In this document: positions 1-36,840 of the stretch, piece by piece
Layout: each line of letters begins with the position of its first letter
Position numbering within the stretch: position 1 is the stretch's first letter
Position numbers and translations under genes: made by a program
Notes under the pieces: model-generated
What the model saw: only the letters and a program-made list of their open reading frames with translations
Told to the model about the DNA's origin: nothing
Database searches by the model: none
Source of the DNA: a virus
Direction: 5' to 3' (one strand)
Length of the DNA: 36,840 nt
IMG/VR virus record: IMGVR_UViG_3300031215_000034
Location: 1-36,840 of that record

Positions 1-603
1 AAAATAATAGAGGGGGCAACAACAGAATATTTTAAAGAAGATTTTTCAAATAATCAAACCGCAAAGTTTCTTGCAAAGAGTGAATGAAGAAAAGTTTTCT
101 TACATGAAATTGATGAAGATGAAGATTTCATACATGTTTCACAATATGAAAAAACAGAAAAACACAAAGTGCCAATTTTACTTCTTGAAGAGTGTGAAGA
201 AAAAGATGAAATTATTATTGAAGATCGAGAGGTTAAAAATTCATTTTCAATAGATATACCACAAGGTATAAAAAATTCGCTCTATTTGATTGTAATATGA
301 ATTATCTTATGAGTTGTCGCAATTGGTGTAATAAATCATTTAAAGGATGGTTTTGTTGAAACCGCAGATGGATTTGAACAAACTTGAAGTGGTGAAACTT
401 TATTTGAAAAATATACAACAAGAATTATATTACTTGAAGAAAAAGAAAACTTTGAATTTCAAACACAAAAAGAGCTTCGAGATAAAAAGCAAAAAGAGAT
501 TGCAAGATTGGATGAACTCATAAATGTTTCAATAGAGAATGTGAAAAATATCACAGAAGAGAAAATTGAAATTAAAAGGCAAAAAATAGAACTTGCACAG
601 TAG
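1..603 (+). CDS. Membrane-anchored coiled-coil protein, 5' end wraps around
   Basis: Open from base 1 to TAG at 601 in code 25. The true ATG is at 36706 on the far side of the circle, giving about 205 aa. The N-terminal half is acidic and soluble. One membrane span (KNSLYLIVIGIILGVVAIGV) lies near the middle, followed by a glycine-containing stretch and a Lys/Glu-rich C-terminal helix likely to be coiled coil. I do not recognise the family. It is the first gene after the promoter at 36629 and is closed by the hairpin at 621-659, so it appears to be its own early transcription unit. An inner-membrane or superinfection-related role is conceivable but unsupported. Confidence 0.8.
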
Positions 604-620
604 GAAAAATAAATAGGTAT

Positions 621-659
621 AAAATATGTTTAATTAGAAATAATTAAACATATTTTTTT
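621..659 (+). terminator. Rho-independent terminator
   Basis: Perfect 16-bp stem (621-636 with 641-656) closed by a GAAA tetraloop and followed by further T residues. It lies 18 nt after the stop of the first gene and separates it from the promoter-like sequence at 692. Confidence 0.85.
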
Positions 660-691
660 ATTGCAAAAGAAACACTTTATTGAAAAAACAT

Positions 692-719
692 TTGCAAAAG
701 GAAACAAAGTGTGTATTGT
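692..719 (+). promoter_or_regulatory. Putative promoter TTGCAA-16-TATTGT
   Basis: TTGCAA at 692-697 and TATTGT at 714-719 with a 16-nt spacer, the same spacing as the other promoter candidates in this genome. It sits between the terminator at 621-659 and the ATG at 752. An imperfect direct repeat (TTGCAAAAGAAAC / TTGCAAAAGGAAAC) surrounds it. Confidence 0.4.
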
Positions 720-751
720 TTTATCGAACTATTAAATAACCACAAGCACAA

Positions 752-937
752 ATGGAAACTTTGAAAGAAAGAACAGATGAAGAGGTTTGAACACTTGAAT
801 TGATTGAAAAACAATGATGGTGAGGGTACAACTTCGACATTTGGATGAACTGAAAGATCATTGATGATGCAAAAACATTGAAGTGATGAATTAGTAAATT
901 TGAAAAACTCGAGAAGAAGCATTTTAAAAATCAATAA
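752..937 (+). CDS. Small hypothetical protein (61 aa)
   Basis: ATG to TAA, 61 aa with several TGA glycines. Charged ends flank a Gly/Trp/aromatic centre (EKQGWGGYNFDIWMNGK). No family recognised. The start is preceded by ACCACAAG five bases upstream of ATG, a leader element shared with the next gene. It is probably co-transcribed with the two following genes. Confidence 0.65.
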
Positions 938-949
938 CCACAAGCGAAT

Positions 950-1096
950 ATGTTTACACAAGAATTTCTTACATTTTTATTATTCCCGCTCGCTTTTTAT
1001 GTTGCTTTCTTATGGAAGCAAGAGTGTGAGAAAGAACAAGAGAAGATCGAAAGAAGAAGATTGTTTGTTTTCGATTTCACCAAAGATAGTAAATAA
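950..1096 (+). CDS. Small membrane protein (48 aa)
   Basis: ATG directly after the leader ACCACAAGCGAAT. The N-terminal half is a hydrophobic span (FLTFLLFPLAFYVAFLW) and the C-terminal half is basic and acidic (KQECEKEQEKIERRR). A single-pass membrane protein of unknown role. Bases 938-952, its leader and first start-codon bases, are perfectly complementary to one arm of the inverted repeat at 5427-5441. Confidence 0.6.
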   Translation: MFTQEFLTFLLFPLAFYVAFLWKQECEKEQEKIERRRLFVFDFTKDSK

Positions 1097-1156
1097 AATT
1101 TACTGTTTTTTTGGAGTTTAAAACTTCGTATTTTATTTTCTTATATATTTTTATAT

Positions 1157-2029
1157 ATGGTACCACAAGGGAAAGAAAAAAATATTGATGAAACAGCAGA
1201 AGATTTTGTTGAAGATATAAAAAAGCCGGATGAAACACCGGAAGTGAAAGACACAGATGTTGTTGAAGAAGAGCAAGAAGAAGAAATTGAAAAGGTTGCA
1301 ATGATATTGCCAGTATGAGATGAACAACTTGGTTTTTGGGAAAGGTTGGCAAATCTTCAAAATGAAGCCCCAAAGATTGAAAAGAAGTGATACAATAAGC
1401 ATTTAAGTTATCACTATGCACTTCTTGATGATGTTTTAAGAGCATACAAACCGCTATTAACCAAGTATTGATTTGTTTTATATAATCAATTCAAATCAAA
1501 AGAAAAGATGTTGTTTGTTATACTACAAGATACGAAAAGTGATGTTTGTCTTTCAACAGATTATGAAATAAAGGGTTCATCAGATCAACAGATTGGTGCA
1601 AGTTTAACTTATTGAAGAAGATATGGTGCTTGAATACTTTTAAATGTTGCAACAGAAGAAGATACAGATTGACCGCAACAGTCACCAAATAACAACAACA
1701 ATTCATACCCAAAGAAAACCCAACCAAAAAAGCAACAGCCAAAGCCAAAGGTTTTCACAGATGATGAAAAAGCAAGTAATTTTTCAAAGCATTATGAAAT
1801 AATAAATGCATCAAAAGATTTGAAACAATTGCAAGAAAATTTCATTTCTTTCAACCTAGCATGAAAGGCACCATGATTTTTTGCAGAAACACATATTGAA
1901 CAAATCAAGCAATTAAAAGATGATATGAAGCGGGGTTATGAAGAGCAAGAAGAAATAAATAATGTAAATGAAGCCCAAGAAACCATTGATAAAAATGCGT
2001 GAAAAAACAATAATTCTGTAAAAAAATAA
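1157..2029 (+). CDS. erf: ERF-family single-strand annealing protein
   Basis: A 290-aa protein with an acidic linker (residues 1-55) followed by the ERF superfamily core. The core begins near KKGYNKHLSYHYALLDDV and ends with the hallmark GASLTYGRRYGAGILLNVAT followed by EEDTDG. Both glycines of YGRRYG and that of the final DG are TGA codons. A Pro/Gln/Asn-rich linker and a helical C-terminal part follow. ERF proteins anneal complementary single strands in phage recombination and genome circularisation. Its neighbours (SSB-tail protein, ExoX exonuclease, NinB-like) make a recombination module. The start ATG is followed by GTACCACAA, also seen after the ATG at 11785. Confidence 0.9.
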
Positions 2030-2031
2030 TC

Positions 2032-2313
2032 ATGGATCACCCACATAATTTTGAAATAAAGCTTGAAATAAAGCTTGGGTCACAAAAAGTAGATTTATTA
2101 TACAATATTGATATAAAAAAAGATATGAAACAGGTTTTTAATGAAGTTCATGATTTCTTAGTTGGCATGCCAACCGAGAATAAAATCGAACATCATGAAG
2201 AAGAAAGTGAAGAAGATTACAACCAAAATCAATATCCAAGTTCATGATTTCCGAAAAAAAAGAAGAAGCAAGATGATAGTGAAATGATTAGTGTTGAAGA
2301 TTTACCATTTTAA
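2032..2313 (+). CDS. Small protein with SSB-like C-terminal tip
   Basis: 93 aa, starting 2 nt after the ERF stop. No OB fold is visible. The N-terminal 50 residues look like a small beta/alpha domain, followed by an acidic linker, a KKKKK patch and the terminus ISVEDLPF. The SSB at 8768-9166 ends in the same VEDLPF. In bacteria the SSB acidic tip recruits exonucleases, helicases and primase. I infer that this protein presents the same docking tail, perhaps bringing host SSB-partner proteins to the ERF recombinase. The function is not known. Confidence 0.7.
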
Positions 2314-2325
2314 AGCCAAGTATTT

Positions 2326-2775
2326 ATGGGAACAATGAGATTTTGAAAGTATAAGTGAAAAACCATTGAAGAAGTTGCAAAACAAGACCCATGATACACC
2401 AGTTGGTTTTATTGGGAAACTATATGTAACAGGTTTGGTGATGATTGGTGGGAAAAGGCATGTGAAATTGAAAAATACATGATTGAAGCTTGATATGATA
2501 TATATTATGAAGCACCCAAGAGAGAAAGCCAATATTACAAAGAAATAGTTTTTTGAAAATATAAATGAAGAACATTTGAATTTTTAGTTAAAAAAGACGC
2601 AAAATATTTGTGGTACATATACAACCAAAATAAAAGTAGTGATAAACAAAATAAAAAGCTACAGCATACGATATTGTATTGGATCAAGAAAAACGGTTGT
2701 ATTATGTATGATGAAAAAAATACAAAAAAATGATTGCAGTATTGCAGATGATGCGACACAATGCATAATAAATAA
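2326..2775 (+). CDS. Tandem ExoX C-terminal-like domain protein
   Basis: 149 aa with two copies of the motif seen at the C terminus of exodeoxyribonuclease X-type proteins: FGKYKGKTIEEVAKQDPGY at residues 6-24 and FGKYKGRTFEFLVKKDAKY from residue 76. Each is followed by an aromatic helix (TSWFYW; LWYIYN). The glycines are TGA codons. There is no nuclease domain, but the complete exonuclease two genes downstream carries one copy of the same domain. I infer a DNA- or partner-binding accessory protein. The C terminus has three Cys in a short span (LQYCRGCDTMH). Confidence 0.75.
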
Positions 2776-2795
2776 TATTTCTATAAAATTCTATA

Positions 2796-2933
2796 ATGGA
2801 ACAAAGAAAAGCAAAAGATGGAAAAACAGAAACATTGATTACTTGCCAAAATACTTGAAAGAAGCATTGGAAAAAATGCATAAACGCAACAGGTGATTTC
2901 ACAATATGTGATGATTGCAAGAAGAAAAAATAA
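2796..2933 (+). CDS. Small zinc-ribbon-like protein (45 aa)
   Basis: 45 aa, Lys-rich, with four cysteines (ITCQN, KKCIN, TICDDC) spaced in a way that could bind one metal ion. It lies between the ExoX-domain protein and the exonuclease in the recombination cluster. No family recognised; metal binding is inferred only from the cysteines. Confidence 0.6.
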
Positions 2934-2957
2934 TTTATTTACACAATACCAGGATAT

Positions 2958-3719
2958 ATGAAAAACAAAATAATAATTCTCGACACAGAAACAACAGATG
3001 CAGAAGCAAAACCATGAATGATACAACTTTGATATATTGTTTGTGATTTAAGCTTTAATGAAATCAAAAGGGAAAATCTATTTTTTAAAGCAAAGAAAGA
3101 AATTACATATTGAAGTATGGCAATTCACCACATCACATATGAAATTCTTTGAAAAAAAATACTTGAAGATTGAAGAGATGAAGAAGTGAAGAAAGATATT
3201 GCAAGAAATGATTTCAAAGATGCATATTTAATTGCACACAATTCACCGTTTGATAAAAATGTTCTTGATTGCAATGGTGTTGAAACAGATGTGGATGCTT
3301 GGATTGATACATATAATATTTCTTATTCTGTATATCAAGATGAAGATTTCAAACATAACTTACAGTTTTTAAGGTATGCTTTAAAATGCACATTTTCAGA
3401 AGAGATTGATCCACATGATGCACTTTCAGATGTAATTGTATTGCTTGAGGTATTTAAAAAAATATTTGAAGAATATGTAAAAGATGCTTGAATTGAATTT
3501 ATTGATAGGCATAGTGATATTTTTGATGAAATGGTTGAACAAACAAAGGGGTGAATTATCTTGAGAACATGGGCTTTTGGAAAGTATGAATGACAATCAT
3601 TTGCAGATACTTTTAAAACAGATGCTTCTTATTTTACTTGGATGTACAACAGTAAAATGACTTCATGAGATACAGAAGATGCAGTATTTAACACTATTTC
3701 ACATTACTTAAAAAAATAA
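2958..3719 (+). CDS. DnaQ/ExoX-type 3'-5' exonuclease
   Basis: 253 aa. Exo I motif DTETT (Asp9, Glu11), Exo II region AHNSPFD (from residue 93) and Exo III HDALSD (His153, Asp158) match the DEDDh class of metal-dependent 3'-5' exonucleases. The C-terminal domain (from about residue 206) carries RTWAFGKYEGQSF followed by SYFTWMYNS, the ExoX C-terminal motif also found twice in the 2326 gene. All catalytic residues seem to be present. Probably supplies 3' end processing for ERF-mediated annealing or degrades DNA. Confidence 0.9.
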
Positions 3720-3720
3720 T

Positions 3721-4290
3721 ATGAAAACAATTCAAATTTCAGATGAAATGTATGAAAAACTTTTGGAAATTTCAAAGGGATTGAATGAACAGGATCATAG
3801 AGTAACAGCAATGCCATATTTCTTTCAAATTAGAACAAAGAAAGAAGTAAGTTGTGGTGAATGATTTTGAGAAGATGGGTTTTATATGTGTTATTGAGAT
3901 GATCCGGAAAGTAATATAAAATGAGATAATTACAAAGATATACTACAATTCTTGAAAGATAACCATGAAGAAACATATGATGAAATAAAAAATAAAATAG
4001 GTGATATATTACAAGCGAATAAATCATATAAATGATGTGAAGATGAATTTAATTGTAATGAAATATGTGATTTATTAGAAGAAAATTGATTTTATAAGTT
4101 CTATTACAAAGAAGAATATCAATGGCAAAACTCTTTCTTTACAGAAAAAGCATGTAAAGAGCATATAAAAGCAAATCATTATCATTATACAGAACCAGTT
4201 GATTGTCTTTCACACGCAAATAGAAACCCCGAAATGGAACTTGTTTTGAAGTTCTTGTGTGAATTATCTTGATGAAATATACATAAATAG
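3721..4290 (+). CDS. Hypothetical protein in recombination module (189 aa)
   Basis: Starts one base after the exonuclease stop and ends TAG. The N-terminal segment (QISDEMYEKLLEISKGLNEQ followed by DHRVTAMPYFFQI) resembles a region seen in uncharacterised phage early proteins. The rest is acidic with scattered Cys/His (CGEGFGEDGFYMCYG; DEFNCNEICDLL) and ends in a His-rich part (HIKANHYHYTEPVDCLSHAN). Translationally linked to its neighbours. Function unknown. Confidence 0.7.
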
Positions 4291-4295
4291 ATATT

Positions 4296-4742
4296 ATGAA
4301 AAAAACCGGAGTAATTACAGCAGTTGAAAAAGAATTGCTTGAATATATAGAAAAGAACAAGGGGGTGAAGTGAATATTTCATGTAGTGATAAAGAAAAAG
4401 CCAAACAATCGCACAATACCGCAAAATAAATTGTTTCATGTGCTTTTTCATATCATTGAAGAACAAGAAGTAAAGCTTTGAAATAAAGTTGATTTTCACC
4501 AAGTGAAAGCATTAATGAAAATGAGTGCATTTTGAGTGAAAGAAGTAAAAATTGGTGAACACACGCAACCATATCCGGCAAGGTGAACAAGTGATTTATC
4601 AGATGCAGAATGAATTGAATTTGTGGAATTCTTGATTGAACTTTGCAATACAAAATACAATCTTGAAATTAAATCAAGAGATGATGAAAGGCTTTTAGAT
4701 TATTACAATAACTATACAAACACATGAGAAAGGCACTTTTAG
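4296..4742 (+). CDS. NinB-like recombination protein
   Basis: 148 aa. Two patches resemble the NinB/Orf family of phage recombination mediators: NNRTIPQNKLFHVLFH (residues 37-52), like the conserved R-T-x-x-Q-N segment, and a TSDLSDAEGIEFVEFLIELC helix near residues 101-120, like the S-T-x-x-L/M-x-x-x-E-M region of NinB. NinB binds single-stranded DNA and assists RecBCD- or RecA-type loading. Assignment is by motif only, so moderate. It overlaps the next start by 19 nt. Confidence 0.6.
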
Positions 4743-4960
4743 AGCAAGTGAGCGACATAATAAGACTTGAAGAGCTTGTGGCATGTACACTTGATGTTAC
4801 AGCAGAACAGATGTGATGAAAGAAGTATTATTATGTATTGAATGGAAAAACAAAAAAAGTAACTACCAAAACAAAAACACAATGGTGTGAATTGTTGAAT
4901 GTTGATATACAACAGCTTGAAAAAGCAATAGAAAATCAACAAAAAGATATTATTTTTTAA
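4724..4960 (+). CDS. Hypothetical protein (78 aa)
   Basis: Starts inside the end of the NinB-like gene (19-nt overlap). Helical ends flank a short GG-KKYYYVLNGKTKKVTTKTK beta-like segment. The C terminus is a Gln-rich helix (DIQQLEKAIENQQKD). No family recognised. Confidence 0.65.
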
Positions 4961-4969
4961 TTTTTTCTT

Positions 4970-5296
4970 ATGAAAGAATATTGAAAAGAAACGCAGAAAT
5001 GAAAGGTTATTAGAATTTTACTTGCAAATCCACAAAGGGTTCACCAAGTTGAAGATTTCATGCAGTACACATTGAATGATCTATTTGTATGATATGAAGC
5101 ATGAAGTAGATTATCGGAGCTTAAAAAGGATTGAATTGTTACACATGAAGTTTTTGAAAGAAAAAACAAGCCGGATAAATTTGGGTATATAATAAAAAAG
5201 AATTGTATTGAATTCTATACAAACCTATATGCGGAACAAACCACGCAAAATAAAGGTTTTATGGAAAAAATTTGATTAAAGAAGAAAAGTGAATAG
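4970..5296 (+). CDS. Putative winged-helix DNA-binding protein
   Basis: 108 aa. The order helix (VIRILLANPQRVHQVEDFM), Gly-containing turn (GYEAGSRLSELKKDGIVTH) and a basic beta-hairpin (EVFERKNKPDKFGYIIKK) looks like a winged helix: a recognition helix around SRLSELKKDG followed by the wing. It is the last gene before the structured intergenic element at 5321-5441 and the replication genes, so it may bind there. That is inference; the fold assignment is by pattern only. Confidence 0.6.
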
Positions 5297-5494
5297 TATT
5301 AAAAAGTAATTTGATTTAAAACCACAAGTGAATATAATTTACAGGATTTTTCGTTTAATAAAACGGAATTCAATAAAAAAGGCACATCAAAATCATACAT
5401 GATGTTCTAAAAGATACTTGTAAATTATATTCGCTTGTGGTAAAGAAATATAAATCAAAGAAGTGTCTTTTTTATTTGTCTAAAAATTCAGAAA
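5297..5494. other. Non-coding region, candidate origin or structured RNA
   Basis: 198 nt with no supported gene. It holds a closing inverted repeat (5321-5343 with 5419-5441) around two internal hairpins. It is placed directly upstream of the initiator-like and helicase-loader genes, where many phages keep their replication origin. An ATG at 5520 opens only a 10-codon frame. Confidence 0.55.
5321..5441. repeat. Long inverted repeat with two internal hairpins
   Basis: Arms of 23 nt at 5321-5343 and 5419-5441 match at 22 of 23 positions, and the single difference is a G-U pair in RNA. The 75-nt interior contains hairpin A (stem 5349-5356 with 5361-5368, loop AATA, one G-U) and hairpin B (5384-5389 with 5400-5405, 10-nt loop). 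Together these would form a three-way junction in RNA or a cruciform in DNA. Confidence 0.75.
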
Positions 5495-6160
5495 GTGAAA
5501 GAAACTTTTTATTTCTCGCATGATTATAATACGAGATCAGATCAAAAAATAAAGCAACTCATAAGAAAACACTGAATGCAATGATATTGATTATATTGGT
5601 GTATTGTTGAAGATTTATATCAAAATGCAAACGCATTACAATTGGATTTCAGTTGAATTGCGTATGATTTTCATATTGATGAAAAAATAGTAGAAAGTAT
5701 TATAAGTGACTTCAATTTATTTGTAGTAAAAGATGGTAAATTTTCATCAAAATCAGTATGAGATAGGTTGCAAAAAAGAGTAAAGAAAAGTGCAGTAGCA
5801 AGGGAAAACGCAAATATAAGATGGTGAAAGAAAGATGCAAACGCATTGCAAAAGAAATGCAAACCCAATGCTTTAAAGGAAAGTAAAGTAAAGGAAAATA
5901 AAGGAAAAGAAATTAAACATAAATATTGAGAATATAAAAATGTTTTAATAACAGATAAACAAAAAGAAAAATTCATAAAGGATTTTTGAAAAGATGTATT
6001 TGATTTATATATAAAAAAATTAGATGAATGAATACAAATGAAATGATACAAATACAAAGATCATAATCTTGCAATGAGAAAATGGAAAAATGGTGGTGAT
6101 GAAAAAAATAAAGATAAAATTGATATTTCTAGTGATGATATTATTTATGATAAAATATAA
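5495..6160 (+). CDS. Lin1244/DUF4373-type replication protein
   Basis: 221 aa. The start is taken as GTG 5495 because the conserved N terminus MKETFYFSHDYNTRSDQKIK lies directly behind it and no ATG is available before this motif. The domain continues with LIRKHGMQGYGLYWCIVEDL, matching the Lin1244/Lin1753-like N-terminal domain (yF.hD.nar.D.ki...G..GYGlYw..vE.L). A basic linker and a helical C-terminal segment (WKNGGDEKNKDKID) follow. Such proteins precede DnaC-type loaders in many phages and are believed to act as initiators or primosome organisers. Several glycines, including G-Y-G, are TGA. Confidence 0.82.
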
Positions 6161-6162
6161 AA

Positions 6163-6711
6163 ATGAGTGAAAAAGATAAAATAATTCAAAAATTCATTGA
6201 TGATTGTAAATTTAAACAAAGTTTGGTTTTAGCTTGAAAAACTTGAAGATGAAAAACACATATCATGACAAAACTATATTCTAAGCTTTCAACAAATGAA
6301 ATTATGAAAACTTATTACAAATATTGGATTGATGATTGACAAGTTAGAGAATATATCAATGCTTGAATTATGAATTTAAAAAACAACACAAAAGACAACA
6401 CAAATGAATATTGGGCTTACCCTTTAGAAATGTGCGTAAGGTGTAAATATTTATTTTTTGATGATTTAGGAGCAAGTGAAAATGTGAGCGACCCACAAAA
6501 AACAAAGTTGAAATATATTCTTGATGAAAGGCATAAAAGGGGGTTGATAAACATATTTTCAACAAACTGTTCACCACAGCATATTGAAAAATTGTATGGT
6601 GAAAGAATAAAATCAAGAATTTATGATGGAACCAAGAATGAAGTTTTAATTATCACTGTTGATGGTGAAGATAGGAGAAAAAAACAAGTTACATCTATAA
6701 AACTTTGATAA
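6163..6711 (+). CDS. DnaC-type helicase loader (AAA+ ATPase)
   Basis: 182 aa. Walker A is AGKTGRGKTH (residues 24-33), and all three of its glycines are TGA codons, the clearest proof of UGA = Gly in this window. Walker B is LFFDDLGAS (about 97-105), sensor-1 region FSTN, and box VII GERIKSRI with the arginine finger. It loads the replicative helicase, presumably the host DnaB since no phage helicase is seen. It follows the DUF4373 protein by 2 nt. Confidence 0.92.
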
Positions 6712-6712
6712 A

Positions 6713-7075
6713 ATGAAAACAGAAAATTACATTTCAAATACAGTAAGGTATAGAGTATACAAGCTTTCAGAAATTAAAATTGGTGATTTTGTACAACTTT
6801 TATATGCATCAAAGGTTTGAAAATGAAAGAATGCATCAATGAGTTGTCACTTTACTGTTTCAAAACTTGATCCAACAATTTCATGAAAGATAATGTGAAA
6901 GTGAGAGTGTAGCCAAAAAGGTGAAAATGGATTATTTCATGTTGATAATATTCAAAGGAATTATACAACACACCCCATAATTATTGAAGCTTGAAATCAT
7001 AAAAACAAAAAGCAAATACCCTTTAATAAATTAGAGTATGAAGCAAAACATGGCATCAGAACAAAAACTATTTAA
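6713..7075 (+). CDS. Hypothetical protein (120 aa)
   Basis: Starts one base after the helicase-loader stop. Beta-rich, with two Cys (MSCHFTV; EGCSQKG) and a Lys-rich C terminus (NHKNKKQIPFNKLEYEAKHG). The N-terminal sentence VRYRVYKLSEIKIGDFVQLL could be a small barrel. Unrecognised. Probably part of the replication operon. Confidence 0.65.
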
Positions 7076-7152
7076 CAGATATGATATGTTGTATATGTTC
7101 CGTGAAACATTTAATGCTTCCGATTATTTATATATTTTTAATTTAAGAATAC

Positions 7153-7518
7153 ATGGCATTTTGAAGAAAGAAGTATTGAAATAAGAAATCTTATGTTGAT
7201 TGATATACATTTGATAGTATAGCAGAATGAAAGCGATATACGAAGTTAAAAGTTATGCAAGATTATGATGAAATTAGTGATTTAGAGTTGCAACCAAAGT
7301 TTATTTTACAAGAAGCATTTGAAAGAAATTGAAAAAAAATAAGTGCGGTTACATACATTGCGGATTTTAGATATGTTGAAGATGGTGAAATAATCGTAGA
7401 GGATGTAAAAGGTGTAAAAACCAAAGAATATGAAATTAAAAAAAGATTATTCTTGAAAGTACATGGTGAAAATATTATTTTCTTAGAAATTAAAGAATGA
7501 GTTGAAATTGAAATTTAG
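7153..7518 (+). CDS. DUF1064 family predicted nuclease
   Basis: 121 aa. It matches the DUF1064 pattern: Tyr/Phe-Asp-Ser then Glu (YTFDSIAEGKRYTKL), a Q-P-x-F segment (LELQPKFILQEAFE), then TYIADFRY, VEDVKGVKTKEYEIKKRL and FLEIK. The Asp/Glu/Lys arrangement (ADF, EDVKG, K) is that of restriction-endonuclease-like PD-(D/E)xK folds, so it is probably a phage DNA nuclease, possibly a Holliday-junction resolvase analogue. The 77 bp before it hold no gene I can support. Confidence 0.82.
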
Positions 7519-7526
7519 AAAGAATT

Positions 7527-7802
7527 ATGGCATCACAGGTGTGAACAATAAAAGATTTACTTGAAGTATTAAAAAAACTACCAAGAAAACCACAAGAAAC
7601 ACCACAGGGTGATTGAACAACATGTATAAGCACAGCAATGAACTTGAAATATTTATATTGAATAAATGATGAAGATTTCAAAGAAATTCAAGATTGGATG
7701 GATGAAGAAAATGTTTGTGTCGCTTGGGATTGAAGATATTGAATTGATAGCGAAGATATGGAGTTTACAACCTTACTTACTAAAAAATTAAAAGATGATT
7801 AA
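7527..7802 (+). CDS. Hypothetical protein (91 aa)
   Basis: Acidic 91-aa protein with an amphipathic N-terminal helix (TIKDLLEVLKKLPRKPQE) and a Trp-rich middle (QDWMDEENVCVAWDGRYG). It overlaps the next gene by 8 nt. Family unknown. Confidence 0.65.
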
Positions 7803-8025
7803 AGCAGAAGTATTTGAAAATTGCGATACACTTTGTGAAAATTGTATTTATACAAACATAGTGATGGGTTCACAAGAACTTATTGAAGAACAAGAAGTTG
7901 TTATTGAAAATGTAGTTATAAATAACTTCATTGAAACTTGATGAACAAAATTTAAAACGAGTGAAGAGTTTTATAAAAATTATTTTATTAGATTAACACC
8001 AATCAAAGATGGCGGAAAATTGTAA
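7795..8025 (+). CDS. Hypothetical protein (76 aa)
   Basis: 76 aa. The N terminus carries three Cys (FENCDTLCENCIY), which could be half of a metal site, followed by a valine/isoleucine-rich beta segment (EEQEVVIENVVINNFIE). Overlaps genes on both sides, typical of this operon. No family recognised. Confidence 0.6.
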
Positions 8026-8500
8026 AAAATGTTTTATGTTAAAAATGACACCAAACAGCAAGTGCGCATGTAGTAATATAAAATTCGATGATGGTTCGAG
8101 ATTAGTCACGAAGAAAAAACCAAAAGCAATACCGCAAAAATCAGAAAAAAAGATGGTTGCGGATAAAGCGAGATGAAAAGTTGATATAATATTTAAGAAG
8201 ATTGCAAGTGAAAAATGCAATTCAAAGGGTGATGGAGTATGTGAATATTGTGATGCAGAATTTAACATACAATTCGATTGTATCAATCAAACTGTATGCT
8301 TTGCACATATATTGTCATGAAGAGAGTTCAAACCCCTTTATATGCTACAAAACAACATTGCATTTGTGTGTTCAGAAAAATGCCACAAAGAGATGGATGC
8401 AGAAATTTGCGTGCTTTGAATAAAACCCGAGTTACAAAGGTTGATTACAAATTTAAAATCAATAGATGTGTGAAATCTTGTAAAATATGTTAAAAATTAA
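8009..8500 (+). CDS. NinG-like HNH/zinc recombination protein
   Basis: 163 aa. Cys-rich N terminus (NCKKCFMLK...KCAC), a basic linker (KKKPKAIPQKSEKKMVADKA), then a C-x2-C / H / N / C-x2-C-H core: CEYCDAEF, FAHILSGREF, QNNIAFVCSEKCHKEMD. This order resembles phage NinG (Rap), which has an HNH-like zinc fold and cleaves recombination intermediates. It overlaps the preceding gene by 17 nt and ends just before a promoter. An uncharacterised HNH endonuclease is the main alternative. Confidence 0.65.
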
Positions 8501-8501
8501 C

Positions 8502-8529
8502 TTGCATTATAACTTATAGAGTATACAAT
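8502..8529 (+). promoter_or_regulatory. Putative promoter, CTTGCATTATA type
   Basis: TTGCAT at 8502-8507 and TACAAT at 8524-8529 with a 16-nt spacer. The surrounding CTTGCATTATA and GTATACAAT are identical to those at 11451-11479. GTATAC is a palindrome. It would drive the 64-aa gene and ssb. Confidence 0.6.
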
Positions 8530-8568
8530 ATGTACTATAAGTATATACTAAGAGTAACAAAATATATT

Positions 8569-8763
8569 ATGGTGAATTCAATTATAGTGAAAAAGCAAGT
8601 TGAAAAGAGAAAATTAAAGTGACAAAGATATGATTTATTGGTTCTTTTAACGAGAAAGAAAAGGGCATCAATAAAGGTGTACTTTTCAAGAAATGAATTA
8701 GATATAATGGATAATCAAGCATTCTTGGATTATGTAAAAAGATTTTATATTTATAATAGATAA
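8569..8763 (+). CDS. Small basic protein (64 aa)
   Basis: 64 aa, strongly basic (KKQVEKRKLKGQRYDLLVLLTR), with an acidic helix near the C terminus. First gene after the promoter at 8502 and only 4 nt upstream of ssb. It may be a nucleic-acid-binding or regulatory protein; not recognised. Confidence 0.65.
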
Positions 8764-8767
8764 TACC

Positions 8768-9166
8768 ATGAGCGTAAACAAAGCAATATTACTTGGAAAT
8801 GTAACAGCAGATTTCGAGAAAAAAACAACAGAAAGTTGAAAAAGTGTTTGAAGTGTGTGAATAGCATTGAATGAAAGTTGGGTGGATAAACATGGTGTGA
8901 AGCAAGAAAAAGTGGAGTTTGTGAACCTTGTGGTTTGGTGAAAGCTTGCAGATACATTTGAAACATATGTGAAGAAATGACAAAAAATATATGTTGAATG
9001 AAAGATTGTCACAAGAAATTGGGAAACAAACGAGGGTGAAAAGAAATATAGAACAGAAGTTTTGGTGAATAGGTTTGAATTTGCCGGATGATCGAAGCAA
9101 GAAAATCAAACATCACAAAGATCATCACAGGATGATGAAATAAATGTTGAAGATTTACCATTTTAA
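8768..9166 (+). CDS. ssb: Single-stranded DNA-binding protein
   Basis: 132 aa. Classic SSB OB-fold features: MSVNKAILLGNVTADFE at the N terminus, VGIALNESWVDKHG, VEFVNLVVWGKLADTFETYV (compare the E.h.vv.wgklAe...yl block), KGQKIYVEGKIVTRNWE, then a Ser/Gln linker and the acidic tip NVEDLPF. Seven of about eleven glycines are TGA. Coats single-stranded DNA during replication and recombination. The tip is identical to that of the small protein at 2032-2313. Confidence 0.95.
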
Positions 9167-9172
9167 ATAATG

Positions 9173-9193
9173 AAACTACTTTGAAAGTAGTTT
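9173..9193 (+). other. Short hairpin after ssb
   Basis: Perfect 9-bp stem (9173-9181 with 9185-9193) around a TGA loop, 7 nt after the ssb stop. It is not followed by a T-run, so it is more likely an mRNA end-stabilising hairpin or attenuator than a full terminator. Confidence 0.5.
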
Positions 9194-9228
9194 GTGAAAT
9201 ATAATCATGTTAGTACCAAGCAATGCCA

Positions 9229-9257
9229 TTGATTGTAATTCACAATTTACTTTTAAA
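9229..9257 (+). promoter_or_regulatory. Putative promoter with palindromic operator
   Basis: TTGATT (9229-9234), 17-nt spacer, TTTAAA (9252-9257). The spacer region holds an inverted repeat ATTGT-AATTC-ACAAT (9232-9246). It is followed by ATCTTTACCACAT just before the ATG at 9271, the same leader as at 11502-11514. Confidence 0.4.
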
Positions 9258-9270
9258 ATCTTTACCACAT

Positions 9271-9390
9271 ATGCATATACAGAAAGCAAACTATGAAAAT
9301 CTATTTATAATATGATTTTTTAAAACAAAACCATTAACATTGATGCAGTTTTGAGAAGAAGCGGGATTTTTCAAGAGAGAGTGAACGTAA
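9271..9390 (+). CDS. Short ORF, probable 5' part of the next gene (39 aa)
   Basis: ATG 9271 to TAA 9388, 39 aa (starts MHIQKANYENLFIIGFFKTK, ends FGEEAGFFKREGT). The ATG has the ACCACAT leader seen at 11513. The downstream gene (ATG 9433) continues in the same frame with no other stop between, so the two may be one gene split by a point mutation to TAA, or two linked ORFs. No family recognised. A competing 38-codon frame at 9207-9323 looks accidental. Confidence 0.45.
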
Positions 9391-9432
9391 TTGGTTCAAG
9401 ATTATTCATGTGAATTATCAAAAGATGATCTT

Positions 9433-9696
9433 ATGAATAGACATCAAGAGTATTTGGAAAACCCACCAATCAAAAGGGATGAATTGAAAGAAGTTGGAGT
9501 TGATACATGACATTATTTTCTTGTAGCAGATAGTAGAACATTTTGCGAAACAAAGACTGGATGAAGTATGTATGTTCTTCATTTATGAGACATTAAAGAT
9601 GTTGTTGTAAAAAAGGTGAAGAAATATGAATGAAGATTACATTGTATGATTTGATGAAAGAATAGGGATGTTGAAAGCTTAATACCTAAAATATAA
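9433..9696 (+). CDS. Hypothetical protein (87 aa)
   Basis: 87 aa from ATG 9433; a TTG directly after the TAA at 9388-9390 would extend it by 14 residues. Contains VDTGHYFLVADSRTF, a GGSMYVLHLGD beta segment and a basic end (KKVKKYEGRLHCMIGGKNRD). In frame with the ORF at 9271. It ends 4 nt before the methyltransferase. Function unknown. Confidence 0.6.
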
Positions 9697-9700
9697 TTCT

Positions 9701-10609
9701 ATGTGAAAACAAAAAATATATTCACATCAAGATGAATTTAAAAATCAACAACTTGTAAAAAAGGTGATTGAACACCCAAATATTAAAGAAATGTTTGAAA
9801 CACAAGCATGATATTATAATGAATTTGTTGGTGATGATTGGGATTATTATATGTTTAATGTAACAGATGAAATATTGCTTGAATATATAAAATGGAAGAA
9901 TAAAGGTGATTTATATTTCTTGGATAAATTACAGCATATGATTATACAGCCAAAGATGGTTGAATGATTTGCATGAAGTAGAAGTGTTTGAAAGGTAGCA
10001 GAAGAAAAATGAATTGATGTATTTTCAATTGATTGGAAAAAGTATGATGGGATCAATCTTGATATTGACATTGAATATTTAACAATAAATCATGTTCCAT
10101 TTGTTCCGGATATTGTATGGGGTTCATTTGATTGCACGACATATTCAATTGCATCATGTTCAACACATAGGGAAAATTCTATTACACCAAAAACAGATTA
10201 TGCAAAAAAGTGTGATTGAGTAAATCAAAATTTCATAAAATGCTTGAATGATTGGTTAGAGATAAATCCGGATATGGAGTTTTTTCTTGAAAATCCGGTT
10301 GGTATGTTAAAGAAGATGCCATTTATGCAAGGGTTCACAATGCACACGGTGTGGTATTGCCAATATGGTGACACAATAGCAAAACCAACAAATATTTGGA
10401 CAAACTCAAAAACTTGGGTTCCAAGACCGGTTTGCAAGAACCATACATATGATAAAGCTTGAAATAAAACAAGCACACATTGTGATCACCAAAGTGCAAG
10501 AAGATGAAGTAAAACATGAACACAATGAAAGAAGTGAAGTTATGAGAGATCCAGGATCCCAAAAGAATTGTGTGAAGAAATTATACAAAATTATTTAGAT
10601 AACAGATAA
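9701..10609 (+). CDS. Phage-type C5 cytosine DNA methyltransferase
   Basis: 302 aa. After an 85-residue N-terminal extension comes the SAM-binding motif I (GFAGSRSVGKVAEEKG, about 87-102), FSIDW, the catalytic region DIVWGSFDCTTYSIAS (about 138-153) and the downstream block NPVGMLKKMPFMQGF, HTVWYCQYGD, AKPTNIWTN, CDHQSARRGSKTGTQG and ERSRIPKELC. This order is characteristic of phage Dcm-like proteins. The usual Pro-Pro-Cys is Phe-Asp-Cys here, but the catalytic Cys is kept. Probably methylates phage DNA against host restriction. Confidence 0.85.
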
Positions 10610-10612
10610 TAT

Positions 10613-10792
10613 ATGAAACAAGCAGATTACGGTGATATGCCAAACCTACCACAAGAGTTGAAAAGAAAAGGTGTGAATATTCAAGATGAACTTCACACGG
10701 ATGTTCCAAAAAGAAGCGGTGAAACAAGAAAAGTAAGACACCGTATAAAAGCATTATTGCGTGAAATTTTAATTAATAAGAACAAAAGATAG
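10613..10792 (+). CDS. Small basic protein (59 aa)
   Basis: 59 aa, 3 nt after the methyltransferase. The second half is strongly basic (VPKRSGETRKVRHRIKALLREILINKNKR) and probably one long helix that binds nucleic acid. Unrecognised. Ends TAG. Confidence 0.6.
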   Translation: MKQADYGDMPNLPQELKRKGVNIQDELHTDVPKRSGETRKVRHRIKALLREILINKNKR

Positions 10793-10794
10793 TT

Positions 10795-11256
10795 ATGGAA
10801 ACAAACAAAGAAAAGCAAATCAAAGAAACAATGGATGCAATGCAGAAATGAGAAGTAACATTAAAGGTTTGAGATAATTTTGATGATATGGAAGTTCTTG
10901 GTGTTGTATGAGAGCCACAAGTAATAATTTGAATTGATCCCGCAAAAGAATGAGGTAATGAAACTGTTGAACATACAGTGAAAATTATAAAATATTCATG
11001 TACTATTTTTAGAAAAAAGAGAAATCAAGTAATTGCATCAAGAGACTTTACCGTTGATGAATATTTCACACAATGAGAAGTTGAAGTGAGATTGAAAGCA
11101 CATTATATTTATCTTGATGTTATTGGTAAGCTTGAAGAGAATACAAAAAGTATTATTTGAGATATTGCACAGGGTAAAACACGCAAGACACCGGATGATT
11201 TAAAGTTTATCTTTGATTTGTTTGATGAAAGATTTAGATTATTAATTACAAAATAA
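10795..11256 (+). CDS. Hypothetical protein (153 aa)
   Basis: 153 aa. Helical N terminus, a beta-rich glycine-containing middle (EVTLKVGDNFDDMEVLGVVG; VIIGIDPAKEGGNETVEHT) and a helical C terminus (TPDDLKFIFDLFDERFRLL). Many of its glycines are TGA. No family recognised; it sits in the run of small early genes after the methyltransferase. Confidence 0.65.
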
Positions 11257-11260
11257 CAGT

Positions 11261-11446
11261 ATGGATGAAATAGTAAAAAATTTAATAGATCAAAGATGAA
11301 AGATTATTCATGATATGATTGAAGTTTGATTTAATTGCGAGGCATACGAAAATATGAATACACAATTAGAAAAAATTGATGTTCTTGTGGCATCGTATTT
11401 CAGAAATGAAATTTTAAGTGTTTGAATACCCGATTTAACAAGATAA
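11261..11446 (+). CDS. Hypothetical protein (61 aa)
   Basis: 61-aa mainly helical protein (VKNLIDQRGKIIHDMIEVG; MNTQLEKIDVLVASYFRNE). Last gene before the promoter at 11452. Unrecognised. Confidence 0.6.
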
Positions 11447-11451
11447 AAAGC

Positions 11452-11479
11452 TTGCATTATATTATTTATCGTATACAAT
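11452..11479 (+). promoter_or_regulatory. Putative promoter, CTTGCATTATA type
   Basis: TTGCAT (11452-11457), 16-nt spacer, TACAAT (11474-11479). Shares CTTGCATTATA and GTATACAAT with the promoter at 8502. Transcripts would carry the ATCTTTACCACAT leader before the ATG at 11513. Confidence 0.6.
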
Positions 11480-11512
11480 TTATATAAGATTAAAACATAA
11501 TATCTTTACCAC

Positions 11513-11755
11513 ATGCAATACACAAATCTTTGAAAGAAAACAATTGGTTATTATATAACTTTCTTGATACTTACACCGTTTTGGTTCCTTACATTATCGA
11601 AAGACCGCAAGACATGGCAAGAATTCAAGATTGGATGAATACCGCATAAATGTAAATTTTGAGAGAGAAGAGCAGATTGATATGGTGCGTGTAAACATCA
11701 CGGATGTAATATGGTTACGGATTATGATTTAGATGATTTTCTAAAAAGGCATTAA
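11513..11755 (+). CDS. Small membrane protein with Cys/His tail (80 aa)
   Basis: 80 aa. One hydrophobic span (IGYYITFLILTPFWFLTL, about residues 11-28), then a soluble part with three cysteines and a His pair (HKCKFGERRADGYGACKHHG followed by C) that could bind metal or form disulfides. First gene of the promoter at 11452. Unknown family. Confidence 0.65.
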
Positions 11756-11784
11756 AGCAAAACTTTATAATTAAAAACAAACAC

Positions 11785-12234
11785 ATGGTACCACAAACCC
11801 CAATGGCAAGAGAAGAGAAGAAAGAAGAAAAATACACACCTATTTCACAAGTATTAAATATGTGAGATGTTCCATTATGAATGATACTTGATTACTTCGA
11901 GAGACACACAGGTTGTAAAGTATATGATGGTGAACACCCATTTAGTTTTGCGTTCTATATTATGGATCACAATATGCTTTTATGTATATATGAACAAGAT
12001 ATAATCTTGAAGCATTTAATTTTTGATGAAAAGAATTCAAAATATGAACTTTGAATTTCAGTAATGAGAATACCAATTGATTTTGTAGCCGGTTGTATTT
12101 CTTCAATGCATAGTAATATTAAAAAATATGTGAATAATCATAATAAACCCAAAGAAAACAAGCAAGATAATGACACCAAAGGAGAAACAGGAACAAAGGA
12201 GAAAGGAGCAGAGGCAAAGACACAAGAGAAGTAA
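11785..12234 (+). CDS. Hypothetical protein with charged C-terminal tail (149 aa)
   Basis: 149 aa from ATG 11785; an alternative ATG at 11803 would place ACCACAA six bases upstream as a leader. The core (PISQVLNMGDVPLGMILDYF through VMRIPIDFVAGCISSM) is mixed alpha/beta. The last 35 residues are Lys/Glu/Thr-rich, with GGA and GAG codons otherwise less common here. Unrecognised. Confidence 0.65.
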
Positions 12235-12263
12235 AAGTTAGTACCACATAACATAATATTATT

Positions 12264-12506
12264 ATGAAAATAAAAATAGGTTTTTGATACAATACATGAA
12301 GTGTTGCAGAACAAATGGAAACACAATGAATTGAATACAAAGAGGATGTGAAGCCATTACAAAAAGCAAATTTTCAAAAGCATGGTGAAATGGTTACAAG
12401 ATTGCATTTACATAGATTTATTACAGATGGTGAGAGAATAAAGATAATGCAAAGGTTCATGAAGAAGTTTGTGAAATGTATTCAATTAAAAGATAATCAT
12501 GAGTAA
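12264..12506 (+). CDS. Hypothetical protein (80 aa)
   Basis: 80 aa. A beta-like N terminus (KIKIGFGYNTGSVAEQMETQ) is followed by a His- and Lys-rich helical part (HGEMVTRLHLHRFITDGERI). It overlaps the next gene by 8 nt. Unrecognised. Confidence 0.62.
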
Positions 12507-12822
12507 AACAAAACCACACATTGGTATGATTACAGAAAGTTGAAATTTCATACTCAGAAAGAAGATTGAAACATTGCAAGAATTTTGGGATGCATTAGAG
12601 AGTGAAAAGAGCATATTTTGTAGGCATAGGATGTACCCAACAGCATTTTTCTATTCTTGGCATCTTAGACAATGCCATATGTGGATATGAAGAGGTGATT
12701 TCTTTATTTGCAGTAAGGTGAACCCATACAATAAATGATTAATTAATTTAAATCAACTTAAAGATGCATTGATTGATTTTTCAAAACTTTGTGCAAAAAT
12801 ACCAATTAATTTTAAGAAATAA
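12499..12822 (+). CDS. Hypothetical protein (107 aa)
   Basis: 107 aa. Aromatic, Cys- and His-containing centre (FCRHRMYPTAFFYSWHLRQC then HMWIGRGDFFICSK). No catalytic pattern identified. Translationally coupled to the preceding gene by an 8-nt overlap. Confidence 0.62.
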
Positions 12823-12824
12823 TT

Positions 12825-13112
12825 ATGGAAATATACAATTATTCATACAAAGTATCACAAGAATGATATTGAAGCATTGAAACCAAAGAGAAATGAACAC
12901 AATATGAACATATTAGATGAACATACACATTTTATTTTGGGGTTGTTGATATATATGCAGAACCTACCGTGTACACATTATCATTTGCTTATAATTGAAG
13001 ATTACATTGCCAAACTGTTTCAAACATCAAGAAGCCAAAAACAGAAAGGTGAATGGTGATAATGGCTTGAAAGTTTTGAAGAAATATTGTAAAACAAAAT
13101 ACTTCCAATTAA
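12825..13112 (+). CDS. Hypothetical beta-rich protein (95 aa)
   Basis: 95 aa with nine TGA glycines and many aromatic residues (YNYSYKVSQEGYGSIE; YTFYFGVVDIYAEPTVYTLS). Looks like a small beta domain. An overlapping ATG frame at 12877 is a shadow ended by a different frame. Unrecognised. Confidence 0.6.
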
Positions 13113-13118
13113 AAAAAT

Positions 13119-13436
13119 ATGAATTATATAAGATTGAAGCAAATATGTGAAATTATTTGATATAAGCCACCTTACTTATGGTATCAATCGAAATGGATTA
13201 TTTCAAATGCAGATATGTTTTCAGAAGTTCCAATTTCGGAAATAATATTTTCACAACCATTCATGAACAAGTTTATTGAATATACAGAAAATAAAATTTC
13301 AAAGAAGTTAGATTTCAGATATGTATTATGAAGAATTTTAGAAAACTTAGATAATCCAATAAAGCATTTAGATTTTATATTAAAAATATCAGATAATAAA
13401 ACATGAAATACATTACAACAAAGCAAGGTTCAATAA
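13119..13436 (+). CDS. Hypothetical protein (105 aa)
   Basis: 105 aa, helical, with N-terminal RLKQICEIIGYKPPYLWYQS and repeated short amphipathic helices (FMNKFIEYTENKISKKLDF). It overlaps the next gene by 34 nt, the longest overlap in this block. Unrecognised. Confidence 0.6.
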
Positions 13437-13606
13437 TAATCTTTTGAAAATCACTTACACACAAGGATGTTGCACAAGCATTATCACTTGATGTACAAGG
13501 GGCTTGATTTACAGATTACACTACTTGCTACGGTGAAAGTACATCATTGCAAGTAAAGGCAACAGATAGGTGTACAAAGATATTAGAATTTAATAAAAAT
13601 ATATAA
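13403..13606 (+). CDS. Hypothetical protein (67 aa)
   Basis: 67 aa from ATG 13403, inside the end of the previous gene. Short beta-rich protein (MKYITTKQGSIIIFGKSL). The stop TAA shares its last A with the ATG of the next gene, which suggests coupled translation. Confidence 0.58.
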
Positions 13607-13827
13607 TGAAGAAAATAGCAGTTATATTTATTATAACATCAATGATAGCTTGATTGTGAATGTATATATACCCAATATCACAAGAACGCATCAAAGAACA
13701 AAAGATGAACTTTATGTATCACACACTTAATAATTGTGAATTTGCCGGATGATATAAAAAGAACGGTGAACAGGTTGCAAAGTTTGTTACTTGCAATGAA
13801 AACTTTGTTTTAGAATTTTTAGAGTAA
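13606..13827 (+). CDS. Small exported or membrane-anchored protein (73 aa)
   Basis: 73 aa. The N terminus is a signal anchor (KKIAVIFIITSMIAGLGMYI). The external part has two cysteines (NNCEFAGG, VTCNEN) that could pair. TAATG overlap with the preceding gene. Function unknown. Confidence 0.65.
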
Positions 13828-13878
13828 AACGCATTTAATTGGCTTGTATGGTTTGATATTTAATAATGATTGCTAGCA

Positions 13879-14163
13879 ATGAAGAAAATACAAAGTGTAT
13901 GGTACGGTGAATGATTGCGTGCAAATGGCATTGCCGGTGTTGTACTTTGATTTGATGATACAATGAAATACTTTCAAGCATACATTGGTGTGTGAGTTGG
14001 AAAGGATCAAGAACAGGATGAAAGGCATATTTTAAAATATTGAAATAAGATTGATTTGAAAGTTGCACTTGCAATATTTGGTGATTTTGCCTTCTTTGAT
14101 ATCGATACATATATTTCATATCATTTAACAGATTATTACAAAACTAATACTTCCAAAATATAA
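13879..14163 (+). CDS. Hypothetical protein (94 aa)
   Basis: 94 aa with a glycine-rich N-terminal half (WYGEGLRANGIAGVVLGFDD; YIGVGVGKDQEQDERHI). The glycines are a mix of TGA, GGT and GGC. C-terminal part aromatic and hydrophobic (LAIFGDFAFFDIDTYIS). The 51 bp before it have no gene. Unrecognised. Confidence 0.62.
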
Positions 14164-14164
14164 T

Positions 14165-14482
14165 ATGGCACACAAACGAACAGATGCACAAAAGTATTAC
14201 ACACTTAATGAAGAAATGAAGTGGTTAGTTGATGCATATATTAGAAATGAAAGAATGCCATGAACTTTCACCAATGAAGAGAAGTATAAAATTTCAAACT
14301 CTTTTGGATTTGATATGTTTATATTCATGTTGTATCTCAAAGAGTTGAAGCAAGATATATGGGAATGCATATGTTCACATATTGAAAAATACTTTTTGTT
14401 CTATATACTTATAACAAGTTATACAGTATTTTGACTTATGGTATATAGCATATTCAAGATAGTGCTTTATTTGACAAAATAA
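14165..14482 (+). CDS. Membrane protein with C-terminal hydrophobic hairpin (105 aa)
   Basis: 105 aa. Soluble N-terminal 70 residues and a long hydrophobic C-terminal stretch (YFLFYILITSYTVFGLMVYS then IFKIVLYL) that would span the membrane once or twice. Located immediately before terminase genes. Unrecognised. Confidence 0.62.
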
Positions 14483-14488
14483 TAAAAG

Positions 14489-15163
14489 ATGCCAAGAAAG
14501 AAATGAAAGCAAGTAAAAAATGATTTTGTTGATTTCAATACAGATGAAGTTGCAGAACATATTTTAGCTAGTGAACAAGGGTGAACCAAAGCAGATGAAT
14601 TTGCAAAGCAAGATGCACCCGAAACTATCAAAACCCAAGAGGTTCAAAAGTCAAAACATTGAAATGAAAAATGTGGTTGATGTAAGAAGCAAAAAAAAGA
14701 TTGTGATTGTTGAAGAAATCCGGTAATAAATGAGAATGTATTGCGACTTTTGTATATGGCTTTTTGTATGAATTACACAGATGAACAAGCTTGTTTGTAT
14801 TCTTGAATATGAACGGCAACACTTTATAGATACCAAGATAAGAACCCAGAGTTTCGAGAGAGAAAAGTACTATTGCGTAATTCAACCAAGATGTACGCAA
14901 AAGCCAATATATTCAAATCACTTGTTGCATGAGATGTGGAGAACTCAAAATGGCTACTTGAAAGGCTAGAGAAAAACGAGTATTCAAGAAAAGATGTTGT
15001 TGAAAATACATCAATAATCACATTGCGTGACCCATTGCGTGAAAGGTTAGTACAGTTGAAACAAATGAAGAAAGAAAAGATGGAAGCTAGGCAAAAAAGA
15101 AAAGATGCAAAGAGTAAAGCAACCAAGCCAAAGAAGAAAAGAATTATTGTTGTTAAAAAGTAG
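14489..15163 (+). CDS. terS: Terminase small subunit
   Basis: 224 aa. An acidic N terminus is followed by a Cys cluster (CGGCKKQKKDCDCG, four Cys, likely zinc). The HTH-like terminase core follows: MNYTDEQACLYSGIGTATLY, RYQDKNPEFRERK, then SKWLLERLEKNEYSRKD, the pattern of small terminases (a.yaGis..tlyry....pef...k......s.wlLErk). The C terminus is strongly basic. It recognises phage DNA and feeds it to the large subunit encoded 50 bp downstream. Confidence 0.85.
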
Positions 15164-15177
15164 TTTGTGTATATTAT
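15150..15177 (+). promoter_or_regulatory. Putative promoter before large terminase
   Basis: TTGTTA (15150-15155), 16-nt spacer, TATTAT (15172-15177). It lies partly in the 3' end of terS. The leader continues to ACCACAAG just before ATG 15213. Confidence 0.4.
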
Positions 15178-15212
15178 ATAGAAAACAATGTAGCTTTTAA
15201 CACCACAAGTTC

Positions 15213-16730
15213 ATGAGTTCAATAAAATATCAAATGCTTTCACTTGCAGAAGTGAAAATAATTGAAGAGTTTGAACTTGAAGATACTCTTTGAGAAGATG
15301 AATATAAACAATTCGTGTACTCAAAGGGTTTTTTTGATATTGAATTTTTTGGTGATTACTTCTTGTGACATATAAAGGCTTGAAAGGATGGTAAGCACAC
15401 CGGAACACCCGCTTTCCATAAAGAGATCATGAAGTATTACACACAGTATGGTGAACTTGATATAAACTTGATTGTAGCAAGGCAACATGCCAAAACAACT
15501 ATTACATGGATTTATATGTTGTGGAAAGTGTTATATTATCCGAAAACAGCAATGTTGTATATTGCATCAAAGGGGCTTGGTGAAAAGACATTGTGAAAGA
15601 TTAGAAGAGAACTTGAAGTGAATGAACTTTTGGTGTGAGTATATGGGAACTTACAACCTAAGAATTCAGATGATCCACGAGATGCGAAGCTTTTAAGATG
15701 GAGACAAAGGGAACTTGAAATGTTGAATGGTTCATATCTCGAAAGTTTAACATCATGACAAAAGGCAAGGTGAACAAGGTTTGATGAAGTTGTAATTGAT
15801 GATCCACAAGAAGATGGTGATGCAGATACACCCAAGAAAGCACAAAAGTTTATTGATTGGTACAATAAAACGGTTGAATGATTGAATAAAGACTTGCGCA
15901 CAATTGTCATATGAACCATTGTAAGTGAACTTTGCTTTGTTAAGTACCTAAGAGATAAAAAAGGATGGTTCACGGTTCAATATGAATGATGTGATGCTAA
16001 TTTAGAAAACATATTATGGAAAGGCTTTTGGAGTAAGAAGCTTTTTAGGAAAAAAAGGGATTGATATTTCTATATTAACCCAAAGACATGAAAAAGATGA
16101 TTTAAAAAGTGAATGGGAACAGCATTTTTCAATCAAGAATATAGAAACATACCAATTTCAAAACAAGAAAGACCAATGAAAGATTATTGGTTACGATACC
16201 ACGCATGATTTAAAGAGTTTGATAAAATCATTATGGGTATTGATCCGGCAACTTGATTGAAAGAAGTAAATGATTTCACCGGTGTGGTGGTGATTGGGTT
16301 GATTGGCAACAATACTTATGAAATATTTTCAACTTGATTAAAGCTTTCACCAAATAAGTTACTTCAAACGGTGTACAACATATTCTTGAAGTACAAACCG
16401 GATGTGGTGATTAAAGAAGCCAATAAAGAAACCAAGCTTGCAGAAGATTTGATTATAAAAGGGGTTCCATTGCTTGATGTGTGGACTTCCAAAGATAAAT
16501 TTGTGAGAGCGGAAGCATTGGCATCATTGGTTGAAGCTTGATTTTGTTACTTCTTGGAAAGGCAAGAAAGTGAAAGGTGAATTGATGAAGATAAAGATTT
16601 AGTGTATCAAATGGTGAATTTTCCGGAAGTGAAGCATGAAGATGTGTTTGATGCTTGGATGATGTGCCAAGAGAACGCACAAACAGATTTTCTCATAGAG
16701 GGTGCAGAAGATGAAGTTGTTATTATTTAA
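15213..16730 (+). CDS. terL: Terminase large subunit
   Basis: 505 aa. ATPase: Walker A variant ARQHAKTT (about residues 89-96), Walker B VVIDDPQED (about 192-200) and a coupling region TIVIGTIVSE. Nuclease: IMGIDPATG then DFTGVVVIG (first catalytic Asp about 343), IKEANKETKLAEDL, and C-terminal HEDVFDAWMM (about 476-485). Cuts and pumps DNA into the prohead. Several functionally placed glycines (DPATG, VIGT) are TGA. Length is usual for the family. Preceded by ACCACAAG, 3 nt before ATG. Confidence 0.95.
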
Positions 16731-16741
16731 TTGTTGTTATT

Positions 16742-17215
16742 ATGCTTGTTGAAAAAGTGAAGATTTTTTTAAAAGACTATTCATTGAAAACCTTATGCAT
16801 TCAATCGTGAGTTCATGAAAGTGTTATATTATCACTTATAAAATGAGAGCATAAGAAATATCACCGCAATATTCTTGATATTCTCTATGCGTTTTTCAAT
16901 CTCAAAAAAGATGCATTTTATAGAGAGAATATGAAAAAGTGGTACCCAAAAACGGAAAGCTTGTTATGAACCCTTGTGAGGTTCAAAAGGGTGCGAATGG
17001 ATATTGATTTACAAGTTCTAGCAAAGCAAATAAAAATGAGTGATAGGGCATTGGCTAGGATTGAAAGCGGTGACAGCTTACCATATTACAATTCTTGGAG
17101 TATTCAACACATCATGGAAGTATTGAGGTTTTCAGATAGTGAAAAAAAGATGGTTGCAGATTATATTGATGTTATGAAGAAGATTGAAAAGATGGTACAA
17201 AAATATGAAATATAA
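16742..17215 (+). CDS. Two-domain helix-turn-helix regulator
   Basis: 157 aa with two HTH-like segments. The first is YSLKTLCIQSGVHESVILSL (about residues 14-33), the second an XRE-like RMDIDLQVLAKQIKMSDRAL followed by ARIESGDSLP. It is placed between terminase and portal, and its stop codon is the first base of a late-promoter-like motif (17213). Candidate for the phage transcription regulator, for example of the late promoter family, but that link is inference. A short terminase-associated DNA-binding protein is an alternative. Confidence 0.72.
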
Positions 17216-17247
17216 GACATTGAAACAAGAGTGAAAGCAAGTAAGGT
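17214..17247 (+). promoter_or_regulatory. Late promoter-like motif, copy 1 (portal)
   Basis: AAGACATTGAAACA with TTGAAA at 17220-17225, 16-nt spacer, TAAGGT at 17242-17247. Directly after the regulator stop and 28 nt before the portal ATG. The downstream hexamer is weak (TANNNT only). Confidence 0.45.
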
Positions 17248-17274
17248 GTAAATGATTTTATTTTTAATGCAGAA

Positions 17275-18591
17275 ATGATGCCAAAGAAAACAGCATGAGG
17301 TGTGCAAGTTATTAGGAAAACAAGCCAACAGGCTAAAGAAACAGATGAATTCAAGAACTTTGATGGGTTCATTGAAGCACCGGACTTTAAGAGTTTGGAA
17401 AGACTTTTTGAAGAAAGCTTTTTGGTTCCATGAGTTCTTGAAAAGATTGCATCAAGTGTATGAAGTAAGTTCATCACAGAAAATGAAGATTTGAAAACAA
17501 AGTTGAATTGAATAGATCACGATTTCTTGAATATGGCAAGGGAATTTTTTGGTATTACTTATTTTGAAATAATTAGAAATAAAAAAGGAAATGAAGTGAA
17601 GAGATTAGAACCGGTGATTACAAGTACCGTAAGAAAGCTTAAAAAAGGTTGATACGCACAGAAAGTTTGAACAAAAACAGTATATTTCAATGAATTCATT
17701 GGGAATGATGATGAAAGAAATAAACAAAAAAAGATTTGGGAAGCAACAGGAGTGAAACCAAATGAACTTTCAACAGCAAAAATACCATGATATAATCCAA
17801 AATTGAATGAATTATATGAATTCAAGAATGCAAATATCACTTCAAAGAATTATGGGCATTCAAAATTTGTATCTTCAATAGATCAGATTTTATTACTTTC
17901 TTCAATAGATGTGTATTTCTTAAACTTATTCAACAACGGTTGGATGAAAGTTTCTGTTATATCACCAAAGGATGCAAAAACAAAGCTTACAGTTACTTGA
18001 AAGAAAGTATTACAAACATTTCTTCAAAACAACATGAATGGGGTGCCAAATGCGTGAACACACGCACTTATTGATGTTGCAATAGAGAAAACAGATTTAA
18101 GTGATGATGTTGATACAAAGGCATTCAATGACAAAACAGAAGAGTTGTTGAAGAAAATAGCAATTGGGTTGAATATACCGTATGAAATACTTTTGGCGGT
18201 GGTATGAAATAAAAACACATCAACACAGGCATTGGAAAATTTCAATAATCATAAAGTGCTACCAATTCAATGAAGAAACTTGAAAGATTTTAAGAAAATA
18301 TTTGAGTGAGTAGAGGGGATTGATGATTTAGAGTATGAAGAGATTGATTTGAAAGATCAACTTGAAGAAATGAAAGTTGTTACTTGATATGTGAAACACG
18401 GTACAATATCACAAGAGCAAGCGAGAGAAAGGGCATGATGGGATGAACCAAGTGATGGTGATACTTTCTATACATGAACGCTTACAGATGATGAAGATGA
18501 AATAAAGGTGGATGAATGAGAAACAAGCCCATCAGAAAGCATTGAAAAGATTTTTAAAACTATTGAAAAAGATGTTAGAGAAAATTTATAA
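17275..18591 (+). CDS. Portal protein
   Basis: 438 aa. It resembles HK97-type portals (phage portal family): FLVPGVLEKIASSVGSKF near the N terminus, IDQILLLSSIDVYFLNLFNN in the middle, and LLKKIAIGLNIPYEILLAVV then GNKNTSTQALENFNN, a typical stem/clip sequence. A second in-frame ATG at 17278 is equally possible as start. Acidic C terminus. Forms the dodecameric DNA gate and packaging motor seat. The MuF gene starts 20 nt before its end. Confidence 0.88.
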
Positions 18592-20212
18592 GGAGAAAAT
18601 AAAAAAAACACTTCAAAAGGTTTTTGATTTATGATGAAGTGAGCTTGTAGCAATACAGGGTGATTTTTCAGATGCTATTGAAAAGATATTTGAAAGGATT
18701 TACAATGAAGCTTTGAAGAAAATTGAAAGCAATGTTGAAGTTAAAATGAATGATGCATTACTTGAAAATATAGCAAAGACGGTTGAAGAAGATGATATTT
18801 CAACATATAAAAAATACTTTGAAGATAGTTTTAGTATTGGATCAACAAAGCTTGATGCTTCAATTTGAAAGGAACCATGAGTGCAAGTTAAACTTGGTGT
18901 TAAACAGCAAGATGCAGTTGATTATGCACAGTCTTTTGCTTGAACCAAGATACAAGGTATTGATGATTATACTACAACACGCATTAATAAACTTGTGAGT
19001 GATGGGATTGAAAAATGATGGGGTTACAACAGGATTGCAAAAGAGTTGAAAAATGATTATGCTTTTTGAACATACCGTGCAAATCTCATAGCATCGCAAG
19101 AGGTTGGTGAAAGTTACTTGAATTGAAAAGATGTACAATTTAAGAGATACCGCAAAGAATATGGTGTGGATGGTTGGAAGCAATGGCAAAGCCACCGTGA
19201 TGCAGTCACAACACCGTGATGTATGCATAATGATTTTCAATGATGGATACCATACAGCCAAGATTTTGAAAGTGAATGAAACAAAGACAAGCCAACAAGA
19301 TTTATAGGGTGCAGATGTAATTTAAAAACAAAATTATTCAATCTTGATGAACAAGAGAGATTGACCGTTGATAATGAACCGGAGTTTTTGAAAGAACAAG
19401 GTATTACACTTGAAGATAAATGATTTACAGATGGTATAAAACCCAAGAATTACAACAAGCTTTCAACACTAAGTGTTCCGGCATCATATTTTAATGAAAT
19501 TTGAATGCCAAGTGAGTTCATAGGAAAATGAAGAGGGTTTTACAGAAAAAGTGTTGATGGATCAACAACAGTTGTGAACATTGGTAAAAGAACAGCAAGT
19601 GAGGTTGAAAAGAAGTTTACAGAAGCACATGAAGTTGGGCATTTCTTCTTTGAAGAGAAGATATTGAAAGATAGTGAAAAGCTTGAAAAATTCTTATGAA
19701 CATTCAAATCATCATTTGATGAATTACAAGAACTTACAAAAGATAAAACATTTTACAAGATAGCAACAGCGAAGTATACGAATGCTACAGCAAAGTTGAT
19801 TAAAGAAAATGTTGATGATATTGCAAGCCTTGCATCATATAAGGTTTCAACAGCAACCAAGAAAGTCAAAAGAAGATGAAGAACATATGAAGTGCAATAT
19901 GATGAAGTCACAGAAAGATTTAAAGAAGAAGTTGGTGCATTTCAAGATACTATTGGTGCATTAACAAAACAAAAGCTTGGTGCATGACATAGTTATTGAT
20001 ATTATACAAGCCAAGCATCTTTAAATAAAGAATTGCTTGTGTGAACATCTATGTTTTGAAGTGAATACAATGTAACAAGAATGCAAGCACATGAATTTTT
20101 TGCACACTTGAATGAAACGCACTTTTTGGATAATAAAGTATTGAAAGCAATGATGCCAAAGACATATGAAGCCATGAAAAGCTTTTATGAAGAAAATTGA
20201 TTTAGTTTTTAA
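18572..20212 (+). CDS. MuF head protein fused to a zinc metallopeptidase-like domain
   Basis: 546 aa, longer than a simple MuF protein. Residues about 160-260 carry the Mu gpF-like minor head pattern: ANLIASQEVGESYLNGKDVQ, a WKQWQSHRDAVTTPGC stretch, then GCRCNL. The second half has HEVGH at 353-357, the HExxH zinc motif, in FTEAHEVGHFFFEEK, and a later HEFFAH at 507-512 that may give the third ligand. MuF-effector fusions of this kind are known in phages and may be injected with DNA. Protease activity here is inferred from the motif only. Confidence 0.82.
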
Positions 20213-20221
20213 CATATTGTT

Positions 20222-20479
20222 ATGATTAGTATAGAAAATATTGTTGAAAAATATGAAGATATGTACGGTGATGAAGCAACAACATGAGTATTCACACCAA
20301 TATTTGAATGATTAAAGTTCAAAGAGAAGTTTGAAATTTTGGAAAAAGCATGATGAAGAAATATTGATGTTGAATATGATGATGAATTGATTGATGGGTG
20401 AAAGCTTGTGTATTCATGAGAAAAAGACAAAACATTTGATTTTCTTGAATTATTAAAAGACATTGAAACAGAAGATTAA
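20222..20479 (+). CDS. Hypothetical acidic protein (85 aa)
   Basis: 85 aa, acidic, two halves (ENIVEKYEDMYGDEATTG; FDFLELLKDIETED). Its last codons contain the AAAGACATTGAAACA motif, so the coding sequence and the late promoter-like element overlap. Unrecognised. Confidence 0.62.
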
Positions 20480-20490
20480 AACTATATAGT
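20456..20490 (+). promoter_or_regulatory. Late promoter-like motif, copy 2 (protease)
   Basis: AAAGACATTGAAACA with TTGAAA at 20463-20468, 16-nt spacer, TATAGT at 20485-20490. The hexamer is within the 10-bp palindrome ACTATATAGT (20481-20490). Located 29 nt before the prohead protease ATG. Confidence 0.55.
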
Positions 20491-20519
20491 GGCTATATTA
20501 TCAGTAAACAGGAATTTCA

Positions 20520-20903
20520 ATGGCAAATTTACAAATTATCAAGAAAGAAGCGAGTTTTAACACCATTCTTTTTGTTGCATTAGAGCCGGATAAAGAAGAT
20601 ATAAATGGTGACTTGATTAGTGAACTTGAAATTACTAAAACAGCACATGAATTTATGTTGAATATTCAAGAAAAGGTGGTTGATATAGATCACAAAGCAG
20701 AAGATAAAGTGGATGATGAAGATGCAAAGTTTGTTGAAAGCTATATTGCACCGGTTGATATATTACTTGAAAACGGTGAAACAATACCGGCATGATCTTG
20801 GATTATTTGAATGAAGTTTACACAAGTAATATTTGATGCGTTTGTGAATGGTGATTTTGTTTGAATATCTATTGAATGAGAGTGATACAGAATTGATGTA
20901 TAA
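20520..20903 (+). CDS. XkdF-like prohead protease
   Basis: 127 aa. The pattern matches the XkdF family of putative phage serine proteases: VALEPDKEDINGDLISELEI, AHEFMLNIQEKVVDIDHKAE, AKFVESYIAPVDILLENGE, IPAGSWIIGMKFT and a final GDFVGISIEGEG. The His in DIDHKA and the Ser in FVESYIA are the likely catalytic residues by family comparison. Matures the prohead or scaffold. Position before scaffold and capsid genes agrees. Confidence 0.82.
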
Positions 20904-20925
20904 TATTTATATAAAATTATTTAAG

Positions 20926-21138
20926 ATGGCAAAAAGTATTAAAGATATGGTGGTTTGAAATATAACACTTGTTACAAGTAACGAAACACCAGCAGTTGAA
21001 AAGGCTACAACAAAGTTTTCTATTTTCAAAACAGTTGCAAAGATGTGTTGAAAAGAGACTATTACGAAAACACAGAAAGAAGAGTTAAAGAAAATTGCAA
21101 CAAATTTAGAAAAGACATTGAAAAAGTGTTGAGAATAG
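20926..21138 (+). CDS. Small hypothetical protein (70 aa)
   Basis: 70 aa, basic, Thr/Lys-rich, with two Cys (AKMCGKE, LKKCGE). The C-terminal helix TKTQKEELKKIATNLEKTLK is probably coiled. The codons for EKTLK form the AAAGACATTGAAAAA motif upstream of the scaffold gene. Unrecognised. Confidence 0.6.
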
Positions 21139-21145
21139 ACACAAT
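21111..21145 (+). promoter_or_regulatory. Late promoter-like motif, copy 3 (scaffold)
   Basis: AAAGACATTGAAAAA with TTGAAA at 21118-21123, 16-nt spacer, CACAAT at 21140-21145. It lies in the end of the preceding gene and 46 nt before the scaffold ATG. Since it is coding, its resemblance could be chance. Confidence 0.35.
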
Positions 21146-21190
21146 GCATTTGTTGTAAAACATATATTTTATATTAATTACCTACTTTTT

Positions 21191-21685
21191 ATGAGTTTGA
21201 AAGAAAAGATAAAAAAGGTTGCACAACTTCAAAAAGAGAGTGCGGAACTTCTTTGAGAGGAAAAAACAACAGAAGCAATTGCAAAAATGACGGAAGCTTC
21301 ACAGCTTACAGATGAAATTGCAGATGAAGCAAAAGAAGAGGATGTTGAAACAACGAAAGTTGAAACAACGGATGCAGAAAAAGAAGCAATTGAAAAAACA
21401 GCCAAAGAAACAATCAAGAAATATGCAGATGCATATATTAGTGGTTCAGATTTTGCGGATGTTTTAAAACAAATTTTTGAAGCATCACAAATGTTTAAAG
21501 ATATGGAAAGTATCACAAAAACACTTGAGAAACTAGATTTTGAAAAAGTTATGGATGCAGTAGAGGTGATTGAAAAGATTGCAGATGAAGAAAGTGGTTC
21601 AACTTCTGTTGATCCATGAAAGGAGACAATCGAGAAAACGGAAAAACAAAAGGATGAAGAGATTTGGGATGATTTGGGGCTTTAG
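21191..21685 (+). CDS. Putative scaffold protein
   Basis: 164 aa, highly acidic and helical (AKMTEASQLTDEIADEAKEE; LEKLDFEKVMDAVEVIEK), of the size and composition of phage scaffolds, and placed between prohead protease and major capsid protein. Assigned from position and composition, not from a conserved motif. Ends with WDDLGL, TAG stop. Confidence 0.7.
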
Positions 21686-21716
21686 TTTTATATTATATTT
21701 TTAAAAATTTCTTATT

Positions 21717-22880
21717 ATGAGCATAAAAGAGAAGATCAAAAAAGCTTTTGATACGGGAACAGCTAATAGCGAGCTTGTTCACCTAAATCCGACACAAGCG
21801 GATAAATTCATTGATTACATTGTTGATGAAAGTAAAATCATGCAAGATGCAAATGTTGTAAGAATGACTACACCAACAAAGAAAGTTGCAGAAATTGATA
21901 TTAATGATGATATTTTTGTTCCATGAGTACATGCAACAGAAGTTGATGAAACCATTAAAGCAAGTGCAATGAAAAAAGAACTTGTTTCAAAAGAGATTGT
22001 TTGAATGGTTACCATTTTTGACAATGAACTTGATGATAATATTGAATGAAATGCATTCAAAGATCATCTTATGAGAATGATTGCTAAAAAAGGAGCAACA
22101 CAGCTTGAAAAAGTTGGTATGTATGCTAAAAAAGTTGATGCACCGGTTTCACTTATGGGAATGTTTGATGGGTTCATTACTCAAATCAAGAAAAACGGTG
22201 GTTCTGTACTAGATGCAACAGATACAAATATTTTTGCAGATAGGTATATTGATAGAACAAAAATGAGTAAACTCTACAAATCAGTTGAAGAAAAATACCG
22301 TGAGCTTATAGATGTTCTCTATGTACCATGAAACATAATGTTAGATTATGAAGATAAATACCTAGAGGGTAACACTAGAGTTCCAACGGATCGACTTGGT
22401 AAACTAGGATTTACAGAAGCCAACATTATTGGTAGATCAAGAGCAGTTCCAAAAACATCATGATTTGCAACAGAACTTTCTTCGGATGTTACAGCCGGAG
22501 ACACAACAGCAGATGTTGATAGTGCAACAGGTATTACAGCCGGAGCAAGTATTGCTTTTGCACTTGATAATGGACAAGAGCATATTACAAAGGTTGTAAG
22601 TGTATCAACAAATACTATCACAGTAGCGGATGCGTTCACATACGATATTGATAGTTCAAGTGCAACAATAAATAAAGTTGTTGAAGTTCTTACAGATGCG
22701 GTTGATGTACTTATTATGGCAAAAAACAACATGCTATACGGTATTCAAAAAGACATCACAATAGAGCCGGAAAGAAAAGCAAGACTTAGAGCAACACACT
22801 TTATCTTCACAGCAAGAATTGATGTATTACTTCTAAACCCAAATCTTTGTGCATTACTAGAGGGTGTAAAATCTCGATAG
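21717..22880 (+). CDS. Major capsid protein
   Basis: 387 aa. HK97-fold-type layout: an N-terminal arm, then VRMTTPTKKVAEIDINDDIF, ELVSKEIVGMVTIFDNELDD, and a C-terminal domain ending ATHFIFTARIDVLLLNPNLC then ALLEGVKSR. An insertion of about 60 residues rich in Thr/Ala (SSDVTAGDTTADVDSATG then ITAGASIAFALDNGQEHITK) looks like a surface beta domain. Only 5 of about 22 glycines are TGA. CTC, CTA, CGT and GGA codons are more common than in neighbours, as expected for a highly expressed gene. Confidence 0.87.
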
Positions 22881-22882
22881 TC

Positions 22883-22919
22883 TAAAAGACATTGCAACAA
22901 GTTATAAAATAGATACTGT
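22883..22919 (+). promoter_or_regulatory. Late promoter-like motif, copy 4 (after capsid gene)
   Basis: AAAAGACATTGCAACA with TTGCAA at 22892-22897, 16-nt spacer, TACTGT at 22914-22919. The predicted start at about 22926 falls at the 3' arm of the hairpin 22906-22935. Confidence 0.45.
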
Positions 22920-22942
22920 AAAAGGTGTCTATTTTATTTTTA
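22906..22942 (+). terminator. Terminator after major capsid gene
   Basis: 11-bp stem (22906-22916 with 22925-22935, one G-U) with an 8-nt loop, followed by ATTTTTATT. Ends the scaffold-capsid transcript. Overlaps the promoter-like motif at 22883-22919. Confidence 0.75.
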
Positions 22943-22956
22943 TTATTACACATATT

Positions 22957-23598
22957 ATGCCAAAGAATACGACAAAAAAAGCAACGAAAACTAAAAATGT
23001 TGCAAAAAAAGGTGAAGAAAAAACACCAAAAACATTAAAAATGATTAATGCTTGAAACATCATATATAACGGTATAAGACCGGATGAAACAATAAACATC
23101 ACACCGGAGTATAGAAAGAAATATGAAGCCAAAGGATTTTGTTTAATTGATGATTATGCAAAGAGAATAAAAAGCAGAAATGATGCTAAAATTAAAGCAG
23201 ATGTGGATGTTCTACAAGCAGAAGAGGATAAGAAAGAAGAGCAAAGAAGAATTAAAGCAGAACAGAAAAAGCTAGATGGTGAAGCACAGAAAAGAAAAGA
23301 GCTTGGTGAAGATGAAGTTGAAGAGGATGATGAAATTGAAGAAGAAGAGTTTGATGATGAAGAAGATGAAGAGGATGAAACAGATGAAGAAGAGGTTGAA
23401 GAGGATGGTGAAGAAGAAACGGATGAAGAGGATCAAGAAGATGAAGAAGAGGTTGAAGAAGAAGTTGAAATTGACTTAGAAAATGGAACAATTCAAGATT
23501 TTAAAGCATTTGCAAAAGAATTTGATATTAAAGTTACTTGAAGAGCAAAAGAGGATTATAAGAAAGCAATTGAAGCTTATATTGAGAAACAAAAATAA
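22957..23598 (+). CDS. Acidic protein with SAP/HeH-like C terminus
   Basis: 213 aa. A basic Lys/Thr N terminus and a short beta domain (LKMINAGNIIYNGIRPDETI). Then comes an extreme acidic stretch of about 60 Glu/Asp residues (about residues 120-165). The C-terminal 35-residue helix-extended-helix module (TIQDFKAFAKEFDIKVTGRA then KEDYKKAIEAYI) is like SAP/HeH domains found in phage head-tail proteins. Probably a capsid- or connector-associated protein; the exact role is unknown. Confidence 0.72.
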
Positions 23599-23619
23599 TA
23601 TTTAATTTCAGAAAAAGGG

Positions 23620-24186
23620 ATGGAATACACAACACTTGAAAATCTCAAAGAGTATCTTTGAATTGAAACAACAGATAATTCAAAAGATGCTTTGCTTTGA
23701 AGATTAATAAAAACCGTCACAAAACAGTTTGATAAATATTTGGGTTTTTCATTATGAGAAAATACATATAAGCAATACTTGAGTTCATACGGTGAATTCA
23801 TTGTGGTTGATTATTTACCGGTTGGTAAAATTATTACAATGAAAGAAAGCAATCCCACCGGTGCAAGTTTATCAAAAGATAGGATTGATGAATGAATAAT
23901 TTATTTATCACGATACTTTGAATGAACTGTATACATAGAATACAAAGCATGATACACAAGGCTTGATGATATTGCAGATGTTGAACAGGCTTGTTTGGAA
24001 ATATGCACATTAACTTACAATGACAACCCAAATAGCGGTGCGGAAACAAATGTAAAATCAAAAAAGATTGAAACATTATCAAAAACTTTCTTTTCAAAAT
24101 GAGAAATGCAATGATGAATTCAAATGAACTTCCGTGAAGTTTTAGATAACTACAAACCAAACATTTATAATCCTTTAAGAATATAG
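23620..24186 (+). CDS. Head-tail connector (gp6-like adaptor)
   Basis: 188 aa. N-terminal helical part YTTLENLKEYLGIETTDNSK, ALLGRLIKTVTKQFDKYLGF, and the segment EGTVYIEYKAGYTRLDDIAD then VEQACLEICTLTY are typical of gp6/gp15-type connectors that bind below the portal. Placement right after capsid genes supports it. TAG stop. Confidence 0.78.
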
Positions 24187-24187
24187 T

Positions 24188-24577
24188 ATGGCAAAAAGTC
24201 TTTTAAGTAGCTTCACAGATGATTTCAATGCAGTAATAGAGGTGAAACAATCAACAAGTGGAAAGAACAGCATATGAGAGAAAACAGCGACATTTAACAC
24301 CATTGCAACCGGTATTAAATGCCTACTTCTTAGAAATTCACAAAAACCGTATGACATGTTCGCATGAAATATGGTTGAATTTGTGAAAACATCACATAAA
24401 GCAAGGCTTGAAAAAGGGGTTGTGATTAAAGAATGAGATGTTATTGAAGATGCAAATGCAGTTGAATATGAAGTGAAGTTTGTGGAATTATCACCATGAT
24501 TTGGTGGTGAACCGGATCACATGCTATTATTTATTGATAGGATTAAAAATGAGTGAAGTAAAACTTGATGAAGCTAA
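24188..24577 (+). CDS. Putative head closure protein
   Basis: 129 aa, one base after the connector. Beta-rich: TATFNTIATGIKCLLLRNSQ, GNMVEFVKTSHKARLEKGVV, IKEGDVIEDANAVEYEVKFV, resembling head-tail stopper proteins (small barrel with 'kA.l.....i..gD.i......Y.V'). Overlaps the next gene by 29 nt. Assignment from position and pattern. Confidence 0.65.
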
Positions 24578-24914
24578 GATTGAAAGGGCAATGAGGGGCG
24601 GGCTTTTGCATGTTGTGGAGCTTGCAACAAATAATATTGCAGATATTACACCACGAGATAATGCGAGAATGCCAAAAGACCCATCACAAAGTGTTACTTG
24701 AAACTTAAAGAGATCAATTTGATTTGAAGAAATTAGTGATTTTGAATTTGAAATTTGAGTAGCACAAGATGATGATGCAGAAAACTATGCATGACATGTG
24801 GAGTTTGGAACACCAAATATGGAAGCAAGAAGTTATTTAAGAAAGGGGATTATTGATAGTGCAGAACAGATGACAACGGAGTATGCACAGGTAGTTCAAT
24901 TACTTCTTAGATAA
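24549..24914 (+). CDS. HK97 gp10-like tail component
   Basis: 121 aa. Pattern of the HK97 gp10 / tail completion family: ITPRDNARMPKDPSQSVTGN then LKRSIGFEE, and YAGHVEFGTPNMEARSYLRK at the end (compare Y....E.GT..m.a.PFl..a). Connects head and tail. The GHVEFGT glycine is TGA. Confidence 0.8.
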
Positions 24915-24948
24915 AAGACATTGAAAACAATACTTAAAAAGTAATAAT
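24914..24948 (+). promoter_or_regulatory. Late promoter-like motif, copy 5
   Basis: AAAAGACATTGAAAACA with TTGAAA at 24921-24926, 16-nt spacer, AATAAT at 24943-24948. Begins at the stop codon of the gp10-like gene. Precedes the tail terminator gene by about 10 nt after the hexamer. Confidence 0.45.
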
Positions 24949-24956
24949 ACAAATAC

Positions 24957-25337
24957 ATGGTTGATTTATTAGAATTTATATATGATGAATTATTATTGGT
25001 TGATTGATTAAACGATTTTGTTTGAACAAGAATATCATATGGTAAATCAGATGCAGAAAATGTGCAATCACCATTGGTTATTTATAAGGAAATTTCAAAT
25101 GCTAAGATTGATTTCAAAGGCACTAGAAATGACTATTTCCAAATTAGTATTTGGTGAAAAAGCGGGTTAGAGAATGATAAAATAAAGGCATTATTGGTGA
25201 AGCACTTTCACATGTTGAAGAAAGCACCGGTGAAGAATGTGAATGTTAAAATCATAAATAATACACCTTACAACAAGGAATTATGAATGTATTGAACACA
25301 TCTTACAATTCACATAAAGCTACAAGATAGTTTATAA
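24957..25337 (+). CDS. Putative tail terminator/completion protein
   Basis: 126 aa. LLEFIYDELLLVDGLNDFVG, QSPLVIYKEISNAKIDFKGT, YFQISIWGKSGLENDKIKAL and a final beta strand (WGMYGTHLTIHIKLQD-like) follow the tail terminator layout (two helices and a mixed sheet). Situated between gp10-like and tail tube genes, as in other siphophages. Confidence 0.7.
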
Positions 25338-25338
25338 T
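25309..25338 (+). promoter_or_regulatory. Possible promoter before tail tube gene
   Basis: TTCACA (25309-25314), 18-nt spacer, perfect TATAAT (25333-25338), ending 18 nt before the tube ATG. It is not of the AAGACATTGAAA class. Confidence 0.35.
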
Positions 25339-25355
25339 TATAATTTTTTCTTATT

Positions 25356-26120
25356 ATGCAAAGCACAGTACAAAGGCAAAATGCAGTTAGATTTGGGAGT
25401 GGAACCCTTATGGTTTCACCGGATAATGGTGTTACATGGATTAACTTGGGTGCATTAACGGAATGAAAATTGATGGTTGAAAAGATCATTAAAGAAAGGG
25501 TGTTTGATAATGCAAAAATGGAACCAAAAATTAAAATTGGTGAAGTAATACTTTCTTGTAATTTACAAGAACTTGCACTTGATAAAATGCAAACAATTGA
25601 TGGTTTTGCAAACTATTCAACAGTTGATGGAACAGAACAAACCGTAACAGGTGAAGCACATGGTGTTGGATGGGTTGTTGGTGAACCGTTCAAACTCAAA
25701 AACAGTAATGGTGATGGAACAGAAAATGGTTCTGTTGTTATGAAAGAAAATGGTACAGCACTTGTGGATGGTACGGATTATGAAGTATACATACACAACG
25801 GTGAAACATTTATACTACCGCTTACAGCACAAACAGGTGCAATAACTGGTGATTATACATACACACCGCTTGAGAGAAAAGAACAAATCTTTTCAGATAT
25901 CAACAAATTCATGGCTTTAAATCAATTTAAGTTTGTGAATGAAGATGAAGATGGAAAAGAATTTGGTATTGAATTTTATAGAGGTTACAATAGGGCGGGT
26001 GTTGAAATGACATTTCAACCGGATGAATGAGAAGAGAACATGAGTTGTGCAATTGAAATTAAAGCTTTCCCAACATCAGATAATAAACTATACAGGTTAT
26101 TTGATGAACAGGATGTATAA
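25356..26120 (+). CDS. Major tail tube protein
   Basis: 254 aa. N terminus GSGTLMVSPDNGVTWINLGA and KIKIGEVILSCNLQELALDK are typical tube starts. Inside is an inserted repeat-like segment with DGTEQTVTGEAHGVGWVVGE and GTALVDGTDYEVYIHNGETF then TGDYTYTP (a sugar/bulb-like beta module seen in tube proteins). The C-terminal part EFGIEFYRGYNRAGVEMTFQ completes the fold. Forms the tail tube. Only 2 of 25 glycines are TGA, the lowest share among genes I counted. Confidence 0.83.
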
Positions 26121-26152
26121 GACATTGAAACATTTTACAAAAAAACTATTCT
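26119..26152 (+). promoter_or_regulatory. Late promoter-like motif, copy 6 (after tail tube)
   Basis: TAAGACATTGAAACATTT with TTGAAA at 26125-26130, 16-nt spacer, TATTCT at 26147-26152. The predicted start at about 26159 is the first base of the terminator's 3' arm. Confidence 0.5.
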
Positions 26153-26175
26153 TAGATTTAAGAATAGTTTTTTTA
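26139..26175 (+). terminator. Terminator after tail tube gene
   Basis: Perfect 16-bp stem (26139-26154 with 26159-26174), GATT loop, 3' arm itself ending in seven Ts. The stem is preceded by seven As, so it could act in both directions. Confidence 0.85.
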
Positions 26176-26185
26176 TTGTAAAAAT

Positions 26186-26485
26186 ATGCAAATATATGAT
26201 CTTGATGTAAATGAAAAACCGGATGTGGTGATTGTAGGCGGTGTGAAGTATGAGATTTGAGATATACCACCAAGTATTTATGCAAAGATACAGAAAATTT
26301 CAACAAAGATTACAACGGATGAATATTTCATGAATAAATGGAAAGATATTATTGAAGAGCTTTTGAAAATTAGAAATAAAGATGTGAATATAAAATATAT
26401 CAACACAACACACATTTTAAAAATAATAGAAATTATTACACATAAAATTAGAAATCAAGATGATTACAAACAGGAAAAAATATAA
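26186..26485 (+). CDS. Tail assembly chaperone-like protein (gpG position)
   Basis: 99 aa. VNEKPDVVIVGGVKYEIGDI, PPSIYAKIQKISTKI and a helical remainder fit the small tail chaperones encoded between tube and tape measure genes. Overlaps the next gene by 26 nt in the +1 frame. By position it corresponds to lambda gpG; sequence support is weak. Confidence 0.65.
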
Positions 26486-26924
26486 GTTTAAATACTTTGA
26501 TAAATTTATTGAAGTACAAGATATTACAGTTTGACAATATGTACGATTTTTAGAGGGTGATGAAACAGTAATGGGTGAATTATTTTGACAAGATGCACAA
26601 TTAATGTGTAAAAGGCAATTAGAGAATGCTTTGAAAATACTTTTGGGATGATATGAAGCAAACGAGCTTAAAGAAAGGCTATGAAGCAATAAAGCGGTTT
26701 CATGAGATAAAATTGACCCGGAACACTTTTTTATACTAGAATGAAAGATGATGTTGGCTTTACATCAATCAAGAACAGAAATAAGGAGTTGGGAATATTT
26801 ATATTTTGCAAAAATGAATTCATGAATGTGAGTTATTACATGAGGTGAAAGCTATGATGATTTCAAGAATTGACACAAGCCGGATAAAAAATGAATAAAT
26901 AATGCATTATCAACTAAAAAATAA
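26460..26924 (+). CDS. Second tail chaperone-like protein (gpT position)
   Basis: 154 aa from an ATG inside the end of the previous gene. QDITVGQYVRFLEGDETVMG and a long helical C-terminal half with aromatic residues (EIRSWEYLYFAKMNSGMGVI). Very rich in TGA glycines. The overlap contains a run of six As. It may be made separately or as a frameshift fusion with the preceding gene. Ends 3 nt before the tape measure start. Confidence 0.65.
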
Positions 26925-26927
26925 AAC

Positions 26928-29900
26928 ATGGCAATTTGAGAGTGGAAAGTAAAAGCAAGTTTGGATGTTGCGAGTGTAAAAAAAGCAACCAATGATTTGA
27001 AAGGTGAAATGAATGATGCGTGAGATAATATTGAAAAAAATATTGGTGAAAAGGGTTCAAAATGAGTTTGAAGATTAAGTAAAGCTTTTGGGTCACTTAA
27101 AACTATTCTTTTTGCCGGTTGAATTCTTGGTGCGTTAGCTTCAATATGAACTCTTTTAAAAAATTCATTTACAGAATTTGTTGCGTTTGAAAAATGACTT
27201 GCAAGGATCAACACGGTTGCAAATGTTTCAAAAAAAGAAATGAAAGGGCTTTGACAAGAGATACAGCGAGTTGCGGAAACATATGGACTTGCGAAAGCGG
27301 AACTTTTAGAAACTGGTTTTAATATTGCGAGTGCATGAGTTGAATTTCAGAATGTTTCAAAAATAATGGAGCTTTCCGCTATTACAGCAGTTGGAGCCGG
27401 TACAGATACAACCACAGCTTTCAACGGTATCATTGCAGTAATAAAGAAATATGGTGAAAATATCAACATTGCATGAGATATTGCAGAAAAGTTTTTTATT
27501 GCAAATAAGCTTTGACAAACAACCATTGAAGATATGGCAATTGCAATGCAAAATCTTACATCTTCTGCGAAACCTGCGGGTGTAAGTATCAATGAAGTTT
27601 TTGCAATTCTTTCAACTTTGACTGGTGTTACATGAAACGCAAATCAAGTTATTACGCAATTAAACGGTGCTATAAATGCACTTGCATCACCTACCAAAGA
27701 AGCAAGAAAGCTTTTTGATAAATTATGAATAGAGGTGTGACAATCCGCTATTAAACAAAAAGGCTTCGCAACGGTAGCAAAAGAAGTGTATGATGCAGTT
27801 GATTGAAATACGGAAGCTCTAAGGCAATTAATACCGGAAATTGAAGCACAGAAGCTTATTATAGCACTTGCAACAACTCAAAACACAAAATATAAAGATA
27901 GTCTTGATGAAGTTACAACAGGGCAATGAAATCTTGAAGAAGCCGTGCGTAAAATGGCAGATACAACAGATTTCAAACTAAAAGTAGCACAATCAAAATG
28001 GCAAAATTTCAAAACAGTAACTTGAAATGTTCTTGTTTCAATTATGGGTTGGATATGGGATTTTTGAAGAATTGCAAAAAGTGTTTTCTTATGAACATTT
28101 GGTTTGATACTCGGGGCGGCTTGAATTAGTCTTGCATGAATTTGACATGTTGTATGGAGTGGATTAAAAGATGTTGTTTGAAATTTTAAAGAATTCGCAA
28201 GAGTAGTACCGCAACTTATAAAAGCATCATTGAATGATTTGCCATGAATTATGAGTGCGTGACTTCGTGCGATGCTTGGTATGATACCGTGAAACTTAGG
28301 TGAAAAATTTGCGGATAAATTATGATTAAATAATTTTTGAAATGTATTTGGTGGAGTTGATACAAGTTTTAATTTTACGAATACAAAATCATCAATCAAA
28401 TCATTTCAAAGCCAAATGTGAAATCTTACAAAGTGAGTAGCAAAAGAGTTTGGAAAAGTGAAAGATATTATCACATGAAATTCAACAGAACAGCAACTTG
28501 CAATTAAACAAACAGTTGAAGAAATTGAAGCAATGAACCAATCTTTTGGTGATGATACTATAAATAAGTTGAATTCAAGATTGGATGAATTAAATTGACA
28601 ATTGCGAGATGCTAAAATTGGAACGGATGAATATAAAAAGTTACAAAAACAGATTTGAGAAGTTGAAAGCCAATTACTTGATGCGAGTGATGGGGCTTCA
28701 ACATTGGGTGATGTTATGGGTAGTGCGTGAGAAACAGGAGCAAAGGGAACCAATGTGATGAAGAAGAAAGTTGAAGAACTTGAAAAAGAGTATGCAGATA
28801 TTGAAAAACAAATAGATGATAATATTAAAGCACAAGAAGAGTATGCAAAGGATAGCAAGAAATATAATGATGAAATATTAACAAGCATACGAGAGATAAA
28901 CAAAGAGCTTGAAGAAAGAAAAAATAAATTAGATGAAGAAATTTCAAATCTTGATAGTGAAGAGAAAAATGATCTTGCTTCACGATATGTTGAAATTAAA
29001 GAGAGAGAGCAAGAAATAATTGAACAAATTGCAGATACACAGCAACAATGATTTGATGATGAAGATAAAAGGCTTGAAAATATCAAGAAAGTAAATGAAC
29101 AAATAAATTTACAAGAACAAAAGGTTGCAGAAATTACGGAAAAAACCAAAGAAAGTTCAAAAATTTCATTAAATAATAAGCTTGAAGAACTCAAATTAAA
29201 AAAAGAGATGCTTGAAGCTTGAAATGGTGATATTGAAGAGGTTGAAAGGATCATGGCACTTGAGAAAGAAAAGAAAAAACTTATTGAGGAAACAGCATTA
29301 ATTGAAAGTAATGTTTCACAAGAGAAGTTGAAAGATGCAGAAAGGTATGCTAAACTAAATAGTGCGGAAAAAATAATTGAAGATACTTCAAATGCAAAGA
29401 ACAAAGCACAAGAAGAGTTTGATGCAGAAAAAGCAAAGATGGAAAGTATGTTGAAAATAAATCAAGCTTTCTTATGACTTAAAAAGCTTGATGAACAGAA
29501 TTTGACAACATTTATGGAAACAGAAGCTTTCAATAGATTTTCAAAAGAAGAGCAAGCATTGATTATAAAACTTGCTACGGAAAGAATAAAGCTTACAGAA
29601 CAAAGTGATTTCATAATTTGAGAACAAGCAAAAATTGCTTCTAAAACGGTTGAATTATCAAATCAAGCCACAGCGGTTCAAATGAGTAATTTAAACGGTA
29701 TACAAAGTGAATACGCATCACTTATTGCACAAATTGATAAAGCTATTAGGAAACAAGCACAATTAAATTCTTCAAAAAGTTCAAGATGATTTGCGGTTGG
29801 ATGATTTACCGGTGATGGCGGTGCGAATGAAGTAGCCGGAGTTGTACACAAAGGTGAATGGGTGGCACCAAAATGGATGGTGAACAGTATGAAACCATTG

Positions 29901-30047
29901 TTTGACAACTTAGAGGGTGCAAGATGAAAAGGCTTTGTAAGTGGATGAAATACAAGTACATTGAATAAAACGCAAAACAATACAATAAATGTTGCGTGAT
30001 GAATGGATGCAAAAGGGTTTTTGGATTATGCAAATTGGAAACTTTAA
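26928..30047 (+). CDS. Tape measure protein
   Basis: 1,039 aa, the longest gene. N-terminal tape-measure-like core with ASLDVASVKKATNDLKGEMN, a hydrophobic span LKTILFAGGILGALASIG, and the KEMKGLGQEIQRVAETYGLA / NIASAGVEFQNVSKIMELSA pattern of TP901-type tape measures. Hydrophobic segments near residues 360-420 could cross the host membrane. A coiled coil follows from about 605 to 840. The C terminus has GGFTGDGGANEVAGVVHKGE typical of the family. It sets tail length; by the usual rule of about 1.5 angstrom per residue the tail would be about 150 nm. Confidence 0.92.
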
Positions 30048-30063
30048 GATATAATATATAAAA

Positions 30064-30936
30064 ATGATTTGAACAGCATACACATTTGATTGACAAGGGA
30101 TTAGTAAAAGAACAGATGATTTTACTATTTGATTGACCCTTGTTAATTGGAGAAAATTAAACACACGAGATGAACAGATATTGTTGCAATGAACACATGG
30201 TGCAACATCTTCACCAACCCTTGCAGATGCTAGGGTTATTGAAATTGAATGAATTATTGAAGCAGATACAAGATTTGGTACATCACAAGCAATGGATTAT
30301 TTAGATAAACTCTTTTCATTACAAGCAAGGGGTTTTGAAACAGAATACAAAACATTTACCGTTACAGATGAACAAGAAAGGGAATGGGAAATAAAAGCCA
30401 AGATAAAACAAGCAATTGATTATGAACTTGATGAAGATGATTGGCAAGATGGAAGTGATCGAAGATTTAGGGTTGTTTTACAATGAGATGATCCAAGATA
30501 CTTTTCAACAGTTGAAAATACTTTTGAAGCAACAGGGGGAATATTTGGTGGGGTGAAGCTTGGTGCAAAGATGGGGTTTGCTTTGAATGATTTTGCAAAT
30601 GAAATTACTATTATTGGAACCGGAAATATTGCAACACCTTGCAGATTTTCAATACAAATAAATGGTAATATTTCAAAGCCATTTAAAATTTTAAATCTTG
30701 ATACTTGAAGATACCTAGCTATTGATGAAAGTTTTACAAATGGTGATGTTTTAGATATTGATACAAAGCTTTATACTATCATGAAAAATGGAGCAAGTAT
30801 AAAATCCAAAAGAATTTCATGAAGTTCTTGGCTTTTGATTGATGGCATCACAAGGTTTTGATTTTATGATATTGATGGTACTATAAATGCAGATGATTTT
30901 GTGGTTGATGTTTATTTCAGTAATGTTCTTTTATAA
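30064..30936 (+). CDS. Distal tail protein (Dit-like)
   Basis: 290 aa. The start YTFDGQGISKRTDDFTIGLT, the segment GTSQAMDYLDKLFSLQARGF, the double E-W-E strand (DEQEREWEIKAKI) and a galectin-like C-terminal half (ITIIGTGNIATPCRFSIQIN) fit siphophage distal tail proteins. It joins the tube end to the baseplate. The final TAATG overlaps the next gene. Confidence 0.75.
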
Positions 30937-31967
30937 TGTTTTTTCTCTATATATACAACAAAGATTGAACCTTGCTTTGACAAACAGAGGGGGTGAATAT
31001 TTCAGATATTACAAAAAAAATCAATAGTATTTCAGAGTGAACATTTACATTGAAACTTTGAAACGAGCTTTTAGCACCCCAATTCTTTCTTAAATCGAAC
31101 ATTTTTGAAATATTTTACATGAAAGATGGTGTTGAAACAAGCTTTATAAAGTGATTTGTTAGAAAAAAAGATATTTCACAGAATTTTGCAAAGATAAAGA
31201 TTGAAGATATGTGATATATCTTACAAAGAAGATATTTAAGAGAAGATAAAACATACACTACTTCACAATCTTGGCAAACAATCATTGAAGATATATTTAC
31301 ATATATTAATGGAATTTCAAACACAACACTTTCAATTGATTGTGATATTACAGAAACACCAACAGAAGCAGTTGAATTTAAGAGGTGAACAAGTGTTTAC
31401 AAGATATTGCAAGATATTGCAGAAAATTGATATGAATTTAAAGTTGAATGAAATGTTGTGCATTTAAAATCAAGTGTTGGGATTGATAGAACCACAAATG
31501 ATGAAGTTTTTGTTGAATATATATATGATGTGGATGAACCTCAATGAAGTAACTTGGATGGGGTGCAAATTGAAGATGATGCAAATGATTTCGCAAATGG
31601 GGTTATTGATAAAACAAATGCATCACAAGATGTATGAAGTGAATTATTGTTTGAAAATTACATCAATGAAGATGTTGAAAATGCAGATTACATTGCAGAA
31701 GCAAAACAATATATTTGAGATTATACACTATTGGTTAAAAATAATGATTTTACACAAGTAAATGTTGGGGATCTTGTGAAAGTCTATGTATACAGTTGAA
31801 ATAAAATGCTTTTCTATGATGGAGCAATGCAAGTTGTTGAAAAAGGGTTGCAAGTATCAAATCTTTTACAAGTATCAATTAAAGTATCAAAGAATAAGAT
31901 TAAAGTGAAAGATATGTTTGAACAGTTCAAAGAATTGCAATGAAGAGTTGGAAAACTCGAAACATAA
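30936..31967 (+). CDS. Tail hub/baseplate protein
   Basis: 343 aa. Starts MFFLYIYNKDGTLLGQTEGV and has the repeated-domain look of gp27-like/Tal N-terminal hub proteins: IINGISNTTLSID-type mid strand, FKRGTSVYKILQDIAENGYE, KVEGNVVHLKSSVGIDRTTN and a final VSIKVSKNKIKVKDMFEQFK. Translationally coupled to Dit by TAATG. Its stop codon starts a late-promoter-like motif. Confidence 0.72.
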
Positions 31968-31999
31968 GACATTGAAACATTTAGATAAAAATATATATT
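31966..31999 (+). promoter_or_regulatory. Late promoter-like motif, copy 7 (fibre)
   Basis: AAGACATTGAAACATTT with TTGAAA at 31972-31977, 16-nt spacer, TATATT at 31994-31999. This is the best match to a consensus -10 in the family. Sits 28 nt before the fibre ATG. Confidence 0.55.
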
Positions 32000-32026
32000 T
32001 ATTTTATATCAATAATAAATTTACAC

Positions 32027-33370
32027 ATGCAAAGAGTTTGAGTATTAAACGGGAACAATATCACGCAAGATAAAGATTTTGGCGCAATGTTTTTATCTAT
32101 TGCACAAGAAGGTGTTTTTGAGTGACTTGCAGTTGAAAGCGGTGTTGTTCGATCTTGAATTGCAATTATTGAATGCACAAGAAGTAATGGTGATAAAATT
32201 GCAGTTGTTTTTGAAAGCACAGTTGATGAAACTATTAGTACAACAGGAACAAAGAAAGTTTTTATAGAAATTACACAAGCAAACATTGATGATTGAAGTA
32301 CAAATCAAGAAGATTGAACGGGTATTTGAAGCATTAAAACCGCAACATCATACCCTTCTTGAAATTATATACCGCTTGCATCAATATCTTCATCAACAAT
32401 AACAGATGCTAGAAAATTTATTGATGGTGAATTTATAACTAAAACAAAAGAGGAGACTACTAACCATAGATTAAATGTAAATGGGCTTACTTGGGGTAAC
32501 TCAGTTAGTATGGATAATTGATATGACCTTAATTATTTAAAAAACTGATGAATATATAGATTGTTCGTACCAAGTAACGCACCTGTTTGATGACTAGTTC
32601 AAGTAGTAGTAGTGTCCTCAGAGTGATGAGCTAACGTAACGCAAACACTGCACCCATCTTGATTTTTAAACACAGCTTGACAGACTTATACTAGGTCTTT
32701 TAGGGATACTTGGACTTCTTGGGAAAAGCTTATTACTTGAGGAGTACCTAAGCTTTCAGAAACCCCTGATTTAAGAAATATAATAAAAACTCCTAATAGT
32801 TATTTGGCAACAAAAACGGTAGAGTATTTCACAGGAGCTGACCTATGATTACCTACAAATACACCTTGATATACTGTAGAGACAACTAATGCTTTTGCCT
32901 CAATGAGTTCTAGAAGTAATATTGTAAGACAGGTTGCTCATAGTGATACAGGGAGTAATAAGTATGAACGATTTAGTGCTAGTACTAGTACTTGGTTGGA
33001 TTGGGAAAAACAAAACGTGAAACCAAAATCACAAAGATTTACTACCCCTAGTTATCAATCTTGAAATCAAGATATTACATATAATCATTCTCTATGAAGT
33101 ATTCCAAAAAAAATAGAATTTATAGCTTATGCTTGAGGTTATAAAAATCACGGAGTATATACTACCAATAATAATTCACAAAATAGTGTAAATACTTCTT
33201 ATAATAATCTTACTACAGATGTAGGGGATATGATGTATGCAAGCCAAGATAATTGAAAATTCTTTAGGGCTACAATAATAGCAGTTACTGCAACTACATT
33301 TACGGTAAGATATGTATCTACAAGTAGTAGTTGATACCCTATATATAAAGTTTTAGCTAATTTATCTTAA
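32027..33370 (+). CDS. Tail fibre / receptor-binding protein, mosaic
   Basis: 447 aa. The N-terminal 135 residues (MQRVGVLNGNNITQDKDFGA; IAIIECTRSNGDKIAVVF; SGNYIPLASISSSTITDARK) look like the tail-attachment part of siphophage fibres. From about nt 32440 the protein becomes Ser/Thr/Asn-rich with knob-like sequence (ADLGLPTNTPGYTVETTN; QVAHSDTGSNKYERFSASTS). Codons change there from ACA/GCA/CCA to ACT/GCT/CCT, suggesting exchange of the receptor-binding tip. Determines host binding. Confidence 0.8.
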
Positions 33371-33385
33371 TAAATATATAAAAAT

Positions 33386-34057
33386 ATGTTTTGAATTATA
33401 AAAGACAACAAGGTAGTCTCTACTAGCTCGGAGTTTATAGCAAGTAGTATTTGAGATACTGTAAAAATATCAGATAACTTTACAGTATTAAATAGTAAAA
33501 ATATTGAAAATCACGAGCCTATAAAAAACGATTTACAGTATTTTATAGATGAGGTTGGTGCTGAAAATAAAGTAATACAGGAAACCTTTAATGCTGAGCA
33601 AGAAGAAATAGAAAATAATGATGAGGATATAGAAGTATGAGAGCCTAGCATAAAACAGCCTGATTTAATACCCTGAGAGGTCGTTAATGAAAGGTTTAAT
33701 GCTTACCTTGACACTTTTAAAGAAGATAATTTTGATATAGTAGTAACAGAAGAAAGTAGGGAAGAAGAATATATTACTCAAATTGAAAATATAAATAATG
33801 AGTTTGATAATAAAATCTCAGAGTATCTTTCAAAATACCCTAAGAGAGAGCAAGATACTTTTGCTGAGAAAAAAAGAGAGGCTGAGAAAGTTATGGACTG
33901 AGAGGTATCTTTATATATTGAGAGTAAAGCAAAAGCAATAGGTATAAGTGCTGAGCAGTTTGCTCAAATAATTATTGCAAAAAACGAGGAGTGGACGGTT
34001 AAGTATATAGAGCTAGAAAACGAAAAAGATTATAAAATTTCTAAGATTAAAAAATAA
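33386..34057 (+). CDS. Tail fibre assembly-like protein
   Basis: 223 aa, acidic. The C-terminal half (FDNKISEYLSKYPKREQDTF; AEKVMDGEVSLYIESKAKAI; GISAEQFAQIIIAKNEEW) resembles phage fibre-assembly or DUF4376-type proteins. Codon use is unlike the rest of the genome and like the fibre tip: prolines are CCT or CCC and never CCA, alanine mostly GCT, glutamate often GAG. It seems to have come in with the tip as one cassette. Confidence 0.7.
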
Positions 34058-34066
34058 TAGATACTT

Positions 34067-34408
34067 ATGAACTTAGAACTAATGGCAATAGAAATAATTA
34101 AATATTCCCTACCATGAGCGGTTGGGTGATTTTGATATTATATTTTTCTAGTAACAGAATGAATAATATTCAAATTTAAAGCGATGCTTGCATATATGTT
34201 GGTTGCAAGTCTTGTTTGATATGTTCTTTCACAATTGTTTTCTTTCTTCATTATAGATGGATTAGGTAAAAAATTTGTTGGTGTTCAATGAAATGAAAGT
34301 AAATTACTTTCAATTGTTTCATTATCATCTTGATTTTTTTGTAAAAAGTTTATAAAAACAGCAGAAAAAACAGAATTTGTAACCCCTAAAATAAAAATAT
34401 GAAAGTAG
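34067..34408 (+). CDS. Holin-like membrane protein
   Basis: 113 aa with two clear membrane spans (LPGAVGGFGYYIFLVTEGII; MLAYMLVASLVGYVLSQLFS) and a third hydrophobic piece (LLSIVSLSSGFFCKKF), then a charged tail. Size, spans and place before lysis enzymes fit a holin. The first 20 codons still show the foreign codon style (CTA, TCC), the rest the usual one. Overlaps the next gene by 10 nt. Confidence 0.72.
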
Positions 34409-34764
34409 TTGATTTATATAAAAATACATGGTTTTTGAAACCTATTGTTGATTTTATACAAGCAAATAAACTATTGAAAATTTGCGTTTTTGCATTTATA
34501 GTGTTTTGAATAAATGCACAGATAATTTGAGCAACAACAAAATGGGAAGATCAAGTAACATATAAATGAAGATATGAAGAAATACAAGCAAAATTTGAAC
34601 AGATTGATGAAATTGATAAAAAGGTTGCTTTGCTTGAAAGTTTGAGTTCAAAAGAGTTCTTTGAATATTTTTGAATATTTTTTGAAAAAAACTTAAAAAC
34701 AAAAGCATCTTTTACAATGGATGAAAGAATATGAATGACATCAGAAAGGGCAATTTATGAATAG
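34399..34764 (+). CDS. Single-pass membrane protein of lysis region
   Basis: 121 aa. One span (LLKICVFAFIVFGINAQIIG) followed by a coiled-coil-like stretch (YEEIQAKFEQIDEIDKKVAL) and a soluble end. Layout resembles an inner-membrane spanin or holin partner, but no lipoprotein partner is seen. Ends TAG at 34762, and the frame then stays open to 35052 without any ATG. Confidence 0.68.
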
Positions 34765-35052
34765 GAATATTCAAATCTAGTAAACTTGAATTTTACAGAA
34801 AGTATTTTTAGAGATAATGATTTAGATGGTGAATATGATGATTGAAACCCATATAATCAAGATGATTATGGGAATATAAGAGAACCACACCCAAGAAAAT
34901 TTTTGTGAACTTGGTATTTAGATATTACTTGTTGAAGTCCATGATTTTGACCGTGAAGATATAAGATTGAACATATTATTTTTGCAGAACTAGATTATAG
35001 TGTGAAAAAGTACCAAAGCCCTATATTATACACCTACTTTACTTGTAAATAA
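34765..35052 (+). CDS. ORF lacking ATG, in frame with preceding gene
   Basis: Continues in the frame of the 34399 gene after its TAG. It has no ATG; the nearest usual alternative start is TTG 34786. The product looks like a true protein: FRDNDLDGEYDDGNPYNQDD then KFLGTWYLDITCGSPGFGPG and KIEHIIFAELDYSVKKYQS. Either the TAG is read through, producing a membrane-anchored C-terminal domain, or translation starts at TTG, or the TAG is a mutation or assembly error. Function unknown. Confidence 0.55.
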
Positions 35053-35060
35053 ACACATCA

Positions 35061-35549
35061 ATGGCAAAACAAAGAATTATAAAAGTTAGATTATACAAGC
35101 ATACAACAACAAATTTTTGAAAGCTTATTGTATTTAAGCAAAGAAGAAAATATGAAAACAGATATGCGAGATATTCACATGCAGAACTTGAATTTGAAAA
35201 TGGTTTTTCTTTTTCATCAAGTGAACAGGATGGTTGAATTAGGTATAAAATGATTGAATTTACGAAACAAAATTGGGATTACATCAATATAGAAGTTTCA
35301 GAAGAACAATATGATGCGGTAAAATTATTTTGTGATAGGCAAGTATGAAACAAGTATAATTGGTATTGAATAGTATTTGCAATGGCATTGAATATAAATA
35401 TCAAACGAAAAGGTGATTGGTTTTGTAGCGAGATAGTAACAAGAGCATTACAAGAAGCCCATATACTATGTACAGAAAGTTCACTTTTTGTTGATCCATG
35501 AAAACTTGCTTTGTTACTTGAAGAAAATTGATATAATATTGAAGTGTAA
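35061..35549 (+). CDS. Permuted NlpC/P60-like (YiiX-type) cysteine hydrolase
   Basis: 162 aa. The pattern HAELEFENGFSFSSS with His40 early, and WFCSEIVTRALQEA with Cys122 late, is the circularly permuted papain-like order (His before Cys) of the YiiX/C92 group. Such enzymes cut amide bonds in peptidoglycan or lipoproteins. In this lysis cluster it is a candidate endolysin component. Motif-level assignment. Confidence 0.7.
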
Positions 35550-35575
35550 TATTTTATATTTTTACAATAAATACC

Positions 35576-36412
35576 ATGAGTACAGAAAAAGATGAATTTT
35601 TAGAATTCAATACACCATGATTAAAACTTGGTGAAGATACCGTTAGTGAAGAAGATTATGTAATTTCATCAGAAAGTGCGTTTGAAATACCATTGAATAC
35701 CAACGAGGTGAAAGATTGTTTTTATAACCAAGCAAAGCATAGAATAACAAGAACATCTTGTGGAATATTTGGTGCATTGGGTTGTGTTTCAGATTTAACA
35801 TGATACAGATTTTCAGATGATGAATTGCTTGAAGCACACCATCTTGCAGTTGCGGAATTTGGATTGGTTGTTGGTGAATGAATGAAAATGAGTGAAGCAG
35901 TTGATTGTGCAAGAACTTTTTGGAGTAAAAAATTTCCGGAAAATAAAATTAAAAGTTTTAGAACATTGATTGGAACAGCTACATTCAATGAATGATTAGA
36001 AAAATGACATTCATTTGCAGTTGGATATAGAACTTCAAAAGAATACTTTATTGATAGCCAAGAGGATTGAAAAGTGGATGGTGAAAACTTCCCAAAAGTT
36101 GGTGGGCATCTTGTAAGAGCAAACAAGAAAAATGTAAAAACTTGAATTGATGATAATTATATAGGTGTAAAAAAATTCAATTCATACACAAATGAAAAGC
36201 TTGAAGTTCTAAGAAAGAATGGTGTGTATTTCAGAAGTGCATATATATTTCTATATGATAAAAGTGTTGAAGCACAAATTAAAGATAATATTGATTTATC
36301 ACTTGCGAAAGAATGATATGATCTTTGATTATTTAATTGATTAAATCCAAGACAACCGGCAAGCCGTCAAGAAGTTGTTGCAATAGTTATGAAAGCAATG
36401 AAATTGAAGTAA
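35576..36412 (+). CDS. Papain-like cysteine peptidase with SLH-like tail
   Basis: 278 aa. KHRITRTSCGIFGALGCVSD carries the presumed catalytic Cys62, and EKGHSFAVGYRTSKEYFIDS the His145 with a nearby Asp/Asn, the order of C1/C39-type papain folds. The C terminus KEGYDLGLFNGLNPRQPASR then QEVVAIVMKAMK matches the S-layer homology repeat (iwnG..p..p.sR.Ev..i...a..) used by many lysins to bind the cell wall. Likely endolysin or wall-targeting peptidase. Confidence 0.75.
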
Positions 36413-36416
36413 AAAA

Positions 36417-36435
36417 GCACTTCCCCGCACTTCCC
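36417..36435 (+). repeat. Tandem GCACTTCCC repeat
   Basis: GCACTTCCC at 36417-36425 and again at 36427-36435, one helical turn (10 bp) apart. Such spacing places both copies on one DNA face, as for paired protein sites. Confidence 0.6.
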
Positions 36436-36475
36436 TATATGTAAAAATCAAATAACCATCAAATAAAAAAACGGC

Positions 36476-36527
36476 TTTCCTAAGCAATCCCTATATTAGG
36501 AACCATTAGGAAACGGTGTTTTCCTAA
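36476..36527. repeat. Array of four TTTCCTAA / TTAGGAAA elements
   Basis: TTTCCTAA (36476-36483), TTAGGAA (36496-36502), TTAGGAAA (36506-36513), TTTCCTAA (36520-36527): orientation forward, reverse, reverse, forward. The last two form an 8-bp stem with a 6-nt loop. Confidence 0.65.
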
Positions 36528-36569
36528 GTATAACCCTAAGAGGGGAGAGGGGTTTGAAATAACACTATT

Positions 36570-36608
36570 AAAACACTATCAATTTATAATCAATTGATAG
36601 TGTTTTTA
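36570..36608 (+). terminator. Terminator at end of the late/lysis region
   Basis: Perfect 15-bp stem (36570-36584 with 36592-36606), 7-nt loop, T-rich 3' side. Separates the lysis genes from the promoter at 36629. Confidence 0.8.
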
Positions 36609-36628
36609 TATATTATATGTTCAAATAT

Positions 36629-36658
36629 TTGACAAGACATATTGAAGTATGTTTTAAT
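36629..36658 (+). promoter_or_regulatory. Strong sigma-70-like promoter of first gene
   Basis: Perfect TTGACA at 36629-36634 and TTTAAT at 36653-36658 (18-nt spacer; TTTTAA with 17). An inverted repeat ACATA-TTGAAG-TATGT (36637-36652) lies between them, a possible operator. The leader contains TTTACCACA before the ATG at 36706. Confidence 0.65.
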
Positions 36659-36705
36659 ATATATGTATCAGTAATTGATGCACTTATATTTTTACCACAA
36701 TACAC

Positions 36706-36840
36706 ATGAACAAAACATATAAAATAATAGAGGGGGCAACAACAGAATATTTTAAAGAAGATTTTTCAAATAATCAAACCGCAAAGTTTCTTGCAAAGAG
36801 TGAATGAAGAAAAGTTTTCTTACATGAAGTTGATGAAGAT
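36706..36840 (+). CDS. Start of the first gene (partial, continues at base 1)
   Basis: ATG 36706 followed by 45 codons, of which bases 36721-36840 repeat bases 1-120. This gives the true N terminus MNKTYKIIEGATTEYFKEDF of the gene annotated at 1-603. One codon differs between copies (GTT here, ATT at 109-111). TTTACCACA lies 10 nt upstream as leader. Confidence 0.8.
36721..36840 (+). repeat. Direct terminal repeat of bases 1-120
   Basis: 119 of 120 bases are identical to 1-120; the only difference is A109 versus G36829. It shows that the sequence closes into a circle of 36,720 bp, either as an assembly overlap of a circular or permuted genome or as real terminal redundancy. Confidence 0.9.

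Follow-up and report, generated by a model that had tools for sequence, protein, structure and literature searches.

Two Interleaved Helices before the Replication Initiator Gene of a Phage and Its Relatives: A Candidate Leader RNA Switch

1. Introduction

Positions 5321–5476 of a 36,840-base virus record (IMGVR_UViG_3300031215_000034, positions 1–36,840; this whole stretch is called the window below) can on balance be read as the structured 5′ leader RNA of a replication operon, which would control the expression of the initiator gene as an attenuator or as a pseudoknot switch, and which probably sets the amount of replication protein made. Two pairings (helix A and helix B) are directly observed, as are their position before the initiator gene, the topology common to related phages, and the covariation of paired positions in these relatives.

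2. The Virus, Its Genetic Code and Gene Order

Judged from its reading frames, the window phage reads TGA as Gly (code 25). This code is required, since only then does the Walker A motif of the helicase loader read LAGKTGRGKTH, and the main genes are open under that code only. Code 25 is used by Gracilibacteria/Absconditabacteria and by certain of their phages (PMC10746230). The genes are arranged in the order of Erf-like annealing protein, exonuclease, NinB/Orf, a gap, the initiator and the loader, followed by Holliday resolvase, SSB and methyltransferase, and then by the terminase, portal, head and tail genes. None of the scanned window proteins could be recognised as an integrase or repressor. 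The two genes after the gap, which the initial annotation had called initiator-like and helicase-loader genes, are identified here as a Lin1244_N initiator and a DnaC-like loader. Although TGA stands for glycine throughout this virus, its initiator shares 42–49% identity over the full length with those of several phages that use the standard code, many of them of Bacteroidota type. Furthermore, the protein at 35061–35549 matches PHROG 1128 (enoyl-CoA hydratase/carnitine racemase-like, category moron/host takeover), and a 22-nt inverted repeat with a 1-nt spacer at 36566–36610, near the right end of the record, is a possible terminator. A second record, L120 (IMGVR_UViG_3300031403_000128), contains a 9.2-kb stretch without the element that is 100% identical to window 14736–23911, from which it follows that the virus recurs between records.

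3. Helices A and B in the Window

The gap is non-coding under code 25 at 5297–5494 (198 nt); the ORF before it ends at 5296, and the initiator begins at 5495. The features in and around it are as follows:

5272–5299, + strand: candidate promoter TTGATT-16-TAGTAT, 21 nt upstream of A5′ (putative, a weak pattern match)
5311–5338, + strand: second promoter-like site, TTGATT-16-TATAAT, overlapping A5′
5321–5345, + strand: 5′ strand of helix A (A5′), pairing with 5417–5441
5349–5368, + strand: inner hairpin 1 of the three-way junction, in the minimum-energy fold
5372–5388, + strand: 5′ strand of helix B (B5′), within the loop of helix A, pairing with 5460–5476
5380–5408, + strand: inner hairpin 2, core 5384–5389/5400–5405, in the minimum-energy fold
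5417–5441, + strand: 3′ strand of helix A (A3′), pairing with 5321–5345
5460–5476, + strand: 3′ strand of helix B (B3′), T-rich, ending 19 nt upstream of the initiator start
5495–6160, + strand: replication initiator, Lin1244_N domain (PF14297), GTG start, code 25
6163–6711, + strand: DnaC-like helicase loader, code 25

Helix A consists of 25 bp, two of them G-U and the others fully matched, and its arms are the best inverted repeat in the whole window. The initial annotation had described 23-nt arms (5321–5343/5419–5441) enclosing two hairpins; these arms are indeed complementary at 22 of 23 positions, with T-G at the other one, and further pairs on the inner side bring the helix to its full 25 bp. 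Of the two hairpins, that at 5349–5368 is present exactly so in the minimum-energy fold, and that proposed at 5384–5405 is the core of a second hairpin with a wider span (5380–5408). The predicted folding energy of the 5315–5450 RNA is −44.7 kcal/mol, against −15.1 ± 3.0 in shuffles (z −10, 0 of 200 shuffles). For the window and 18 member loci of the class described below, no family in Rfam 15 scored above its gathering threshold, and permissive thresholds gave nothing meaningful (best weak match MIR9555, 28.2 bits of 119); ARAGORN returned no tRNA or tmRNA match.

The second helix, B, had been overlooked. It pairs at 16 of 17 positions and gives the strand order A5′-B5′-A3′-B3′, that is to say, the two helices are interleaved rather than nested. 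When the loop and the downstream stretch were shuffled separately, 1 of 1000 shuffles gave as good a helix B given A, and the combined score of A and B is 85.1 against a maximum of 53.7 in 1000 leader shuffles. These figures bear on the view that the structure is nothing more than the terminator of the upstream gene, or a hairpin stabilising its mRNA, and that A and B interleave by chance in AT-rich DNA. A GC content of 27% does make A/T pairings easy, and the window's own sequence has no homologue, but both shuffle results, together with the recurrence of this topology at the corresponding site of other phages, render this explanation very improbable.

In its composition, helix B of the window is AT-rich, with a T-run inside the stem rather than a GC-rich stem followed by a T-run. 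Inner hairpin 2 overlaps B5′ and therefore competes with helix B, and the T-rich B3′ can alternatively pair with the start region GAAAGTGAAAGAAAC. In nested folding, A alone is predicted to be 21 kcal/mol more stable than B alone, so a switch between the two states would have to be kinetic or driven by a factor.

As for the promoter-like sites, the distance of TTGATT-16-TAGTAT to A5′ lies within the range between promoter box and A5′ in the relatives; 5 sigma-70-like sites were found vs 5.6 expected from shuffles, so there is no excess. Positions 5269–5346 form a 39-nt tandem repeat (28/39 match), equalled by 7 of 1000 shuffles, which holds both TTGATT-16-TAGTAT and TTGATT-16-TATAAT, and the second copy of which extends into A5′. 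The repeat possibly represents tandem promoters or operators.

4. Survey of Related Initiator Leaders

Relatives of the initiator were collected from viral contigs and genomes, giving 349 loci with an initiator match, 162 distinct leaders and 88 clusters. One fixed test was applied, in which B must end at most 45 nt from the start, A must be interleaved with it, and the pair must reach p < 0.02 against the leader's own shuffles (first-order Markov resamplings; p < 0.02 is the floor with 60 shuffles). The thresholds were set after the window, L006 and L039 had been viewed, so these three are not independent, and the controls share the same thresholds. Interleaved A and B were found in 25 of the 88 cluster representatives (p < 0.02). 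Among other gene starts in the same contigs they were found in 2 of 200, plus 3 of 150 with an upstream gap of at least 100 nt; the comparison of 25/88 with 5/350 gives a Fisher probability of about 1e-14. About 60 of the 88 clusters lack the element by the test, and no significant element was found in cultured phages and plasmids with related initiators (EF62phi, LBR48, JNU_P2, a Porphyromonas phage and a Crassaminicella plasmid); in Flavobacterium phage morran9-1 the upstream gene overlaps the initiator (annotation only). Across the 25 clusters with the element, leader sequences are unrelated, and the order A5′-B5′-A3′-B3′ is kept. The homologous structure that the initial annotation called for upstream of relatives' initiators thus exists, though not in all relatives, and what is shared is architecture rather than sequence.

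The Bacteroidota promoter box TAnnTTTG lies 2–29 nt upstream of A5′ in 16 of the 32 leaders examined, against a background of 0.1 per 115 nt, and the RNA is therefore predicted to start near A5′; on the reverse strand the box is not enriched in members. T-runs before the ATG occur in 17 of 25 members vs 19 of 53 (p 0.014). L051, L039 and the L161 family are members without a T-run. A second interleaved element was seen in L028 (4206–4415), where TATCACCC/GGGTGATA and a 26-nt T-ended stem precede an 85-aa ORF situated about 600 nt ahead of the initiator, with a promoter region of the TATAAT type.

A promoter box near A5′ together with a terminator-like B in many relatives is also what a stand-alone small RNA gene would have, with its own promoter and terminator and with other targets, placed before the initiator by chance. 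A small RNA was among the options first raised, and a possible one in so far as many relatives have both the box and a terminator-like end. As a gene independent of the initiator it is improbable, because the terminator adjoins the initiator ATG (3–20 nt) in many families and the element tracks the initiator gene rather than other genes.

5. Structural Forms and Covariation

The commonest form has two hairpins. One lies close to where the transcript is predicted to begin and exposes a loop of 7–8 nt; the other, which has the GC-rich stem and T-run of a terminator and adjoins the ATG, carries the exact complement in its own loop. In one family the kissing loops are GTAGGAT/ATCCTAC, GTCAGAT/ATCTGAC, GTCGGAT/ATCCGAC and GTAAGAG/CTCTTAC; in another they are GTAGTGAG/CTCACTAC, GGAGAGAG/CTCTCTCC and GTCGAGAT/ATCTCGAC; in a third they are CTTCGAC/GTCGAAG, TATCGAC/GTCGATA and CAACGAC/GTCGTTG. 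With the kissing helix included, pairs changed on both sides number 12 in family A5, 11 in family A6 and 15 in family A7, in which 240 of 240 cells are paired; each count was reached in 0 of 500 shuffles, and in all three families the signal is lost when the partner is slid by one base. The initiators of the five A5-family loci compared are 96–98% identical.

In the second form, a long helix encloses a loop that pairs with the strand before the ATG (the window, L006, L039 and L051), and the 19-nt distance between B3′ and the start recurs in L006. The family whose shape comes closest to that of the window is L045/L161, with a three-way junction, two inner hairpins and a loop-to-pre-start pairing; its covariation is weaker (4 pairs, 30 of 500 shuffles as high). 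In L161 (2907–2980) and the L045 family, the core of the three-way junction, GGTTGCTCAGGCATGGGCGTAAAAGGTTT.CACGTTACCTT, hardly varies, and a loop pairs with a strand downstream; the core resembles a ligand- or protein-binding RNA and has no Rfam match.

These forms also bear on a translational pseudoknot switch, in which pairing of B5′ with B3′ would open or close ribosome entry to the initiator without a stop in transcription, like IncI-alpha repZ. In its favour, B3′ is separated from the start by 19 nt in both the window and L006 (a distance that the test caps at 45 nt in any case), the T-run is missing from L051, L039 and the L161 family, and the window's T-rich B3′ has its other possible partner in the start region. 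On the other side, members show an excess of T-runs ahead of the start, and B has a textbook terminator shape in families A5, A6 and A7. Such a switch is a real but distinctly less probable alternative.

6. Selection on RNA or on DNA

Scoring G-T and A-C mismatches alike, the members' helices contain 33 G-T vs 10 A-C (p 6e-4; p 0.003 against shuffles). An initial count of 54 vs 13 carried a bias from the scoring by which members had been selected, and the count of 33 vs 10 is that obtained with symmetric scoring. Since mismatches favour G-U over A-C, selection would act on RNA of the initiator strand, which is unexpected for a DNA cruciform. The initial annotation had suspected selection at RNA level from a single wobble, and its proposal of a cis-acting RNA controlling the operon gains support from the same topology and place in relatives, the compensatory changes and the lean of mismatches to G-U on the mRNA strand.

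Another of its proposals, a replication origin extruding a cruciform, gains no support from the data, the G-U bias included. A search for an origin in the window found a monotonic GC skew, without a turn near 5.3 kb, and no iteron array, only one 39-nt tandem pair. More generally, the element might act at the DNA level, either as an origin or cruciform or as repressor operators formed by the 39-nt tandem repeat and an inverted AAGYGAATATAAT copy in A3′. For this speak the repeat itself, rarely equalled in shuffles, and the TATAAT inside an arm of helix A, in addition to the earlier proposal. The complementarity of the arms, however, exceeds the shared 13-nt motif, and the class has a bias to the RNA strand and covariation of both helices, so that a DNA-level element, lacking a skew turn and iterons as well, is unlikely.

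7. Membership of the Window in the Class

The window is assigned to the interleaved-helix initiator leaders on the grounds of its position, its topology and a single partial DNA match to another code-25 phage. First of all, the window has the interleaved order directly upstream of a Lin1244_N initiator, beyond its shuffles. The leader of this code-25 phage (L033/L034) is of the kissing/terminator type: CGCGAAAAA with loop TTTTTCGCG, and stem ATAAAAGAGATAG/CTATCTCTTTTAT. The L034 leader and gene start match window 5466–5520 (82% over 56 nt, E 3e-6, low-complexity filter off); about half of the matched stretch belongs to the start of the coding region, and the match was not recovered when that record was searched again, so that it suggests a link of modest strength. 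Apart from B3′ and the start region, the element's sequence is unrelated to that of any relative; compared with the kissing form, the window has a much longer helix A and a much larger loop in B. For close relatives of the window, a search with the loader found none, a search with the terminase found only L120, outside the element, and a search of viral contigs for the exact arm pattern found none; the covariation counts come from families of relatives, and no close relative spans the window's own helices.

8. Proposed Mechanism

In the proposed attenuator or pseudoknot switch, the counterpart of the window's B, with its T-rich 3′ strand, would be the hairpin that resembles a terminator in related phages; A would match the pairing of that hairpin's loop with an upstream strand, in many relatives a kissing loop, by which the hairpin would be clamped. 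A and B may be alternative or coupled states deciding between a premature stop and readthrough into the initiator gene, the balance of which could be set by the amount of leader RNA or by another factor, as in plasmid copy-number attenuators. In the nascent RNA, A can presumably form before B3′ has been made; in long-armed members, B would then form only by threading or displacing A, and in short-loop members, it would form as a kissing pseudoknot. The outcome would govern whether transcription reads through into the initiator gene, or whether the start codon of that gene is accessible.

The coordinated changes of loop pairs among near-identical phages, whose stems vary too, invite the speculation that earlier copies of the leader act in trans. 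A bolder and rather doubtful reading is that an undescribed, widespread class of phage leaders serves as a self-antisense copy-number or immunity device, of which the window would be the long-armed TGA = Gly version. The short terminated leader would carry both the loop and its complement, and earlier copies would kiss the nascent leader in trans, shutting or opening the replication operon.

9. Comparison with Known Systems and Significance

In the I-complex leader, the loop of a hairpin pairs with the strand just before the start codon to form a pseudoknot. In these plasmids (IncI-alpha/IncB), the antisense RNAI/Inc acts as a competitor, kissing the leader hairpin of repZ/repA, and sets specificity (PMC10724649). 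The present element is likewise a structured leader of a replication initiator mRNA, and helix B of the window, as also in L006, L051 and L161, is a pairing of a leader-hairpin loop with the strand before the start. The partner loop, however, lies in the same leader here and in a separate opposite-strand antisense RNA in the I-complex; no antisense promoter signal is seen here (no reverse-strand box enrichment in members), the sequences are unrelated, and host and gene family differ. The loop-pair changes among near-identical phages resemble the incompatibility loops of plasmids (PMC10724649).

In the pT181 attenuator, kissing of hairpin loops decides on an intrinsic terminator before the initiator gene (PMC4878617). 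The pT181/pIP501 rep attenuators share with the present leaders the initiator leader itself, the intrinsic terminator before the gene and the use of loop kissing for sensing. The pT181 switch is an antisense RNA, and there one strand is common to the anti-terminator and the stem of the terminator, whereas here A and B lie on separate, interlocked strands. Phages themselves have short structured RNAs complementary to leaders of replication or immunity genes, namely the P4 CI RNA, which involves premature termination, and the P1/P7 c4 RNA. Unlike these, the present element has no Rfam match and its complementary pair lies within one leader; the RNA model of one subfamily matched nothing in 395 Bacteroidota genomes, a null of little weight.

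By analogy, the element would work most like the initiator leaders of plasmids (I-complex, pT181). RNA leaders gating replication initiators are well known in plasmids; the self-complementary, interlocked design appears to be new. In the literature covered, with subscription papers largely outside its scope, no such leader class was found for phages of Bacteroidota or of code-25 candidate phyla. A sequence that is free to change, with two interlocking helices kept beside the gene that starts replication, makes a directly testable RNA switch. It might also underlie compatibility or superinfection exclusion in uncultivated phages, and if the self-antisense reading is true, the 7–8 nt loops would define compatibility groups among otherwise near-identical phages.
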